Source: Flavobacterium tegetincola DSM 22377
GTDB lineage: Bacteria > Bacteroidota > Bacteroidia > Flavobacteriales > Flavobacteriaceae
NCBI RefSeq assembly: GCF_000425485.1
Contig: NZ_KE384386.1
Span: forward strand, 124,001 to 188,000
Length of the DNA stretch: 64,000 nt
Direction: 5' to 3'
Shown: piece by piece, positions 1 to 64,000 of the stretch
Layout: every line of letters starts with the position of its first letter
How positions within the stretch are numbered: the first letter of the stretch is position 1
Position numbers and translations under genes: made by a program
Notes under the pieces: model-generated
Told to the model about the DNA's origin: nothing
Databases searched by the model: none
What the model saw: the letters and a program-made list of their open reading frames with translations, nothing else

Positions 1-1026
1 TCGGAACCAAAAAAAATCAATGTATTAAGCATTGGAGCAACCGATAAAAGTACATTTTTATCCAAGATTTATACGGAATCAGAATTTAATTATGTAAATG
101 TTGAACTTACTGCCTTAAATTATAATCTATTGGAAAAGCAAGAGGTTATTATTGTCAATGAACTTTCTTCGATTCCACAATCCTTGCAAACTACGCTTAC
201 TGATTTTGCCAAAAAAGACGGCAACATCATTTTTATTCCTTCTGCAGCATCCAATGTAGAAGAATTAAATAATTGGTTTAGAAGTGTTGGGACCATTCAC
301 TATTCTAAAATTGAAAATACCAAAAAGTTGATTACCAAAATCTCTTTTTCACATCCATTATTTAAAAATGTTTTTGAAAAAAATGTGACTAATTTTCAGT
401 TTCCATCCGTAAATAATTATTTCCGTGTAAACACAACTGCAGCTCCAGTCTTACGTTTTGAAGACGAAGCGCCATTTCTTTCTGCAATTGGAAAAGTGTT
501 TGTTTTTGCCGCACCTTTGAATAAGGAAAATGGTAATTTTCAGAATTCGCCTTTAATCGTTCCTACTTTTTATAATATGGCGCAAAATTCAAATCGCTCT
601 GGAATTTCTGCAATGCAAATCGGATTTGAAAATGCATTAACTGTTGACGCAAAATTACAGAAAGAGGAGATTTTAAAAGTCCGTAAAAGTAATTCATCGG
701 AAGCAACGGATTTTGTACCTTCGCAGCAAATTAAAAACAATAAAGTGCTGCTGACTTTTGACAATGCTCCATCCGAATCTGGAAATTATGGCATCTACCA
801 AAATGAAAAAATACTGCAAAATATAAGTTTTAATTATCCGCGAACTGAAAGTAATTTAAATGATGCTGTTGTTAATTTGAGTAACTATAACGTTGCAACA
901 TCAATAGAATCCATCATCGATACTTTACAAACCAATCGCACCAATAATGAAATTTGGAAATGGTTTGCTGTTTTGACCTTACTTTTATTAATCACGGAAT
1001 TGTTTATTCAAAAATTTGTAAAATGA
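1..1026 (+). CDS. BatA-like membrane protein, C-terminal part (cut by window start)
   Basis: The reading frame is open from the first base, so the N-terminus lies outside the window. About 341 residues are visible. They are mostly a soluble, presumably periplasmic domain rich in beta-type sequence. A single hydrophobic segment near the C-terminus (residues WKWFAVLTLLLLITELFI) is followed by a short basic tail. This matches the C-terminal end of the BatA/N-terminal aerotolerance-type membrane proteins that often sit next to pyrC-like genes in flavobacteria. The stop codon overlaps the next start (ATGA), which indicates translational coupling with the dihydroorotase-like gene. The family call rests on general resemblance and context, not on a catalytic motif. 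An internal TTG at 130 is not needed as a start because the frame continues upstream. Confidence 0.6.
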   Translation, partial: SEPKKINVLSIGATDKSTFLSKIYTESEFNYVNVELTALNYNLLEKQEVIIVNELSSIPQSLQTTLTDFAKKDGNIIFIPSAASNVEELNNWFRSVGTIHYSKIENTKKLITKISFSHPLFKNVFEKNVTNFQFPSVNNYFRVNTTAAPVLRFEDEAPFLSAIGKVFVFAAPLNKENGNFQNSPLIVPTFYNMAQNSNRSGISAMQIGFENALTVDAKLQKEEILKVRKSNSSEATDFVPSQQIKNNKVLLTFDNAPSESGNYGIYQNEKILQNISFNYPRTESNLNDAVVNLSNYNVATSIESIIDTLQTNRTNNEIWKWFAVLTLLLLITELFIQKFVK

Positions 1027-2276
1027 ATGTAATCCTGCGAAAAGCAAAAATAATTGATGCTAAAAGTGTCTTTCACAACCAAATTATGGATGTTGAGATT
1101 ACGGATGGGATTATTAAATCAATTGACAAAAGTCTCGGAAATCCAAACAATATACAAGAAATTGCATTACCCGATTTACATATTTCTACCGGTTGGTTTG
1201 ATACAAGTGTCTGCTTTGGAGAACCCGGTTTTGAAGATCGAGAAACCATTGCCAACGGGTTAAACGTAGCAGCAAGAAGTGGTTTTACAGGTGTAGCACT
1301 CCAACCCAATTCCACTCCTAGTATTGATAATCAGTCACAAATTAATTTTGTAAAATTAAAAAGCAATGGATTTGCAACGTCACTGTATCCTATTGGAGCG
1401 CTTACAAAGAATAGCGATGGAAAAGATTTAGCGGAATTATTTGATATGAAAAATGCTGGAGCTGTTGCATTTGGCGATTACAATTCAACTATTGACAACT
1501 CTAATTTATTAAAGATTGCGTTGCAATATGCCGCCGACTTTGATGCATTGGTCATTGCCTTTTCGCAAGATTCAACAATTAAAGGTTCGGGCGTTGTGAA
1601 TGAAGGAATTGTTTCCACTCGATTGGGCTTAAAAGGAATTCCCGCTTTAGCCGAAGAATTGCAAATTGTCAAAAATTTATTTGTCCTTGAATATACCGGC
1701 GGAAAAATGCACATTCCAACTATTTCTACGGCAAAGTCAGCTCAGTTAATTCGAGAGGCCAAAGCGAAAGGCTTGAATGTAACATGCAGCGTTTCGGTAC
1801 ATCATTTGGTTTTAACCGATCAAAAACTGGAAACATTTGACACACGATTTAAAGTTTCGCCTCCTTTACGAATTGAAAGCGACCGACTCGCATTAATTGA
1901 AGCAGTAAAAGACGGTACAATTGATGTGATCACTTCGGACCACAATCCGATGGACATTGAACACAAGAAAATGGAATTTGACTTGGCAAAAAATGGAACT
2001 ATAGGTCTAGAATCTGCTTTTGGCGCTTTAATGACTGTTTTGCCAATTGAAGACATCATCGAAAAATTAACAGCAGGAAGGTCCTTGTTTTTAGGAATCG
2101 AACAAGCAATTGAAATTGATAAACCTGCAAATATTTCATTGTTTTCTGCAAAAGTTAATTACACTTTTTCAAAATCTGACATTTTATCAAAATCAAAAAA
2201 TAGTGCTTTCCTTGGCACAGAATTGCAAGGTAAAGCACATGGAATTTACAATAATAATCAACTCGTTTTAGCATAA
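1023..2276 (+). CDS. dihydroorotase-like amidohydrolase, probably catalytically impaired (PyrC/PyrX type)
   Basis: 417 residues from the ATG at 1023, which overlaps the upstream stop; a longer in-frame extension to 954 runs inside the previous gene and is rejected. The fold signature of a type I dihydroorotase is clear: FGEPG near residue 65, STAKS near 233, HH at 260-261, KVSPPLR near 276 and SDHNP near 305. However, the metal-binding HxH that normally precedes REPG is replaced: residues 60-69 read DTSVCFGEPG, with Ser62 and Cys64 where histidines are expected. The usual HISHVST segment reads HIPTIST. In active enzymes these histidines bind the zinc pair that converts carbamoyl aspartate to dihydroorotate. 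The protein may therefore be a structural partner, as proposed for PyrX of Pseudomonas, or may use another metal site. It is second in a four-gene run. Confidence 0.85.
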   Translation: MNVILRKAKIIDAKSVFHNQIMDVEITDGIIKSIDKSLGNPNNIQEIALPDLHISTGWFDTSVCFGEPGFEDRETIANGLNVAARSGFTGVALQPNSTPSIDNQSQINFVKLKSNGFATSLYPIGALTKNSDGKDLAELFDMKNAGAVAFGDYNSTIDNSNLLKIALQYAADFDALVIAFSQDSTIKGSGVVNEGIVSTRLGLKGIPALAEELQIVKNLFVLEYTGGKMHIPTISTAKSAQLIREAKAKGLNVTCSVSVHHLVLTDQKLETFDTRFKVSPPLRIESDRLALIEAVKDGTIDVITSDHNPMDIEHKKMEFDLAKNGTIGLESAFGALMTVLPIEDIIEKLTAGRSLFLGIEQAIEIDKPANISLFSAKVNYTFSKSDILSKSKNSAFLGTELQGKAHGIYNNNQLVLA

Positions 2277-2278
2277 CT

Positions 2279-2602
2279 ATGGATACGATTCAAGAAGGAA
2301 AAAAAATAGCAACTATAAGTTATATTACTATAATAGGTACAATTGTAGCTGCAACGATGAATAGTGATGCTAAAAACACATTTGCCGCTTTTCATGTCAG
2401 ACAATCATTGGGAATTTTTATAACCTTTTTTGGCTTTGGATACATCATCGGATATTTTAACAGCTGGATGATTACCTCTGCCTTTTGGGTGTTTATATTT
2501 GTACTTTGGATGTACGGATTTTTAGGCGCTTTAGAAGGGAAAGCCCGATTGGTGCCGCTTGTTGGACCACTTTATCAAAAATTATTTAAAGGAATTAATT
2601 AA
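2279..2602 (+). CDS. small integral membrane protein, Tic20/DUF4870-like
   Basis: 107 residues, starting 2 bp after the stop of the dihydroorotase-like gene and ending 2 bp before the esterase start, so it is co-transcribed with both. Three to four hydrophobic segments are visible (about residues 12-27, 44-60, 65-85). The central FHVRQSLGIF resembles the AFHARQAL-type motif of the Tic20/DUF4870 family of small membrane proteins. The function of the bacterial members is not established, and I cannot infer a substrate. The tight spacing suggests co-regulation rather than a shared pathway. Confidence 0.7.
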   Translation: MDTIQEGKKIATISYITIIGTIVAATMNSDAKNTFAAFHVRQSLGIFITFFGFGYIIGYFNSWMITSAFWVFIFVLWMYGFLGALEGKARLVPLVGPLYQKLFKGIN

Positions 2603-2604
2603 GC

Positions 2605-3264
2605 ATGAAATTAACATTAGAATACCTTATAAGAGAACCAAAGATAAAAGCCGAAAAAAATCCTTTGATCTTATTATTGCATGGTTACGGTAGCAATGAA
2701 CAAGATTTATTTTCTTTTGCAAGCGAGCTTCCTGACGAATATTATGTTATCGCGGCGCGAGCGCCTTATGACTTGCAATATGGAAGTTATGCATGGTACG
2801 CAATCAATTTTGATGGAAATCAAAACAAATTTTCTGATGATGTGCAAGCTGTAGCATCACGAGATCTAATAGCGACATTTATTGACGAATTAGTCCTAAA
2901 CTACCCAATAGATGCAAAGCAAGTTGCATTATTAGGTTTCAGCCAAGGAACCATCTTAAGTTATGCTGTGGCACTTTCCTATCCTGAAAAAGTACAAAGG
3001 GTAATTGCATTAAGCGGTTACATCAATGAAGAAATTATAGCTAAAGATTACAGAAATAACGATTTCTCTAATTTACAAATATTTGTATCACACGGCTCTG
3101 TTGATCAAGTAATTCCGGCAAGTTGGGCTAGAAAAGCACCTGGAATTTTAAATGCTTTGGCCATACCAAATACCTATCAAGAATATGAAGTAGGTCACGG
3201 CGTTGCTCCACAAAACTTTGCCGATTTAAAGAATTGGTTACAAAAAACAAAAAGTTCCATTTAG
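2605..3264 (+). CDS. alpha/beta hydrolase, phospholipase/carboxylesterase family
   Basis: 219 residues, the usual length for the Abhydrolase_2 family of small carboxylesterases and acyl-protein thioesterase-like enzymes. The oxyanion-hole region is LLLHGYGSNE (residues 23-32). The nucleophile elbow is GFSQG with Ser113. The likely acid is Asp167 (HGSVDQVIP) and the base is His198 (EVGHGVAP). There is no signal peptide, so it should be cytoplasmic. It is the last gene of the run that begins with the BatA-like protein. A strong terminator hairpin overlaps its stop codon. The natural substrate cannot be deduced from sequence. Confidence 0.9.
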   Translation: MKLTLEYLIREPKIKAEKNPLILLLHGYGSNEQDLFSFASELPDEYYVIAARAPYDLQYGSYAWYAINFDGNQNKFSDDVQAVASRDLIATFIDELVLNYPIDAKQVALLGFSQGTILSYAVALSYPEKVQRVIALSGYINEEIIAKDYRNNDFSNLQIFVSHGSVDQVIPASWARKAPGILNALAIPNTYQEYEVGHGVAPQNFADLKNWLQKTKSSI

Positions 3265-3279
3265 GAACTTTTTTTTTTT
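3251..3279 (+). terminator. Rho-independent terminator overlapping the esterase stop codon
   Basis: An 8-bp stem, AAAGTTCC with GGAACTTT, encloses the end of the coding frame including the TAG stop and is followed by a run of T. The last codons of the esterase gene therefore form the left arm of the terminator. The next gene on the minus strand ends at 3278. Confidence 0.85.
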
Positions 3280-3781
3280 AGCGTTTTGGGTAAATCACTG
3301 TTTCTGCAACTTCAAAGGAAACGGTTTTATCGTCGTTGATAAAATACTTTATAAGTACTTCTCCCCAAGTTGTACCATTATTAAAATCAGCAATAATCCA
3401 ACGGTGGTTGAGCACTTTTACTTTATTTATAATAAATTTTCGTTCTGAAATTTTATCAAATCCTGTGTATGGATTTCCGTCTGGTTGATCATTAAAAGCT
3501 ACTAATTGGTCTTTAAGAAAAGGAATCAACTTCTGATGAGCTAGAAATTCGCCTGTGGTTTTATCTTCAAAATAATTTTGTGCATTGTCATTGGTTTCCA
3601 GAGAAAAATAATCAGCGTCAAATAAATTGTTGTTCAAAACTTGAATAGAATCGTGCATTTTTTTGTCCAACTTTTCATAGCGCTCTTTTTCAAATTTCTG
3701 ATCTTTTGTAAACCAAGCGTACGTAAAAACATTAAATAAACCAGCTAAAACTACAAGGTAAAGTAGAATTGATTTTTTCAT
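3278..3781 (-). CDS. uncharacterised protein with N-terminal membrane anchor
   Basis: 167 residues. Residues 5-25 form one hydrophobic segment (a signal anchor or uncleaved signal). A charged, probably coiled stretch (about 27-48) follows, and then a compact domain of roughly 115 residues ends in a beta-rich tail. I recognise no catalytic motif and no family with confidence. It lies 9 bp downstream of the metallo-beta-lactamase-fold hydrolase on the same strand and is probably co-transcribed with it from the promoter at 4572-4579. The domain may be exported and tethered to the inner membrane. Confidence 0.65.
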   Translation of the reverse strand: MKKSILLYLVVLAGLFNVFTYAWFTKDQKFEKERYEKLDKKMHDSIQVLNNNLFDADYFSLETNDNAQNYFEDKTTGEFLAHQKLIPFLKDQLVAFNDQPDGNPYTGFDKISERKFIINKVKVLNHRWIIADFNNGTTWGEVLIKYFINDDKTVSFEVAETVIYPKR

Positions 3782-3790
3782 ATAAAATAA

Positions 3791-4555
3791 TTAAATAGTA
3801 ATTTCTAAATTATCATAAGCCACAAAAACATTCGGCGGCAGTTCGGATTCAATTGTTTCGTGAAAACCGAAATTATGACTAACGTGTGTAAAATAGGTTT
3901 TTTCAGGCTGTACTTTTTCAATAAAGGCAAGTGCTTCTTCTAAATTAAAATGCGTCGGATGTGGTTCCTTTCGCAGTACGTTAATGACTAAAACTTTGAC
4001 ACCCTTTATCTTCTCAATTTCCGCTTCTTCAATGGTTTTGACATCAGTCAAATAGGCAAAATCCCCAATTCGATATCCAAAAACTTGCAAACCACCATGA
4101 CACGCATTGATTGGAATAACAGCTTGATTGAGAATTGAAAATGGTTCGTTCTTATCCACTGCAATTGGAAGAACAGAAGGAGCTCCAGGATATTTATTTT
4201 CGGTTGTAAATATGTAATCAAAACGTCGCGCCAAATTTTCTAAAACCCGCGGATGACCATAAACTGGAATATCCCCTTGTTTAAAATAAAAGGGACGAAT
4301 ATCATCCAATCCCGCGGTATGATCTGCATGTTCGTGTGTAAAAAGTAAAGCATCCATTCGGTTGCAACCTGAGGCTAACATCTGCATACGGAAATCGGGA
4401 CCACAATCAATTACGATTGAAAAGTTTTCATTGTAGACCCAAACAGCAACTCTGAGCCGTTTATCTCTCGAATCCAAACTATTACATACCGCATCTGTAC
4501 ATCCAATAACTGGAATGCCTTGAGAAGTTCCTGTACCTAAAAAATAAACGTTCAA
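3791..4555 (-). CDS. MBL-fold metallo-hydrolase, PhnP-like
   Basis: 254 residues. The N-terminus FLGTGTSQGIPVIGC is typical of the PhnP/phosphoribosyl cyclic phosphodiesterase branch of the metallo-beta-lactamase fold. The first metal motif is HTHEHADH (His74, His76, Asp78, His79). Further ligands are probably His153 (ACHGG), Asp171 (LTDVK) and His224 (THVSH). In many Bacteroidota this gene is a stand-alone hydrolase without phn genes; no other phosphonate gene is present here, so phosphonate use is not implied. The start appears to be TTG: the conserved N-terminus begins directly after it and no in-frame ATG lies nearby. It is first in a two-gene unit. Confidence 0.88.
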   Translation of the reverse strand: MNVYFLGTGTSQGIPVIGCTDAVCNSLDSRDKRLRVAVWVYNENFSIVIDCGPDFRMQMLASGCNRMDALLFTHEHADHTAGLDDIRPFYFKQGDIPVYGHPRVLENLARRFDYIFTTENKYPGAPSVLPIAVDKNEPFSILNQAVIPINACHGGLQVFGYRIGDFAYLTDVKTIEEAEIEKIKGVKVLVINVLRKEPHPTHFNLEEALAFIEKVQPEKTYFTHVSHNFGFHETIESELPPNVFVAYDNLEITI

Positions 4556-4571
4556 AAGTAATAATTTTATG

Positions 4572-4579
4572 CAAAAATA
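4572..4579 (-). promoter_or_regulatory. Bacteroidota -7 element for the MBL-fold hydrolase operon
   Basis: On the minus strand this reads TATTTTTG, matching TAnnTTTG. The expected transcription start leaves a leader of about 11 nt before the TTG start at 4555. A plus-strand promoter lies about 35 bp away, so the region is a compact divergent promoter. Confidence 0.55.
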
Positions 4580-4587
4580 AGATAAAA

Positions 4588-4620
4588 TTGGTTCATTAAC
4601 GGCCTATTTTGTTAACTTTG
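4588..4620 (+). promoter_or_regulatory. Bacteroidota promoter (TTG...TAACTTTG) of the 4647 gene
   Basis: TTG at 4588-4590 and TAACTTTG at 4613-4620 are separated by 22 bp, as in the flavobacterial primary sigma-factor consensus. The predicted start of transcription, near 4627, is too close for comfortable use of the ATG at 4632 and favours the ATG at 4647. Confidence 0.65.
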
Positions 4621-4646
4621 TATCTACTAAAATGCAACTTATTTTC

Positions 4647-6107
4647 ATGGATACTGAAATAATATTGAAAGGTGATAGAGTCATCGAACAAATTCCTTCT
4701 ATAAAAGACAAAGCGCTTCGAATTAATTTGAACGAAAACATTTACGGCACGTTTGCTGAAATTGGTGCGGGTCAAGAAACCGTACGACACTTCTTTAGAA
4801 CGGGTGGTTCATCAGGTACAATTGCAAAAGCAATGTCGGCTTATGACAAAGATTTTAGTGATGCGGTCTATGGAGTTGAAGAAGACGGAAGATATGTAAC
4901 AGAAAGTCGTTTGAAGAAAATGCTTTCGCACGAAGTCAACTTAATTGAAGCTCGTTTAAATAGAGAGAAGCATCCTCATAAAATGTTTTTTAGCTATGCG
5001 AATACGGTTGCTACTATCGACTTTGCCAAGCAATTTAAAGGACACGGTTGGGTTGGAATTAAGTATCAATTGGACGCCAGTCAAGAATACAATGAAATTA
5101 TAATCCACATCCGTTTTAAGGAAATGGATGCACGTTTGCAACAAGAAACTTTAGGTGTTTTAGGTGTGAACTTGATTTATGGTGCTTATTATAAGTATAA
5201 CGATCCTAAAAGATTGCTTCGCTACTTATACGATCATTTGGATAAAGACCAATTGGAAATTGATACCATAAATTTCTCCGGACCTTTATTTGCAGATGTA
5301 GACAATCGATTGATGAGTTTACAATTGGTAAAAAATGGAATGACTGATGCAGTAATGTTCAACCCTGAGGGGCAAAACATTTTACCAGCCTCCATTTTAT
5401 ATAAAAAAAATATCCTTGCTTTACGAGGAAGTTTCCGTCCAGTTACCAAAGTAAATATTGATATGTATGAAAAATCATATAAAATGTTTATTGAAGAAAA
5501 TAAGGTGGATGAAAAAAATACGTTAGTAATTTTTGAAATTACGCTGTCTAATCTGCGATCTGAAGGTGAAATTGATGAACGTGATTTCATGGATCGAGCA
5601 GAATTGCTTTGCTCATTAGGTCATACCGTGATGATTTCAAATTTTCAGGAATATTATAAAGTAGTAGAATACTTCTCCAATTACACCAAAGCGCGTATGG
5701 GATTAGCCATGGGTGTAAATAATTTAATCGATATTTTTGACGAGAAATATTACCGTCACTTGAGCGGTGGAATTCTAGAAGCTTTCGGAAAGTTATTTTA
5801 CAGAGATTTAAAAGTATTTTTGTACCCTATGCTTGACGAAGAAGGAACTCTAATTACATCAGAGAATCTAAAAGTGCATCCTAGAATGAAAGAATTGTAT
5901 AAATTCTTTAAATTCAATGGAAAAGTAATTGACATAGAAGACATTGATAATGAAGATTTGCAAATTTTCTCTCGTGAAGTGCTTAAAATGATCAGCAAAG
6001 GAAAACCCGGTTGGGAGGAAATGCTTCCAAGAGGTATTGCAGAAATTATAAAGCAACACCATTTGTTTGGCTTTGGTGAAACTAAAACGCTTGAAAAAAC
6101 AAGCTAA
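4647..6107 (+). CDS. conserved protein of unknown function (about 486 aa)
   Basis: 486 residues from the ATG at 4647; an alternative ATG at 4632 would add five residues but leaves almost no leader after the promoter. The protein is soluble, with no signal peptide or membrane segment. Visible conserved-looking blocks are GAGQETVRHFFR (about residue 40), FFSYANTVATIDF (about 115), LGVLGVNLIYGAYY (about 170), FNPEGQNILPASILY (about 235), SNFQEYYKVVEYF (about 335) and GGILEAFGKLFYR (about 375). I recognise no nucleotide-binding loop, HIGH motif or metal site that would fix a reaction. It has its own promoter and a strong terminator, so it is a single-gene unit and probably a housekeeping protein. 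It is a good candidate for structure-based annotation. Confidence 0.8.
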   Translation: MDTEIILKGDRVIEQIPSIKDKALRINLNENIYGTFAEIGAGQETVRHFFRTGGSSGTIAKAMSAYDKDFSDAVYGVEEDGRYVTESRLKKMLSHEVNLIEARLNREKHPHKMFFSYANTVATIDFAKQFKGHGWVGIKYQLDASQEYNEIIIHIRFKEMDARLQQETLGVLGVNLIYGAYYKYNDPKRLLRYLYDHLDKDQLEIDTINFSGPLFADVDNRLMSLQLVKNGMTDAVMFNPEGQNILPASILYKKNILALRGSFRPVTKVNIDMYEKSYKMFIEENKVDEKNTLVIFEITLSNLRSEGEIDERDFMDRAELLCSLGHTVMISNFQEYYKVVEYFSNYTKARMGLAMGVNNLIDIFDEKYYRHLSGGILEAFGKLFYRDLKVFLYPMLDEEGTLITSENLKVHPRMKELYKFFKFNGKVIDIEDIDNEDLQIFSREVLKMISKGKPGWEEMLPRGIAEIIKQHHLFGFGETKTLEKTS

Positions 6108-6124
6108 GATTGAACGTTAAAATA

Positions 6125-6166
6125 AAAATCTCCAACACTTTAGTAAGTTTTGGAGATTTTTTTTTG
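6125..6166 (+). terminator. Rho-independent terminator after the 4647 gene
   Basis: An 11-bp stem, AAAATCTCCAA with TTGGAGATTTT, carries an inner 4-bp stem (ACTT/AAGT) and is followed by a run of T. It separates the gene from convergent ytxJ. Confidence 0.85.
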
Positions 6167-6175
6167 GACAATTAA

Positions 6176-6562
6176 CTATACAAATTGTTGCAGTGATCCT
6201 GCATCTATACTGTCGTGTGAAGCATCATAAACCGCTTTTCCTTGTTTTAAAACAATCATTTGAGGCGATTGATGCGTTACTCCAAAGCGTTCTGCTATTG
6301 CATTCGAAATGGGACGGTATTCTATTAAATCCAAAAAATAAATATCCATTTGATCTGCCGGAATACCGTAGGTGTTTTCAAACTGTTTTAATACAAAACG
6401 ACTGATACTGCATCGCGTACTGTGTTTAAACAATACTACTGTCTTCTCCTTCGATGCTTGTTCTGCAGCATCCAAGTCTTCCATTGATTCTAGATATTTC
6501 CAATCTAATTTTGAAGATGGTTTCTCTTCACTTTTTCCAAACATTCCTCCAAATATACCCAT
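6176..6562 (-). CDS. ytxJ: bacillithiol-system redox-active protein YtxJ
   Basis: 128 residues with a thioredoxin-like fold. The signature is FKHSTRCSIS with one Cys (Cys51), which is the monothiol form found in the YtxJ/DUF2847 family. A cis-proline-type segment, THQSPQMIVL, follows near residue 95. YtxJ proteins are thought to act as bacilliredoxin-like enzymes that remove bacillithiol from oxidised proteins. The presence of this gene predicts that the organism makes bacillithiol, although no bsh genes are in the window. It is cytoplasmic and is convergent with the upstream gene. Confidence 0.88.
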   Translation of the reverse strand: MGIFGGMFGKSEEKPSSKLDWKYLESMEDLDAAEQASKEKTVVLFKHSTRCSISRFVLKQFENTYGIPADQMDIYFLDLIEYRPISNAIAERFGVTHQSPQMIVLKQGKAVYDASHDSIDAGSLQQFV

Positions 6563-6699
6563 TTTGTCATTTTTTATGCCAATTTGTCATTAAATTCAAA
6601 GTCGTATCTAGCAATTTGGCGCTAAATTCACATTGGACTATAAATTGACGTTCTATTATCAAAGTTAAAAAATATTAATTTAATTATAATACACAACAT

Positions 6700-9294
6700 A
6701 TGAACATTAACAATTTTACAATCAAATCTCAAGAGGCGATTCAAAAAGCGCAAATGTTAACGCAAATAAACGGGCAACAACAGATTGAGAATGAACACAT
6801 TTTGAAAGGTATTTTTGAAGTAGATGAAAATGTGGCGCCTTACCTACTTAAAAAACTCAATGTTAACGTTGATTTATTCAAGCAGATTTTGGATAGAATG
6901 ATTGAATCATTTCCTAAAGTTTCTGGTGGCGATATCAATCTTTCGCGTGAAGCAAATGCAACACTGAATGAAGCAGAAATTATTGCTAAAAAAGGAAATG
7001 ACGAATACGTTTCCATAGAGCATTTAATTTTAGCCATTTTTCAATCTAAAAGTAAAGTAGCTCAAGCGTTAAAAGACCAAGGCGTTACTAAAAAAGCTCT
7101 AGAAAGTGCCATTGAAGAATTGCGCAAAGGTGAACGGGTAACTTCGCAATCTGCTGAGGAAACTTACAATGCGCTAAATAAATATGCCCAGAACTTAAAT
7201 GAATTGGCGCGAAACGGAAAACTAGATCCTGTAATTGGTCGTGATGAAGAAATCAGACGGGTTTTACAGATTTTAACTAGGAGAACCAAAAACAATCCGA
7301 TGTTAGTAGGAGAACCTGGAGTTGGTAAAACCGCCATTGCCGAAGGTTTAGCACACAGAATTGTAGATGGCGACGTTCCTGATAACTTAAAAGACAAAAT
7401 TGTTTTTTCTTTAGATATGGGCGCTTTAATTGCCGGAGCAAAATTTAAGGGAGAATTTGAAGAACGCTTAAAATCAGTGGTCAAAGAAGTAACTTCTGCC
7501 GAAGGCGACATTGTTTTATTTATTGATGAAATCCATACCTTAGTTGGTGCTGGAGGTGGTGATGGCGCGATGGATGCGGCAAATATTCTAAAACCGGCTT
7601 TAGCCCGTGGCGAATTAAGAGCAATTGGTGCAACAACTTTAGATGAATACCAAAAGTATTTTGAAAAAGACAAAGCGTTAGAACGTCGTTTCCAAAAAGT
7701 GATGGTGGATGAACCGGACACAGAAAGTGCCATTTCAATTTTACGTGGGATTAAAGAAAAATATGAAACACATCACAAAGTTCGTATCAAAGACGATGCA
7801 ATTATTGCAGCCGTAGAACTTTCGCAACGTTATATTACTAACCGATTTCTTCCAGATAAAGCGATTGACTTGATGGACGAAGCGGCTTCCAAATTACGTA
7901 TGGAAATCAATTCAAAACCAGAGGAATTAGATGTTTTGGATCGAAAAATCATGCAATTAGAAATTGAAATTGAAGCGATAAAACGTGAGAATGACGAAAA
8001 TAAACTCAAAGTATTGCATCTGGATTTGGCCAATTTAAAAGAAGATCGTAACATCATTTTTACCAAATGGAAAAGCGAAAAGGACGTTGTAGATAACATT
8101 CAAACGGTAAAAACAGAAATTGAAGACTTAAAATTTGAAGCTGAAAAAGCAGAACGTGAAGGCGATTACGGAAAAGTAGCGGAAATTCGGTACGGAAAAA
8201 TGAAGGAAACGCAGGAGCGTTTGGATGAATTACAAAAAGATTTGGCAGAAAATCAGAACGAACATTCTTTGATCAAAGAAGAAGTAACCCGTGAAGATAT
8301 TGCTGAAGTGGTAGCAAAATGGACCGGTATTCCAGTCATGAAAATGTTACAAGGTGAACGTGAAAAATTGCTGAATTTAGAAAACGAATTGCATTTGCGT
8401 GTTGTAGGTCAAGAAGAAGCGATTGAAGCGGTCTCAGATGCCGTTCGAAGAAGTCGTGCTGGATTGCAAGATTTGAAAAAACCTGTCGGAACGTTTTTAT
8501 TTTTAGGCACAACAGGAGTTGGAAAAACAGAATTAGCAAAAGCACTGGCTGAATATTTATTTGATGATGAAAATGCAATGACGCGAATTGACATGAGTGA
8601 ATATCAAGAACGCCACAGCGTGAGTCGATTGGTTGGAGCACCTCCGGGATATGTAGGTTATGATGAAGGTGGACAATTGACAGAAGCCGTTCGAAGAAAA
8701 CCGTATTCTGTAATTCTTTTAGATGAAATAGAAAAAGCGCATCCAGACACCTTTAATATATTGTTACAAGTCTTGGATGAAGGTCGATTGACCGATAATA
8801 AAGGGCGTCTCGCTGATTTTAAAAATGCGATTATCATCATGACTTCGAATATGGGAAGTGCAATTATTCAAGAAAAATTTGAAAAGGAAAACCTTAAAAA
8901 AGGACTTGATCAAGCTATTGAAGAAGCTAAAGTTGAAGTGTTGTCATTATTGAAACAGACGGTTCGACCAGAATTCATCAACAGAATTGACGAAATCGTG
9001 ATGTTTACACCTTTGACTCAAAGTAATATCCAAAAAATTGTTGGATTACAATTGAAATCAGTAAGCAAGATGTTGGGTTTACAAGGAATCACTTTTGATG
9101 CAACTCCCGAAGCTGTAGCTTACTTATCAGAAAAAGGTTTTGATGCTGAATTTGGCGCCAGACCTGTGAAAAGAGTAATTCAAAGAGATGTATTAAATCC
9201 ATTATCGAAAGAGATTTTGAGCAGTACAATTTCGACAGAAAGTATTATTTTACTTGATGCCTTTGATGGAAAATTGGTTTTCAGAAATCAATAA
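6700..9294 (+). CDS. clpB: ATP-dependent chaperone ClpB
   Basis: 864 residues, the normal full length for ClpB. In order: the Clp N-domain (residues 1-150), the first AAA+ module with Walker A GEPGVGKT near residue 204 and Walker B LFIDEIHTL near 270, the long coiled-coil middle domain (about 405-530), the second AAA+ module with GTTGVGKT near 603, the arginine-bearing segment RPEFINRIDEIV near 757, and the C-terminal small domain. The middle domain separates ClpB from ClpA and ClpC. With DnaK it rescues aggregated proteins after heat stress. It stands alone with a strong terminator. I see no convincing HrcA-type CIRCE element upstream. Confidence 0.97.
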   Translation: MNINNFTIKSQEAIQKAQMLTQINGQQQIENEHILKGIFEVDENVAPYLLKKLNVNVDLFKQILDRMIESFPKVSGGDINLSREANATLNEAEIIAKKGNDEYVSIEHLILAIFQSKSKVAQALKDQGVTKKALESAIEELRKGERVTSQSAEETYNALNKYAQNLNELARNGKLDPVIGRDEEIRRVLQILTRRTKNNPMLVGEPGVGKTAIAEGLAHRIVDGDVPDNLKDKIVFSLDMGALIAGAKFKGEFEERLKSVVKEVTSAEGDIVLFIDEIHTLVGAGGGDGAMDAANILKPALARGELRAIGATTLDEYQKYFEKDKALERRFQKVMVDEPDTESAISILRGIKEKYETHHKVRIKDDAIIAAVELSQRYITNRFLPDKAIDLMDEAASKLRMEINSKPEELDVLDRKIMQLEIEIEAIKRENDENKLKVLHLDLANLKEDRNIIFTKWKSEKDVVDNIQTVKTEIEDLKFEAEKAEREGDYGKVAEIRYGKMKETQERLDELQKDLAENQNEHSLIKEEVTREDIAEVVAKWTGIPVMKMLQGEREKLLNLENELHLRVVGQEEAIEAVSDAVRRSRAGLQDLKKPVGTFLFLGTTGVGKTELAKALAEYLFDDENAMTRIDMSEYQERHSVSRLVGAPPGYVGYDEGGQLTEAVRRKPYSVILLDEIEKAHPDTFNILLQVLDEGRLTDNKGRLADFKNAIIIMTSNMGSAIIQEKFEKENLKKGLDQAIEEAKVEVLSLLKQTVRPEFINRIDEIVMFTPLTQSNIQKIVGLQLKSVSKMLGLQGITFDATPEAVAYLSEKGFDAEFGARPVKRVIQRDVLNPLSKEILSSTISTESIILLDAFDGKLVFRNQ

Positions 9295-9312
9295 CAACTT
9301 GTTTTAAGATAA

Positions 9313-9356
9313 AAATCCGTCTCGAAAATGTGTTTTCGAGACGGATTTATTTTTTT
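9313..9356 (+). terminator. Strong Rho-independent terminator of clpB
   Basis: A 16-bp perfect stem, AAATCCGTCTCGAAAA with its complement, and a TGTG loop, followed by a T run. A shorter T run on the other strand means it could also serve the convergent nitroreductase gene. Confidence 0.93.
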
Positions 9357-9367
9357 AGAAATTATTC

Positions 9368-10000
9368 TTACATTCTAATGGTAAAGACATCCATTGGATT
9401 TCGCACTTTTTTCATTGTAGCCAACCAATCGCGCTCTTTGTCACTATAACCAACGTAAAGAAGGCAAACACTTTTCAGCCCTTTTTCTGGTAATCCTAAA
9501 ACAGTATCCACCAATTTATTATCAAATCCTTCCGCAGGCGTAGAATCAATTTTAAGTTCGGCAGCTTGCGCCAAAGCCATTCCTAAACCAATATAGGATT
9601 GTTTAGCGGCATGAATAAAGTGTTCTTCTTTAGGCTGTTTTGCATACATTTCTTTAAGTTTGTCCGTGTATGAGTCAAAACGACCTTTGGGCAAATTTCG
9701 TTCTTCTGTAGTTCTATCGTAAATTGCATCAATTCTTTCTGGTGTGTATTCATCCCAAGCGGCAAATACTAAAACGCAAGACGCTTCCACCATACATTCT
9801 GGATTAAGCGATCCTATAGCTAGTTTTTTACGCAACTCTTTATCTTCAACAACGATCACTCTAAATTGCTGCAAACCTGATGATGTTGGCGCTAAACGAG
9901 TTGCTTCTAAAATTTTAGTAAGGTTTTCTTCACTTACTTTTTTCTCTGGAAGGTAAGCTTTTGTGGCGTGGCGCCAATTCAAATCTTCTATTAATGACAT
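9368..10000 (-). CDS. nitroreductase family NAD(P)H-dependent oxidoreductase
   Basis: 210 residues from the ATG at 10000; an upstream in-frame TTG at 10018 is less likely. The N-terminus NWRHATKAYLPEKKVSEENL and ATRLAPTSSGLQQFRVIVVED match the FMN-binding nitroreductase fold, in which the Arg and Ser residues contact FMN. The later AKQSYIGLGMALAQAAE and GLPEKGLKSVCLLYVGY blocks also fit. Such enzymes reduce nitro compounds, quinones or flavins using NAD(P)H; the physiological substrate is unknown. It is a single gene, convergent with clpB. In-family length is normal. Confidence 0.9.
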   Translation of the reverse strand: MSLIEDLNWRHATKAYLPEKKVSEENLTKILEATRLAPTSSGLQQFRVIVVEDKELRKKLAIGSLNPECMVEASCVLVFAAWDEYTPERIDAIYDRTTEERNLPKGRFDSYTDKLKEMYAKQPKEEHFIHAAKQSYIGLGMALAQAAELKIDSTPAEGFDNKLVDTVLGLPEKGLKSVCLLYVGYSDKERDWLATMKKVRNPMDVFTIRM

Positions 10001-10107
10001 AGATTTAGTTTTATACAATTAATATTATTCTCTGTTTTTTAAAAATACAAAACTTTTAGAGATGGGAGATTTAAAATTATATTAAATAAAAAATAATTAT
10101 TGCATCA

Positions 10108-11232
10108 CTAATTCGTTTTTTTATAACTCCAAACGGCAAAACCATTAATTGCGAAAGCATAAATTGCAATTATTACTAATTGACTTTTTATATCATTAAA
10201 CCCTGCTCCTTTTAGCATAACCATTCTTATGACTTCAACAAAATAGCGAATAGGATTTAATAACGTTACTTTTTGAGCCCAACTTGGCATGCTTTCAATT
10301 GGTGTAAAAAGTCCACTCATTAAGATAAAAATCACCGTAAAAAACCACGCAATAAACATCGCTTGTTGTTGGGTCTCGGTATGATTGGAAATGAATAATC
10401 CGATGCCTAAAATAAGAATTAGATAAATGGAAGTAAATAAGTATATCAAAAAAATATTTCCTAAAATCGGAACGTTAAAGAGTACTTTGGCAATAATCAA
10501 CCCGACAGTTAAAATTACTAAGCCTAAAATCCAAAATGGAAATAATTTCCCGATGATGAATTGGTGTTTTTTAATGGGAGTTACATTAATCTGTTCTAAA
10601 GTACCCATTTCCTTTTCGCGAACAATGTTCATGGATGACAAGAATAAAGACAACATAGTTACAATTAAAACTAAAATTCCGGGTACCATAAAGATTTTAT
10701 AATTTAGATTTTTGTTGTACCAAAACGATGGAATAGTAAGAATGTTTTCAGGCTGTACTTCGTTACCTTGATTATAGATTTGCAATCGCATTTTTATGGA
10801 TTGATTAAAACTCGATATAATTTGTGTGATATACACATTTGAAACTCCAGCAGCTGCTCCATCAATCGCATTAATGCTCACTGAAAGATTGGTATAATTT
10901 TGTTTTATTAAATTGCGTTCAAAATGAATTGGGATTTCCAGAATTACGTCTACATTTCCTTTTTGCATTTGAAGGTTGGCTTCTTTTTTACTTGGAAATT
11001 CGGCAATTATATCAAAATAATCGGATGATTGAAATGTACGGATCAACTCGCGAGAAGCGGCTGAATGATCGTGATCAACATATGAAAATTTAATATTTTT
11101 TACTTCAAAACTTGCAGCATTTGATAAAATGACCAATTGCAGTAAAGGCAAAATAAATATAATAGGAAGCATACTTTTATTTCTAAAAATTTGCTTGAAC
11201 TCTTTTTGAATTATGAATAGAATTATTTTCAC
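10108..11232 (-). CDS. ABC-2 type transporter permease (efflux), distal
   Basis: 374 residues. One N-terminal membrane segment is followed by a large extracytoplasmic domain (about residues 40-165) and five C-terminal segments, the standard layout of ABC-2 permeases of the YbhS/YbhR and DrrB type. The segment NIVREKEMGTLEQINVTPIKKHQFIIGK is the coupling-helix region typical of this family. The start seems to be GTG, since no in-frame ATG lies upstream before the gap. It is the last gene of the operon, and its paralogue lies directly upstream, so the two probably form a heterodimeric channel for the two ATPases. The substrate is unknown. Confidence 0.92.
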   Translation of the reverse strand: MKIILFIIQKEFKQIFRNKSMLPIIFILPLLQLVILSNAASFEVKNIKFSYVDHDHSAASRELIRTFQSSDYFDIIAEFPSKKEANLQMQKGNVDVILEIPIHFERNLIKQNYTNLSVSINAIDGAAAGVSNVYITQIISSFNQSIKMRLQIYNQGNEVQPENILTIPSFWYNKNLNYKIFMVPGILVLIVTMLSLFLSSMNIVREKEMGTLEQINVTPIKKHQFIIGKLFPFWILGLVILTVGLIIAKVLFNVPILGNIFLIYLFTSIYLILILGIGLFISNHTETQQQAMFIAWFFTVIFILMSGLFTPIESMPSWAQKVTLLNPIRYFVEVIRMVMLKGAGFNDIKSQLVIIAIYAFAINGFAVWSYKKTN

Positions 11233-11368
11233 ATTGCGAGTATTAAGATGGAAGTGTTGAGATAATTAATTTTGGAACACCGATTTGAGAAAATAGAGCA
11301 ATTTTAATACTCTTTTTTGATACGGATTTTCTATTATCATTGATATTTGAAATTATTAGTGGTATCTC

Positions 11369-12475
11369 CTACTCTAATCTGATTTTGTACTTTTTAATAC
11401 TAACTGATATAAACAACAGAGTCATTCCTACGAGAATCAGCGTTTCTTTCCAAATTATAGAAAATCCTGCACCTTTGAGCATGATTGCTTTTATAATGAT
11501 AATAAACCATTTTGCGGGAATAATGTTACTGATGATTTGCAATGGCAAAGGCATACTCGAAATGGGAAAGATGAATCCAGACAGTAATATGACAGGCAAC
11601 ATCAAGCCAAAAAGCGATATCATCATAGCGGTTTGTTGCGAATTGGACAAAGTTGAAATCAAAATACCGAGGCTCAAGGCACAGATAATAAACAACACAC
11701 TTTCAACAGCCAATAAAAATAAACTGCCTTCAATAGGCATTTTAAAAACAAAATAGCCTAAAAGTAAAATCACTGCTGCGTTAATAATGGACAAAAAAAT
11801 GTACGGAAACACTTTTCCAATAATTACTTGAATCGGTTTAATGGGCGAAACCAGTAACACTTCCATCGTTCCCATTTCCTTTTCTCTAGTAATTGAAATA
11901 GACGTCATCATAGCCGAAACCAACATTAAAATAACAGTCATAACTCCTGGAACAAAGGTGAAAACACTTTTCAGTTCTGGGTTGTAAAATAGTTGTGTTT
12001 GCGTTTCTATTTGATGCTTTTGATTGTTGATTTTATTTTTGTCTTGCATGTAATTTTGCAACATTGCAGTAACATAATTAGAAATTGTATTAGCAATATT
12101 GGGATCCGTAGCATCCGTAATTACCTGCACTTTTGCATTTTTTTCGGTTTGCAATTGTTTGATAAAATCATTCTCAAAAACCAAAACCGCCTTTACTTTA
12201 CCTCTTTTAAAAACCGCTTCAATTTGTGATTCTGAACTTAATTCTTGTTCGATATCAAAATAGGTAGAATTGCTGATTTTTTGAATAATCTTTTGCGTTT
12301 CAGTATCTTTTGACTTGTCTAGAACGGCAATTTTAACGTTATTAATTTCGTTTGTTATGGCAAAACCGAACAACATAATTTGTGCTATCGGCATTCCAAA
12401 AAGAATGAACATAGAACGTTTGTCACGAAAAATGTGATAGAATTCTTTCCTTACAAAACCGATGAATCTTTTCAT
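11369..12475 (-). CDS. ABC-2 type transporter permease (efflux), proximal
   Basis: 368 residues from the ATG at 12475; a TTG 51 bp further upstream is rejected because MKRFIGFVRKEFYHIFRDKR is the usual permease N-terminus. The layout matches the distal permease: one N-terminal membrane helix, an extracytoplasmic domain (about 40-165), then five helices. TREKEMGTMEVLLVSPIKP is the conserved cytoplasmic coupling segment. It belongs to the YbhR/YhhJ group. The 136-bp gap to the next permease and the 127-bp gap to the preceding ATPase are wider than elsewhere in the operon, but no terminator is evident in either. Confidence 0.92.
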   Translation of the reverse strand: MKRFIGFVRKEFYHIFRDKRSMFILFGMPIAQIMLFGFAITNEINNVKIAVLDKSKDTETQKIIQKISNSTYFDIEQELSSESQIEAVFKRGKVKAVLVFENDFIKQLQTEKNAKVQVITDATDPNIANTISNYVTAMLQNYMQDKNKINNQKHQIETQTQLFYNPELKSVFTFVPGVMTVILMLVSAMMTSISITREKEMGTMEVLLVSPIKPIQVIIGKVFPYIFLSIINAAVILLLGYFVFKMPIEGSLFLLAVESVLFIICALSLGILISTLSNSQQTAMMISLFGLMLPVILLSGFIFPISSMPLPLQIISNIIPAKWFIIIIKAIMLKGAGFSIIWKETLILVGMTLLFISVSIKKYKIRLE

Positions 12476-12479
12476 TTTT

Positions 12480-12530
12480 TCAATTTTTAACAGTAAAGTC
12501 CGCAAAGGTTTACGCGATCTTCGCAATGTT
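12480..12530 (-). repeat. possible remnant of a TTGCG-rich intergenic repeat
   Basis: Read on the minus strand, the gap upstream of the proximal permease contains ATTGCGAAGATCGCG followed by CCTTTGCGGACTT. This has the look of imperfect repeats built on CTTTGCGAACTTTGCG that I associate with intergenic regions in Flavobacterium. Only about two degenerate units are present. Confidence 0.3.
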
Positions 12531-12602
12531 TTAATTTTTAGGAAAACAGATTTAAGAAATTTGAGAAATCAGTAAAATCCATACTCTTTTAAAATCTTAT
12601 TA

Positions 12603-13337
12603 CTATTCTATATTCCGCGCCAACTTCAAAAACACATCATTCATTGAATTTACCTTGAATTGTTGTTTTAGGTTTTTTGGCGTATCCAAGGCTTCGATCA
12701 CGCCGTCAACCATTATAGAAACGCGGTCGCAATATTCGGCTTCGTCCATATAATGCGTGGTTACAAAAATTGTAGTTCCTTTGTGGGCTTGTGTATAAAT
12801 CATTTCCCAAAATTGCCTTCTGGTAATGGGATCAACACCTCCAGTGGGTTCGTCTAAAAAAACAATTTTTGGCTCATGCAGCAAAGCTACCGAAAACGAC
12901 AGCTTCTGCTTCCAACCCAATGGCAGTGCACCCACTAAATTATTGGCTACATTTTGCATTTCTAGTTCTTCAACTAATTGAATCGACTTTTCTTTAATCT
13001 GCTTCCGCGATAAGCCGTAAATTCCACCGAAAAACGTAATGTTTTCATTTACCGTTAAATCATCGTACAAAGAAAATTTCTGACTCATGTACCCAATATT
13101 CATCTTTACTAAATCGGATTGCGTAGCAACATCTAATCCAGCAACAATCGCTTTTCCTGAAGTAGGATTTGAGATACCAATCAGCATTTTCATCGCCGTA
13201 GTTTTGCCTGCACCATTAGCTCCTAGAAATCCAAAAATTTCTCCTTTGTAAACATCAAACGTAATGCCTTTCACTGCAGTGAAATTGCCAAATGTTTTGG
13301 TGAGTTTTTCTACTTGTATGATTTTTTCTTTGTTCAT
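12603..13337 (-). CDS. ABC transporter ATP-binding protein (YbhF C-terminal-half type)
   Basis: 244 residues from the ATG at 13337; an in-frame extension upstream lacks support. Walker A is GANGAGKT (residues 39-46), Walker B is IVFLDEPTGGVDP, and the switch His lies in FVTTHYMDEAEYCD. The signature motif reads LPLGW (138-142) instead of LSGGQ. That same deviation is known from the second half of YbhF-like double ATPases, so this gene resembles a split-off half of such a protein, with its partner directly upstream. The two ATPases probably form the heterodimer that drives the two permeases below. Cytoplasmic, membrane-associated. Confidence 0.93.
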   Translation of the reverse strand: MNKEKIIQVEKLTKTFGNFTAVKGITFDVYKGEIFGFLGANGAGKTTAMKMLIGISNPTSGKAIVAGLDVATQSDLVKMNIGYMSQKFSLYDDLTVNENITFFGGIYGLSRKQIKEKSIQLVEELEMQNVANNLVGALPLGWKQKLSFSVALLHEPKIVFLDEPTGGVDPITRRQFWEMIYTQAHKGTTIFVTTHYMDEAEYCDRVSIMVDGVIEALDTPKNLKQQFKVNSMNDVFLKLARNIE

Positions 13338-13382
13338 AATAATGATAGATACCTGCAAGGTTTCGAAAACCATGTAGGATAA

Positions 13383-14279
13383 TTACAAGTCCATAAATAC
13401 ATCTTCAATAGTTGTTTCTGCTTTTTTTATTATAATGTCCGAATGATTTTTTTCTTCCAAATACTGTTGTAAATCTTCTGGTTTAAAATCAACATTTTTA
13501 TCAATGTAATGAATGAATTCTCCAAAAGCATAAACACTATAATGACTTGAATAATTTTTCAAATCATGAATTAATCCGTGTGTATTTTTAGACTGAATAT
13601 CATAAATTAGTTTTTCATAATTAGCTGTTATTACTTGTGGAGCATCAATTTTTAATATTTTTCCTTTTTGTATCAACGCAATTCTATCACATAAGGAAGC
13701 TTCATCCATGTAAGGTGTAGAAACTAAAATGGTAATTCCTTTTAGCTGCAATCGTTTCAGCATTTGCCAAAATTCTTTTCGAGAAACTGGGTCAACACCT
13801 GTTGTCGGTTCATCTAAAAACAAAACTTTTGGTGCGTGAATCAATGCACAACACAATGCTAATTTCTGCTTCATTCCACCAGACAATGCTCCTGCTCTTC
13901 TGTCTTTGAAAGGTTCAAGTTGAATATAAATGTCTGCAATTAAGGCATAATTTTCAGCAAGTGTAGTTCCAAAAATGGTGGCAAAAAATTCAAGATTTTC
14001 TTCAACTGTCAAATCTTGGTACAGTGAAAACTTCCCCGGCATATAACCCACGGAACTCCGAATGGCTTTATAATCTGCAACTACGTCATATTCAGCAACA
14101 GTTGCATTTCCTTCATCAGGCATTAAAAGTGTTGTTAGTATTCTGAAAATGGTTGTTTTTCCAGCACCATCAGGACCAATCAATCCAAACAATTCTCCTG
14201 AATTTACTTCAAAAGTTACCGCGTCAACTGCTTTGATTTTATTGTACGATTTGGAGATGTTTTGAACTTTTATATTCAT
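13383..14279 (-). CDS. ABC transporter ATP-binding protein (YbhF N-terminal-half type)
   Basis: 298 residues from the ATG at 14279. Walker A is GPDGAGKT (35-42), with Asp in place of the common Asn, as in the first half of YbhF-like proteins. The signature is LSGGM and Walker B is VLFLDEPTTGVDP. A C-terminal extension of about 80 residues (YDIQSKNTHGLIHDL onwards) follows the core. It pairs with the ATPase 45 bp downstream. Together the pair corresponds to the fused YbhF of enterobacteria, which works with permeases YbhS and YbhR and adaptor YbhG; here the same five-part arrangement exists with separate ATPases. Confidence 0.93.
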   Translation of the reverse strand: MNIKVQNISKSYNKIKAVDAVTFEVNSGELFGLIGPDGAGKTTIFRILTTLLMPDEGNATVAEYDVVADYKAIRSSVGYMPGKFSLYQDLTVEENLEFFATIFGTTLAENYALIADIYIQLEPFKDRRAGALSGGMKQKLALCCALIHAPKVLFLDEPTTGVDPVSRKEFWQMLKRLQLKGITILVSTPYMDEASLCDRIALIQKGKILKIDAPQVITANYEKLIYDIQSKNTHGLIHDLKNYSSHYSVYAFGEFIHYIDKNVDFKPEDLQQYLEEKNHSDIIIKKAETTIEDVFMDL

Positions 14280-14366
14280 TTCAATTGCAATAACAATGGC
14301 AATGTCAAAATTCAATTTTTGTACTTGATCTTGACTTTTGCCATTGAAGATGATTTTTGTTATTAT

Positions 14367-14735
14367 TTACTTAATTAACAAGAAGTTGCTATTTTCAGAA
14401 GCATCCACCCAATGTTTGATGTTTGGCTCGATTTTTACATAATCGCCTGATTTTAAATTTACCTTCTTGCCTCTTTCATCTTTATAACTTCCGCTACCTG
14501 ATACACAAACTAATAATGCTGGTACATTTGTGATGTGTTCTGCTAATTGTTTACCTTTCGCAATTTGCAGCGACAGTACCTTATTTTCTGATGGAGCAAA
14601 TAAAAGTGCCGTTTGAACGTCTTTTACCTCAGTGTGTAATTCTTTTAAATTCATTGCTTTAGTAGTTTGTTGAACTGACGTAGACTTACAACTGGTGAAT
14701 CCTAAAATGGATACGAAGAGAATTATTTTTTTCAT
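14367..14735 (-). CDS. cupin-domain lipoprotein within the efflux operon
   Basis: 122 residues. A lipoprotein signal ends with GFTSC (Cys16), so the protein should be anchored in a membrane after export. The rest is a single small cupin barrel: the block GDYVKIEPNIKHWVDASEN near residue 95 matches cupin motif 2 with a possible metal-binding His. The first motif lacks the usual HxH, reading KGKQLAEHITNVPALLVCVSG. It sits between the adaptor and the ATPases in the same orientation. A lipid-anchored cupin is unusual in this type of operon; it could sense or bind the exported compound, but this is inference only. Confidence 0.75.
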   Translation of the reverse strand: MKKIILFVSILGFTSCKSTSVQQTTKAMNLKELHTEVKDVQTALLFAPSENKVLSLQIAKGKQLAEHITNVPALLVCVSGSGSYKDERGKKVNLKSGDYVKIEPNIKHWVDASENSNFLLIK

Positions 14736-14822
14736 AGTAGTACTTTTTACTGTTTATATAAATTGTAATTGATTTTATTGTTGAAATTGATTCAAAAAAT
14801 TAATATTGTCTTTGCTATTGAA

Positions 14823-15695
14823 CTAAAGCATTACTTCCGCAGGCATTCCTATTTTTAAGCTTCCATCATTCTTAACGATTACTTTTACAGCGTAAACCAA
14901 ATTAACCCGTTCTTCCTTAGTTTGAATGATTTTAGGAGTAAATTCTGCCGCAGAAGCAATCCAAGAAATTTTTCCTTTAAAGGTTTTTGTTCCGTCTTTT
15001 TCATCGATAGTAACGTTTACTTCTTGTCCGACTTTTATGGATGACAATTGCGTTTCGCTAAAATAAACACGCAAGGTCATTTCGGACAAATCGGCAATTT
15101 TATAGATTGGTTTGCCATACGATGTGATTTCGTTGGCCTCTGCATATTGTGCTAAAACAGTTCCCGAAACGGGATTTATAATTTTTGATTTTTTAAGTTG
15201 GTCGTTTAATTTTTCAATTTGAACGTCGATCGATTGTACTTCGTTTACAATTGGTGCATTTTGTGTTGCTACACTTTTAATTTGCTGTTGCAATACGTTT
15301 ACTTTTCCAGAAATTTCGTCTACTTGGCGTTTCGTGGCAGCACTTTCGCTGAACATCGTTTCGATTCGGCTTTGTTCCAATTTGGCTGTTTTCAGTTGTT
15401 CTTGCACCACATTGCGTTGTGACAAAACATTTGCTGACTTTGATAGAATCGTATTTTTAGAAGCAAGCAACTGCTGTTTGTTTAAATACAATTGCAGTGT
15501 ATCAATTTGGCCAATCACCACATTTTTTTCAAGCAGCATGCCTTCATCTAGATTTAAGAACTCAATTTTTCCATTGGCTTCTGCAGAAATCGTAACTTCT
15601 GTAGCTTCAAAATTTCCATATGCATCCGCTTCGTTCTCTGCTTTATTGCAAGAAAATAATACAAATGCGATTATAATTGTAACTATATTTTTCAT
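14823..15695 (-). CDS. HlyD-family periplasmic adaptor lipoprotein (YbhG-like)
   Basis: 290 residues. The signal sequence ends in LFSC (Cys16), giving a lipid-anchored periplasmic adaptor. A biotinyl-lipoyl half motif (FEATEVTISAEANGKIEFL, about 29-47) leads into a long coiled-coil hairpin (about 65-165), then the second lipoyl half (INPVSGTVLAQYAEANE), and a beta-barrel domain with GMPAEVML at the C-terminus. This is the membrane fusion protein that would link the ABC permeases to the TolC-like channel encoded directly upstream. Order and orientation support a complete tripartite exporter. Confidence 0.93.
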   Translation of the reverse strand: MKNIVTIIIAFVLFSCNKAENEADAYGNFEATEVTISAEANGKIEFLNLDEGMLLEKNVVIGQIDTLQLYLNKQQLLASKNTILSKSANVLSQRNVVQEQLKTAKLEQSRIETMFSESAATKRQVDEISGKVNVLQQQIKSVATQNAPIVNEVQSIDVQIEKLNDQLKKSKIINPVSGTVLAQYAEANEITSYGKPIYKIADLSEMTLRVYFSETQLSSIKVGQEVNVTIDEKDGTKTFKGKISWIASAAEFTPKIIQTKEERVNLVYAVKVIVKNDGSLKIGMPAEVML

Positions 15696-15732
15696 TATAT
15701 ATTTTTATTTTTTTTGACTTTACTACTTTCGA

Positions 15733-16980
15733 CTAATTCGTACCCAATGTCGTTTGGTAACTAATTTTGGCTAATTCAAGTTGTGTTTCGTGTATTTTTT
15801 GGTTCGTTTTTGAGTCATAAAGTTGGTTTAATTCTGTCAAATATTCTGACGAAGTTATCACGCCATTTCGCAATTGCGAATCAAAAGCATTCATTACTTT
15901 CTCCCTGATTTCAATAATTTTAGCATCCGTTTTTATGATGGCTTCCATTTTAGCAATTTCAGATTGTAAGTCATTTAACTGCATCTGATTATTGGTTTCA
16001 AAAGTATCTTTTTCGGTTGTAATAATTTCCTTGGCAATGTCTAAAGCTTGATTATCGGTTCTTGATTTATTCCAATCAAAAATATTCCAATTTAGCTTTA
16101 AACCCACAATATAAAATCCCTGAAAGGAATTGTCAAGCATATTCAAACCTGGATTTCCATAACCTGCTTGTCCAAATGCGCTAAGTTTCGGTAAATTTGA
16201 TTTTGAAATCACTTCCTTTGAAGCGTCGATTTGCGCTTGTTGCAATTCAAAAAACTGTAATTCTGGTCGAAAACCTGCACCTTGTACATCAGTACTTGGA
16301 TTTTCTAAAATGGTATTTTCGGCAAATTCAATTGTTGTTAAACTAGCTAGATTTTGAAGTTCTTTAGCTCTTTGAAAACTATTTTCCGTCAAAGCTTGAT
16401 CTAACTTTAGTAATTCCGCTTCTAAAACTTGTTCTGATGCCGGCAAGTTAGCTCCGTTTTTAACACCAGAATGCACTTCTTTTAATCTTGAATTGATTGT
16501 ATTTTGTTTTGCAACCAACAATTTACTTTGCTCTTCAAAAAGCAAAATCATCATGTATGCATAATTAATTCTAGATTTTAATTGATATAGATTTATGGCA
16601 ACTTGCTGCTGTACTGTTTGCATTTGCGCTTCTTTTAATTTGGAATTTGCAGCGATCATTCCACCATTATAAATCAACTGATTTACATCTAAAGTTGCTC
16701 TATATTGATCTTTATTTATCGGCTGAATTCCAGGCAAAGATGTTGGTAAACCAATAACATCCGATTGATAGGTTGCCAATGCATTCAAATCTACCTTGGG
16801 CAATTTTGCTTTATGCAACGCACCAATTTCTAATGTTGATTTTTGTTGAATCAAATCAGTTTGTTTCGCTAATGGATAATTTTTTTCGGCCCAATCATAA
16901 CACTCTTTCAAGCTTATTTTTTGCTGTGAGAATCCTAAAAAGGGTATAAAAATTAAATAATATAAAATTAATTTTTTCAT
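15733..16980 (-). CDS. TolC-family outer membrane efflux protein
   Basis: 415 residues with a cleavable signal peptide (residues 1-19, ending at FSQQ). Two repeats of long amphipathic coiled-coil helices separated by beta segments are visible, as in outer membrane efflux proteins: SLKECYDWAEKNYPLAKQ begins the first and QLFYDSK-type C-terminal helices end with TTLGTN. The length is typical. Its ATG overlaps the stop of the tetR gene as ATGA, so translation of the channel is coupled to that of the regulator. It forms the outer membrane duct of the efflux system. Confidence 0.92.
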   Translation of the reverse strand: MKKLILYYLIFIPFLGFSQQKISLKECYDWAEKNYPLAKQTDLIQQKSTLEIGALHKAKLPKVDLNALATYQSDVIGLPTSLPGIQPINKDQYRATLDVNQLIYNGGMIAANSKLKEAQMQTVQQQVAINLYQLKSRINYAYMMILLFEEQSKLLVAKQNTINSRLKEVHSGVKNGANLPASEQVLEAELLKLDQALTENSFQRAKELQNLASLTTIEFAENTILENPSTDVQGAGFRPELQFFELQQAQIDASKEVISKSNLPKLSAFGQAGYGNPGLNMLDNSFQGFYIVGLKLNWNIFDWNKSRTDNQALDIAKEIITTEKDTFETNNQMQLNDLQSEIAKMEAIIKTDAKIIEIREKVMNAFDSQLRNGVITSSEYLTELNQLYDSKTNQKIHETQLELAKISYQTTLGTN

Positions 16981-17585
16981 TTTTTTATTGCATTTATAAT
17001 AAAGGATGTGATATGCTTTTTACGTTCTGCAAGAAGTTGGTTGTAGTCGACTTCATTTAAATTTGAAATTTTCTGAAGTAATGGAGCGCCCACAAATGGA
17101 AATATGGACAAGGAAAACATATCCACTACTATTTGTTTTGGATCTACAGATCGTAAAATTCCATTTTTAATTCCTTCTTCAATTTGGATCAAAAATTTAG
17201 TGGGTTTTGGAAATTCAGCCTGACTGAAAAAATCAGCGGCAAAATCAGGGTTGTTATTTAGCTCTTGAATAATGAACGTGGGTAAGAAACGATTTTCCAA
17301 TACAAATGAAATGTACTTGTCGGTAAAATTTTCAATTTTATCAAAAAGAGCATCATCAGAATTCAAGACGATGTGAATTTGCGGTGCCAATTGCATAAAT
17401 GCTTTCTTAAAAACAGCCTCAAAAAGTAACTGTTTGCTCCTAAAATAATAATGCAACATCGCTTTATTTATACCCGCTTCATCTGCAATTTCTTGCATTC
17501 TGGCACCCGCCATTCCTTTCTTGTGGAAAATAGCAATGGCACTTTTAAATATAAGCTCTTCTGTATTGGATTCTAATTTCTTCAT
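16977..17585 (-). CDS. TetR/AcrR family transcriptional regulator of the efflux operon
   Basis: 202 residues from the ATG at 17585; the extension upstream (to 17618) would run through the predicted operator and is rejected. The N-terminal helix-turn-helix is MQEIADEAGINKAMLHYYFRS-like at residues 30-50, followed by the KQLLFEAVF helix typical of TetR. The C-terminal ligand domain is not assignable to a known inducer. It is the first gene of the eight-gene minus-strand unit and overlaps the tolC start by 4 bp. A palindrome on its predicted transcription start suggests autorepression and control of the whole pump. Confidence 0.93.
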   Translation of the reverse strand: MKKLESNTEELIFKSAIAIFHKKGMAGARMQEIADEAGINKAMLHYYFRSKQLLFEAVFKKAFMQLAPQIHIVLNSDDALFDKIENFTDKYISFVLENRFLPTFIIQELNNNPDFAADFFSQAEFPKPTKFLIQIEEGIKNGILRSVDPKQIVVDMFSLSIFPFVGAPLLQKISNLNEVDYNQLLAERKKHITSFIINAIKK

Positions 17586-17599
17586 TTTGACTAAACAGT

Positions 17600-17623
17600 T
17601 TAACCACTTGGTTAACAAATTTA
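17600..17623 (-). promoter_or_regulatory. efflux operon promoter with overlapping palindromic TetR operator
   Basis: On the minus strand the -7 element TAAATTTG (17616-17623) is followed immediately by the 16-bp inverted repeat TTAACCA-AG-TGGTTAA (17600-17615). The palindrome covers the expected transcription start, 15 bp before the tetR ATG. This position fits steric repression by the TetR protein. Confidence 0.65.
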
Positions 17624-17805
17624 CAATAATTTTTGCACAATAAAATTAATTTCTACAAAATAAATTAATTCTTTTTAACAACCTGATTAAAACTAGCTAA
17701 TTAATTGTTTTTCAATTTTTTATGTAAAAATTAAAAAAGTCAATTCATTTTTAAAAGATTAGATTCTGTGTAACTTTGGTTACTTTACAACTTAAATTTA
17801 ATTTG

Positions 17806-17813
17806 TAATTTTG
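17806..17813 (+). promoter_or_regulatory. Bacteroidota -7 element before the haem lipoprotein gene
   Basis: TAATTTTG matches TAnnTTTG, with about 18 bp to the ATG at 17832. A second match, TAACTTTG, lies at 17771-17778 and could be an alternative start. Confidence 0.5.
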
Positions 17814-17831
17814 AATAATATAAAAAATACT

Positions 17832-18809
17832 ATGAAATATTTTCTATCCCTTTCGGCGTTACTCTTCCTTTTTGGATGTCAAAAAAAGAACACCACCTTC
17901 ACCGAAATTTCCACGCACGCTGATGAAAAAACTGCTGCTGTTGTAGAAGGAAAAAAACTAATGGAAACCCATTGTTATTTGTGCCATAGTCCAGATGCTG
18001 CAGAAAACCAGGGCCGAATCGCGCCTCCCATGGTTGCCATAAAAGCACACTATATAGATAAGAAAGGCTACAGTAAGGACGAATTTATTGAAAAAATGAC
18101 TTCGTTTGTACAAAATCCAACCAAAGATAAGGCAATTTTGAAGGGTGCTGTCAAAAAGCACGGTTTGATGCCAAAACAAGATTTTCCAATAGGTAGCGTA
18201 GAGAAAATAGCGGCATATCTTTACGAATACAAAATTGAAGAACCCCAATGGTTTCAATCGCATTGGCAATCGCATGGAAACCAAAACTGGTCGCAATCAG
18301 GTATTGTATTTACAGAATCAAGCACAGCTCCAAATTTTGCCGACATAGGTTTAGAATATGCTTTAGAAACCAAAAAAGTGCTGGGGAAAAACTTAATGAC
18401 AGCTATTCAGCAAAAAGGGACAATTGCTGCTTTGGATTTTTGTAATGTACAAGCAATACCACTAACTGACAGTATGTCTACACATTACAATGCAGTCATT
18501 AAACGTGTTTCAGACCGGAATAGAAACCCAAACAACAAAACAAACGCAGAGGAGTTATATTACATCAATCATTTTAAAAAATTGACTGCCAATAAAGAAG
18601 AAATTAAGCCAGTGGCATTAGAAAAAGGATCTAAAATTCAATTTTACTATCCAATAGAAACCAATTCAATGTGTTTACAATGTCATGGAACCCAGATCAG
18701 ACCCGATGTTTCGAAACGGATACTAAAACTATATCCAAACGATTTGGCTGTTGACTACAATGAAAATGAAGTTAGAGGAATTTGGAGTATTACATTTGAT
18801 AAAAATTAA
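17832..18809 (+). CDS. cytochrome c / DUF3365 fusion lipoprotein
   Basis: 325 residues from the ATG at 17832; an upstream TTG at 17811 is part of the promoter element. The signal ends in LFGC (Cys16), so it is a lipoprotein. A cytochrome c domain with CYLCH (residues 48-52) covers about residues 35-135, with GLMPKQDF providing a likely axial Met. A second domain (about 170-325) resembles DUF3365/Tll0287-like haem proteins and carries CLQCH near residue 281. Two covalent haems are therefore expected in the cell envelope. The fusion suggests a redox-sensing or electron-transfer role. A small DUF6132-like gene follows after 1 bp. Confidence 0.85.
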   Translation: MKYFLSLSALLFLFGCQKKNTTFTEISTHADEKTAAVVEGKKLMETHCYLCHSPDAAENQGRIAPPMVAIKAHYIDKKGYSKDEFIEKMTSFVQNPTKDKAILKGAVKKHGLMPKQDFPIGSVEKIAAYLYEYKIEEPQWFQSHWQSHGNQNWSQSGIVFTESSTAPNFADIGLEYALETKKVLGKNLMTAIQQKGTIAALDFCNVQAIPLTDSMSTHYNAVIKRVSDRNRNPNNKTNAEELYYINHFKKLTANKEEIKPVALEKGSKIQFYYPIETNSMCLQCHGTQIRPDVSKRILKLYPNDLAVDYNENEVRGIWSITFDKN

Positions 18810-18810
18810 A

Positions 18811-19020
18811 ATGACAAGAAAAGGATTTATAATTACAGGAATAGGGATTGTTTTTGGATTAGTTTCAGGTTACTTCTATTACGACAAAATTGGTTGTTTA
18901 ACAGGAAATTGCGCCATTACATCCAAACCATTAAATAGCACACTGTATGGCGGTTTAATGGGTGGATTATTGTTTAATTTGTTTGCTACATCATCAATAA
19001 AGAAGCCAGAGAAAAAATAA
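18811..19020 (+). CDS. small DUF6132-like membrane protein
   Basis: 69 residues from the ATG at 18811, 1 bp after the haem lipoprotein stop; a longer frame upstream overlaps that gene. Two hydrophobic segments (about 6-24 and 43-60) flank a short loop with GCLTGNCAITSKPLNSTLYG. The Cys-x5-Cys pattern and the N-STLYG motif are those of a small family common in Bacteroidota (DUF6132). It often lies beside sulfur or redox genes, but its function is unknown. Co-transcription with the dihaem lipoprotein suggests a redox-related role in the inner membrane. Confidence 0.75.
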   Translation: MTRKGFIITGIGIVFGLVSGYFYYDKIGCLTGNCAITSKPLNSTLYGGLMGGLLFNLFATSSIKKPEKK

Positions 19021-19112
19021 ATAGAACTTCATCTCAACACTGAGAATAAACTCTTCTATTTTACAACCAGAAATAAAATAAGTATCTTGCACTACTTATT
19101 AATAAACGCCAA

Positions 19113-19943
19113 ATGCAATTTCGTTACCTTTCAAATCATACTATATATTTACTTTCCTTAGTACTTTGGATTTTAAATACTGGTTTATGTCACTCCCAAG
19201 TTAAAGTAGTTTCTTGGAATGTAGAGCATCTCGGGAAATCAAAAACCGCCACAGAAATCAAATTCATGGCAAAAATTATTAGAGATTTTGACGTTGCGGC
19301 AATTCAGGAAGTCGTTGCCGGCTACGGAGGTGCTCAAGCTGTAGCTCAATTAGCAGATGAATTAAATCGTACAGGTTCAAAATGGGATTACGTTATAAGC
19401 GATCCTACTTCAAGCAGCGCTTATAAAACAGAACGATATGCATTTCTATGGAAAACGGCAGTTGTAAAGAAAATTGGCAAACCATGGTTAGAGCAAAAAT
19501 ATACTTTGGAGATCGACCGCGAACCTTTCTACTGTACTTTTGATTATAAAGGACAACCATTTACGTTAGTTAACTTTCATGCTATTACCAAGAATCTTCA
19601 GCCGGAGACAGAGATAAAATACTTTAAATTTCTACCCGATTTATATCCCAAACTGAATCTGATATTTGTTGGCGATTTCAATTGTCCGCAATCGCATTCG
19701 GTTTTCAATCCTTTGAAGAAATTGGGCTACCAACCTTTGTTAATTGCTCAAAAAACAACCTTAAAAAAGCATATTAAAAACGGCGAATACTTGCATTCCG
19801 AGTTTGATAATATGTTTTATTCTCCGAAAGTAAATAAGACAAATGGGGGTATTATTCTGTTTTACACAAATTTTAAAACTTTACCTGAAGCTCGATCCGT
19901 TTCTGATCACCTCCCGATTTGGATGGAATTTTCGTTGAATTAA
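19113..19943 (+). CDS. secreted endonuclease/exonuclease/phosphatase (EEP) family protein
   Basis: 276 residues. A hydrophobic signal segment (about residues 10-27, ending near CHSQ) suggests export. The EEP fold motifs are present: VVSWNVEHLGK (metal/Asn site), AAIQEVVAG (catalytic Glu), VNFHAITK, FVGDFNCPQ (GDFN) and SDHLPIWMEF (SDH, catalytic His). Family members include DNases, sphingomyelinases and phosphoinositide phosphatases. The substrate here is uncertain, but the size and the KSKTATEIKFMAKIIRDFDVAAIQE pattern fit the DNase I-like nuclease group. It stands alone. Confidence 0.88.
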   Translation: MQFRYLSNHTIYLLSLVLWILNTGLCHSQVKVVSWNVEHLGKSKTATEIKFMAKIIRDFDVAAIQEVVAGYGGAQAVAQLADELNRTGSKWDYVISDPTSSSAYKTERYAFLWKTAVVKKIGKPWLEQKYTLEIDREPFYCTFDYKGQPFTLVNFHAITKNLQPETEIKYFKFLPDLYPKLNLIFVGDFNCPQSHSVFNPLKKLGYQPLLIAQKTTLKKHIKNGEYLHSEFDNMFYSPKVNKTNGGIILFYTNFKTLPEARSVSDHLPIWMEFSLN

Positions 19944-19945
19944 AG

Positions 19946-19994
19946 AGTCGATTTTATTTGGCGAAAGCCTTAGAAAAAAATTTAAAATTCGACT
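19946..19994. terminator. nested inverted repeat between convergent genes
   Basis: AGTCGATTTTA (19946-19956) pairs with TAAAA-T-TCGACT (19983-19994) and encloses a GGC-GAAA-GCC tetraloop hairpin. The minus-strand gene ends inside the right arm. It may act as a bidirectional terminator, though T runs are weak. Confidence 0.4.
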
Positions 19995-20418
19995 AGAATA
20001 CTTGATGTAAAAAACACGCATAGTCTTTATAATTCTTGTTTTTATCTTGAAAATCTATACTCATTTTTGAAAAGTCATTATTCAGAAGATACAATTCCAG
20101 CACATGTAAGTAGCTTTTTAAAAATGTACTTCGTAGATAACCAATAGGAAGATGCCAATCATTTCCAAAACAAGCCAGTGCGATTTTATTATAGATAGTT
20201 CTGCCTTTTGTCGCTAATTCTTTATGTAATTGGACGAAAGTTTTTCCTTTAATTTTGATTTTATGCGACACAAATTCTGCATCAATAACATCCTTTGAAG
20301 ATTGATAATTTATCATTACACTAGACTCGTTCTTGTACACCCGATCTAGAAGTTGCACTTTTAGTGTTCGTTCAAATTGTTCTTCTAGCGATAATTTGAT
20401 AAAAGTGCTTATCGTCAT
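19993..20418 (-). CDS. hypothetical protein (141 aa)
   Basis: 141 residues, soluble, no signal peptide or membrane segment. Basic N-terminal half (EFVSHKIKIKGKTFVQLHKELATKGRTIYNKIALACFGNDWHLPIGYLRSTFLKSYLH) and a helical C-terminus. I recognise no family or catalytic motif. It lies 19 bp downstream of a small membrane protein gene on the same strand and may be co-transcribed. Codon use looks like that of its neighbours, which argues that it is a real gene. Confidence 0.6.
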   Translation of the reverse strand: MTISTFIKLSLEEQFERTLKVQLLDRVYKNESSVMINYQSSKDVIDAEFVSHKIKIKGKTFVQLHKELATKGRTIYNKIALACFGNDWHLPIGYLRSTFLKSYLHVLELYLLNNDFSKMSIDFQDKNKNYKDYACFLHQVF

Positions 20419-20437
20419 AATGATACATTAAAATAAA

Positions 20438-20650
20438 TTACTTGCGAAATCTTGGCTCTGTTTTAAAGGAATATCGATAAGCCCGCTTCACAAATTGCGT
20501 AGAAGTGATAAAAAACAACGCAATAATAAATCTATATTGTTTTGCAAAACTTCCAATTGGAGCATAAAGAAGCGCATAAATCATAGCGATCAAAATGGCC
20601 AACCAGAAAATTAGAACACTATAAAAAACCCATTGACGTTTAAAATTCAT
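20438..20650 (-). CDS. small membrane protein (70 aa)
   Basis: 70 residues with two predicted membrane helices (about 9-29 and 38-55) separated by a short loop APIGSFAKQYR, and a basic C-terminal tail RAYRYSFKTEPRFRK. No family recognised. It is the first gene of a probable two-gene unit with the hypothetical protein at 19993. No clear -7 element is visible upstream. Confidence 0.55.
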   Translation of the reverse strand: MNFKRQWVFYSVLIFWLAILIAMIYALLYAPIGSFAKQYRFIIALFFITSTQFVKRAYRYSFKTEPRFRK

Positions 20651-21020
20651 TGTCGTACTTTTAGAATATAAAGATAGGAAAAATAAAAGTTTCTTTTATA
20701 AGATTCATTTTGGGTTAAAATTAAGTATATTGATTTTAATAATTATAAAGTAAAAGCAAAGCATATTGCCAACTGTATAGTGCATAACTCTGTAGTAAAG
20801 ATTTTATATTAAAAATAATACAATCTATATTGAAAGCGAAGTCCAGATTCAGTAACAAGGCGAATTATGAATTATCGGATTGAATTAAGTCAATTTAGCA
20901 AAGTTTGTGTTTTTAAAATTAAAGAAATCATCAGGATTTTTATTATCTTAATTTGCAAAATGCTTAGCATTAGTAAGGATTATTTTTTGCTCAACTGGAA
21001 TTGATTAGAAAGTACTAAAC
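20651..21020. other. non-coding segment, possible decayed repeat
   Basis: No plausible gene is present on either strand across roughly 370 bp. Part of it (about 20760-20890, containing GCCAACTGTATAGTGCATAA) has a composition less biased than the flanking AT-rich spacer and is interrupted by stops in all frames. It could be a decayed intergenic repeat or gene remnant. I see no intact terminal repeats or target duplications. Confidence 0.3.
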
Positions 21021-21050
21021 AAAAAAAAGGATTTGTAAAATTACAAATCC
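21021..21050 (-). terminator. Rho-independent terminator of the fasciclin gene
   Basis: GGATTTGTA-AAAT-TACAAATCC, a perfect 9-bp stem, followed on the minus strand by eight T. It lies about 35 bp after the fasciclin stop codon. Confidence 0.88.
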
Positions 21051-21084
21051 TCTTTCAATCAACCAAAAAAACAAACCTTATGTG

Positions 21085-21645
21085 TTATGCTTTTGGAGTA
21101 ACAACAGTATCAATTACGTGAATAACACCATTAGATTGGTTAACATCAGCAATAGTTACTTTTGCTTTTCCTCCATTTTCGTCCGTGATATATAAATCTT
21201 TACCCATCATCCAAGCCGTTAATGTACCACCTTGAACGGTTTTCAACATTGCTTTTCCATTTCCTTTTTTAATTGCTTTTGCAATATCTTTTGCATTCAT
21301 TTTTCCTGCAACAACGTGGTACGTTAAGATCCCTTGCAACATTGCTTTATTTTCGGGTTTAACCAAAGTTTCAACTGTTCCTTTAGGCAATTTGTCAAAA
21401 GCAGCGTTCGTTGGAGCAAAAACGGTGAAAGGACCTTTACTTGATAAAGTCTCTACTAAATCTGCAGCTTTAACTGCGGCAACTAGAGTTGTATGGTCTT
21501 TGGAATTTACTGCATTCTCAACAATGTTTTTAGTTGGATACATTTCGGCACCACCTACCATTACTGTTTTTTGAGCGTAAGAAGTTGTTCCGAATGCTAA
21601 TGCAATTGTGAAAATTGCTGTACTTAATAAATTTCTGTTTTTCAT
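21085..21645 (-). CDS. secreted fasciclin-domain protein
   Basis: 186 residues. A signal peptide (1-24, ending TSYAQ) is followed by one FAS1 domain. The two conserved FAS1 boxes are GPFTVFAPTNAAFDKLP near residue 75 and NGVIHVIDTVVTPK at the C-terminus. The central LQGILTYHVVAGKMNAKDI is also typical. Bacterial FAS1 proteins are adhesion-like or surface proteins with no known catalysis. It is a single-gene unit with its own terminator. Such secreted FAS1 proteins are common in flavobacteria and are often abundant. Confidence 0.92.
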   Translation of the reverse strand: MKNRNLLSTAIFTIALAFGTTSYAQKTVMVGGAEMYPTKNIVENAVNSKDHTTLVAAVKAADLVETLSSKGPFTVFAPTNAAFDKLPKGTVETLVKPENKAMLQGILTYHVVAGKMNAKDIAKAIKKGNGKAMLKTVQGGTLTAWMMGKDLYITDENGGKAKVTIADVNQSNGVIHVIDTVVTPKA

Positions 21646-21727
21646 GATAATTTTTATTATTAGATGTTTATACAGTCATTTACGGGAATGCATTTGATAT
21701 GGTTTTAAATAAATAAAAATAATGCAT

Positions 21728-21754
21728 AAAAAAAGCCCCACATTACTGTGAGGC
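21728..21754 (-). terminator. Rho-independent terminator of rpsA
   Basis: On the minus strand GCCTCAC pairs with GTGGGGC (one G-T pair) around a six-base loop and is followed by seven T. It lies about 30 bp after the rpsA stop. Confidence 0.85.
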
Positions 21755-21783
21755 CTTAATTTTATTGAAATAAAGTCTGGAAA

Positions 21784-23568
21784 TTAGTTTCCTCCTTTTT
21801 CCATTTTAGCTTTCAAAGCTGCAAGAATGTCGTTACTATCTCCTAAAGTAGAAGCAGCAGGTGCATTGTTGTTACTAGATGAATTGCTATTGTTATTGTC
21901 ATTGTTTGCTTTCACATTTTTCTCTTCTTCTTCACGGAAGATCGCTGTGTGAGATGCAACAACTCTTTTGAATTCTTTGTTGAATTCGATAACTTTGAAA
22001 TCAGCAGTATCGCCTTTTTTCAATTTTTTACCGTCTTCTTTTTCTAAATGACGAGTTGGAATAAACGCAACAACATCATCACCGAAATCTACAGTAGCTC
22101 CTTTGTCAACAATTTCAGAGATTTCACCGTTGTGGATAGTTCCTACAGCAAAAGCTTCTTCATGTTTGTCCCATGGATTAGCAGTAGTTTGTTTGTGACC
22201 TAAAGACAATTTACGTCCGTCAACATCTAATTCTAATACTACAACGTCAAGTTTTTCACCAACGTTTACAAATTCAGATGGGTGTTTAATTTTCTTAGTC
22301 CAAGATAAGTCAGAAATGTAGATTAATCCATCAATTCCTTCTTCAAGCTCTACGAAGATACCAAAGTTTGTAAAGTTTCTAACAATACCTGAATGTTTAG
22401 AACCTACAGGGTATTTAGAAGTAATATCAGTCCAAGGGTCTTGAGACAATTGTTTGATACCTAATGACATTTTACGGTCATCTCTATCTAAAGTTAAGAT
22501 CACTGCATCCACTTCATCACCAACTTTTACGAAATCTTGAGCAGAACGTAAATGAGTTGACCATGACATTTCAGAAACGTGGATCAAACCTTCAACACCT
22601 TCAGCAACTTCGATGAAAGCACCGTAATCAGCGATAACAACTACTTTACCTTTAACTTTATCACCAACAGCAAGGTTAGCATCTAAAGCATCCCAAGGGT
22701 GAGCGTTTAATTGTTTCAATCCTAATTGAATTCTTGTTTTCTCGTCATCAAAGTCAAGGATTACAACGTTCAATTTTTGATCTAATTCAAGAACTTCACT
22801 TGGGTGATTAATTCTAGACCAAGAAAGGTCAGTAATGTGAATCAATCCATCAACACCACCTAAGTCAATAAACACACCATAAGAAGTAATGTTTTTAACA
22901 ACACCTTCTAATACTTGTCCTTTTTCTAATTGACCGATGATTTCTTTTTTCTGTACTTCAATATCCGCTTCGATAAGCGCTTTGTGAGATACAACAACGT
23001 TTTTAAATTCGTGATTAATTTTCACAACTTTAAATTCCATTGTTTTGTTTACGTATACGTCGTAATCTCTAATTGGTTTAACATCAATTTGAGATCCTGG
23101 TAAAAACGCTTCAATTCCGAAAACGTCAACGATCATACCACCTTTAGTTCTGCATTTTACAAAACCATTAACGATTTCTCCTGTTTCGTTTGCAGAGATA
23201 ACTCTATCCCAAGCTTTGATAGTACGTGCTTTTCTGTGAGATAATACCAATTGACCTGTTTTATCCTCACGGATGTCAATTAATACTTCTACAGTATCAC
23301 CTACTTTTAAGTTTGGATTGTAACGGAATTCATTTAAAGAAATTACACCTTCAGATTTAGCGTTGATATCAACGATTGCATCTCTGTCAGTAATTCTTAC
23401 AACAATACCATCTACTACTTCTTCTTGATCAGTTGCAATAAAAGTTTTTGCTACTAATTCTTCAAATTCTTGCAAGTTTTTTTGGTCAACAGGATCAATT
23501 CCTTCTTCGAAATTGTGCCAATTAAACTCTGCTAAAAACTGCTCTTGTGATTTGTTAACGTCAGACAT
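21784..23568 (-). CDS. rpsA: 30S ribosomal protein S1
   Basis: 594 residues with six S1/OB-fold repeats, at about residues 45-115, 130-200, 215-285, 300-370, 385-455 and 470-540. The repeats GVFIDLGGVDGLIHITDLSW, GAFIEVAEGVEGLIHVSEM and GIFVELEEGIDGLIYISDLSW are unmistakable. It binds mRNA on the 30S subunit and is important for initiation in organisms where Shine-Dalgarno pairing is weak, as in Bacteroidota. After repeat six comes an Asn/Ser-rich linker of about 20 residues and then a conserved short tail LGDSNDILAALKAKMEKGGN. The gene has its own promoter at 23690 and a leader of about 115 nt, long for this genome, which could host autoregulation. Confidence 0.97.
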   Translation of the reverse strand: MSDVNKSQEQFLAEFNWHNFEEGIDPVDQKNLQEFEELVAKTFIATDQEEVVDGIVVRITDRDAIVDINAKSEGVISLNEFRYNPNLKVGDTVEVLIDIREDKTGQLVLSHRKARTIKAWDRVISANETGEIVNGFVKCRTKGGMIVDVFGIEAFLPGSQIDVKPIRDYDVYVNKTMEFKVVKINHEFKNVVVSHKALIEADIEVQKKEIIGQLEKGQVLEGVVKNITSYGVFIDLGGVDGLIHITDLSWSRINHPSEVLELDQKLNVVILDFDDEKTRIQLGLKQLNAHPWDALDANLAVGDKVKGKVVVIADYGAFIEVAEGVEGLIHVSEMSWSTHLRSAQDFVKVGDEVDAVILTLDRDDRKMSLGIKQLSQDPWTDITSKYPVGSKHSGIVRNFTNFGIFVELEEGIDGLIYISDLSWTKKIKHPSEFVNVGEKLDVVVLELDVDGRKLSLGHKQTTANPWDKHEEAFAVGTIHNGEISEIVDKGATVDFGDDVVAFIPTRHLEKEDGKKLKKGDTADFKVIEFNKEFKRVVASHTAIFREEEEKNVKANNDNNNSNSSSNNNAPAASTLGDSNDILAALKAKMEKGGN

Positions 23569-23689
23569 ATGTTCTGATAAAAATTTGTATTCTGCATTCC
23601 TTGCGTTTCTTAATGCGATAAGAAAAAAACAGAAGTTGTTTACTTAAATATTTGATACCTAATGGAAACGCTATTCGCTAAAAGGTGTG

Positions 23690-23720
23690 CAAAAGTAAAG
23701 CTTATATTTTGAATTACAAA
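23690..23720 (-). promoter_or_regulatory. rpsA promoter (TTTG-N19-type, TACTTTTG)
   Basis: On the minus strand TTTG (23717-23720) is followed at the correct distance by TACTTTTG (23690-23697). Both halves of the Bacteroidota consensus are present, making this one of the best promoters in the window. The predicted leader to the ATG at 23568 is about 115 nt. Confidence 0.75.
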
Positions 23721-23812
23721 ATAATGTTACACACAATTTAATTATTGTAAATTAAAATCAGGAAACTAAGCCACTTTAGATATTTTACAACAAATACAGG
23801 TGCAAAATAGTC

Positions 23813-23847
23813 TTTAAAAAAAAAGTCTGACAAAAATGTCAGACTTT
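23813..23847 (-). terminator. Rho-independent terminator of guaB
   Basis: An 11-bp perfect stem, AAAGTCTGACA with TGTCAGACTTT, and a four-base loop, followed by a T run on the minus strand, about 20 bp after the guaB stop. Confidence 0.92.
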
Positions 23848-23867
23848 ATATATACTTTACTTGAGGT

Positions 23868-25340
23868 TTATCTCGAATAATTTGGAGCTTCCTTTGTAAT
23901 CGTTACATTATGAGGATGGCTTTCATTAATTCCGCTGGACGTAATGCGAACAAATCGTCCCGTTTCTTGCAAAGTTGGAATATCTTTTGAACCACAGTAT
24001 CCCATTCCAGCCCGTAAACCACCGATGAACTGTTGCATACTTTCGTTTAATTCTCCTTTATAAGGTACACGACCAACGATTCCTTCTGGTACTAATTTTT
24101 TAACATCATCTTCAACATCCTGGAAATAGCGGTCTTTTGAACCTTCTTGCATAGCTTCTACAGAACCCATTCCACGGTACGATTTGAATTTTCTACCTTC
24201 AAAAATTATCGTCTCTCCTGGAGATTCTTTTGTTCCCGCTAAAAGCGAACCTAGCATTACACAATCTGCTCCTGCAGCAATTGCTTTAGGAATGTCTCCT
24301 GTATAACGAATTCCTCCATCAGCGATTACCGGAACGCCTGAGCCTTTAATTGCAGCGGCAACTTCTAGGACTGCAGAAAATTGCGGAAAACCAACACCTG
24401 CTACAATACGAGTAGTACAGATTGAACCTGGACCAATTCCTACTTTTACGCCATCTGCACCATTTTCAACTAAAAATTTAGCTGCTTCAGGTGTAGCAAT
24501 ATTTCCTACGATAACGTCTATACTGGTAAATTTTGCTTTTATTTCTTTCAAAACATTGACCACACCTTGCGTATGTCCGTGAGCCGTATCAATTATTAAA
24601 GCATCTACACCAGCGTTTACCAAAGCTTCAGCTCTTTGAACCGCATCACCAGTAACACCAATCGCAGCGGCAACTCTTAACCTACCGTAAACGTCTTTAT
24701 TTGCTATTGGCTTTTGTGTTAATTTGGTAATATCTCTAAAAGTAATTAATCCTACTAACACATTATTAGCGTCAACAACGGGAAGTTTTTCAATTTTATG
24801 ACCTTGCAAAATTATTTCCGCTTCGCCTAAAGAAGTTCCTGCAGCAGCTGTCACTAAATTCTCAAAAGTCATCACTTCAACAATCGGACGGGTTCCCACT
24901 TTTTCAAAACGCAAATCACGATTGGTAACAATTCCTTTCAATTTTTTCTCTTCATCAACAATTGGAATTCCACCGATACCAAATTCCTTCATTGCATTTT
25001 TAGCATCTGCAACTGTTGAATTTAAAGGTAAAGTTACAGGATCGATAATCATTCCCGACTCCGCACGTTTTACACGACGCACTTTTGCAGCTTGCTGTTC
25101 AATGGTCATGTTTTTATGCAAAACACCTATTCCGCCTTCTTGAGCCATCGCAATTGCCATAGCACTTTCAGTCACTGTATCCATTGCTGCGGAAACAATA
25201 GGAACATTAAGCGTTATATTTCGAGAAAATTTAGTTTGGATATTGACTTCTCTAGGAAGTACATTTGAAAAATTTGGTACTAATAAAACATCGTCATAAG
25301 TAAGTCCTTCTCCGATTATTTTTGTTTGATGTGCAATCAT
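23868..25340 (-). CDS. guaB: IMP dehydrogenase
   Basis: 490 residues from the ATG at 25340, the standard length; an upstream TTG at 25373 overlaps the promoter and is rejected. The TIM-barrel core is split by two CBS domains (about residues 95-205, [20 protein letters not shown] and [20 protein letters not shown]). The catalytic loop [10 protein letters not shown] places the nucleophilic Cys near residue 308. The mobile flap with GRVPYKG is present near residue 415. The enzyme oxidises IMP to XMP with NAD, the committed step to guanine nucleotides. It is a single-gene unit. Confidence 0.98.
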
Positions 25341-25370
25341 TGCCTGTTGTAGTTGTGGTTTAATTGCGTG

Positions 25371-25378
25371 CAAATATA
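25371..25378 (-). promoter_or_regulatory. Bacteroidota -7 element of guaB
   Basis: TATATTTG on the minus strand, matching TAnnTTTG, about 30 bp upstream of the guaB ATG. No good -33 element is seen. Confidence 0.55.
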
Positions 25379-25401
25379 CTACAATTAAATAAAATTATTT
25401 C

Positions 25402-27285
25402 CTAATTTTTTAAAAAAGAAATAATAAACTCCGTGCCATTTTCTACTGTACTTTTCAAATCAAGCCTGCCCCGATTATTAGCTAAAAATTGCTTTACTAA
25501 TAAAAGCCCTAATCCTGTTCCTTCTTCAAATGCTGTTCCATCCTCTGAAGTCATCCGTTGTTGCCTATTTAGTATTTGATCAATACGCTCTTCACTTAAT
25601 TTTTTGCCAGTATTTAAAATGTGTACTTCCACATAATCATCAGACTCTGTGTAGGATACACTAATTTTTCCACTTGGATTGGTAAACTTAATTGCATTAG
25701 AAATGAGATTCTGAATTATTATTCGTGCTTGACCAATATCGGCATTGATAAAAAGCACCTGATCTTGCTCAAAATTTTGAAACTTGATCTGTTTTTCATT
25801 AATTTCTTCTCTATAAAAATCCGCAACATGTTCTATTAAAGAATAGATATCTACACTTTCAAAGTTTACTTTTTGACCGTCCATTTGCGTGTTGGCCCAC
25901 TCGAGCAAATCGTTCAGCATTCTAGATGTGCTTTGTGCTTGCAAATGTAATTTCTCAAAAACCTCTTCTTGAAGCTCCGGCGAAAACGCATGCTCTTTTT
26001 GTAATTCCAAAACCTGTATGATGGTATTTAACGGCGAACGCAGATCATGTGAAATGATTGAGAATAATTGATTTTTTGACTCGTTAAGACTTAGTAAATC
26101 TTTATTCTGCCTTATTATTAATGCTTTTTGACGTTTAATATCTTCATTTTTTAAAGTCAGTTTTCTATTGAACGCATCTTTTAGCTTTGCAGTTCTCCAA
26201 GCTAAAAATAGCGTACCTATTAGAAGCAAGATTAAGGCTACAAAAGAGTACATTATAATTTGATTACGTTTGGCTTCCTGTACCTTTTTCTGGTTGGTGC
26301 TAACAAGTTTTAAATTTTCAACTTCCTTACTTTTAAGTTGCAGATAATTAATATCATTTATTTTTTTTTCACTGTACAAACTATCTTCCAAATCACTGCT
26401 GATTTTTCTGTAGTCGTACGCTTTCTTAAAATCACTTTTCTTGTAATATACTTCTGAAATAATTTTTGAAATACGAGCAACATCTACAATTGCTGTATTT
26501 TTTAAAGCATAGGAGTAGGACAATAGACCGTATTCTTCTGCTTTATCGTAATCATTTAGCTCTAAAAATGTTTGCGACAAGCCAATATATGCATACGCCT
26601 TTTCCCAGTTGTTTGGTAATGGCTGCTTACTCGTAAGTACTTTATTGTAATAATAAAGCGCAGAATCTGGCTTGTTTCTCGTGAGCATCATATCGCCAAG
26701 CTTACTTTCAATCATGTTATTTGATTCCTCTCCTTCCAGGAATTTAGAATACCTTAGTGCTTTCTGTAAGCTTACGGTAGCTTCATCATAGGCTTTTAAA
26801 GCACCTTGTGCTAAACTGATATTAAAATAACATCTCGTAATTCCTAAATAATTTTTATTCTTTAAATCAATTTGCAGGCATTTTTCAAAAGTAGAAATGG
26901 CTTCATCCATTTGATTAAATCCACTTTGAATAAGTGCAATTCCATTTAGAGAGCGTGCTAAGTCCTTGTCATTATTATACTTTTCGTGAATCGGAACAGC
27001 TTTGAGATACATTTGAAGTGAGAGGTTGTACGAGCCTTTTACATAATTGTAAACACCCAACATTGTATAAACCTCCCCTAATTTCGCTTTATTATTAAGC
27101 TTGACGGCTAATTTCTTAGCTTGTTCTACCTTTAAAAAACCAATACTATCACTTTTATACTTTAAATTATCTGCCTCTTTAAGAAGTAAATCAATCTTTT
27201 TTAAAGTTGATTGCTGCGCTTGAGCTGCGTGTTGTGAAGCAATTGCAAACAACACAATTAAAAGCAACTGAATATGAACCTTCAT
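25402..27285 (-). CDS. TPR-repeat sensor histidine kinase
   Basis: 627 residues. A signal peptide (1-23) is followed by a periplasmic region of about 300 residues containing at least five TPR-like helical repeats, then one membrane helix (about 343-363), a coiled linker, a HisKA domain with FSIISHDLRSPLNT (His413), and a HATPase_c domain with NLISNAIKFTN (N box) and GTGLGLLLVKQF (G2 box). The kinase core is complete, but no receiver domain or response regulator gene is adjacent, so its partner is encoded elsewhere. The TPR sensor suggests detection of a protein or envelope state. This architecture is frequent in Bacteroidota. Confidence 0.92.
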   Translation of the reverse strand: MKVHIQLLLIVLFAIASQHAAQAQQSTLKKIDLLLKEADNLKYKSDSIGFLKVEQAKKLAVKLNNKAKLGEVYTMLGVYNYVKGSYNLSLQMYLKAVPIHEKYNNDKDLARSLNGIALIQSGFNQMDEAISTFEKCLQIDLKNKNYLGITRCYFNISLAQGALKAYDEATVSLQKALRYSKFLEGEESNNMIESKLGDMMLTRNKPDSALYYYNKVLTSKQPLPNNWEKAYAYIGLSQTFLELNDYDKAEEYGLLSYSYALKNTAIVDVARISKIISEVYYKKSDFKKAYDYRKISSDLEDSLYSEKKINDINYLQLKSKEVENLKLVSTNQKKVQEAKRNQIIMYSFVALILLLIGTLFLAWRTAKLKDAFNRKLTLKNEDIKRQKALIIRQNKDLLSLNESKNQLFSIISHDLRSPLNTIIQVLELQKEHAFSPELQEEVFEKLHLQAQSTSRMLNDLLEWANTQMDGQKVNFESVDIYSLIEHVADFYREEINEKQIKFQNFEQDQVLFINADIGQARIIIQNLISNAIKFTNPSGKISVSYTESDDYVEVHILNTGKKLSEERIDQILNRQQRMTSEDGTAFEEGTGLGLLLVKQFLANNRGRLDLKSTVENGTEFIISFLKN

Positions 27286-27418
27286 AAATGGATACGTATA
27301 AATTTATAGTGCGTATTTTGATTTAACCTGCATGAACTCCTTTTTCTATCCACCTTATTGCTTAACGCTGTAATGCCTGCTTATTTTAAACAAATAAAGC
27401 ACGCACAATTGCAATAAT

Positions 27419-28282
27419 TTAATGGTATTTTCCAAACAATTTTGTAGCTTCATTATAACAACTTTCAAAGCTCATTGGACTAGCGTTTGTGGGTACTTTC
27501 TCGGCAGTAAAGTAAGATAGCAATTTTTCAGTTGGCATATTTCCAGTCAAATCGTCTTTCGCCATCGGGCAACCTCCAAATCCTTGAATAGCTCCGTCAA
27601 ATCGTAAACAGCCTCCTTTATAAGCAGCATTTACTTTTTCAAACCATTTATCAGGCGTGGTGTGTAGATGTGCTCCAAATTCGATTTGAGGGTAGTGCGG
27701 AATCAAATTTGAAAATAAATATTCAATCACTTCCGGTGTGGAACTTCCTACTGTATCTGATAAGGATAAGATTTTAACGCCCATTTTAGTCAAACGTTCG
27801 GTCCAATCGCCCACAATTTCCACATTCCAAGGATCTCCATACGGATTTCCAAATCCCATCGAAAGATAGGCAACAACTTCCTTATTTGTTTTTGAAGCAA
27901 TATTTAAGATTTCGTCCAAAGTAACTAAGGATTCTGCAATGGTTTTATGCGTATTTCTCATCTGAAAATTTTCAGAAATTGAAAAAGGATAGCCTAAATA
28001 TTGAATTTCGTTATGAACTGAGGCTAATTCTGCACCTTTAGTATTGGCAATAATAGCCAGAAGTTTACTTTGCGTCTGTGATAAATCTAACTTGGCTAAT
28101 ACTTCTGCCGTGTCCACCATTTGCGGAATTGCTTTTGGAGATACAAAGCTTCCAAAGTCAATCGTATCAAAGCCTACTCGCAAAAGCGACTGGATATAAG
28201 CTACCTTTTCATCCGTAGGAATAAACGACTTGATACCTTGCATGGCATCTCGGGGACATTCGATAATTTTGATTGACTTCAT
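27419..28282 (-). CDS. hydroxymethylglutaryl-CoA lyase
   Basis: 287 residues, close to the usual size of about 300. The N-terminus IIECPRDAMQGIKSFIPT matches the EVxPRDGxQ substrate/metal motif with the catalytic Arg-Asp. The C-terminal GFGGCPMAKDDLTGNMPTE contains the active-site Cys loop (GGCP), and GAHLHTTPDKW supplies the metal-binding HxH. The enzyme splits HMG-CoA into acetyl-CoA and acetoacetate in leucine breakdown. The family also contains related aldolases acting on similar acids, so the exact substrate is probable rather than certain. The promoter lies unusually close to the start codon. Confidence 0.9.
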   Translation of the reverse strand: MKSIKIIECPRDAMQGIKSFIPTDEKVAYIQSLLRVGFDTIDFGSFVSPKAIPQMVDTAEVLAKLDLSQTQSKLLAIIANTKGAELASVHNEIQYLGYPFSISENFQMRNTHKTIAESLVTLDEILNIASKTNKEVVAYLSMGFGNPYGDPWNVEIVGDWTERLTKMGVKILSLSDTVGSSTPEVIEYLFSNLIPHYPQIEFGAHLHTTPDKWFEKVNAAYKGGCLRFDGAIQGFGGCPMAKDDLTGNMPTEKLLSYFTAEKVPTNASPMSFESCYNEATKLFGKYH

Positions 28283-28287
28283 CTTGC

Positions 28288-28295
28288 CAAAGATA
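28288..28295 (-). promoter_or_regulatory. -7 element abutting the HMG-CoA lyase start (possible leaderless mRNA)
   Basis: TATCTTTG on the minus strand ends only 5 bp before the ATG at 28282. The predicted transcription start therefore falls on or beside the start codon. The protein N-terminus is conserved directly after this ATG, so a later start is unlikely. Confidence 0.45.
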
Positions 28296-28357
28296 GTAAA
28301 GAATTGAAATTTACGAAATCGATTTCTGAAAAAATATCAATTGCCGCATTCATTTGA

Positions 28358-29380
28358 TTATTTTAATCGACCCAACAATTTTTTATTAATGGCTTTAATT
28401 AAAGCAGGACCTTCGTAAATAAACCCAGTATACAACTGAATTAGACTTGCACCTGCATCTAACTTTTCAATTGCATCTTCGGCAGAATGAATCCCTCCCA
28501 CTCCAATAATTGGAAATGAACGATTGCCTTTTTCAGCCAAAAACCGAATTACTTCCGTAGATCTTTTACTCAAAGGTTTTCCAGATAAACCACCCATTTC
28601 AGCTTTATTTTCAGATTGCAATCCTTCGCGCGAAAGCGTGGTATTGGTAGCAATTACTCCTGCAATTTTTGTAGTATTTACGATATCAATAATATCAAGC
28701 AATTGTTCGTCGGTCAAATCGGGAGCAATTTTTAATAAAATCGGTTTTGGTTTCGACTTTAAATTATTTTTATTTTGCAAGGTTTGTAATAAGTGTTGCA
28801 AAGGTTCTTTGTCCTGTAATGCTCTCAAATTTGGTGTATTGGGCGAACTCACATTGACCACAAAGTAATCCACATGATCATAAAGCGCATCAAAACAAAT
28901 TTCATAGTCGGTAACTGCTTCCTCGTTGGATGTCAGTTTATTTTTACCAATATTTCCTCCTATTAAAACTCCATTATTTTTTTTCAAACGTTCCACCGCT
29001 TCCAAAACACCTCCATTATTAAAACCCATCCGATTGATGATTGCTTGGTCTTCCTTCAAACGAAATAAACGCTTTTTAGGATTACCTTCTTGCCCTTTTG
29101 GCGTCAATGTGCCAATTTCTATAAAACCGAACCCTAGATTGGATAATTCCTTATATAATTTTGCATCCTTATCAAATCCGGCGGCTAAACCTACTGGGTT
29201 TTTAAATTTTAAACCAAACACTTCGCGTTCCAGCCGCGGATCATTTACTTCATACAACTTCCGAAAAATTCCGGCAATTCCAGGTAACTTAAATAAATTA
29301 CGAATCATCGAAAACGTAAAATAGTGCACTTTTTCTGGATCATATTGAAATAAGAGCGGTCGGAGAATTGTTTTATACAT
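28358..29380 (-). CDS. pyrD: dihydroorotate dehydrogenase (quinone), class 2
   Basis: 340 residues. The N-terminal membrane-association helices ([27 protein letters not shown]) mark it as class 2, which passes electrons to quinones. The FMN site is seen in [19 protein letters not shown] and [33 protein letters not shown]. The active-site base is the Ser in [11 protein letters not shown]. It oxidises dihydroorotate to orotate in pyrimidine synthesis, at the inner membrane. It lies upstream of the HMG-CoA lyase gene on the same strand with a 75-bp gap that has its own promoter, so the two are probably separate units. Confidence 0.97.
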
Positions 29381-29399
29381 ATTGCTGTTGTTTGTTTCG

Positions 29400-29407
29400 C
29401 AAAAATA
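29400..29407 (-). promoter_or_regulatory. Bacteroidota -7 element of pyrD
   Basis: TATTTTTG on the minus strand, about 20 bp before the ATG at 29380; -33 region not clear. Confidence 0.5.
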
Positions 29408-29595
29408 ATCAAAACCGAAAGCTTTCCATCTAAAATAAGAAACTAAAATAAGATAGAATTAAATTCATTTAAAAAATTATAAAAATCACAGCTTCATAAA
29501 ATTCACATAGTAATAATAAGGTGTCAAGTGCGCTAATTAAAGCTCCGAAAGTTCAATTTCATGTAAAAGTTTAAATATTGTAAACTATAAAAAAA

Positions 29596-29641
29596 GTACT
29601 ATAACAGATTTTAAAGGTAACGGTGGCATCTTTGTACTATA
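29596..29641 (+). promoter_or_regulatory. direct repeat GTACTATA in the promoter region of the envelope-stress cluster
   Basis: GTACTATA occurs at 29596-29603 and again at 29634-29641, 38 bp apart, just upstream of the lipoprotein gene. Between them lies GGTAAC and CATCTTTG, an imperfect -7 element. The spacing is close to four helical turns and could mark a regulator site or an alternative sigma-factor promoter. Confidence 0.35.
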
Positions 29642-29673
29642 GAATTAACAACCTATAAAAACAAAAAAAAGCT

Positions 29674-30108
29674 ATGAAAAAATCAATTTTAACTTTAGGA
29701 ATGCTGGCTTCGGTTTTTGCACTTTCGCTTACAAGTTGTAAGGATGCTGAAGGTACTGTTAAAGATACTCAAGAAGAAGTATTGGATTCTAGAGTAGATT
29801 TAATGGAATCCAAAAATGAAGCTGCTGAAGCTTTAGAGAAATTTAAGTTGGATGTGTATGAAGATATTTCAGACAACAACAAAAAGATTCGCGATTTGAG
29901 AGTTAAAGAAATTAAAGGTACAGCGAAAGAGCGCGAAGATTATGCCACTCGAATTGATCAATTGCAAACCAAGACAGAAGCATTGAAAGCAAAGTTAGAT
30001 GCTTATACTTCTTATGATGAGTCAAGTTACGCAACATTTAAAAACGATTTACAGGAAAATGCAGATGCATTGGAACGTGAATTTAAAGAACTAGAAAATC
30101 AAAAGTAA
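29674..30108 (+). CDS. coiled-coil lipoprotein, first gene of envelope cluster
   Basis: 144 residues. The signal ends in LTSC (Cys22), giving a lipoprotein. The mature protein is almost entirely charged, with heptad-like helices (residues about 35-140: EEVLDSRVDLMESKNEAAEALEK and similar), so it should be a long coiled coil. No enzymatic motif. Size and composition recall small stress-induced lipoproteins. It is followed after 23 bp by an outer membrane beta-barrel protein and then by YtxH- and holin-like genes, a set suggesting a role in envelope maintenance. Confidence 0.75.
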   Translation: MKKSILTLGMLASVFALSLTSCKDAEGTVKDTQEEVLDSRVDLMESKNEAAEALEKFKLDVYEDISDNNKKIRDLRVKEIKGTAKEREDYATRIDQLQTKTEALKAKLDAYTSYDESSYATFKNDLQENADALEREFKELENQK

Positions 30109-30131
30109 ATCCCCAAATTAATATTTAGAAT

Positions 30132-30779
30132 ATGACAACTTTAAGAAAATTATTTATTGCCCCTGTATTTGCTGTAGCACTTTTTTCAGCACACTCAATG
30201 TCCGCTCAAGACCTAACTAATTCATCTGCGTATGATATGGACGGTAGAGAAGAATTAAAAGTTGGTATCAAGGCTGGTATGAATTATTCCAATGTGTACA
30301 GCGAAAGCGGAGAAGATTTTGTTGCCGATGGTAAAGCAGGATTTGCTGGAGGTGTTTTTGTGTCTATTCCTTTAAGTCAATTGGTTGGAATTCAGCCTGA
30401 ATTGATGTATTCTCAAAAAGGTTTTAAAGGCGAAGTGCTTGGTGCAGAATATAAAGCTACGTTTAACTACCTAGACTTACCTGTTCACTTACAAATTAAG
30501 CCTACTGAAAACATTAGTATTCTTGCAGGACCACAATTTTCGTACCTATTAAGCTCTAAATATGAGTTGGGCGGTTTTAGTGCTTCAAGTGACGATTTAG
30601 AAGACGATAACAAGAGAGCAACATTAGGACTTTCTGCAGGTGTAGATTTTACATTACAAAACTTTCTAATTTCTGCTCGTGGATCTTGGGACTTAAGTAA
30701 AGTAAATGATGATAACGATACGAGTGACATCAATTATAAAAATCAAGTTTTTCAAGTTACTTTAGGATACCGTTTCTAA
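30132..30779 (+). CDS. outer membrane beta-barrel (porin family) protein
   Basis: 215 residues with a signal peptide (1-25, ending MSAQ). The sequence from about residue 38 has alternating amphipathic strands: VGIKAGMNYSNVY, GFAGGVFVSIPLSQLVGIQPELMYSQKGFKG, FNYLDLPVHLQIKPTENISILAGPQFSYLL, and ends with QVFQVTLGYRF, a C-terminal Phe typical of barrel insertion. It fits the eight-stranded OMP_b-brl family, for which PQFSYLLS and LDLPVHLQ-type blocks are typical. Transport through so small a barrel is doubtful; a structural role is more likely. Confidence 0.88.
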   Translation: MTTLRKLFIAPVFAVALFSAHSMSAQDLTNSSAYDMDGREELKVGIKAGMNYSNVYSESGEDFVADGKAGFAGGVFVSIPLSQLVGIQPELMYSQKGFKGEVLGAEYKATFNYLDLPVHLQIKPTENISILAGPQFSYLLSSKYELGGFSASSDDLEDDNKRATLGLSAGVDFTLQNFLISARGSWDLSKVNDDNDTSDINYKNQVFQVTLGYRF

Positions 30780-30785
30780 AGATTA

Positions 30786-30857
30786 ATGGGAGAAATTGTT
30801 ACTGAAAAAGAAAAATTAACGAAAGACCGCTATATCTTTCGAAAAGTCAAAAAATAA
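30786..30857 (+). CDS. possible 23-residue basic peptide
   Basis: An ATG frame of 23 codons (MGEIVTEKEKLTKDRYIFRK and three more residues) starts 6 bp after the barrel protein stop and ends 24 bp before ytxH. It is lysine-rich and carries no membrane segment. Such a short frame can arise by chance; its position inside a tight gene cluster is the only support. Confidence 0.25.
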   Translation: MGEIVTEKEKLTKDRYIFRKVKK

Positions 30858-30881
30858 TACTAATTTTAAAAATCAAACATT

Positions 30882-31214
30882 ATGAGTTCAGGTAAAGTAG
30901 TTTTAGGTGCAATCGCAGGATTAGCAACAGGTGCAATTTTAGGAATATTATTTGCTCCAGAAAAAGGTAAAGACACACGTAAGAAAATTGCTAAAAAAAG
31001 CAAAGAGTCTATGGACGAGATGAAATCAAAATACGAAGGTGTTATTGATACATTGTCTAACAAATACGAAAGTGTAAAGAAAGATGCTTCGGCTCTTATG
31101 AACAAAGGTGAAAACATGGCAGAAGACGTAAAAGAAAATGCTGAACGTCTATACGCAGAAGGAAAAGATTTGACACGTGAGGCTAAGATTAGAGCTGAAA
31201 GTCAAGTTAAATAA
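30882..31214 (+). CDS. YtxH domain-containing protein
   Basis: 110 residues. The N-terminus GAIAGLATGAILGILFAPEKGKDTRKKI is the diagnostic YtxH segment: a glycine-rich membrane helix followed by APxxGxxTR. The remainder is a charged, probably coiled-coil tail that would lie in the cytoplasm or periplasm. YtxH proteins are general-stress induced in Bacillus; their function is unknown. It is followed after 14 bp by a phage holin_3_6-like gene, an arrangement frequent in Bacteroidota. Confidence 0.9.
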   Translation: MSSGKVVLGAIAGLATGAILGILFAPEKGKDTRKKIAKKSKESMDEMKSKYEGVIDTLSNKYESVKKDASALMNKGENMAEDVKENAERLYAEGKDLTREAKIRAESQVK

Positions 31215-31228
31215 TTAAATGAACAACT

Positions 31229-31585
31229 ATGAAAGATAAAGCAGTATTGATAGAAATGCTTTTTGGAAAAGTGGAATCGTACACGAAGACCACTATTGAA
31301 TTGTACCGACTCAAAGCTATTGACAAGCTTACAGATGTATTTGCAACCATTGCTTCTGGACTTATACTTGCTGTTATTATTGCTTTATTCTTCATATTAT
31401 TTTCAATTGGTCTTGCGCTTTTTCTAGGCGAACTTTTGGGAAAATCATACTATGGCTTCTTTGCATTAAGTGGGCTGTACGGTTTGATTGCTATCATTGT
31501 AGCGATGAATCGTCGCGAATGGTTAGAATTCAAACTTAACGATTTCCTTATCAATCAAATCTTTAAAGAGAAAGACAATGTATAG
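31229..31585 (+). CDS. phage holin family (PF07332-like) membrane protein
   Basis: 118 residues with two adjacent membrane helices (about 43-65 and 73-93) and short charged ends, the layout of the putative Actinobacteriota/Bacteroidota holin superfamily 3.6. Despite the name, these chromosomal proteins are not phage genes; no other phage feature is present. The C-terminus overlaps the next gene by 8 bp, so translation is probably coupled. With YtxH it forms a membrane stress module. Confidence 0.85.
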   Translation: MKDKAVLIEMLFGKVESYTKTTIELYRLKAIDKLTDVFATIASGLILAVIIALFFILFSIGLALFLGELLGKSYYGFFALSGLYGLIAIIVAMNRREWLEFKLNDFLINQIFKEKDNV

Positions 31586-31949
31586 AATTAATAGCGACAA
31601 AACTTTAGCAACAGCCATTCAAAATTTGGAAGCACAACGTGTTTTAGAGTTAGAAATTCTTAAAAAACATGCTGAATATACTTTTCATGAATTGAATCCT
31701 TTGAACATAGTAAAAGAAAAAATTCACGATGGTTTATCAAATATAAGTGAAACGGTACATTCTACCGGCTTCAAAAATGGTGTTTTAAAAACTGGAATTG
31801 GTTTAGCAACTGGATTTTTGACAAAGAAATTATTCTTAGGAGCAGATGCAGGCATTGTAAAACGACTTCTAGGAACAGCGGTACAAGCAGCAGTTTCTGG
31901 TTTTATAATAAAGAAGTTGCCCGATGAATCATCAGAAATAAATACATAA
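31578..31949 (+). CDS. hypothetical protein of the YtxH-holin cluster
   Basis: 123 residues, overlapping the holin-like gene by 8 bp. An amphipathic helical N-terminal half (TAIQNLEAQRVLELEILKKHAEYTFHELNPLNIVKEKIHD) is followed by a glycine-rich, moderately hydrophobic C-terminal half (GVLKTGIGLATGFLTKKLFLG and VKRLLGTAVQAAVSGFIIKK) that may form one or two membrane hairpins. I do not recognise a named family. Genes of this type are found downstream of YtxH and holin genes, so they probably act together at the membrane. Confidence 0.7.
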   Translation: MYRINSDKTLATAIQNLEAQRVLELEILKKHAEYTFHELNPLNIVKEKIHDGLSNISETVHSTGFKNGVLKTGIGLATGFLTKKLFLGADAGIVKRLLGTAVQAAVSGFIIKKLPDESSEINT

Positions 31950-31954
31950 TTTAT

Positions 31955-31988
31955 AAAACCGGTTTTTTAAATAGAAATCGGTTTTTTT
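31955..31988 (+). terminator. Rho-independent terminator of the envelope cluster
   Basis: AAAACCG (31955-31961) pairs with CGGTTTT (31979-31985), with a second inner A/T stem, followed by a T run. It closes the cluster that begins at 29674. Confidence 0.7.
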
Positions 31989-32064
31989 CTGTTTTGCCTA
32001 CTTACTACGTTTCATTATTTAGCCGATCTCACTGCTAATGCTGATCTTAAATAAATTACCCCAA

Positions 32065-34002
32065 ATGAAGACGCCATCTTACTTCTTTTTACTACTAATT
32101 ACCTTTTTATTACCTGCTGCACTTTCTGCGCAAGTAAAAGAGGAAGTTAAGGACACTACTGCAAAGAAGATAATAAAGAAAAAGCCTGAACAAGAGAAAT
32201 CTTCCTCGGAAAAGGATACGGTACTTTATAATAAGATAGAGGATTTTTCAAAGAAAAGTAAATTTACAAAACTATTGCACAAAGCCGTATTTGAACCAAT
32301 TAGTAATAAAAGTTCAAACCCAATTCGGAAAGAAAGAAAACGGGAATATAAAAAATATGAAGGTAAAATCATTAGGTCTATTACCATCCAAACCTTAGAT
32401 CCTTTTGGCTACTCTGTTACTGATACAACCAAAAAACCAAAAAATTGGGGTGAGGAAACCGGAAATAAATTACACCTAAAATCGAAAGAATTTGCTATTA
32501 AAAACTTAACGCTTTTAAAGAAAAACACACCTTTAGATTCATTAATTGTTAGAGAAACAGAACGTTTGATACGGAAGCAGCGCTTTGCCAGTGAAGTACA
32601 TATAACAGCCAGTTTAGCTAGTGCAAAATCAGATTCGATTGATGTTACCATTAGAGTATTAGATTCTTGGAGTATAATTCCTAAAGGATCGATATCACCA
32701 AGCCGAACTCGTTTTGAAATATTAGATCGAAACTTTTTTGGAACTGGAAGCGAATTTGAAAATGAAATAGTTACCGAAAATGAAAGTGGAAATACAGGAT
32801 ATCGCACAAAATTAGTGATACCTACGATAAAAAACTCGTATGTAAGAACGACTTTATCGTACCGCTATAATATTGATGAAAGCTATGGTAAAAGCATAAA
32901 CGTTGAACGAAATTTCTATTCTGCCTTTACAAAATATGCAGGTGGAATCTATGTTGATCAGCAATTCAATAAAGACTCTCTACAAAATAGCGCAGGTGAA
33001 TATGCAATGCAAAATTTTAGATACAATTCAATTGATGTTTGGGCTGGACGTGCTTTCTCTATTTTTGATGGAAGAAGTGAAACTGCCAGGACTACAAATC
33101 TTATTTTAGCTACAAGATACTTACACACCAATTTTGACGAGACTCCTGCCGAAGCGTTTGATCCTATAAATTATTACAGTGGCGAAAACTTTGCACTTTT
33201 AGGAATCGGGTTGTCTTCCCGACAGTTTGTGGAAGATGAATACTTATTTAATTATGGAATTACGGAGGATGTTCCCGTGGGAAAAATTTACAATATTACC
33301 GCAGGTTATCAGCGAAAAAACGAGTTGGGACGCTATTACTTAGGCAGTCGATTTTCCTTTGGAAACTACTACAAATTTGGTTATTTCAGTGTTAATTTTG
33401 AATACGGCACTTTCTTTAAAAAGAAGCGTTTAGAACAGTCTGCGTTAACTATTCAAGCAAATTATTTCACCAATTTAATTACTTTGAGTAACGATTGGAA
33501 AATGCGTCAGTTTATAAAACCACAAGTAGTTTTAGGTTGGAACCGATTACAAAGCAATGGAGATTATGTAACTATCAATGAAAGTAGTACATTTCAAGGC
33601 GATTATGGGGCAGGATTTGATGGCACAAATTCGTATGGTTTACAAGGCTATGATACTAACATTTTCGGAACTAAGAAAGTAATTATTTCTTTGCAAACGC
33701 AATTTTATGCGCCTTGGAACTGGATCGGTTTTCGATTTAATCCGTACGTAAATGTTACAGGGGCAATTTTAGGAAGCCAAGATTCCAGCCTTTTAAAAAG
33801 CAAATTATATTCTTCGTTAGTTGTTGGCGTTATCATAAGTAATGATTATTTAGTTTTCAATTCATTCCAATTTTCATTGGCGTATTATCCGTCCATTCCG
33901 GGACAAGGAACTAATATATTCCAAACCAATTCCTATCAAACTACTGATTTTGGCTTTCAAGATTTTGAATTGGGAAAACCACGAACAATATTATATGAGT
34001 AG
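32065..34002 (+). CDS. Omp85/BamA-like outer membrane protein
   Basis: 645 residues from the ATG at 32065, chosen because a clean signal peptide (TPSYFFLLLITFLLPAALSAQ) starts there; the ATG at 32038 adds nine residues in front of it. A lysine-rich low-complexity stretch (about 24-60) precedes a POTRA-like domain (about 90-225: IRSITIQTLDPFG, LIVRETERLIRKQRFASEV, SIDVTIRVLDSWSI). A long beta-barrel follows, with alternating aromatic strands up to the C-terminus. It belongs to the two-partner-secretion/BamA superfamily, but with one POTRA domain it is not the essential BamA itself. Its client is unknown. Confidence 0.75.
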   Translation: MKTPSYFFLLLITFLLPAALSAQVKEEVKDTTAKKIIKKKPEQEKSSSEKDTVLYNKIEDFSKKSKFTKLLHKAVFEPISNKSSNPIRKERKREYKKYEGKIIRSITIQTLDPFGYSVTDTTKKPKNWGEETGNKLHLKSKEFAIKNLTLLKKNTPLDSLIVRETERLIRKQRFASEVHITASLASAKSDSIDVTIRVLDSWSIIPKGSISPSRTRFEILDRNFFGTGSEFENEIVTENESGNTGYRTKLVIPTIKNSYVRTTLSYRYNIDESYGKSINVERNFYSAFTKYAGGIYVDQQFNKDSLQNSAGEYAMQNFRYNSIDVWAGRAFSIFDGRSETARTTNLILATRYLHTNFDETPAEAFDPINYYSGENFALLGIGLSSRQFVEDEYLFNYGITEDVPVGKIYNITAGYQRKNELGRYYLGSRFSFGNYYKFGYFSVNFEYGTFFKKKRLEQSALTIQANYFTNLITLSNDWKMRQFIKPQVVLGWNRLQSNGDYVTINESSTFQGDYGAGFDGTNSYGLQGYDTNIFGTKKVIISLQTQFYAPWNWIGFRFNPYVNVTGAILGSQDSSLLKSKLYSSLVVGVIISNDYLVFNSFQFSLAYYPSIPGQGTNIFQTNSYQTTDFGFQDFELGKPRTILYE

Positions 34003-34065
34003 AACCTCAATTTCTAATGTAATGTTAAAGGTTTTTCAAATCATTTCAAACTTTTATTAAATACC

Positions 34066-34073
34066 TATATTTG
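34066..34073 (+). promoter_or_regulatory. Bacteroidota -7 element of the PIG-L gene
   Basis: TATATTTG, 26 bp upstream of the ATG at 34100; no clear TTG at -33. Confidence 0.5.
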
Positions 34074-34099
34074 GCATTCTAACCACATATTTTTTTAGA

Positions 34100-36604
34100 A
34101 TGCACGTACGCTCTACCCTATTAATAATAACGTTTTTCTTTCTATCCAGTCAAATTCAAGCGCAAGCACCCGCTAAACCCAATTCAGCTGAAATTTACGC
34201 TAAAATCGAAAAATTGAATTTTCTTGGTTCTGTTCTTTACGTAGCAGCCCATCCTGACGATGAAAATACTCGATTAATTTCATACATGGCCAATGCACAA
34301 AAAGCCAGAACAGGTTATCTATCACTTACAAGAGGTGATGGAGGTCAGAATTTAATTGGTCCCGAACTGCGTGAATTTCTTGGAGTAATCCGTACGCAAG
34401 AATTAATTGAAGCTCGAAAAGTAGATGGTGGCGAACAATTTTTTTCACGTGCAAATGATTTTGGTTATTCTAAAATTCCAACTGAAACTTTAAAAATTTG
34501 GAATGAAAAAGAAGTTTTAGGTGATATGGTTTACATCATTCGAAAATTTCAACCGGATGTAATTATCAATCGCTTTGATTACAGAACTCCAGGAACCACA
34601 CATGGTCACCACACATCATCAGCAATATTAGCGCAACAAGCATTTGATTTAGTAAATGATAAGAACAGTTATTCCGATCAATTGAACTTGGTGCAAACCT
34701 GGCAACCCAAACGCATGTACTTCAATACTTCATGGTGGTTTTACGGCACAAAGGATAAATTTGATTCGGCAGATAAAACCAATTTAGCAAACCTGACCAC
34801 AGGCGTTTATTACCAAAGTTTAGGGAAATCCAATCAAGAAATCGCTGCTTTAAGTAGAAGTCGCCATCAGTCTCAAGGCTTCGGAACTTTCGGGGTTAGA
34901 GGAGATGATATGGAATATTTAGAATTTATCAAAGGTGAAAAACCAAAGGTACCCACAAATTTATTTGAAGGCATTGATACTTCATGGAACCGCGTGGAAG
35001 GCGGAAAAACAGTTGGTAATTTAGTGGACAAAATTATAAAAGAGTATAATTTTAAAAATCCATCGGCTAGCATTTCTGATTTGGTAAAGGCTTATCAAAT
35101 GATTCAAAATTTAAAAAATGACCATTGGAAAGAGTTAAAATCTAAAGAAATTAAGGACATTATTGCATCATGTGCAGGATTGTATTTAGAAACAGTTGCC
35201 GAAAATCAATCTGCGACACCCGATTCTGACATTAATTTAAATGTGGAAGCCGTAAATAGAAGTGCAGTATCCATGACATTAGAAAGCTTAACTACATTAC
35301 CCGAAAATGTAATTTCAACTCAAAACATCGTATTAAAAGACAATGTAAACGAAAGTATTTCTTTAAAAATTCATATTCCAAAATCAACTGAATTTACCGC
35401 TCCATATTGGTTAAAAGAGCAAGGAACGGTCGGAATGTATCGTGTAGACGATCAGAAAAATATTGGTAAACCTGATATTATTCGTGATGTTAAAACCGTT
35501 TTTAATATCAAAATTAACGATGTTCTCATCCCTTTTGAGCGAACCGTAATATATAAATTTAACGATCCCGTTGCTGGGGAAGTGTATCGTCCATTTGATA
35601 TTGAGCCTTTAGTAAGTACAAGTTTTACGGATAAAGTGAAAATATTTAGTTCAAATAATAGACAGAATGTGACCGTAAAAGTACACGCTGGAGCAGCAAA
35701 TTTAAAAGGTACATTAAAATTAGATGTGCCAAAAGAATGGATGGTAAATCCTGAAACTATTCCTTTTTCAATAGCTTTAAAAGGAGAGTCAAAAACATAT
35801 ACTTTTGAAGTTACACCTCCAAAATCTAGCAACGAAGTAAATGTGAAGGCAATAGCGGTGGTGAATGATCAAATTTTTGACAAAGAAAAAATCATGTTGA
35901 CGTACAACCATATTTCCCACCAACAAGTTCTTCAGCCTTCAGTGGCAAAATTCATAAAATTAGACATCAAAACTGGAACTGAAAAAATTGCATACATCAT
36001 GGGAGCTGGAGATGAAGTTCCTGTGAGTTTACAAAACATGGGCTACTCCGTGACTATTGTTAAACCGGCAGAAATTTCAGCAGAAAACTTGCAGAGATTT
36101 GACGTCATCATGTTGGGAATCCGAGCGTATAATACTGTTGAAGAATTAGAATTTAAACAAGCGATTTTGCTGGATCTAGTTGAAAAAGGCAAAACCATGA
36201 TTGTACAATACAATACTACGGGCAAATTAGTGACCAATAACTTAGCGCCATTTCCATTGAAATTGTCACGCGATCGCGTAACCGAAGAAGATGCAAAAGT
36301 CACATTTTTAGCACCAGCTCATCCGGTTTTAAACACACCAAATAAAATTACTTCAAAAGATTTTGAAAATTGGGTACAAGAACAAGGATTATATTATCCA
36401 GATCAGTGGGACAAAGCATTTGTTCCTATAATTTCTTCGCACGACGAGAATGAAACACCAAAAAACGGTGCCTTATTAGTGGCTCCTTTCGGAAAAGGAT
36501 ATTATATTTACACAGGATTAAGTTTCTTTAGAGAATTACCTGCCGGAGTTTCTGGAGCACACCGACTTCTTGCCAATTTAATCAGTCTTAAAAACGAAAA
36601 ATAA
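34100..36604 (+). CDS. PIG-L family deacetylase with C-terminal ThuA-like domain
   Basis: 834 residues with a signal peptide (1-22, ending IQAQ). The PIG-L/LmbE catalytic motif AAHPDDEN is at about residue 50, and HGHHTSSA (about residue 172) supplies the third zinc ligand. These enzymes hydrolyse N-acetyl groups, usually from amino sugars. A middle beta-sandwich region (about 370-600) leads to a C-terminal domain (about 620-834) with KIAYIMGAGDEVPVSLQNMGY and FDVIMLGIRAYNT, which resembles the ThuA/glutamine-amidotransferase-like fold. Export and the downstream symporter suggest processing of an acetylated sugar outside the cytoplasm. Exact substrate unknown. Confidence 0.88.
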   Translation: MHVRSTLLIITFFFLSSQIQAQAPAKPNSAEIYAKIEKLNFLGSVLYVAAHPDDENTRLISYMANAQKARTGYLSLTRGDGGQNLIGPELREFLGVIRTQELIEARKVDGGEQFFSRANDFGYSKIPTETLKIWNEKEVLGDMVYIIRKFQPDVIINRFDYRTPGTTHGHHTSSAILAQQAFDLVNDKNSYSDQLNLVQTWQPKRMYFNTSWWFYGTKDKFDSADKTNLANLTTGVYYQSLGKSNQEIAALSRSRHQSQGFGTFGVRGDDMEYLEFIKGEKPKVPTNLFEGIDTSWNRVEGGKTVGNLVDKIIKEYNFKNPSASISDLVKAYQMIQNLKNDHWKELKSKEIKDIIASCAGLYLETVAENQSATPDSDINLNVEAVNRSAVSMTLESLTTLPENVISTQNIVLKDNVNESISLKIHIPKSTEFTAPYWLKEQGTVGMYRVDDQKNIGKPDIIRDVKTVFNIKINDVLIPFERTVIYKFNDPVAGEVYRPFDIEPLVSTSFTDKVKIFSSNNRQNVTVKVHAGAANLKGTLKLDVPKEWMVNPETIPFSIALKGESKTYTFEVTPPKSSNEVNVKAIAVVNDQIFDKEKIMLTYNHISHQQVLQPSVAKFIKLDIKTGTEKIAYIMGAGDEVPVSLQNMGYSVTIVKPAEISAENLQRFDVIMLGIRAYNTVEELEFKQAILLDLVEKGKTMIVQYNTTGKLVTNNLAPFPLKLSRDRVTEEDAKVTFLAPAHPVLNTPNKITSKDFENWVQEQGLYYPDQWDKAFVPIISSHDENETPKNGALLVAPFGKGYYIYTGLSFFRELPAGVSGAHRLLANLISLKNEK

Positions 36605-36607
36605 TTC

Positions 36608-36715
36608 ATGGGAGAGCCAAAAATAAAGACGTGGAAAAAAAACTACACTTTGGTGCTGGTTGCCAATGCGGTTTATATTCTAATTTTTTACATTATAATG
36701 ACTTACTTTTCCTAG
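36608..36715 (+). CDS. 35-residue single-span membrane protein between PIG-L and symporter
   Basis: A short frame from the ATG at 36608 to TAG at 36713-36715, 3 bp after the PIG-L stop and 3 bp before the symporter start, with no other spacer. The peptide has a basic N-terminus (GEPKIKTWKKNY) and one membrane helix (LVLVANAVYILIFYIIMTYF). The placement, exactly filling the gap between two genes of one operon, and the classical small-membrane-protein layout argue that it is real. It may be an accessory subunit of the symporter, in the way that other SSS and SNF transporters have small partners. This is inference. Confidence 0.75.
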   Translation: MGEPKIKTWKKNYTLVLVANAVYILIFYIIMTYFS

Positions 36716-36718
36716 ATT

Positions 36719-38458
36719 ATGCAAGAATTAGATTGGATCATACTGATATGTACATTGTCATTTATCGTTTTATACGGCGTTTGGAAAACCAAAGGCAGTA
36801 AAAATGTAAACGACTATATTTTAGGGAACAACGAAACACCTTGGTATACCGTTGGAATCTCTGTTATGGCAACACAAGCCAGCGCGATTACTTTTCTTTC
36901 TACACCTGGACAAGCCTTTAATGATGGAATGGGTTTTGTGCAATTTTACTTTGGATTACCCATTGCTATGGTCGTCATCTGCTACACGTTTATTCCGATT
37001 TATCATAAATTAAAAGTTTACACGGCCTACGAGTATTTGGAACAACGTTTTGACTTGAAGACGCGCTCTTTAGCTGCAATTTTATTTTTAATTCAGCGTG
37101 GTTTAGGAACGGGATTAACCATTTATGCTCCAGCCATAATTCTTTCTACCATCTTGGGTTGGGATTTAACCAACACCATTATTGTAATCGGAACTTTAGT
37201 TATTATTTATACTTTTACCGGTGGTACAAAAGCGGTAAATGTGACACAAAAGCAGCAAATGTTCATCATTATGTCGGGAATGTTTATCGCTTTTTACTTA
37301 ATTTTAAGCTATTTGCCTGAAGAAGTCACTTTTTCAAATGCATTGCAAATTGCCGGAGTAAATGATAAAATGAACATCATCGATTTTTCTTTTGATACCA
37401 AAAGTAGGTACACGTTTTGGAGCGGAATAACGGGTGGTTTCTTCCTAGCACTCTCCTATTTTGGAACCGATCAATCGCAAGTCCAACGCTATTTATCCGG
37501 AAAATCCATTCGTGAAAGTCAAATGGGTTTAGTCTTTAATGGATTGATGAAAGTACCGATGCAGTTCTTTATCCTGTTAACTGGAGTAATGGTGTATGTG
37601 TTTTTTCAATTTCAAAGTTTGCCCATCAATTTCAATCCCAACAGCAAAGCAACTATTGAAAATTCAATTTATGCCGAAGAATACAAACAACTTGAGCAAA
37701 ATTTAGTTAAGGTATCTGCTGAAAAGAAAGACGTGACTTTAGCTTACGCCACTCAATTGAACATTGACCGCGAAAATAAAGTTTTGAAAAGTCGAATTAT
37801 TGCCTTGAATGAAAAAGAGAAAAGCATTCGTGATGAAGCAAAAGTAATGATTGGTAAAGCAAATGAAAAAGGCAAAACAAGTGATGCCGATTATGTTTTC
37901 ATGCACTTTATTATTAACTTCTTACCCAAAGGAATGATCGGTCTTTTATTGGCCGTAATTATGTCCGCTGCAATGTCTTCCACCGCTTCAGGATTGAGTT
38001 CACTTGCTTCTACCACAGTTATTGATATTTACAAACGTAATATAAAGACTGAAAAATCGGATAAGCATTTTGTAAATGCGTCCAAGTTGTTCACAATTAT
38101 GTGGGGTGTTATAGCAATCCTATTTGCTTGTTTTGGAACATTATTTGAGAATTTAATTCAGCTGGTTAATATCATCGGTTCTATTTTTTACGGAACGGTA
38201 TTGGGAATTTTCTTAGTTGGATTCTATGTGAAATACGTTAAAGGTAAAGCTATTTTTTGGGGTGCTGCTTTAAGTCAGCTGACCATCTTTTTTATCTACT
38301 ATTTCACCATTCACATCTATCCTAGTGGACAAGAAAAGTTAGGTTATTTATGGCTTAACTTCATCGGAGCTGTTCTGACGTTAATTTTATCTGTTCTATT
38401 TCAGATGATTTTTAAAGATGAAATTCCCGAAGAACCAACATTGGTAGAAGCTAAATAA
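36719..38458 (+). CDS. sodium:solute symporter (SSS family)
   Basis: 579 residues with about 13 membrane helices. Family marks include NDYILGNNETPWYTVGISVMATQASAITFLSTPGQ near the N-terminus, YTAYEYLEQRFD, GGTKAVNVTQKQQ and SAAMSSTASGLSSLASTT, which contains Na2-site Ser/Thr residues. An unusual hydrophilic insert of about 85 residues (about 306-390), rich in Glu and Lys and probably coiled, interrupts the membrane domain between two helices. The solute is not predictable; the operon partner PIG-L suggests a deacetylated or amino sugar. It is the third gene of the operon. Confidence 0.9.
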   Translation: MQELDWIILICTLSFIVLYGVWKTKGSKNVNDYILGNNETPWYTVGISVMATQASAITFLSTPGQAFNDGMGFVQFYFGLPIAMVVICYTFIPIYHKLKVYTAYEYLEQRFDLKTRSLAAILFLIQRGLGTGLTIYAPAIILSTILGWDLTNTIIVIGTLVIIYTFTGGTKAVNVTQKQQMFIIMSGMFIAFYLILSYLPEEVTFSNALQIAGVNDKMNIIDFSFDTKSRYTFWSGITGGFFLALSYFGTDQSQVQRYLSGKSIRESQMGLVFNGLMKVPMQFFILLTGVMVYVFFQFQSLPINFNPNSKATIENSIYAEEYKQLEQNLVKVSAEKKDVTLAYATQLNIDRENKVLKSRIIALNEKEKSIRDEAKVMIGKANEKGKTSDADYVFMHFIINFLPKGMIGLLLAVIMSAAMSSTASGLSSLASTTVIDIYKRNIKTEKSDKHFVNASKLFTIMWGVIAILFACFGTLFENLIQLVNIIGSIFYGTVLGIFLVGFYVKYVKGKAIFWGAALSQLTIFFIYYFTIHIYPSGQEKLGYLWLNFIGAVLTLILSVLFQMIFKDEIPEEPTLVEAK

Positions 38459-38569
38459 ACTCCCGTCATTAACTTGATTATATAGTTGAACTTTTAAGGT
38501 GCTAAAGATATTAAATTGCATCAAAACAATTGATGTACAATGCTTTAATTTTACTTTTTATACAAAGTA

Positions 38570-38586
38570 AGGCGTAAATGACGCCT
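38570..38586. other. short inverted repeat after the symporter
   Basis: AGGCGT-AAATG-ACGCCT forms a 6-bp stem without a following T run, in the 243-bp gap between the symporter and the alcohol dehydrogenase. It could be a weak terminator or a regulator site. Confidence 0.3.
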
Positions 38587-38620
38587 ATCAATTACATTGA
38601 GAAATGTTAAATCATTTTCA

Positions 38621-38653
38621 TTGTTAAAGTTCAAAGCTGTACTTTTACCTTTG
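38621..38653 (+). promoter_or_regulatory. Bacteroidota promoter of the alcohol dehydrogenase gene
   Basis: TTG at 38621-38623 and TACCTTTG at 38646-38653, 22 bp apart, both matching the consensus, 48 bp upstream of the ATG. Confidence 0.7.
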
Positions 38654-38701
38654 TACAACAAGCATTGTTGGACTATTAAATATATTTAAAATTCAAGAAA
38701 A

Positions 38702-39760
38702 ATGAGCACAACTCAAGTAAAAGCATATGGTGCTGCAGATAAAGACGCTGATTTAAAAAAAATGAGCATCGAAAGACGAGCAGTAACCGCTACGGATATT
38801 GAAATAGAAATTTTATATTGTGGTGTATGTCACTCCGATCTACATACCGCTCGAAACGATTGGGGAGGAACCCTATATCCCACCGTTCCCGGACATGAAA
38901 TTGTTGGTCGAATCACACAAGTCGGAAGCGAAGTAACAAAAATGAAGGTGGGCGACTTAGCTGGTGTAGGCTGTATGGTGGATTCGTGCCAAACTTGCGA
39001 TAACTGCAAGCAAGATCTAGAACAATATTGCTCAAACGGTTGGGTAGGAACGTACAATGGCGAAGATAAACATTCAGAAGGTTACACTTTTGGAGGTTAC
39101 TCTGAAAAAGTGGTAGTGGATCAAAATTTTGTTTTAAAAGTCCCAACAAACTTAAATTTAGCAGCAGTTGCACCTTTACTTTGTGCAGGAATAACTACGT
39201 GGTCGCCTTTAAAACACTGGAAAGTAGGTAAAGGTAGTAAAGTAGCCGTTGTAGGTTTAGGAGGATTGGGACACATGGCTATAAAATTAGCTAAAGGTTT
39301 AGGTGCTGAAGTCACACTTTTTTCAAGATCTACTGATAAAATCAGCGATGCAAAGGAATTAGGTGCTGATACCGTTATTATTTCCACAGATGAAAATCAA
39401 ATGGTTTCTGTAAATAATCGCTTTGACTTGATTATTGATACAGTTCCTTACGTTCACGATATCAATCCGTACGTTTCGACTTTAAATGTCAATGGAACTA
39501 TAGTTTTAGTAGGATATCTTGGACCATTAGATCCCTTTTTAAATTCTGTTCCGATGATTTTAGGCCGCAAATCGGTGGCAGGGTCACTAATTGGAGGAAT
39601 TGCAGAAACACAAGAAATGCTTGATTTCTGTGGTGCTAACAATATCGTTTCTGACATCGAGCTTATTAAAATGGAAGACATCAATACTGCTTACGAACGT
39701 ATGTTAAAAAGCGATGTAAAATACCGCTTTGTAATTGATATGGCGTCTCTTAAATCTTAA
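38702..39760 (+). CDS. zinc-dependent NAD(P) alcohol dehydrogenase (YahK/cinnamyl-alcohol type)
   Basis: 352 residues, standard for the family. The catalytic zinc site is CGVCHSDLHTARNDWG with Cys39 and GHEIVG with His near residue 64. The structural zinc loop has four Cys in the segment CMVDSCQTCDNCKQDLEQYC. The Rossmann motif GLGGLGHMAIK near residue 182 binds the nicotinamide cofactor, and the SRSTDK after strand two favours NADP. It reduces a broad range of aldehydes. It is a single-gene unit with a clear promoter and terminator. Confidence 0.95.
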   Translation: MSTTQVKAYGAADKDADLKKMSIERRAVTATDIEIEILYCGVCHSDLHTARNDWGGTLYPTVPGHEIVGRITQVGSEVTKMKVGDLAGVGCMVDSCQTCDNCKQDLEQYCSNGWVGTYNGEDKHSEGYTFGGYSEKVVVDQNFVLKVPTNLNLAAVAPLLCAGITTWSPLKHWKVGKGSKVAVVGLGGLGHMAIKLAKGLGAEVTLFSRSTDKISDAKELGADTVIISTDENQMVSVNNRFDLIIDTVPYVHDINPYVSTLNVNGTIVLVGYLGPLDPFLNSVPMILGRKSVAGSLIGGIAETQEMLDFCGANNIVSDIELIKMEDINTAYERMLKSDVKYRFVIDMASLKS

Positions 39761-39804
39761 AAACGCATCCTTTATTTTCTATGGAAAGTACTTTTTATTA
39801 ATAA

Positions 39805-39845
39805 CAAACCCTTTAAATTTTACAATTTGAAGGGTTTGCTTTTTA
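39805..39845 (+). terminator. Rho-independent terminator of the alcohol dehydrogenase gene
   Basis: A 15-bp stem, CAAACCCTTTAAATT with AATTTGAAGGGTTTG (one G-T pair), a four-base loop, then CTTTTTAA. Confidence 0.9.
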
Positions 39846-39886
39846 AAATGATGTCACTCTAGATATAACCTGCAAAGTGCAGTCAT

Positions 39887-39918
39887 AAAAAAAACCGTCT
39901 CAACAATTGAGACGGTTT
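39887..39918 (-). terminator. Rho-independent terminator of the DUF2911 gene
   Basis: A 12-bp perfect stem, AAACCGTCTCAA with its complement, and a three-base loop, with T runs on both sides; eight T on the minus strand. It lies about 25 bp after the DUF2911 stop. Confidence 0.9.
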
Positions 39919-39943
39919 TTCATACTTAAAGAAATGAAAAAAA

Positions 39944-40789
39944 TTATTTCTTGCTCCATTCAGCAATACTGTCTTTATTCATTTTTACGTAATCGTTATT
40001 TTTCGCTGTTTCAGCAGCTGCAAGAGAAAGTTTTGCTGTTTCAATAGCTCCTTTTTTGTCTCCTAATTTTGCTTGAATCAATGATTTTTGTCTCAACTGC
40101 CAAAACGGTTTTGCATCATTCATAGTCAACGCTTTGTCTACATATTCCAATGCTTTTTTCATGTCGCCATTTGATTGGAAATAATACGTTCCTGCTGCAT
40201 AGTAATCTGCTGCATTTGGTCCGTCCAAAGCTTTAGCGATGCTTGCCATTGCAATTTTATCTGTTGGAACTTCTACTTTCACCGCTACCAATGTTTTCTC
40301 CCAAGAAATTTCAAGGTGTCCAAAATTGTTATCCAAGTTATTCATAGCAATCGTAAACGTCTCCAATCTGTTGTTCAACATTTGTGGTTTAGCCGTTGTT
40401 TTTAAAGCCACTTTCGACTCATCCATATTTTCTGGAGTTCCCCAGTTGTCTGTATCTGTGTAGAACATGATATCCCAATTGTCCGCTTTAGGAACAGTAA
40501 AAATGGCATATTTTCCTTTAGGCAACATTTTTCCATCAATCATTACATCATCCGAAAAAGTAACAATTGAATTCGCATTTGCACCCGTTCTCCATAATTT
40601 TCCAAAAGGAACTAAATCGCCAAAAATGGTTCTTCCTTTTGCACTTGGTCTGCTGTAATCAATAGAAACGTCAGTCATTCCTACCATTTGAGAAACCATC
40701 GCTTTTGGACTTGGTTGAGGAGTTTTTACTTGGGAAAATCCAGTTGAACAAACAACTGCCATTAATAAAGTTGTAAGTAATTTTTTCAT
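39944..40789 (-). CDS. secreted DUF2911 domain protein with TPR-like tail
   Basis: 281 residues with a signal peptide (1-19, ending GFSQ). The DUF2911 domain (about 25-175) has the expected blocks VSIDYSRPSAKGRTIFG, LVPFGKLWRTGANANSIVTFSDDVMI and LPKGKYAIFTVP. Residues 190-281 form TPR-like helices (AADYYAAGTYYFQSNGDMKKALEYVDKALTM). The function of this family, very common in Bacteroidota, is unknown. It is a single-gene unit with its own promoter and terminator. Confidence 0.92.
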   Translation of the reverse strand: MKKLLTTLLMAVVCSTGFSQVKTPQPSPKAMVSQMVGMTDVSIDYSRPSAKGRTIFGDLVPFGKLWRTGANANSIVTFSDDVMIDGKMLPKGKYAIFTVPKADNWDIMFYTDTDNWGTPENMDESKVALKTTAKPQMLNNRLETFTIAMNNLDNNFGHLEISWEKTLVAVKVEVPTDKIAMASIAKALDGPNAADYYAAGTYYFQSNGDMKKALEYVDKALTMNDAKPFWQLRQKSLIQAKLGDKKGAIETAKLSLAAAETAKNNDYVKMNKDSIAEWSKK

Positions 40790-40815
40790 GCTTAATATCT
40801 TAAAAAGTTAGTGCT

Positions 40816-40823
40816 CAAAGATA
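40816..40823 (-). promoter_or_regulatory. Bacteroidota -7 element of the DUF2911 gene
   Basis: TATCTTTG on the minus strand, 26 bp upstream of the ATG at 40789. Confidence 0.55.
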
Positions 40824-40933
40824 GCATTCTTATGGAATTATAAAAGTTAAAATAAACCCAAAATGAATATTATGTTTAACCAAATACGTCAAAAGTTAAA
40901 CATTATTTGTACTTTTACCAAAATTATTATTCG

Positions 40934-41395
40934 ATGATTTATACAAAAAGTAGTACACAAAGATTACCTATTTCTATGGACGTGGCGTGGGAATTTCTTT
41001 CTAATCCAAGAAATTTAAAAACCATTACACCCGATTACATGAGTTTCAATATCATTTCTGGCGCAGATAGAAAAATGTATGCGGGACAAATAATTCAGTA
41101 TATTGTAACTCCGGTGTTAGGCATCAAGGCCAAATGGGTTTCTGAAATTACGCAAGTTGTGGAAAAAGAATATTTTATTGACGAACAACGGTTTGGACCG
41201 TACGCATTTTGGCACCACAAACATTTCATCAAAGAAATTGAAGGCGGCGTGGAAATGGAAGACATCATTGATTATAAAGTACCAATGGGAATTCTTGGCC
41301 AAATGGTGCATCCTTTTTTGGTTCAACCAAAATTAGAAGAGATATTTGAATACCGAAGAAAAAAATTAATAGAGCTTTTTGGCGAATTAAAATAG
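40934..41395 (+). CDS. SRPBCC family protein
   Basis: 153 residues from the ATG at 40934; the upstream in-frame ATG at 40907 lies in the likely promoter. Features of the START/Bet v1-like fold are SMDVAWEFLSNPRNLKTITPDYM near the N-terminus and a long C-terminal helix with PFLVQPKLEEIFEYRRKKLIELF. Such proteins bind hydrophobic ligands. In many flavobacteria it is followed by an SDR protein and a photolyase, exactly as here, with 8- and 11-bp gaps, so the three form an operon linked to light exposure. Confidence 0.9.
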   Translation: MIYTKSSTQRLPISMDVAWEFLSNPRNLKTITPDYMSFNIISGADRKMYAGQIIQYIVTPVLGIKAKWVSEITQVVEKEYFIDEQRFGPYAFWHHKHFIKEIEGGVEMEDIIDYKVPMGILGQMVHPFLVQPKLEEIFEYRRKKLIELFGELK

Positions 41396-41403
41396 AACTA
41401 AAG

Positions 41404-42096
41404 ATGAAAAATATATTATTAATAGGAGGATCACACGGAATTGGACTTGAAATTGCAAAAAACTTAAGTGCAACTCATAACATCATAGTTGCATCAAGAA
41501 CAGCGGAGCATTTAGGCGACATGAATTTAAAACACATCACATTTGACGCTTCAACAGATACTTTAGATTTATCTGCCTTGCCAGAATCCTTAGATGGATT
41601 TGTATATTGTCCGGGAAGTATCAATTTAAAACCGTTCAAGAATTTAAAAATAGAGCAGTTTCAAGAAGATTTGGAGATTAATTACATTTACATGGTCAAG
41701 ATTTTCCAAACTATTTTACCAAAATTATTAGCGTCTCCCCAAGCTAGTGTTGTTTTATTTAGTAGTGTTGCCGCAAGTACAGGAATGCCTTTCCACTCCA
41801 GTATAGCTGGTGCTAAAGCTGCTGTAGAGGGTTTTGCAAAAGCAGTTGCTGCCGAATTTGCACCCAAAATTAGAGTAAATACGATCGCTCCATCAATTAC
41901 GAACACGCCGTTAGCCGATAAATTCTTAAATTCGGACGTGAAAACAGAACGTGCTGCCGAAAGACATCCTTTGAAAAAAGTAGGACAACCGCAAGATATT
42001 GCGCAAATGGCACAATTTTTACTTAGTGATAACGCCTCTTGGATCACCGGACAAGTTTTTCACGTGGACGGCGGAATGTCTACTTTAAACCTATAA
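41404..42096 (+). CDS. SDR-family protein lacking the catalytic Tyr
   Basis: 230 residues. The Rossmann cofactor motif GGSHGIG (residues 8-14) is intact, and the catalytic Ser is present in LFSSVAAS near 121. The normal YxxxK pair is altered: Lys138 is in place in HSSIAGAKAAVEG, but the position four residues before it is Ile134 rather than Tyr. Since the Tyr supplies the proton in classical SDR catalysis, the protein may be inactive as an oxidoreductase or use a different residue. The C-terminus (NASWITGQVFHVDGG) is otherwise typical. It is the middle gene of the SRPBCC-SDR-photolyase operon. Confidence 0.92.
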   Translation: MKNILLIGGSHGIGLEIAKNLSATHNIIVASRTAEHLGDMNLKHITFDASTDTLDLSALPESLDGFVYCPGSINLKPFKNLKIEQFQEDLEINYIYMVKIFQTILPKLLASPQASVVLFSSVAASTGMPFHSSIAGAKAAVEGFAKAVAAEFAPKIRVNTIAPSITNTPLADKFLNSDVKTERAAERHPLKKVGQPQDIAQMAQFLLSDNASWITGQVFHVDGGMSTLNL

Positions 42097-42107
42097 AATA
42101 CAACAAA

Positions 42108-43394
42108 ATGACGATTTTTTGGTTCAGACGCGATTTACGATTAGACGACAACCACGGGTTATTTGAAGCTCTATCTACTTCAGAAGCCGTTCTCCCTATT
42201 TTTATTTTTGACAAAATGATTTTAGACGAACTGCCAAAGGACGATGCTCGAGTGACTTTTATTCATGAGAGTTTAGTCGGTATTAATACTAAATTGCAAA
42301 AAGTTAACAAGTCATTGGCTGTTTTTTATGGAAATCCAGAGGAAGTTTGGGAACAAATTACATCTGAAAACGACATAAATGCAGTGTACACCAATCACGA
42401 TTATGAACCTTATGCGTTGAAAAGAGATGCAAAACTAAAATTGTATTTTGAACAAAAGGGAATTTCGTTTCAGACTTACAAAGACCAAGTTATTTTTGAA
42501 AAAAATGAAGTGGTAAAAGACGACGGTTTACCCTACGTTGTGTATACTCCATTTTCAAACAAGTGGAAAGAAAAACTGAAAAACAATCCCATTGAAAATT
42601 ACAACTCTGAGGGATTTTTAGAAAAGATAACAATGCACTCCTATCCTTTTCTGAACTTGGCTGACTTCGGATTTGAATCTTCAACAATTAAAGTTAAGCC
42701 GTATGATATTTCTAAAAAAGTAATTGAAAATTATAATGATACTCGAAATTTTCCAGCGGTAGATCAAACTTCTTATGCCAGTGTTCATTTGCGTTTTGGC
42801 ACAATCAGTACACGAAAGTTGGTCCAATATGCAGCAAAATTCCAACAGGAAACCTATTTAAAAGAGTTGATTTGGCGCGAATTCTTCATGCAAATTTTGT
42901 GGCATTTTCCGCATACGGTGCATCAAAGTTTCCGACCTAAATACGACGCAATTCAATGGAAAAATGATGAGAAATTATTTAAAAAATGGTGTCAAGGTAA
43001 AACTGGATATCCAATAGTCGACGCTGGAATGCGGCAATTGAACAAAACCGGCTACATGCACAATCGAGTTCGCATGGTTGTGGCTAGTTTCTTAACCAAG
43101 CACTTGCTCATTGATTGGCGTTGGGGCGAAACGTATTTTGCACAAAAACTATTGGATTACGAACAATCAAGTAATGTAGGAAATTGGCAATGGGCTGCCG
43201 GATCTGGAGTGGATGCTGCACCTTATTTTCGCATTTTTAATCCTACAGAGCAAGTCAAAAAATTTGACAAAGATTTGAAATACATTAAAAAATGGGTACC
43301 TGAATTGGAAACGCTTCATTATCCAAATCCAATTGTTGATCATAAACAAGCCCGAGAACTTTGTTTGAAAACGTATAAAGAAGCTGTTGGTTAA
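42108..43394 (+). CDS. phr: deoxyribodipyrimidine photolyase
   Basis: 428 residues from the ATG at 42108; an in-frame extension to 42039 runs inside the SDR gene. The N-terminal FWFRRDLRLDDNHGLFEA block marks the antenna-binding alpha/beta domain. The FAD-binding domain contains TSYASVHLRFGTIS, LIWREFFMQILWHFP, GYPIVDAGMRQL, NRVRMVVASFLTKHLL and NVGNWQWAAGSGVDAAPYFRIFNP, which is the classic photolyase signature. It repairs UV-induced pyrimidine dimers using blue light. It is the last gene of the operon. Confidence 0.96.
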   Translation: MTIFWFRRDLRLDDNHGLFEALSTSEAVLPIFIFDKMILDELPKDDARVTFIHESLVGINTKLQKVNKSLAVFYGNPEEVWEQITSENDINAVYTNHDYEPYALKRDAKLKLYFEQKGISFQTYKDQVIFEKNEVVKDDGLPYVVYTPFSNKWKEKLKNNPIENYNSEGFLEKITMHSYPFLNLADFGFESSTIKVKPYDISKKVIENYNDTRNFPAVDQTSYASVHLRFGTISTRKLVQYAAKFQQETYLKELIWREFFMQILWHFPHTVHQSFRPKYDAIQWKNDEKLFKKWCQGKTGYPIVDAGMRQLNKTGYMHNRVRMVVASFLTKHLLIDWRWGETYFAQKLLDYEQSSNVGNWQWAAGSGVDAAPYFRIFNPTEQVKKFDKDLKYIKKWVPELETLHYPNPIVDHKQARELCLKTYKEAVG

Positions 43395-43436
43395 TGCTTA
43401 TTTAACCTTACTTTTCATTAGTTATACCACCTAATT

Positions 43437-44096
43437 TTAAACGCTAATTTCTCGAATTGTATCGTAATTCAGTTCCTTATAATTATAAATAATTTTGTCC
43501 GCTAAGGATTGATTTTGAGAGTCAACTCCAGACGCTTTGTAAGCAATACAATACACTCCTGCCGCATTTGCTGCCTTAATTCCGTTCGTACTGTCTTCAA
43601 TGATAATGCATTCTGAAGGTGAATTTTCTGACAATTCAACTGCTTTTAGGAAAATAGCTGGATTTGGTTTTGATTCTGGAAAATCTGCACCGCTAACTTT
43701 GTACGAAAAATAAGTGTGCAAGTCAAATCGGTCAAAAATGGCATTGATAATTTCCATCTCAGAGGAAGAAGCCACAATGATTTGCATGCCTTTTTGATGC
43801 AAATCGACAATGAGTTCCTTTACGCCGTCAATTAAATCATGTGTTGAATCACTTTTAAATGCGTTTACAAATAATCTGTTTTTTTCGGCAATTAGCTCTG
43901 AAACATCTTCGTGTAACTGAAATTTAGTCTTTAGTTTTTGGTAAATCATTTTATTCGAACTTCCTGTGAAAGTGGCAAACAATTCGTCTGAAACTTCGAT
44001 ATTCAAATCTTTAAATTGCACTTTGCAAACCTGATGGTGCAGGGGTTCACTATTTACCAAAACACCATCCATATCAAAAATTACCGTTTTTATCAA
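43437..44096 (-). CDS. HAD-family phosphatase, beta-phosphoglucomutase-like (copy 2)
   Basis: 219 residues. HAD motif I is FDMDGVLVNSEP (nucleophile Asp8), motif II is VASSSE, and motifs III and IV are SKPNPAIFLKA and CIIIEDSTNGIKAA. The helical cap lies after motif I, as in subfamily I phosphatases and beta-phosphoglucomutases. It is a paralogue of the gene 10 bp upstream, with about half of residues alike by eye (FDMDGV, LFATFTG/MFATYTG, SGADFPESKP/SGEDFPKSKP). Local duplication is likely. Probable activity is on small sugar phosphates. Confidence 0.92.
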   Translation of the reverse strand: MIKTVIFDMDGVLVNSEPLHHQVCKVQFKDLNIEVSDELFATFTGSSNKMIYQKLKTKFQLHEDVSELIAEKNRLFVNAFKSDSTHDLIDGVKELIVDLHQKGMQIIVASSSEMEIINAIFDRFDLHTYFSYKVSGADFPESKPNPAIFLKAVELSENSPSECIIIEDSTNGIKAANAAGVYCIAYKASGVDSQNQSLADKIIYNYKELNYDTIREISV

Positions 44097-44106
44097 AATA
44101 AATTAT

Positions 44107-44763
44107 TTAGTTGAAGTTTCTAATTTGTGTCAAAGTCAGTTCGTCAAAGTGATTTACGATGATATTTGCTTTGGATAAGTCCTGCATTTTAGAGTGTTCG
44201 CTATTGTAGCCTACGCAGAAAATTCCAGCACCAACCGCCGCTTCAATACCGTTCCAACTGTCTTCGATTACGATACAATCGCCTTTTGGAAATTTGGATA
44301 AACGTGCAGCATGTTCAAAAATAGCAGGATGCGGCTTACTTTTAGGAAAATCCTCACCGCTCACAATGTGCGAAAAATATTGGTGCAACTGAAAGCGTTT
44401 AAATACACGATCGATAGTAACTTTAGACGCTGAAGAAGCTACAATTAGTTCAAAACCATCTGCATGCAAGGTCTGAATCAAATTTTCAACACCTTCAATC
44501 AAGCATAAATCTTCTTTGGTGTCAAAAGCATCGTTGAAAATAGCTCTTTTACGTTGAATTAAATCTTCCACTTCATGATTGATTTCAAAAGTAGCCTTTA
44601 ATTTTTGGAATACATTCCGAGTCGAATTTCCGGTATAAGTAGCAAACATTTCGTCCGTAACTACTACGTTAAGTTCGTCAAAATGTTTAAAATAAGCATA
44701 GCGATGAACCGGTTCTGTGTCAACGATGACGCCATCCATGTCAAAAATTATAGTATTAATCAT
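44107..44763 (-). CDS. HAD-family phosphatase, beta-phosphoglucomutase-like (copy 1)
   Basis: 218 residues. Motif I FDMDGVIVDTEP (Asp8, Asp10), motif II VASSAS, motif III with SKPHPAIF, motif IV CIVIEDSWNGIEAA. The acid-base Asp and the cap with TYTGNS are as expected. It is first in a two-gene unit with its paralogue and has a good promoter. Substrate not predictable, though this clade dephosphorylates or isomerises hexose phosphates. No carbohydrate genes lie next to it. Confidence 0.92.
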   Translation of the reverse strand: MINTIIFDMDGVIVDTEPVHRYAYFKHFDELNVVVTDEMFATYTGNSTRNVFQKLKATFEINHEVEDLIQRKRAIFNDAFDTKEDLCLIEGVENLIQTLHADGFELIVASSASKVTIDRVFKRFQLHQYFSHIVSGEDFPKSKPHPAIFEHAARLSKFPKGDCIVIEDSWNGIEAAVGAGIFCVGYNSEHSKMQDLSKANIIVNHFDELTLTQIRNFN

Positions 44764-44791
44764 GTGAAAAAAGTGTTGTAGTTAGAAGCGG

Positions 44792-44822
44792 CAAATTTAC
44801 ACTTTAATAAATCAACTCACAA
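44792..44822 (-). promoter_or_regulatory. promoter of the tandem HAD genes
   Basis: TAAATTTG (44792-44799, minus strand) with a TTG (44820-44822) 20 bp upstream of it; about 28 bp before the ATG. Confidence 0.6.
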
Positions 44823-44850
44823 GAATCAAAGTTTGAGAATTTGACCTAGC

Positions 44851-44884
44851 AAAAAAAAGCCTGAATCTCTAATTATTCAGGCTT
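44851..44884 (-). terminator. Rho-independent terminator of the isoaspartyl peptidase gene
   Basis: AAGCCTGAAT pairs with ATTCAGGCTT around an eight-base loop, followed on the minus strand by eight T; about 27 bp after the stop codon. Confidence 0.9.
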
Positions 44885-44910
44885 TGTATGGTTCAAAATT
44901 TGGTTTTAAT

Positions 44911-45753
44911 CTATTGAAAAACTTCTTCTAATTGTCCATCAAAACTGGCAAAAACCATAGAAGGATGTGAATCTTGGTGAAAAATAGTACCTTCTTTATC
45001 AATGGCAATTGCTCCCGCAAATCCGTCAATGGGTGTCAATTCCTGAAACGTTTTTGCAAACGCCTCTTTAATCGAAAATCCATCCGTAACCCGTGTAACA
45101 ATTTTTGCTGCAACTGCACCACTTACAATATCTTCACCAACACCTGTTAAGCTTACGCCGCAAAATGCATTTGCGTAATTTCCAGCTACCGTTGCCGAAT
45201 CTGAAATACGACCCGGAACTTCAAATCCCTTTCCTCCCGTTGAAGTGGCTACCGCAATTTTGCCGTCTTTATCAAAAGCAACGCAGCCCACGGTTCCTTG
45301 ACCATTTCCTTCTAGTTTCGCCTCATATTCTGATCTTCTTTGCGGAATTTCTGTAGAGTATACTTCAAATCCATTTTTGCGAGCAAAAGCAGTTGCACCA
45401 CTTCCACCCAACATTTTATCTTCGCAATCCAAAAGTTGTTCTGCAACAAAAACTGGATTTTTTACCTCTTCTATATTGATCACACCACACATTTTTAAAG
45501 AACTTCCATCCATTATAGAAGCACTCATTCTGATCTTTCCGTCACTTTGAATTTGAGAACCAATTCCAGCATTGAACAGCGGGTCGTTTTCGAGTAAACT
45601 TACGGTGTATACAACTGTTTGCAATGCAGAATGATTTTCCATGTAAGAAAATCCGTCCTTAACTATACGTAAAAGTGCTTCCTGTTTGGCAATTTTAGTC
45701 TCGTTGCTAGTTGATGATTCCGAAAAAAAACCGCCGTGAATAATTATTTTCAT
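44911..45753 (-). CDS. iaaA: isoaspartyl peptidase / L-asparaginase (Ntn hydrolase)
   Basis: 280 residues, no signal peptide, so cytoplasmic. The autoprocessing site is GQGTVGCVA with Thr154 as the N-terminal nucleophile after cleavage. Substrate-binding blocks are NAGIGSQIQSDGKIRMSASIMDG and GKGFEVPGRISDSATVAGNYA (Arg-Asp). The enzyme cleaves beta-aspartyl dipeptides. Together with cyanophycinase, encoded 44 bp upstream on the same strand, it would hydrolyse the beta-Asp-Arg dipeptides released from cyanophycin to Asp and Arg. The pair is thus a degradation unit next to cphA. Confidence 0.92.
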   Translation of the reverse strand: MKIIIHGGFFSESSTSNETKIAKQEALLRIVKDGFSYMENHSALQTVVYTVSLLENDPLFNAGIGSQIQSDGKIRMSASIMDGSSLKMCGVINIEEVKNPVFVAEQLLDCEDKMLGGSGATAFARKNGFEVYSTEIPQRRSEYEAKLEGNGQGTVGCVAFDKDGKIAVATSTGGKGFEVPGRISDSATVAGNYANAFCGVSLTGVGEDIVSGAVAAKIVTRVTDGFSIKEAFAKTFQELTPIDGFAGAIAIDKEGTIFHQDSHPSMVFASFDGQLEEVFQ

Positions 45754-45797
45754 AATAAAATTTTAAATGTAAAGGCACTTAATTCAATTCTGAATCC

Positions 45798-46697
45798 TTA
45801 ATCGTCTGTTGGAACGCCTAAATCATCCGCATATTGCGACGTATGAATGTGCATTTTGTGCGTCGTTAAATCATACGTATCAAATTTACTCAAAACATGC
45901 GTTACCAGATGATTGATTGAAATAGGTTTGCCCAATTCAATTTGAGTCAAGTTGGTATCCTTAATTTCGCGTCCGTCAACCAAAATAACCAGTCCTGAAC
46001 CGATAGCCTCCATCGTTACGTTATTGGTAATCAAAAGTCCTGTATCTTCACCCAAACCAATACCTAAAATTCTTGGATTACTGACCACTGACTGAAATAA
46101 CCTTCCGATTCTACCTCTTTGTACAAAGTGCGTATCGATGATTACACCACCAATTAATCCCATTCCTCCCGTAATTTTCACTTCACCTTTAAGTAAAGCT
46201 TCACCACTACTTCCTTGATAAATCATGTTATTTGAAGCAGCTGCGGCACCAGCTGAAGTTCCAGCATAGATGAATTCTTCGGTTTGGTATTTCTTTAATA
46301 ACAAATCTTGAAAAAGAGTTCCACCTAAAATTGAAGTCAATCGCAATTGATCTCCACCGGTTACCATAATCACATCGGCAACCTCTAATCGTTTGATAAT
46401 TTCAGGATCTGCAGCTTGTTCTCTCTTTGTAATATCAAAAACGCCTACATTTTTGGCACCCAAATGCGCCAAGGCTTTGACATATTCTGCTCCAACTTCT
46501 TTTGGAATTTTTGAAGCCGTAGTTAATATTTCAATTCTTGATTCGTTATTATGTTTTGATTCTTCAATAAGTCTTCTTAAAATTCCCGTTTCAAAAAAGT
46601 TAAGATTTTTAGTCACATCTTGATCAAAATGCCCCTCTGTAAAACTTCCTTTGTCAACTGCACCACCTATTATTATTAACTTTCCTTTGATATCCAT
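45798..46697 (-). CDS. cphB: cyanophycinase
   Basis: 299 residues from the ATG at 46697; the longer frame upstream is rejected because MDIKGKLIIIGGAVDKG is the normal start. The serine nucleophile is in GTSAGAAA (Ser148). The substrate-pocket segment DTHFVQRGRIGRL (near residue 200) and GLGEDTGLLI near 225 are conserved in CphB. No signal peptide, so it is the intracellular type that trims stored cyanophycin to beta-Asp-Arg dipeptides. It is divergent from cphA and probably co-transcribed with the isoaspartyl peptidase gene. Confidence 0.96.
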   Translation of the reverse strand: MDIKGKLIIIGGAVDKGSFTEGHFDQDVTKNLNFFETGILRRLIEESKHNNESRIEILTTASKIPKEVGAEYVKALAHLGAKNVGVFDITKREQAADPEIIKRLEVADVIMVTGGDQLRLTSILGGTLFQDLLLKKYQTEEFIYAGTSAGAAAASNNMIYQGSSGEALLKGEVKITGGMGLIGGVIIDTHFVQRGRIGRLFQSVVSNPRILGIGLGEDTGLLITNNVTMEAIGSGLVILVDGREIKDTNLTQIELGKPISINHLVTHVLSKFDTYDLTTHKMHIHTSQYADDLGVPTDD

Positions 46698-46957
46698 GTG
46701 TTTTTCCTTAATTTGTAAAAGTAACGTATTTTTAAAAAACTCCAAATTTAAGCGTACCTTTTATGAACAATTCTCAATATAAAATGCCAATAATGCGGTT
46801 TGAGAAATCAATAGTGGAAAAAATTATGTTTGGCACAAAAAAAAAATAATTTATACGAATTAATATATTTTATTTAACTATTTTTCTAAAATAAAACTTT
46901 ATCAAAATTAAAGCGGCAAAATAATACTTTCAATAACCCAAAATAAATGCAAATTCA

Positions 46958-49582
46958 ATGAAAATTTTAAAAATTCAAGCTTTAAGAGGTCCTAACATAT
47001 GGAGTATCTCGCGCAAAAAACTGATTCAAATGCGATTGGATTTGGAGGAAATCGAACAATTTCCTACCGATAAAATTGATGGATTTGCGGAACGAATCGA
47101 AACTATGTTTCCTACTATGTATGAACACCGATGTTCTGAAGGTGAAGCGGGCGGTTTTTTCTCTCGTGTAAGACGCGGTACTTGGATGGGACATGTTATT
47201 GAACATATTGCTTTGGAAATTCAAACATTAGCAGGAATGGAAACCGGCTTTGGTCGAACTCGTGAAACAAAAACTCCTGGTACATATAATGTTGTTTTCA
47301 GTTACACTGAAGAAACCGTTGGAATGTTTGCCGCTGAATCATCGGTACGAATTGCAGAGGCTTTAATAGCTGGAACCGAGTATGATTTAGAAGCAGACAT
47401 ACAAGAAATGCGTGAAATTCGAGAACGCGTTCGACTTGGGCCAAGTACAGGAAGTATTGTGGAAGAAGCGGTTGCAAGAGATATTCCGTGGATAAGATTG
47501 AGTACAAATTCATTGGTTCAATTGGGTTACGGAATCAATCAAATGCGTTTTCAAGCCACAATTACGTGCAAGACGAGTAACATCGCCGTTGATATTGCTT
47601 GCAATAAGGAAGAAACAAAACGAATGTTGGATCAAGCATCCGTGCCTGTTGCCCAAGGTAGCATTTGTGTTGATCTAGAAGATTTAGAAGCGACTGTGGC
47701 AAAAATTGGTTATCCAATCGTACTAAAACCTTTAGATGGAAATCATGGAAAAGGAGCTTCAATCAATATTACAAACTGGGAAGATGCCGCTGAAGGTTTG
47801 ATTTATGCTCAAAAATACAGCAGACGTGTTATCGTTGAGAAATTTATCACCGGTTTTGATTTTAGAGTTCTAGTCATTGATAACAAACTTGTTGCAGCTG
47901 CTAAAAGAGTTCCCGCACATGTTATTGGTAATGGAAAATCGACTATTCAAGAGCTTATTGATGTTACCAATGAAGATCCGCGTCGTGGCTATGGACATGA
48001 AAATGTGCTGACTCAAATTGATGTGGACCGCGATACTTTGGATTTACTGAAAAAAGCAGAAATGACACTTGAGACTGTTGCAAATAATGGTGAAATTATC
48101 TATTTAAAATCAACAGCAAATTTAAGTACCGGCGGAACTTCAGTGGATGTGACTGATATGATGCATCCCGAAAACATATTTTTAGCAGAACGAATTTCAA
48201 GAATTATTGGCCTTGACGTTTGTGGTGTGGATATTATGGCTGAAAATTTAACCCAACCTTTGAAAGAAAATGGCGGTTGTATTTTAGAAGTAAATGCGGC
48301 ACCAGGATTCAGAATGCACTTGGCTCCATCGGAAGGATTGCCAAGAAACGTTGCTGCACCCGTAATTGACATGCTGTATCCTCCGGGAAAACCAAGTAGA
48401 ATTCCAATTATTGCTGTAACGGGAACCAACGGAAAAACAACTACGACCCGACTTTTAGCACATATTGTAAAAAATAATGGCTATAAAGTAGGTTTCACTA
48501 CTTCCGATGGAATTTATGTACAAAATCATTTGATGGAAAAAGGCGACACTACGGGACCACTTTCGGCTGAATATATTTTGAAAGATCCAACAGTAGAATT
48601 TGCAGTATTAGAAACAGCTCGAGGTGGAATTCTACGATCAGGAATGGGTTTCAGTCGTTGTGATATTGCGGTAATTACCAACATCCAAGAAGATCATTTG
48701 GGTTTGAACGACATTCATAATTTAAAAGATTTGGCACGTGTTAAAAGTACAGTTGCCGAAAGTGTAAAAAAAGACGGTTGGGCGGTTTTAAATGCCGATG
48801 ATCCAGAATGTGTAGAAATTGGATCCAAACTAAAATGCAATGTAGCTTACTTTAGCATGGACGAAGATCAGCCTTTTGTGAAAAAACTTTCTAAAGAAGG
48901 TAGAATTGTAGCTGTTTTTGAAAATGGATTTTTAACGGTTAAGAAAGGCGAATGGAAAATTCGTGTAGAACGCGTTTCCCATGTGCCACTTACACTTGGT
49001 GGTAAAGCAAAATTTATGATTGCAAATGCACTTGCAGCTACATTAGCCAGTTATTTGTGGGGATTCAAAACAGAAGACATCAGCCTTTCGTTACAAACTT
49101 TTATACCTGGAGTTGCACAAACGCCGGGACGAATGAATATTTTCGAATTCAAACGTTTCAAAGTATTAATCGATTTTGCACACAATCCTTCTGGATATTT
49201 AGGCGTGGAAGATTACTTGAGTTCAGTGGAAGCCAACAAAAAAATTGGAATTATAGCTGGCGTGGGTGACCGTCGCGACGAAGATATTATGGAATGTGCT
49301 AAAATTGCCGGCAGAATGTTTGACCATATCATCATTCGTCAGGAAAAACATTTAAGAGGTAGAACCGAACAGGAATTGATTGATTTAATTTTAGAAGGTA
49401 TTGCTTTGAGTGGCAATAACGTGACTTATGAAATTATACCTAAAGAAGTGGAAGCCATCAGACATGCGATCAATAGTGCTGAAGAAGGTACTTTTATCAC
49501 CGCTTTAAGTGATGTGGTTACAAATGCAATTGAAATTGTGCAACATTATTTGGACAAAGAAAATGAAGAAGGTGTAATTTAA
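46958..49582 (+). CDS. cphA: cyanophycin synthetase
   Basis: 874 residues, full length for CphA. An N-terminal domain (about 1-160, starting MKILKIQALRGPNIWSISRKKL) is followed by an ATP-grasp module (about 210-480) that adds Asp, and a Mur ligase-like module (about 485-874) with the P-loop AVTGTNGKTTTT near residue 486 and AHNPSGYLG near 742 that adds Arg to the side chain. The product is the nitrogen and carbon store multi-L-arginyl-poly-L-aspartate. Both modules look intact. The gene is flanked by the degradation pair on the other strand and by a strong terminator. Confidence 0.97.
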   Translation: MKILKIQALRGPNIWSISRKKLIQMRLDLEEIEQFPTDKIDGFAERIETMFPTMYEHRCSEGEAGGFFSRVRRGTWMGHVIEHIALEIQTLAGMETGFGRTRETKTPGTYNVVFSYTEETVGMFAAESSVRIAEALIAGTEYDLEADIQEMREIRERVRLGPSTGSIVEEAVARDIPWIRLSTNSLVQLGYGINQMRFQATITCKTSNIAVDIACNKEETKRMLDQASVPVAQGSICVDLEDLEATVAKIGYPIVLKPLDGNHGKGASINITNWEDAAEGLIYAQKYSRRVIVEKFITGFDFRVLVIDNKLVAAAKRVPAHVIGNGKSTIQELIDVTNEDPRRGYGHENVLTQIDVDRDTLDLLKKAEMTLETVANNGEIIYLKSTANLSTGGTSVDVTDMMHPENIFLAERISRIIGLDVCGVDIMAENLTQPLKENGGCILEVNAAPGFRMHLAPSEGLPRNVAAPVIDMLYPPGKPSRIPIIAVTGTNGKTTTTRLLAHIVKNNGYKVGFTTSDGIYVQNHLMEKGDTTGPLSAEYILKDPTVEFAVLETARGGILRSGMGFSRCDIAVITNIQEDHLGLNDIHNLKDLARVKSTVAESVKKDGWAVLNADDPECVEIGSKLKCNVAYFSMDEDQPFVKKLSKEGRIVAVFENGFLTVKKGEWKIRVERVSHVPLTLGGKAKFMIANALAATLASYLWGFKTEDISLSLQTFIPGVAQTPGRMNIFEFKRFKVLIDFAHNPSGYLGVEDYLSSVEANKKIGIIAGVGDRRDEDIMECAKIAGRMFDHIIIRQEKHLRGRTEQELIDLILEGIALSGNNVTYEIIPKEVEAIRHAINSAEEGTFITALSDVVTNAIEIVQHYLDKENEEGVI

Positions 49583-49600
49583 AACATTCCTATAATGAAT

Positions 49601-49653
49601 AACCATCACTTAAATCTCAATTATTTTAGAATGTTTAAGTGATGGTTTTTTAT
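49601..49653 (+). terminator. Rho-independent terminator of cphA
   Basis: A 14-bp stem, AACCATCACTTAAA with TTTAAGTGATGGTT, and a 19-base loop, followed by TTTTTAT. Confidence 0.88.
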
Positions 49654-49815
49654 TTGAAAAAATTTAAGCTCTGCATTATTGATGCATGTCCTCGGATTTA
49701 ATGCTGTACAATAAGATAATCTACGATTGAACTATTTCAACAGAATTTAGAGTGTTTTTCTGAAAGCAACTTGAAAATGTTCATGACTATTAAAACATAG
49801 AAATCACATCAACAT

Positions 49816-50532
49816 TTAATCCTTTTTTTCCTTCCAAGCTTTAAATCGAATTAAAGTATTGGGGTCAATTGGTGGATAAATTCCAAAAATTGATTTTCCA
49901 GCTACAACTTCTTCCATTACAAAATTTTCAAATAAAGTCATTTGCAACGATTCTTCAGCTACATCATCGGCAATTTCTTGCGGGATAACAATTACACCTT
50001 CGTCATCTCCAACAATTACATCTCCTGGAAAAACAGCAACATCACCACAACCAATTGGCTCATTTAATGCAATAGCTTGATGCAAAATTAAATTTGTTGC
50101 AATACTCGTTCGTTGATGGTACGAGTGAATTTCGAGCGGTTCAATTTCACTAGAATCTCTAAAACCGCCATCGGTTACAATTCCAGCAACGCCGCGTTTC
50201 ATTAGTCTTGTAATTAAAATAGAACCTGCAGAAGCCGCTCGAGCATCTTTTCTACTGTCAATTACAAGTACACTTCCTTCCGGACAGTCTTCGATAGCTA
50301 CTCGTTGAGGATGTTTTAAATCCTCAAAGACTTTTAACGAATTAAGATCTTCTCGTGCAGGAATATAACGTAAAGTGTAAGCTTCTCCGACCATATTTCC
50401 TTTACCTTTTTTTAAAGGAAAAACATTTTGAATACAAAGGTTTCTAAATCCTCTTTTAAACAAACAAGTAGATAAAGTTGCGGTACTTATTTGTAGCAAT
50501 TTTTCTCGCGTTTCTTGTCGTAATTTTTTCAT
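49816..50532 (-). CDS. RraA-family protein (class II aldolase-like), alginate locus
   Basis: 238 residues. The RraA/HMG-aldolase fold is shown by GIVTDGGFRDSSEIE near residue 137 (the DG..RD site that binds metal and pyruvate in the aldolases) and GDVIVGDDEGVIVIPQEIAD near 185. The N-terminal STATLSTCLFKRGF also fits. No signal peptide. Family members are regulators of RNase E or aldolases cleaving 4-hydroxy-2-oxo acids. Its position divergent from PL6, with a promoter whose -33 region lies in the predicted uronate operator, points to a metabolic role in uronate breakdown, for example cleavage of a keto-deoxy sugar acid. That is inference. Confidence 0.85.
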   Translation of the reverse strand: MKKLRQETREKLLQISTATLSTCLFKRGFRNLCIQNVFPLKKGKGNMVGEAYTLRYIPAREDLNSLKVFEDLKHPQRVAIEDCPEGSVLVIDSRKDARAASAGSILITRLMKRGVAGIVTDGGFRDSSEIEPLEIHSYHQRTSIATNLILHQAIALNEPIGCGDVAVFPGDVIVGDDEGVIVIPQEIADDVAEESLQMTLFENFVMEEVVAGKSIFGIYPPIDPNTLIRFKAWKEKKD

Positions 50533-50581
50533 TATTCTAAAAATTAACAGTTTTATTTTCCTAAATTCTTTTTTTATCCTA

Positions 50582-50621
50582 CAAATATATATATATTTGG
50601 TAATCCAAACTGGTTAACCAA
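50582..50621. promoter_or_regulatory. palindromic divergent promoter plus hexuronate-type operator (RraA gene / PL6)
   Basis: CAAATATATATATATTTG (50582-50599) is an 18-bp perfect palindrome containing a minus-strand -7 element (50582-50589) and a plus-strand -7 element (50592-50599). Seven bp further, AAACTGGTTAACCAA (50607-50621) is the operator shared with the susC and gntR promoters. It covers the PL6 transcription start and the expected -33 region of the divergent gene, so one bound regulator could block both. Confidence 0.75.
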
Positions 50622-50634
50622 TTTAATTTTTAAT

Positions 50635-52968
50635 ATGATTGCAAATAAATTACTCTTAATTCTCTTTACTTTCTTTATAATTAATTCAAATTCAATAGAT
50701 ACAAAACAGTTTCTTGTTAAAGATAAAAAAGAATTTAACGAAGCTGTAAAAAATGCTAAACCGGGCGATGAAATTATTTTAGCAAATGGAGTTTGGAACG
50801 ATACTGAACTTGTTTTTAAACAAAAAGGAACCAAAGAACAACCAATAACACTTCGAGCAGAAGAAAATGGTAAGGTAATTTTAAGTGGTTTGTCAAATCT
50901 AAGTATTTCTGGTGAATACTTAATTATTAAAGGTCTCGTTTTTAAAAATGGCTTCACTCCTACTACTGAAGTTATTTCTTTTAGAACGAATAGTAAAAAT
51001 TTAGCCAACAATTGCCGTCTTACTGAATGTGTGATTGATAATTACAGCAATCCTGAACGCCACGAGTCGGATTATTGGATATCGGTTTACGGAAAAAATA
51101 ATCGAATCGACCACAACCACATAGAAGGTAAGCGAAATTTAGGTGTAACAATGGCAGTTCGCTTAAACTCTGTTGAAAGTCAAGAAAATAACCATAGAAT
51201 TGACCATAATTACTTCGGACCACGACCTAATTTAGGTTCAAATGGTGGAGAAACGTTACGAATTGGAACGAGTCATTATTCGCTAACCAATTCTAAAACA
51301 GTTGTCGAATACAATTACTTTGACCGTTGCAACGGCGAACACGAAATCATTTCTAATAAATCAGGACAAAATACGTATCGATTCAATACTTTTTTTGAAT
51401 GTACCGGAACGTTGACCATGCGTCATGGAAGTCAAACTCATGTGGAAGGAAACGTTTTTATTGGAAACAATAAACCCAATACAGGAGGAATTCGTGTTAT
51501 TAATGGACAACAAACAGTGATTGACAACTATTTAATCGGATTGACAGGTTATCGTTTTAGAGGTGCTTTTGTAATAATGAATGGAGTTCCTAATTCAACC
51601 ATCAACCGATACCATCAAGTAAAAGATGCCGTTGTTAAAAATAACACGTTTGTAGATTGCGATTATATTCAATTTTGTGCAGGAAGCGATGCAGAACGAA
51701 GCGCTACTCCAGAAACATCGTTCTTTGAAAATAATGTGGTTTTCAATCAAAAACGTGATTCTGTTTTCACTATTTATGATGACATCAGTGGAATTACTTT
51801 CGAAAAAAATATAATTTCTCCAAACGTTATTACTGGAATTGACAACGGTTTCAAGAAGTCAAAAATGACTTTAGTAAAAAACAAAATGGGTTATTTAGTC
51901 CCAAAATCCAAGGACATTAAAAAATTATTTGAAGTTAATAAAGATATTGCCACTAAAGAAAACACAGGTGCTAGCTGGTATTCGAAAGCGTATAAAGATG
52001 TTGCATTCAACTCGGGTAAAATCATAAAAGTTGCAGCTGGAATCAATACTTTATTTGATGCCGTAAAAGATTCCAATCCTGGTGATATTATTGAATTGAC
52101 TTCATCCGAAGTTTATTTGGTTACCAAAACAATTTCACTGCAACATCCTATTACTATAAAAAGTACTTTGGATAAAAAACCAACACTTTTGTTCGAAAAG
52201 AAATCCTTTTTTCAAATTGAAAATGGCGGAAGTCTTTCCTTAGATGGCGTAATTATTGACGGTAAAGAATCTCCTGATTATGCTGGAAATGCTGTAATTA
52301 CGACTAGTAAATATTCAATGACGCACAATTACACGATTCATATTAACAACTGTGTTTTTCAAAATTTAGATGTTAATCATACGTTCGATGTAATTCAAGT
52401 ATTTAAAAATACGTTTGCAGATGAAATCAAAATTGAAAATTCAACATTCAAAAATATCAATGGAAACATCATGCTTTCTGATAAAGAAATTGACGATATT
52501 GGGGTTTACAATGCAGAAAATGTGATTTTGAAAAACAATATTTTTACAAACATTCAAGGTGCTGTTTTAAATTTATACCGTGGAGGAACGGACGAAAGTA
52601 CGTTTGGACCCTATATAGAAGTGGACCATTGCGTTTTCAATAATGTAGGCTTTGGAAAAAGAAACAAAACGGAAAGCAGTATTTCCACTTATGGCGTTCA
52701 GGTAAATTACATTAAAAACTCTATTTTTGAAAATTGCAAACCCGTTAAAATGTATTTAGTAGTAGGCGAACCAATTGTTGAAATTGAAAATACAAATTTC
52801 TACAAAACAGCCGATATGCAAATCACAGGTGATCAAAAATTCAATACAAACAATATTACTAAAATAAATCCAAATTTTGAATCAGATGCTTCATTTAAGC
52901 TGAACCAAAATTCTCCTTTAAAAGGAAAAGCGACAGACGGATTAGATATTGGTTTACTTTCAAAATAA
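50635..52968 (+). CDS. polysaccharide lyase family 6 alginate lyase
   Basis: 777 residues with a signal peptide (1-21). Two parallel beta-helix domains are visible (about 30-400 and 440-770). The first has the PL6 active-site blocks NGGETLRIG (N203, R208) and TMRHG (R263, H264), and FIGNNKPNTGGIRVINGQQT further on. PL6 enzymes cleave alginate by beta-elimination, many preferring MG or G-rich stretches. The signal lacks a lipobox, so the enzyme is periplasmic or secreted. It starts the PL6-PL17-kdgF operon, 6 bp before PL17, with a regulated promoter. Confidence 0.94.
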   Translation: MIANKLLLILFTFFIINSNSIDTKQFLVKDKKEFNEAVKNAKPGDEIILANGVWNDTELVFKQKGTKEQPITLRAEENGKVILSGLSNLSISGEYLIIKGLVFKNGFTPTTEVISFRTNSKNLANNCRLTECVIDNYSNPERHESDYWISVYGKNNRIDHNHIEGKRNLGVTMAVRLNSVESQENNHRIDHNYFGPRPNLGSNGGETLRIGTSHYSLTNSKTVVEYNYFDRCNGEHEIISNKSGQNTYRFNTFFECTGTLTMRHGSQTHVEGNVFIGNNKPNTGGIRVINGQQTVIDNYLIGLTGYRFRGAFVIMNGVPNSTINRYHQVKDAVVKNNTFVDCDYIQFCAGSDAERSATPETSFFENNVVFNQKRDSVFTIYDDISGITFEKNIISPNVITGIDNGFKKSKMTLVKNKMGYLVPKSKDIKKLFEVNKDIATKENTGASWYSKAYKDVAFNSGKIIKVAAGINTLFDAVKDSNPGDIIELTSSEVYLVTKTISLQHPITIKSTLDKKPTLLFEKKSFFQIENGGSLSLDGVIIDGKESPDYAGNAVITTSKYSMTHNYTIHINNCVFQNLDVNHTFDVIQVFKNTFADEIKIENSTFKNINGNIMLSDKEIDDIGVYNAENVILKNNIFTNIQGAVLNLYRGGTDESTFGPYIEVDHCVFNNVGFGKRNKTESSISTYGVQVNYIKNSIFENCKPVKMYLVVGEPIVEIENTNFYKTADMQITGDQKFNTNNITKINPNFESDASFKLNQNSPLKGKATDGLDIGLLSK

Positions 52969-52974
52969 AAAATA

Positions 52975-55236
52975 ATGATTGTTTTTAAAAATATAATTAC
53001 CACATCTGCTTTTGTACTTTGTTGCTTATTTGGTATTCAAACTAAAGCTCAAAATCACCCCAATTTGATATTGACGAAGGCAAGTGTGGCAGAAATGAGA
53101 AGTCAACTCGGAAAAGTAGCACTTTTTGACAAAAGTCTTGCAGATGCAAAAACTGAAGTTGATGCTGTTATTTTGATAGGAATTATTGTGCCGATTCCGA
53201 AAGATATGGCGGGAGGTTTCACACATGAACAGCATAAAAAAAATTATACGATTCTTCAAAAAGCGGGTGTTTTATATCAGTTGACACAAGATGAAAAATA
53301 TGCTGTTTACATTAAAAATATGCTTTTCGCTTATGCAAAAATGTATCCTACTTTACCTTTACATCCACAAGAACGCTCCTATGCGAGAGGAAAATTATTC
53401 TGGCAAGCCTTAAACGACGCCAATTGGTTGGTTTATGTAAGTCAATCATACGATTGTGTTTATGACTATTTATCTAAGAAAGACCGCATCTATTTGGAGA
53501 AAAACTTATTCAAACCTTTTGCTTCATTTTTATCTGAAGGCTCGCCACAATTTTTCAATAGAATTCACAACCACAGTACTTGGGGAAATGTAGCCGTTGG
53601 TATGATTGGTCTGGTAATGAATGATGAAAAATATGTTGATTATGCCTTGAATGGTTTAAAAATAGATAACATAAATCCAAATGCTAAAGACAATGACGGT
53701 GGGTTTATTAAAGTGGCAGGACAAAAAACGGGCTTTTTAGCCAACCTTGACGACCCGTTTTCACCTGATGGTTATTATACAGAAGGACCATATTACCAGC
53801 GTTATGCAATGTATCCCTTTATGACTTTTGCGGTAGCGCTGCAAAATAACCGACCTGATTTAGAAATATTTGACCATAAAAATGGCGTACTTATCAAAGC
53901 CGTTTACGCTTTACTGAATTTAACCAACTTCAATGGAGAGTTTTTCCCTTTGAATGACGCTCAAAAAGGAATGTCCATTTATTCTAAAGAATTAGTAACC
54001 GCTGTAGATATTGCATACTATTTCGGGAATAAAGACACTTCCCTCCTTTCGGTAGCTGCAAAACAAGGAAGAGTACAATTGGATGATGCCGGTTTCGCTG
54101 TTGCAAAAGCGATTCAGGAAAAAAAGCAAACTCCATTTATAAAAAAATCCCTGAATTTATCAGATGGTTCAGATGGAACACAAGGTGGAATCGGTATTTT
54201 ACGTGCTCAAAAAGGCAGCGATGATTTTAGTTTGGTTTTAAAATACTGTTCACAAGGTTTGAGTCATGGGCATTACGACAAACTTTCGTTTTCTTTTTAT
54301 AACAATGAAAATGAGATTTATCAAGATTACGGATTGGCTCGTTTTGTAAATATTGATCAAAAAAATGGCGGAGGTTATTTGAAAGAAAATAATTCTTGGG
54401 CCAAACAAACCATCGCTCATAATACAATTACGCAAGACGAAACTTCTCATTTTGACAATGATTTTGAAACGGGAAGTAAGTTTGCATCCGAACTAATTTA
54501 TTTTGACAGCAGTAATCCAAAACAACAAGTAATTTGCAGCAAAGAAACTAATGCTTATCCTGATACCGAATTAAAACGTACCATGGCATTGTTAACGCTA
54601 GAAAATTTTGAAAACCCAATTTTGATTGATTTATTTTCTATTACTTCGAAATCAACCCATCAATATGATTTACCTTATTATTATTTAGGTCAAATGATTG
54701 ATGCTAATTTCAAATATGAAACTCCAACAGTATTAGAACCTTTGGGAACTAAATTTGGGTACCAACATTTATGGAAAGTAGGTCATTCCACTTTGGAAAA
54801 AAATGAAACCACTCAGCTAACATGGCTTTCCAATTCGAAATTCAAGACAATAACAGCTGCATCTAAAAGTGGCGATGAAGTTATTTTTGCGAAAATTGGA
54901 GCCAACGACCCAAAATTCAATTTACGAAACAACCCAGCAATTATTTTCCGAAGAAAAAATGCCAAAGACACACGATTCTTAACAATTACAGAAACACATG
55001 GAAGTTATAGTCCAGTTACTGAAAGCGCTAAAAATGCATTCAGCAGTATTAAAGAATTGAAAATAATCCATGAAGACGAAAATTATGTGGTTGTTTCAAT
55101 TTTAGATAAAAAAGACAAGAGTACACTCGTATTTTTAACGACAAGTAAAGCAGAATCAACTACAAAACATAATCTGACTATTGATACTAAAGAGTATGAA
55201 TGGACGGGAACATTATTAATTAAAACTTTAGAATAA
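52975..55236 (+). CDS. polysaccharide lyase family 17 oligoalginate lyase
   Basis: 753 residues with a signal peptide (1-25, ending TKAQ). The alginate-lyase alpha-toroid (about 40-370) carries RIHNHSTWGN (N199, H200) and YYTEGPYYQRY (Tyr273/274), the residue types used in PL17 catalysis. The C-terminal heparinase II/III-like beta-sheet domain (about 395-750) has GLSHGHYDKLSFSFY, with His residues for metal binding and catalysis. Such enzymes act exolytically on oligoalginates in the periplasm and release unsaturated monouronates. kdgF follows after 1 bp, consistent with immediate use of this product. Confidence 0.94.
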   Translation: MIVFKNIITTSAFVLCCLFGIQTKAQNHPNLILTKASVAEMRSQLGKVALFDKSLADAKTEVDAVILIGIIVPIPKDMAGGFTHEQHKKNYTILQKAGVLYQLTQDEKYAVYIKNMLFAYAKMYPTLPLHPQERSYARGKLFWQALNDANWLVYVSQSYDCVYDYLSKKDRIYLEKNLFKPFASFLSEGSPQFFNRIHNHSTWGNVAVGMIGLVMNDEKYVDYALNGLKIDNINPNAKDNDGGFIKVAGQKTGFLANLDDPFSPDGYYTEGPYYQRYAMYPFMTFAVALQNNRPDLEIFDHKNGVLIKAVYALLNLTNFNGEFFPLNDAQKGMSIYSKELVTAVDIAYYFGNKDTSLLSVAAKQGRVQLDDAGFAVAKAIQEKKQTPFIKKSLNLSDGSDGTQGGIGILRAQKGSDDFSLVLKYCSQGLSHGHYDKLSFSFYNNENEIYQDYGLARFVNIDQKNGGGYLKENNSWAKQTIAHNTITQDETSHFDNDFETGSKFASELIYFDSSNPKQQVICSKETNAYPDTELKRTMALLTLENFENPILIDLFSITSKSTHQYDLPYYYLGQMIDANFKYETPTVLEPLGTKFGYQHLWKVGHSTLEKNETTQLTWLSNSKFKTITAASKSGDEVIFAKIGANDPKFNLRNNPAIIFRRKNAKDTRFLTITETHGSYSPVTESAKNAFSSIKELKIIHEDENYVVVSILDKKDKSTLVFLTTSKAESTTKHNLTIDTKEYEWTGTLLIKTLE

Positions 55237-55237
55237 T

Positions 55238-55585
55238 ATGATCACATTTGGAGCAAGTAAAGCGTTTATTATAGGAGACGAAATGGAATGGGAAACCGTT
55301 GGCGATGGCGTGAAAAGAAAAATAATGGGTTATGACGACACCATAATGTTGGTAAATGTCGACTTTAAAAAAGGTAGTATCGGTCCGATACACCAACATT
55401 ATCATGCTCAAGTTACTTATGTAGTTAGTGGACAATTTGAAGTTACAGTTGGCAAAGAAACGAAACTCTTAAAAGCAGGCGACTGTTTTTATATCGAACC
55501 TCACATAATGCATGGAGCAGTTTGCCAAGAAGACGGAATGTTAGTGGATGTTTTTAGTCCCATTCGAGAAGATTTCATGCAGTAA
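55238..55585 (+). CDS. kdgF: KdgF-type cupin, unsaturated uronate linearisation
   Basis: 115 residues, one cupin barrel, no signal peptide visible. Metal ligands are likely in IHQHYHAQVTYVVSG (H52, H54, and Gln58) and IMHG (H92). This is the size and motif pattern of KdgF, which converts 4,5-unsaturated uronates from alginate or pectin into 4-deoxy-L-erythro-5-hexoseulose uronate (DEH). It starts 1 bp after the PL17 stop, so the monomer-forming and ring-opening enzymes are made together. Without a signal peptide it should act in the cytoplasm. Confidence 0.93.
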   Translation: MITFGASKAFIIGDEMEWETVGDGVKRKIMGYDDTIMLVNVDFKKGSIGPIHQHYHAQVTYVVSGQFEVTVGKETKLLKAGDCFYIEPHIMHGAVCQEDGMLVDVFSPIREDFMQ

Positions 55586-55785
55586 AAAAGACAGATTTTT
55601 AAAATTTGTTTATAAATCATTTCATTAGAGATAATCCTCACAATTATTTCTTTTGGAGTGATTTTTTTTTGCTGTTTATGATTTTAAATTACCAATTAGA
55701 CAATAAATACGCTTTAAAATAACAGTATCATAAAAAATTACAGTAAAAAAATATATTATTTATTTTTTAGATCCAAATTTTAATA

Positions 55786-55828
55786 TATATTTGTGAAACC
55801 AAACTGGTTCACCAATTTGGTTTACCAA
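55786..55828 (+). promoter_or_regulatory. susC promoter with tandem hexuronate-type operators
   Basis: The -7 element TATATTTG (55786-55793) is followed 7 bp later by AAAC and two head-to-tail copies of TGGTTNACCAA (55805-55815 and 55818-55828), 13 bp apart. Each copy is a near-palindrome. The element-to-operator spacing equals that at PL6. This is the best-preserved operator in the locus. Confidence 0.78.
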
Positions 55829-55856
55829 AAAATAATAACCAACCAATACCAAAAAA

Positions 55857-58800
55857 ATGCAGTTAAAATCAAAAATTTCAATTATTGTTATGCTCTTTTT
55901 TAGTGTAGCACTTTTTGCACAGGAAAACTTTACACTGACAGGCACTGTGATTTCTAAATCAGACAACATGACTTTGCCTGGTGTAAATGTCATTGTGGTC
56001 AGTTCAAAGGTAAATGCAGTTACTGATATCGATGGGAAGTTTCAAATTCTTGTAAAAGAAGGAGATGTTATTCAATTGACGTATATCGGTTACGAAACAA
56101 AACTTGTTCCCATTTTGAATAAATCCGCAATCGATGTAGTACTCGTGGACATTGCAAATAACTTAGATGAAGTGGTTGTAATTGGTTATGGTTCCCAGAA
56201 AAAGAGCCATTTAACCGGTGCCATTTCAAAATTAACCAATGAAAAATTAGATCAAGTAACCGTTTCACGGGTCGAAGACGCGTTAATCGGTAAGATTTCG
56301 GGTGTAAATATTCAAGCTACCAATGCAGAAGCAGGTGCCGCTCCTACAATTACAATTAGAGGAGTTGGATCTATAACTGCTGATTCTGGACCTGCTGTAG
56401 TTGTAGACGGTATAATTGTAAGTTCTGATTTTCTTGGAAATATGAACATGAATGATATTGAATCTTTTGAAGTTTTAAAAGATGCTGCATCTGCTGCAAT
56501 ATATGGTAGTGAAGGTGCAAATGGTGTAATTCTTATTACTACAAAAAGTGGTAAAGCTGGAAAAACGAAATATTCTTACGAAACCTATACAGGACGAAAG
56601 GAAGCATTTGGTAGTAAAAACTATAGCAAAAGCGTTAAGGATTGGGCTGAATTTGAATTAGCAGAATCAGGTTCACTTTCAGAAACAACACAGTACATGC
56701 AATTGTTATCTACCGCAACTGGAACTGATCGCGATTGGCAAGATGTATTTTTTGATGGCGGAAATATTACCAGTCACTCCTTTGCTGCTAGAGGTGGAAC
56801 TTCAGATACAAAATTTAGTACTTCATTACGCTACTTACATGACGAAGGAGTGGTTTTAACTGACGATTATAAATCGTATACTGCTAGAATTAAAGTAGAT
56901 ACTAAACTTAACAGTAAACTTGATTTTGGAATTAATTTTGCACCTTCTTACACTAAGAGAAGAGCATTGCCAACGTCCATTCACAATCCATTAAGACAAG
57001 CGCCGTGGTTGCCTATTTATCACACTGCAGAAACGCTTCAATTTATCAATACTAGCAACTATCCAAATGTTGGAATTGGAGATTATTTTATTGAAGATCA
57101 TTTACTATCTCTTGATTTAGATGGAAATGGATCGTCAACCAGACCTCGAACTACAGGAGATGCAAATCCTTACGCTCAATATGTGGAAAGAGAACATTAT
57201 GAAACTGAAACTACCATGTTAGGATCTACTTACTTAAGCTATGAAATTATAAAAGGTTTAGTAGCCAAGTCCTCGCTAGGAATTACTTTTGACCATAGAG
57301 AACGATCAAGATGGGATGGAACCAAACACCACTCAGCAGGTGCTTCTAGAGCAAATTACTTCCAAGAAAACAGATACCGTCTAAGAATTATCTCTGACAA
57401 TACTTTAAATTACACTAAAACGTTTAATAATCACGATTTCGATATTTTAGCAGGAATCACCGCTCAAACAAGACGATCTGAATCCACTGCTATTAATGGC
57501 TCCGGCTTTAAAAATGATTTGTTAAAAAATATTATGGGAGCTGACCCAACAACTATTACTGGTGCAGAGGTCAATACTGTCTTAAATAAAGTGGGCTATT
57601 TTGGGAGAATAAATTATGCCTTTGACAACAAATATTTATTGAGTGCATCATTTAGAAGAGATGGAAGTTCCGTTTTTGGTTCAAATTCAAAATATGGTAA
57701 TTTCCCGTCTATTTCGGCAGGTTGGAACATTGCTAAAGAAAACTTCATGAGAGAAAACCCCGTTTTCAATAGTTTAAAATTTAGAGCAAGTTATGGTTTT
57801 ACAGGTTCAGAAAACTTTAATGTTGGAAGTGATGTCATTAACGCTTGGCCTTATTTATCTCTACTTGGAAATACGAACGCGATAGTTGATGGAAATCTTG
57901 CCACTGGTTTTTCACCGTTAAATATTGCAAATACTTTATTGCAATGGGAAGCTTCTCAGGAATATACGCTTGGTGTTGATTTTGGTATCTTAAAAAATAA
58001 AATTTCAGGATCCTTCAATTATTATAAGAGAACAAGTGATAACTTACTTTTGGAAAATCCAGTGTCATACGTTACCGGATTTGATTTTGGAATCATTAAT
58101 TTAGGAGAAGTCGTTAACTCCGGTTTGGAATTAGACATTACTACAAAAAACATTTCGACACCTAATTTTTCTTGGACTTCCACATTGGTTGCTTCTACAA
58201 ATAAAAATGAATTAACATCCTTTGGTGATTCGGATGGAGCGCTTCTAGAGGACAATTACGGAAGAAATTCACAATGGATTAATTTGGTTGGCAACCCAAT
58301 ATCTTCTTTTTACGGATACGTAGTTGACGATGAATTTCCAAACACTTATTGGACCTCGCCTTACTTCCCCATCGCTGGTAAATCGCAAGATGTAATTGTA
58401 AAAGATTTAAATGGCGACGGAATAATTACCAATGCAGATAAAACTATTTTAGGAAATCCTTATCCTGAATTGGTTTGGAGTTTTACAAATGAATTTAAGT
58501 ACAAAAGTTTTGATTTTAGCATAATGATTCAAGGGAGTCATGGTGCAGAAGTTAAAAATGTAGGCGACGAATACTTTTACTCGGAATGGCTTGGAGCAAC
58601 CATCAGTCCAGCTCAAATGGTTGCCGATGGAGTTGTTTCTGACGCGTCCTTTGTTCAAGCGCGAGTATTAACAAATGACATTGTTCAAAGTGCTGGCTAT
58701 TTTTCATTGCGTAATATAAATATTGGATACAATCTGCCAGCTGCTACAGCGGCAAAAATTGGCTTAAGTGGCGTACGAATTTATGCAACAGGACAAAATT

Positions 58801-58940
58801 TACTTTACATTACAGACAAAGGATACAACGGTTTTAATCCTGAATTTGTAGACGATAGTAATCCAAGAGCTTACGGAGCACAAAGAGGTGGAACACCATT
58901 ATTTAGAACTACATCACTTGGTTTAAACATTAACTTTTAA
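55857..58940 (+). CDS. SusC/RagA-type TonB-dependent receptor for alginate oligomers
   Basis: 1027 residues with a signal peptide (1-22, ending LFAQ). A carboxypeptidase-regulatory-like domain (about 25-105, FTLTGTVISKSDNMTLPGVNV) precedes the plug (about 110-235, with VVVIGYGSQKKSHLTGAISKL, VDGIIV and the GSEGANGVILITTKSGK block) and a long beta-barrel ending in a C-terminal Phe. The periplasmic STN domain is absent, so it is a pure transporter rather than a signal transducer. With SusD it should import alginate oligosaccharides using TonB energy. First gene of the SusC-SusD-PKD-PL7 operon. Confidence 0.95.
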   Translation: MQLKSKISIIVMLFFSVALFAQENFTLTGTVISKSDNMTLPGVNVIVVSSKVNAVTDIDGKFQILVKEGDVIQLTYIGYETKLVPILNKSAIDVVLVDIANNLDEVVVIGYGSQKKSHLTGAISKLTNEKLDQVTVSRVEDALIGKISGVNIQATNAEAGAAPTITIRGVGSITADSGPAVVVDGIIVSSDFLGNMNMNDIESFEVLKDAASAAIYGSEGANGVILITTKSGKAGKTKYSYETYTGRKEAFGSKNYSKSVKDWAEFELAESGSLSETTQYMQLLSTATGTDRDWQDVFFDGGNITSHSFAARGGTSDTKFSTSLRYLHDEGVVLTDDYKSYTARIKVDTKLNSKLDFGINFAPSYTKRRALPTSIHNPLRQAPWLPIYHTAETLQFINTSNYPNVGIGDYFIEDHLLSLDLDGNGSSTRPRTTGDANPYAQYVEREHYETETTMLGSTYLSYEIIKGLVAKSSLGITFDHRERSRWDGTKHHSAGASRANYFQENRYRLRIISDNTLNYTKTFNNHDFDILAGITAQTRRSESTAINGSGFKNDLLKNIMGADPTTITGAEVNTVLNKVGYFGRINYAFDNKYLLSASFRRDGSSVFGSNSKYGNFPSISAGWNIAKENFMRENPVFNSLKFRASYGFTGSENFNVGSDVINAWPYLSLLGNTNAIVDGNLATGFSPLNIANTLLQWEASQEYTLGVDFGILKNKISGSFNYYKRTSDNLLLENPVSYVTGFDFGIINLGEVVNSGLELDITTKNISTPNFSWTSTLVASTNKNELTSFGDSDGALLEDNYGRNSQWINLVGNPISSFYGYVVDDEFPNTYWTSPYFPIAGKSQDVIVKDLNGDGIITNADKTILGNPYPELVWSFTNEFKYKSFDFSIMIQGSHGAEVKNVGDEYFYSEWLGATISPAQMVADGVVSDASFVQARVLTNDIVQSAGYFSLRNINIGYNLPAATAAKIGLSGVRIYATGQNLLYITDKGYNGFNPEFVDDSNPRAYGAQRGGTPLFRTTSLGLNINF

Positions 58941-58958
58941 ATTTAAAACACACTACTT

Positions 58959-60413
58959 ATGAAAAATATAAAATATATAATTTTAATTGCAATAGGATTT
59001 TCTGCTGTTTCGTGTGATGATTTTTTAAATCCAACACCAGATACGGTTATTGTTTCCGAAACTTACTTTAAATCAGATGCCGATTTACAAACCGGTATTA
59101 TAGGAATTTATGATGCTATTCAAGGCGTAAATGAAAATACGGTAACCAATGACGCTCGGGTCAACAGAGGTGTTATTTTAGAATATCTGTTAACGGAACA
59201 CCGGTCTGATAACACACGGTCACAAACAGTGGAAGGCTCAAGAGCTGATTTTCACAGGTATTTGGTTGACGCTAATAACATTCAATCAGAAGATTATTAT
59301 GCGTCAATGTACCAAGTTATTTTTAGAGCCAATAACATTATGACCTTCATGGATGTAGCTAATCCAGAAAATGTAGCAAAATACACAGGAGAAGCAAAAT
59401 TCTTGAGAGCATACGCTTATTTTAATTTAGTACGTTTATTTGGAGATGTTCCTTTGGTAACTGAAGTAGTTTTGGGTTCTGATAAGGAAGCATTATTTAC
59501 AAGAATCTACAAAGAAATAATCTATGCGCAAATTGTTCAAGATTTACAAGAAGCTGTAAATACTTTGGACAATAGATATAAAGGAAGAGCTTCCAAAGCA
59601 GCCGCTCAAGCCTTACTAGCAAAGGTATACATGACCAAACAAGACAAAGATTATGCTGCTGCAAAATTATTGTGTGAAGACTTAATTGCAACCAATGAAT
59701 TTCAATTACAGACTAATTTTTACGATGTTTTTTACACCGAATTAAATTCTGAAATTATTTTTGCGATCCAATATGCTTTTGGCGTTGAAACTGAAAGTCA
59801 AAGCTTTTCTGCCGAATTTACTTCCACATTACGCCAAGGAAGACAAGATGGTTTAAATATGGTAAATCAGAATCTTATTGATGATTTTGCTTCAAGTGGT
59901 GGCACGCGAACAGCAGTTTCATTTGTAACAATTGCGTCATCAGGTCGATCAGAAGTTGCAAAATTTCTTCCTCAAGGTTCAAATGTAACAACGGTTCCTC
60001 CTACTTATGGTTCCAATCCTCAAAATGCAGGAAACGACTGGATTGTCTTACGTTATGCAGATGTATTGTTAATGCATGTTGAAGCTACAATAGCTGGAGG
60101 AACAGCAACAAGCGATGCAGCAGCACTAGCTTCCTTCAATAAAGTAAAAGATCGCGCATTTCCTACTACAGCACCTAACAATATTACAAACGTGACTAAA
60201 AATCAGCTGCTGTTAGAACGAAGAGTGGAATTGGCATTTGAAAATCACCGCTTCTTTGATCTCGTACGATTTGGAGTAGCAGACAACGTATTAAGTGCAC
60301 ATGCAGCAACGATGAATTATCCAGACTATTCAGGTAGAGCACTGCTTCTTCCTATTCCAGCCAGAGAAATTAACTTAAGTGGCGGTCTATTGAGTCAAAA
60401 TCCGGGATATTAA
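58959..60413 (+). CDS. SusD/RagB-family surface glycan-binding lipoprotein
   Basis: 484 residues. The lipoprotein signal ends in AVSC (Cys19), followed by DDFLNPTPD, the usual SusD start. TPR-like helices form most of the fold: GEAKFLRAYAYFNLVRLFGDVPLV is the family hallmark, and the C-terminal LLLERRVELAFENHRFFDLVRFG block closes it. It caps the SusC barrel on the cell surface and delivers alginate oligomers. It lies 18 bp after susC. Confidence 0.96.
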   Translation: MKNIKYIILIAIGFSAVSCDDFLNPTPDTVIVSETYFKSDADLQTGIIGIYDAIQGVNENTVTNDARVNRGVILEYLLTEHRSDNTRSQTVEGSRADFHRYLVDANNIQSEDYYASMYQVIFRANNIMTFMDVANPENVAKYTGEAKFLRAYAYFNLVRLFGDVPLVTEVVLGSDKEALFTRIYKEIIYAQIVQDLQEAVNTLDNRYKGRASKAAAQALLAKVYMTKQDKDYAAAKLLCEDLIATNEFQLQTNFYDVFYTELNSEIIFAIQYAFGVETESQSFSAEFTSTLRQGRQDGLNMVNQNLIDDFASSGGTRTAVSFVTIASSGRSEVAKFLPQGSNVTTVPPTYGSNPQNAGNDWIVLRYADVLLMHVEATIAGGTATSDAAALASFNKVKDRAFPTTAPNNITNVTKNQLLLERRVELAFENHRFFDLVRFGVADNVLSAHAATMNYPDYSGRALLLPIPAREINLSGGLLSQNPGY

Positions 60414-60431
60414 TTTTTAAAAAACACATTT

Positions 60432-61298
60432 ATGAAAAATAATTTTTTTAATAGATCAAAGAAATTCAGTCTTATTGTAATGCTAGGCTTGACGTTTACT
60501 TTAATAAGTTGTGACGATTACTTTGCTTACGATTTGCCAGAGGCAAATTCAATAGCCGACGTTATTTTACCTACAGCTAATTATTCCTACGCTTCTTTAC
60601 CAGGTAATTTTATGCTCATTAAATTTACCAATTTATCCTCTGAGGCAACCAATTTTATGTGGGATTTTGGCCAAGGTCAGACGTCAACGCTTACAGATCC
60701 AACATTTGAATTTACATATGGAGAAGGAACATATCCCGTTACACTTACTGCTAGTGATGCAAATGGAGAATTATCAACCGTTACTATTGATGTTGTGGTA
60801 GAAATGGGCCCTGTTGCACCAACAATTTTAGGACCAGGCTTTGAAGTTGATGCCGATAAGAATTTTTGGAAAGCGCCTTTTTCAAGATTAGGTAATGCAA
60901 CATCTGTAATGCAAACAACTACTTCAAGCGGCTATTTCGAAGGAGCACGAGGAGGAAAGTTTCCTACAAACGAAGATCGATTGGGTTACCAAGAACTTAC
61001 AACGTTCACACCCAATACCAACTATGTTTTAAAATATAAATACAGAATAAAAAATACAACAACTGCAGACGGTACCATGAATGTAGCTATAATAAAACCA
61101 ATTACCGTTTGGGATTTGGCCACTTTATCAGCTTCCACTTTATCATCAAACGCACACGTTGAAAATGCAACAAATTCAGCAGCATTAGTAGAAGGAACTT
61201 TACAATTTAATTCGGGAAATAATACCACTTTAGCGATCTTGTTGTATAATCAATTAGAAGAAATTTATATTGACTCTTTCACATTGGAAATACAATGA
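60432..61298 (+). CDS. PKD-domain surface lipoprotein (SusE-position glycan-binding protein)
   Basis: 288 residues. The signal ends in LISC (Cys27), then DDYFAYDLPEA, suggesting a surface lipoprotein. A PKD domain (about 45-125) has FMWDFGQGQTSTLTDPTFEF and YPVTLTASDANG. A C-terminal beta-sandwich of about 155 residues (GPGFEVDADKNFWK to LEIQ) looks like a carbohydrate-binding module. It occupies the SusE-like position after susD and most likely binds alginate at the surface. Direct evidence for the ligand is absent. Confidence 0.85.
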   Translation: MKNNFFNRSKKFSLIVMLGLTFTLISCDDYFAYDLPEANSIADVILPTANYSYASLPGNFMLIKFTNLSSEATNFMWDFGQGQTSTLTDPTFEFTYGEGTYPVTLTASDANGELSTVTIDVVVEMGPVAPTILGPGFEVDADKNFWKAPFSRLGNATSVMQTTTSSGYFEGARGGKFPTNEDRLGYQELTTFTPNTNYVLKYKYRIKNTTTADGTMNVAIIKPITVWDLATLSASTLSSNAHVENATNSAALVEGTLQFNSGNNTTLAILLYNQLEEIYIDSFTLEIQ

Positions 61299-61324
61299 TA
61301 CCATCTCCTTATAAAAATTTGAAA

Positions 61325-62236
61325 ATGAAAAAAGTAGTGATCAATGCTCTTTCTGTAACCTTTATATTCTTTGTCTACACTGCAGGAAATGCACAAGTGG
61401 CAGATGCAAAATCGTACGCAAATCAAACCGAAAAGGCACAGAAAAAAGAGAAAAGGAAAAAATACAAATTGCCCCAAATAGATTTAAGTCATTGGAGCGT
61501 TACCACTCCACAACTCAATGAAAAAGGAAAAGCAACCAGTGTTGAAGCACCCGAGATCATGAACTATGGAACAAATGAGAAGCTTTTGCCTTTCATGTAT
61601 AATGATTCAACATCTGGTGCACTTGTTTTTTATGCTTATCCCAGCGAAGCAACCACTGCAAATACAAAATATTCTCGTTCTGAATTGAGGGAACAGCTGG
61701 TTCCAGGAGACAACACTAAAAATTGGACTTTCAAACAAGGTGGAGTTATGAAAGGCGAACTTGCCATGGGTGACGTGTCTAAAGACAATAAAGGAAAATA
61801 CCACAAGGTAATTATAATGCAAATTCACGGCAGACTAACCGACGAACAACGCGATGTCATAGGTCAGAAAGACAACAATGCACCGCCAATCTTGAAAATT
61901 TATTGGCAAGATGGTAAAATCAGAGTCAAAACCAAAATTTTAAAAAATCTTAATGCATCGGACAATGAACTATTGCACGAAGAGATGTGGGATGACGATA
62001 AAGGCTTTACATTTAATCAAGAAGTAGGTTTTGGTCGATTTGATTTAGAAGTAAAAGTATCCGAAGGAAAAATGGTGGTTGCATTAAATAACAACGAGTT
62101 TCAAGTTTACGAAAACATCCATATGCAAAAGTGGGGAATTTTTGAAAACTATTTCAAAGCTGGAAACTATTTTCAATCGAGAGATGAAGGTGCATTCGCA
62201 AAAGTGAAAATTTACAGTTTATCGGTTTCACATTAA
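61325..62236 (+). CDS. polysaccharide lyase family 7 alginate lyase
   Basis: 303 residues from the ATG at 61325; an in-frame ATG at 61295 would overlap the previous gene and add residues before a clean signal peptide (1-23, ending GNAQ). A lysine-rich linker (about 38-48) leads to a PL7 jelly roll with all three signature blocks: RSELREQL (118-125), QIHG (166-169) and YFKAGNYFQ (276-284). His168 and Tyr282 are the likely catalytic pair. QIH favours cleavage of guluronate-containing alginate. The enzyme is the only endolyase in the operon and should act before import by SusCD. Confidence 0.94.
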   Translation: MKKVVINALSVTFIFFVYTAGNAQVADAKSYANQTEKAQKKEKRKKYKLPQIDLSHWSVTTPQLNEKGKATSVEAPEIMNYGTNEKLLPFMYNDSTSGALVFYAYPSEATTANTKYSRSELREQLVPGDNTKNWTFKQGGVMKGELAMGDVSKDNKGKYHKVIIMQIHGRLTDEQRDVIGQKDNNAPPILKIYWQDGKIRVKTKILKNLNASDNELLHEEMWDDDKGFTFNQEVGFGRFDLEVKVSEGKMVVALNNNEFQVYENIHMQKWGIFENYFKAGNYFQSRDEGAFAKVKIYSLSVSH

Positions 62237-62277
62237 ATATTATTCTAAAACCTACAAGATAGCTGTATTTTTTTTCA

Positions 62278-62317
62278 TATATTTATCGTCTTAAAACTGG
62301 TTAACCAATCTGGTTTT
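62278..62317 (+). promoter_or_regulatory. gntR promoter with hexuronate-type operator
   Basis: A variant -7 element, TATATTTA (62278-62285), is followed 8 bp later by AAACTGGTTAACCAATC and the half site TGGTTTT (62294-62317). The same operator as at PL6 and susC, so the regulator gene is probably autoregulated. Confidence 0.68.
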
Positions 62318-62324
62318 ACTTAAA

Positions 62325-63041
62325 ATGAGCATTATGAAGTTAGAAACTCTTTCAAAAACTGATAATCAAACGATTCAGAAAGATTTGATTAGAAAAATAA
62401 AAGATCTTATAAATTTCAAAAATTTGGAGCCAGGTGATAAACTTCCAAGTGAACGTATGTTGTCTGAGAAGTTTGAAGTCTCTAGAAGTACGGTTAGAGA
62501 TGCCATTCAAAAACTAGAGTTTTACGGCATTTTAAAATCCATTCCTCAAAGTGGTACTTTCGTAGCAGAAATTGGAGTTATTGCCATGAACGGAATGATT
62601 GATGATATTTTAAGATTAGATGATCCAGATTTCAAATCATTGGTAGAAACTCGAATTTTATTGGAATTAAAAACCGCACGTTTGGCCGCTTTAAGAAGAA
62701 CTCCAGAAGATTTAATTCAGATGGAAGCTGCGCTTCAAGCATATACTGATAAAGTTATGAATGGTAAAGATGCCGTTCAAGAAGACTTACTATTTCATTT
62801 GGCTATTGCAAAAGCGAGCGGAAACAGTTCAATGAATACGTTCATGCTTACCATTACCCCACAGATAATTACAAATTTTCAAAAATACCACGTTTGTGAT
62901 GACAATCAAGCTTTTCTTGGAATCGCAGAGCATACCGCAATTTTTGAAGCCATAAAAAACCAAGACACACAAGAGGCAAAGTTAAAAATGAAAGCACATT
63001 TTAAATCTTTATACCAATATTGCTACAATACAAGTGATTAA
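62325..63041 (+). CDS. GntR family (FadR subfamily) regulator of the alginate locus
   Basis: 238 residues from the ATG at 62325; a second ATG at 62334 is an alternative. The winged helix-turn-helix (about 20-85) has LEPGDKLPSERMLSEKFEVS and RSTVRDAIQKLEFYGILKSIPQSGTFV, the GntR signature. The C-terminal FCD ligand domain (about 100-235) includes RILLELKTARLAALRR and FHLAIAKASGNSSM with potential metal-binding His. FadR-subfamily regulators bind palindromes of the form TGGTNNNACCA and respond to acids such as uronates. Three matching operators in this locus make it the likely regulator of all three units. Confidence 0.94.
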   Translation: MSIMKLETLSKTDNQTIQKDLIRKIKDLINFKNLEPGDKLPSERMLSEKFEVSRSTVRDAIQKLEFYGILKSIPQSGTFVAEIGVIAMNGMIDDILRLDDPDFKSLVETRILLELKTARLAALRRTPEDLIQMEAALQAYTDKVMNGKDAVQEDLLFHLAIAKASGNSSMNTFMLTITPQIITNFQKYHVCDDNQAFLGIAEHTAIFEAIKNQDTQEAKLKMKAHFKSLYQYCYNTSD

Positions 63042-63066
63042 GTCAAATTAGAATTTGACTTTTAAT
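63040..63066 (+). terminator. terminator overlapping the gntR stop codon
   Basis: AAGTCAAAT-TAGA-ATTTGACTT begins inside the TAA stop and is followed by TTAATAG, a weak T run. It suggests that gntR is a separate transcript from the MFS gene. Confidence 0.5.
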
Positions 63067-63162
63067 AGTTAAAATTTACATATTTAGTTGAATTCCTCCT
63101 TTAATATCTAGTTGCAAAACTGAGGTAACAGGGAAGTTTTATCTAAAATTAAAAAAAAAAGC

Positions 63163-64000
63163 ATGAAAATAAAAGGATTACGTTGGTGGGTTGTTGCTTT
63201 AATTGCGATTGCTACTATAATAAACTATATCGATCGGACTTCTTTGAGTGTTCTTTGGCCAGAAATCGCAAAGGATTTATACCCAGATCATTCTGCTGAT
63301 GAAACAAAGTCAATTTATGCAATTATCTCAATTATCTTCGTGTTCTCTTATGCATTTGGACAAGCAATTTTTGGAAAAATATTTGATTGGGTCGGGACTA
63401 GATTAGGATTCGTTCTATCAATTGGTGTTTGGTCCGTTGCAACTGCTTTACATGCTTTTGCAAATGGCGTATTGAGTTTTGGAATATTTCGTGCCATCCT
63501 AGGTGTAGCTGAAGCTGGAAACTGGCCAGGAGCCACTAAAGGAAATGCCGAATGGTTTCCCACTAAAGAACGTGCTTTGGCACAAGGAATTTTTAATTCA
63601 GGTGCTGCTATAGGTGGAATCATTTCCATTCCACTGATTGCTACATTAACCGTATATTTTAGCTGGAAAATGATCTTTGTTTTAATCGGCGTTGCCGGAT
63701 TACTTTGGTTGATCCCGTGGTGGATTTTAGTAAAATCAGAACCTAAAAAGCACCCTTGGATTACTGATGAAGAACGTAATTATATTTTATCAGGACAAAA
63801 AAATGAAGATTTTGATGCCGATGGAGATGTAGACCAAGAATATAATCCAGACACCAAACAGCTTTTAAGCCACAAACAAAGTTGGGGAGTTATTTTAGCT
63901 TCGGCAACGATTGACCCAATTTGGTGGTTGTTTGTTTTTTGGATTCCAATATACTTAAATGAAGTCTATGGAATGGATGTTAAATCAATTGGTTTATATG
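63163..64000 (+). CDS. hexuronate-type MFS transporter, N-terminal part (cut by window end)
   Basis: About 279 residues are visible before the window ends. The start MKIKGLRWWVVALIAIATIINYIDRTSLSVLWPEI and RAILGVAEAGNWPGATKGNAEWFPTKERALAQGIFNSG match the anion:cation symporter group that includes ExuT and DgoT. Seven membrane helices can be seen. The central cytoplasmic loop holds an acidic stretch, DFDADGDVDQE (residues 216-226), resembling a calcium-binding loop. It probably moves unsaturated uronate or DEH from periplasm to cytoplasm. It lies 121 bp after gntR. Confidence 0.92.
   Translation, partial: MKIKGLRWWVVALIAIATIINYIDRTSLSVLWPEIAKDLYPDHSADETKSIYAIISIIFVFSYAFGQAIFGKIFDWVGTRLGFVLSIGVWSVATALHAFANGVLSFGIFRAILGVAEAGNWPGATKGNAEWFPTKERALAQGIFNSGAAIGGIISIPLIATLTVYFSWKMIFVLIGVAGLLWLIPWWILVKSEPKKHPWITDEERNYILSGQKNEDFDADGDVDQEYNPDTKQLLSHKQSWGVILASATIDPIWWLFVFWIPIYLNEVYGMDVKSIGLY

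Follow-up and report, generated by a model that had tools for sequence, protein, structure and literature searches.

Bidirectional promoters were worked out with the near-symmetric -10 element TATAAT, and the AusR regulon of Zobellia galactanivorans is reportedly the subject of Dudek et al. 2020. In the bidirectional promoters of E. coli and Salmonella described by Warman, Grainger and colleagues, as the available excerpts of the two papers present them, the symmetry of the core allows the polymerase to sit in either orientation, though in only one of them at any moment, and these promoters often produce mRNA (PMC12825309, PMC10268837). The E. coli versions have a shared -10 element, with starts that lie mostly 18 bp apart, separations of 10 and 23 bp being also common (PMC12825309). 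The housekeeping promoters of the Bacteroidota are described, again in excerpts, as having TTTG at about -33 and TAnnTTTG at -7 (PMC7366714, PMC9723704), with the -7 box spanning -12 to -5 (PMC9723704). According to the available part of its description, the Zobellia AusR protein is a GntR-family repressor from an alginate locus; it binds its operator in one, two or three copies, and its complexes with DNA are inhibited by intermediates of alginate degradation (PMC7874173).

We consider here a divergent pair of genes in a 64,000-nucleotide stretch of DNA from Flavobacterium tegetincola DSM 22377, hereinafter the window. An RraA-like gene on the minus strand and a PL6-type gene on the plus strand are separated by an intergenic gap of 102 bp (50533-50634), which holds a perfect 18-bp palindrome, CAAATATATATATATTTG, at 50582-50599. 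This palindrome contains two opposed copies of the complete TAnnTTTG element TATATTTG: one at 50582-50589 on the minus strand, directed towards the RraA-like gene and found in relatives mainly if the left gene is divergent, and the other at 50592-50599 on the plus strand, directed towards the PL6 gene. The gap between them is 2 bp. The 18-bp palindrome with a complete element per strand, 2 bp apart, had been claimed in an earlier note on this DNA and is confirmed by the window sequence. The core is near-symmetrical and, with a full TAnnTTTG on each strand, could serve both of them. It comprises two complete elements with 2 bp between them rather than one shared core element, and hence represents a variant and not the E. 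coli form of the bidirectional promoter.

With the -7 boxes placed at -12 to -5, we predict transcript starts at 50604 on the plus strand for the PL6 gene and at 50577 on the minus strand for the RraA-like gene. These predicted starts are 27 bp apart and would give leaders of 31 nt and 45 nt, respectively. The -33 position of the PL6 promoter, as taken from relatives, falls at 50569-50572 on the plus strand and has TTTT here instead of TTTG. On the leftward side the only TTG is that in the arm of the operator unit O1 (see below), 16 bp from the -7 element, a spacing largely fixed by the search pattern; none occurs at 19 bp. We count this poorly spaced leftward -33 against the reading of the palindrome as a two-way promoter. 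A search of 50400-50800 found neither promoters of the sigma-70 type nor intrinsic terminators.

The PL6-type lyase gene (50635-52968, plus strand; PF14592, 4.5e-120) opens an alginate locus, PL6 being the name that we take to belong to this Pfam family. It is followed on the same strand by a gene for an oligoalginate lyase, presumably of the PL17 type (52975-55236; NF042990 at 672.9 bits, under its cut-off of 1400), and by a cupin gene (55238-55585; PF07883), whose product we assume from its position to be KdgF-like. Thereafter come genes for a SusC-like transporter (55857-58940, plus strand, recognised by eye from its translation), a SusD-like protein, a lipoprotein and a PL7-type lyase, these four being named by eye, and then for a GntR/FCD regulator and an MFS transporter. 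Past the end of the window the locus continues with SDR, sugar kinase, aldolase and second PL7-type lyase genes (by eye). The divergent RraA-like gene (49816-50532, minus strand) codes for a protein of 238 aa (PF03737, 3.7e-30; NF006093), whose best solved relative is 5x15. This protein shares 64% identity with a relative from Mesorhizobium, its close relatives within the family being 59-69% identical, and an RraA-based scan of genome contigs retrieved two loci, one from Mesorhizobium and one from Octadecabacter. Just left of the RraA-like gene, 44911-49582 is a cyanophycin locus with two genes read by eye as those of an isoaspartyl peptidase and a cyanophycinase, together with a gene for a cyanophycin synthetase (TIGR02068).

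The sequence and its relatives point to two tandem operator units on the PL6 side of the palindrome. The first, O1 (TTTGGTAATCCAAA, 50596-50609), overlaps the right -7 element and the predicted start and, counted along the leftward promoter, lies at -19 to -32. The second, O2 (AAACTGGTTAACCAATTT, 50607-50624, with its core TGGTTAACCA at 50611-50620), lies at -30 to -47 by the same count and spans +4 to +21 of the predicted PL6 transcript; the TGG..CCA cores of the two units begin 13 bp apart. The earlier note had placed a single operator here, overlapping both the PL6 start and the -33 region of the opposite promoter. An operator is indeed found near the palindrome, and O1 does overlap the PL6 start; it is made up of two units rather than one, and a properly spaced -33 is missing from the leftward promoter. 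Since O1 and O2 together cover the right -7 element with its start and, on the leftward promoter, positions -19 to -47, one repressor complex could block both directions.

Operators of the same kind occur elsewhere in the locus. A second promoter of the regulon on the susC side (55786-55827, plus strand, with its -7 element at 55786-55793) has three units (55790-55803, 55805-55814 and 55818-55827) and no opposite -7 element at 2 bp. The GntR gene is itself preceded by a copy of TGGTTAACCA at 62298-62307, which suggests autoregulation. The operator thus comes as one copy plus a weak second at 62298, as two at 50596-50624 and as three at 55790-55827. The perfect TGGTTAACCA is found three times in the genome, always in the alginate locus: at 50611, at 62298 and about 3 kb past the window, preceding the second PL7-type gene. 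TGGTTNACCA, a looser form of the operator pattern, shows no genome-wide enrichment (13 and 9 matches vs 33 and 32 for the reversed pattern), and this we likewise count against the two-way reading. Three-unit arrays with a 13-bp step are seen both at 55790-55827 and in the locus L097, where a -7 element stands at each outer end of the array, the two facing one another across it.

The candidate for the protein that binds these units is the GntR/FCD regulator (62325-63041, plus strand; PF00392 and PF07729), whose solved relatives are PdhR and NanR and whose gene shares the locus with the lyase genes. The operator pattern TTTG-N5-CCA-N3-TGGT-NN-ACCA is present in 103 of the 397 genomes of the family, the reversed pattern giving a single match, and likewise 103 of the 397 encode a protein closely related to the GntR regulator of the window (E <= 1e-60). 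Both occur together in 102 genomes and neither in 293, with the pattern alone in one (G610) and the gene alone in another (G416); hence, regulator and operator pattern are paired. This pairing and the character of the locus fit the described AusR, suggesting that the GntR protein is an AusR-like repressor.

We consider it probable that the palindrome forms the centre of a two-way promoter and that an AusR-like repressor bound to the two tandem units shuts both directions, which an inducer would release together. RNA polymerase carrying the housekeeping sigma factor of the Bacteroidota would bind in either orientation via one of the two abutting -7 elements: leftward binding would start the RraA-like gene at about 50577, and rightward binding the PL6-led alginate operon at about 50604. 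When alginate products are absent, the GntR repressor (62325-63041) would occupy the two units, 13 bp apart, covering the right -7 element with its start and -19 to -47 of the leftward promoter, and so close both directions; the inducer would then free both.

The evidence that bears most directly on this proposal comes from relatives. We fetched 153 loci (L139-L291) from 93 genomes, namely 37 from among the matches listed for the operator pattern, 55 of the 77 covered by a further search, these being the ones with matches listed, and G787, which was added because its RraA locus was known; 20 further genomes of the family with a pattern match lie outside this sample. The comparison set holds 260 distinct sites, each with a -7 element and two tandem operator units, from 61 genera. 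An exact CAAAnnTA placed 2 bp left of the -7 element is found at 19 of the 34 sites classed as divergent, that is, with a divergent gene within 120 bp (a rule chosen after a first look at 108 sites, with genes called by a simple ORF picker and not curated annotation), vs 3 of the 226 others (Fisher p 7e-17). These three comprise 2 of the 171 codirectional sites and 1 of the 51 at which an opposite-strand left gene fails the 120-bp or right-gene rule; none is among the 4 for which no left gene was called. When one site is drawn per genus and class, 500 draws give a median p of 1e-9 and a worst of 5e-8. That the second -7 element tracks the divergent gene across genera is therefore borne out, the exact left element being present in 16 of the 24 genera that have divergent sites.

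The 2-bp register of the two elements also stands out. Over spacings of 0-24 bp, the 34 divergent sites have 19 left -7 elements at 2 bp, one at 4 bp and none elsewhere. At these sites, which were chosen independently of the left half, the left half shows a mean pairwise identity of 0.76, as against 0.48 for the same place in the 171 codirectional sites; for the 8 bp just outside it the value is 0.35, and the right -7 element (0.93) and the operators (0.86) reach values partly set by the search pattern. A TTG precedes the right -7 element by 19 bp at 20 of the 34 divergent and 85 of the 171 codirectional sites. The first left gene at the 19 exact sites is RraA 8 times, one with a twin-arginine start 10 times and neither of these once, and counted by the type of that gene, the exact left -7 element is present at 8/17 RraA sites, 10/12 of the twin-arginine type and 1/5 others. 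The twin-arginine gene of L159, the one checked, codes for a xylose-isomerase-like TIM barrel. In L223 a gene of this same family lies instead on the right side; hence, the two-sided promoter occurs in differing gene arrangements. The predicted leftward leaders at the 19 exact sites are 32-60 nt. As these sites are related, their likeness may partly reflect descent.

The main competing account is that of a single directional promoter, in which the right -7 element drives the PL6 gene, the left half, an AT-rich upstream element, is palindromic by accident, and the RraA-like gene starts elsewhere. In keeping with it, A/T runs at -9 to -6 are also seen in the codirectional promoters of the set, and the exact left -7 element is absent at 15 of the 34 divergent sites (3 with one mismatch and 12 with two or more). 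Four of the five divergent sites in the window's own genus are among these, the exact element being present at just one, the window's own. Three of those four are RraA loci (L206, L211 and L216), showing that close relatives manage without the consensus. Both the 15 sites and the pattern in the genus are counted against the two-way promoter. What the directional account leaves unexplained is the dependence on gene orientation: the bases peculiar to an opposite-strand -7 element, namely the C at -10 and the A-T-A at -5 to -3, positions reckoned from the right -7 element, are much commoner in divergent than in codirectional sites, and the exact left element is present at a mere 2 of the 171 codirectional sites. 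The latter two, which have it without need, are themselves counted against the two-way promoter. On balance we regard the purely directional account as unlikely.

Another possibility is that the palindrome is the binding site of an additional dimeric regulator acting at divergent AusR promoters, and it is indeed both perfect and conserved. Yet each half of it is a sigma-factor consensus, the codirectional promoters have the right half without the left, and unrelated pairs of divergent genes have this 2-bp geometry too, with different inner bases, which makes such a regulator very improbable. These other pairs, found by recurrence, also speak for the two-way promoter. The 18-mer CAAAACTAACTATTTTTG is present in at least 14 of 41 genomes, the window's own among them (L001 at 1501-1518, and L292-L304), where its flanks are conserved too and AusR operators are lacking. 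In all 14 a proS-like start lies on one side (the family was checked for L001) and a divergent lipoprotein-like start, recognised by eye, on the other; in L296 the ORF picker sets the start of the right gene ahead of the motif. All three genomes fetched for CAAATATAGCTATATTTG, from three genera and with unlike flanks (L305 1543-1560, L306 865-882 and L307 1537-1554), have it between divergent genes, at about 20 bp from each called start codon; in L307, the one checked, it is flanked by a rhomboid gene and a lipid A acyltransferase gene. CAAATATAGTTAGATTTG is between divergent genes in both genomes fetched, those of L308, which was checked, being proline dehydrogenase and 3-dehydroquinate synthase. 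CAAATTTATGTATTTTTG separates the genes for a SAM hydroxide adenosyltransferase and PhoH in L310, with the same left gene in L311. These 18-mers were selected for recurrence among the matches listed, and their divergent placement, not their identity, is the result. Not all recurring 18-mers are so placed: CAAATGTAAATATGTTTG, which the listed matches show for G000 and G431, falls within a gene in the former. A recurring 22-mer, CAAATTTACGATTATATATTTG, with opposed -7 elements 6 bp apart, is found among the matches listed for several genera (e.g., G414:C2:284450-284471).

Abutting -7 pairs with a constant gap of 2 bp and starts 27 bp apart could form a general class of bidirectional promoters in Bacteroidota of the Flavobacteriaceae type, maintained by selection at several gene pairs; we hold this tentatively, at a little less than even likelihood. 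The class would take in, with the same reserve, the alginate regulon and the proS/lipoprotein-like, rhomboid/lipid A acyltransferase, proline dehydrogenase/3-dehydroquinate synthase and SAM hydroxide adenosyltransferase/PhoH pairs. The 2-bp geometry shows no clear general excess over the whole of the 41 family genomes (97 matches vs 77 for the reversed pattern, with 71 vs 84 for a 6-bp geometry), which we count against the two-way promoter of the window.

The bare pattern is also what would speak for chance, i.e., for an AT-rich spacer that happens to resemble two -7 elements. Matches to CAAANNTANNTANNTTTG number 4 in the 3.77-Mb genome vs 2 for the reversed pattern, which is near the chance frequency, and 2 of the 4 are inside coding sequence; with at most one mismatch the window has 3, the average in shuffles being 1.34 and 17 of 100 shuffles reaching 3. 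Opposed -7 pairs are somewhat in excess in the window's own genome, with 73 vs 45 reversed for gaps of 0-20 bp and 41 vs 27 for gaps of 0-12 bp. Eighteen of these 41 sites, including that of the window, were classed, and 4 of the 18 lie between divergent genes, with gaps of 2, 2, 3 and 3 bp. In the fetched loci, 21 divergent intergenic stretches without AusR operators have 4 opposed pairs vs 0.38 in shuffles; one of these, that of proS, is at 2 bp, and four are too few to set a register. What is above chance is the position of the palindrome between divergent genes and its conservation, not the bare count. That it occurs in 16 genera in step with gene orientation leaves chance scarcely credible. 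The least probable reading, with a likelihood close to nil, is that the inverted repeats act in RNA: O2 does lie within the predicted PL6 leader, and a hairpin there was rejected, as 50604-50660 has a z of +1.03 and its folding is equalled or bettered by 175 of 200 shuffles.

The palindrome is most likely a compact two-way promoter under one repressor, and its second half is kept in relatives mainly where a second gene diverges. The idea of a compact bidirectional switch raised in the earlier note is in this respect largely upheld by the comparison across relatives, the anatomy of its operator having been corrected. Its further assertion that the two promoters must compete is not supported: in the available part of the E. 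coli study, the five bidirectional promoters tested all had too little basal activity for this, and competition could emerge once one direction is strongly activated (PMC12825309). Competition between the two promoters here is plausible.

As the Bacteroidota -7 element TAnnTTTG is not itself symmetric, two-way promoters in this group need another geometry. The locus suggests one such geometry, which follows gene orientation across many genera and is tied to a single repressor of alginate use, and it thereby offers a clear test of whether polysaccharide loci use the orientation of the polymerase as a point of control. The literature searched (titles and the beginnings of abstracts listed for open-licence papers) yielded no paper on two-way promoters in the Bacteroidota. 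Bidirectional promoters and AusR are already known, and the abutting -7 geometry is new in that the open-licence literature searched gave no description of it. The regulator resembles the Zobellia AusR in being a GntR-family protein of an alginate locus with one to three operator copies, a likeness drawn from the available description of AusR. The near-palindromic PM2 motif of B. thetaiotaomicron, with elements at -10 and -30 in the excerpt available, appears to be different from the palindrome seen here. Both halves fit the -7 element of the Bacteroidota housekeeping promoters, so far as these are described in the available excerpts, and the relatives mostly have a TTG that precedes the right one by 19 bp; unlike those ordinary promoters, two opposed copies stand here in a fixed register. 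As in the excerpts on the bidirectional promoters of E. coli and Salmonella, a symmetric core could let the polymerase bind both ways. The predicted separation of the starts, 27 bp, is just outside the 7-25 bp counted in the available part of PMC10268837, and, unlike the shared -10 element described for E. coli, two complete Bacteroidota -7 elements abut here across a gap of 2 bp.
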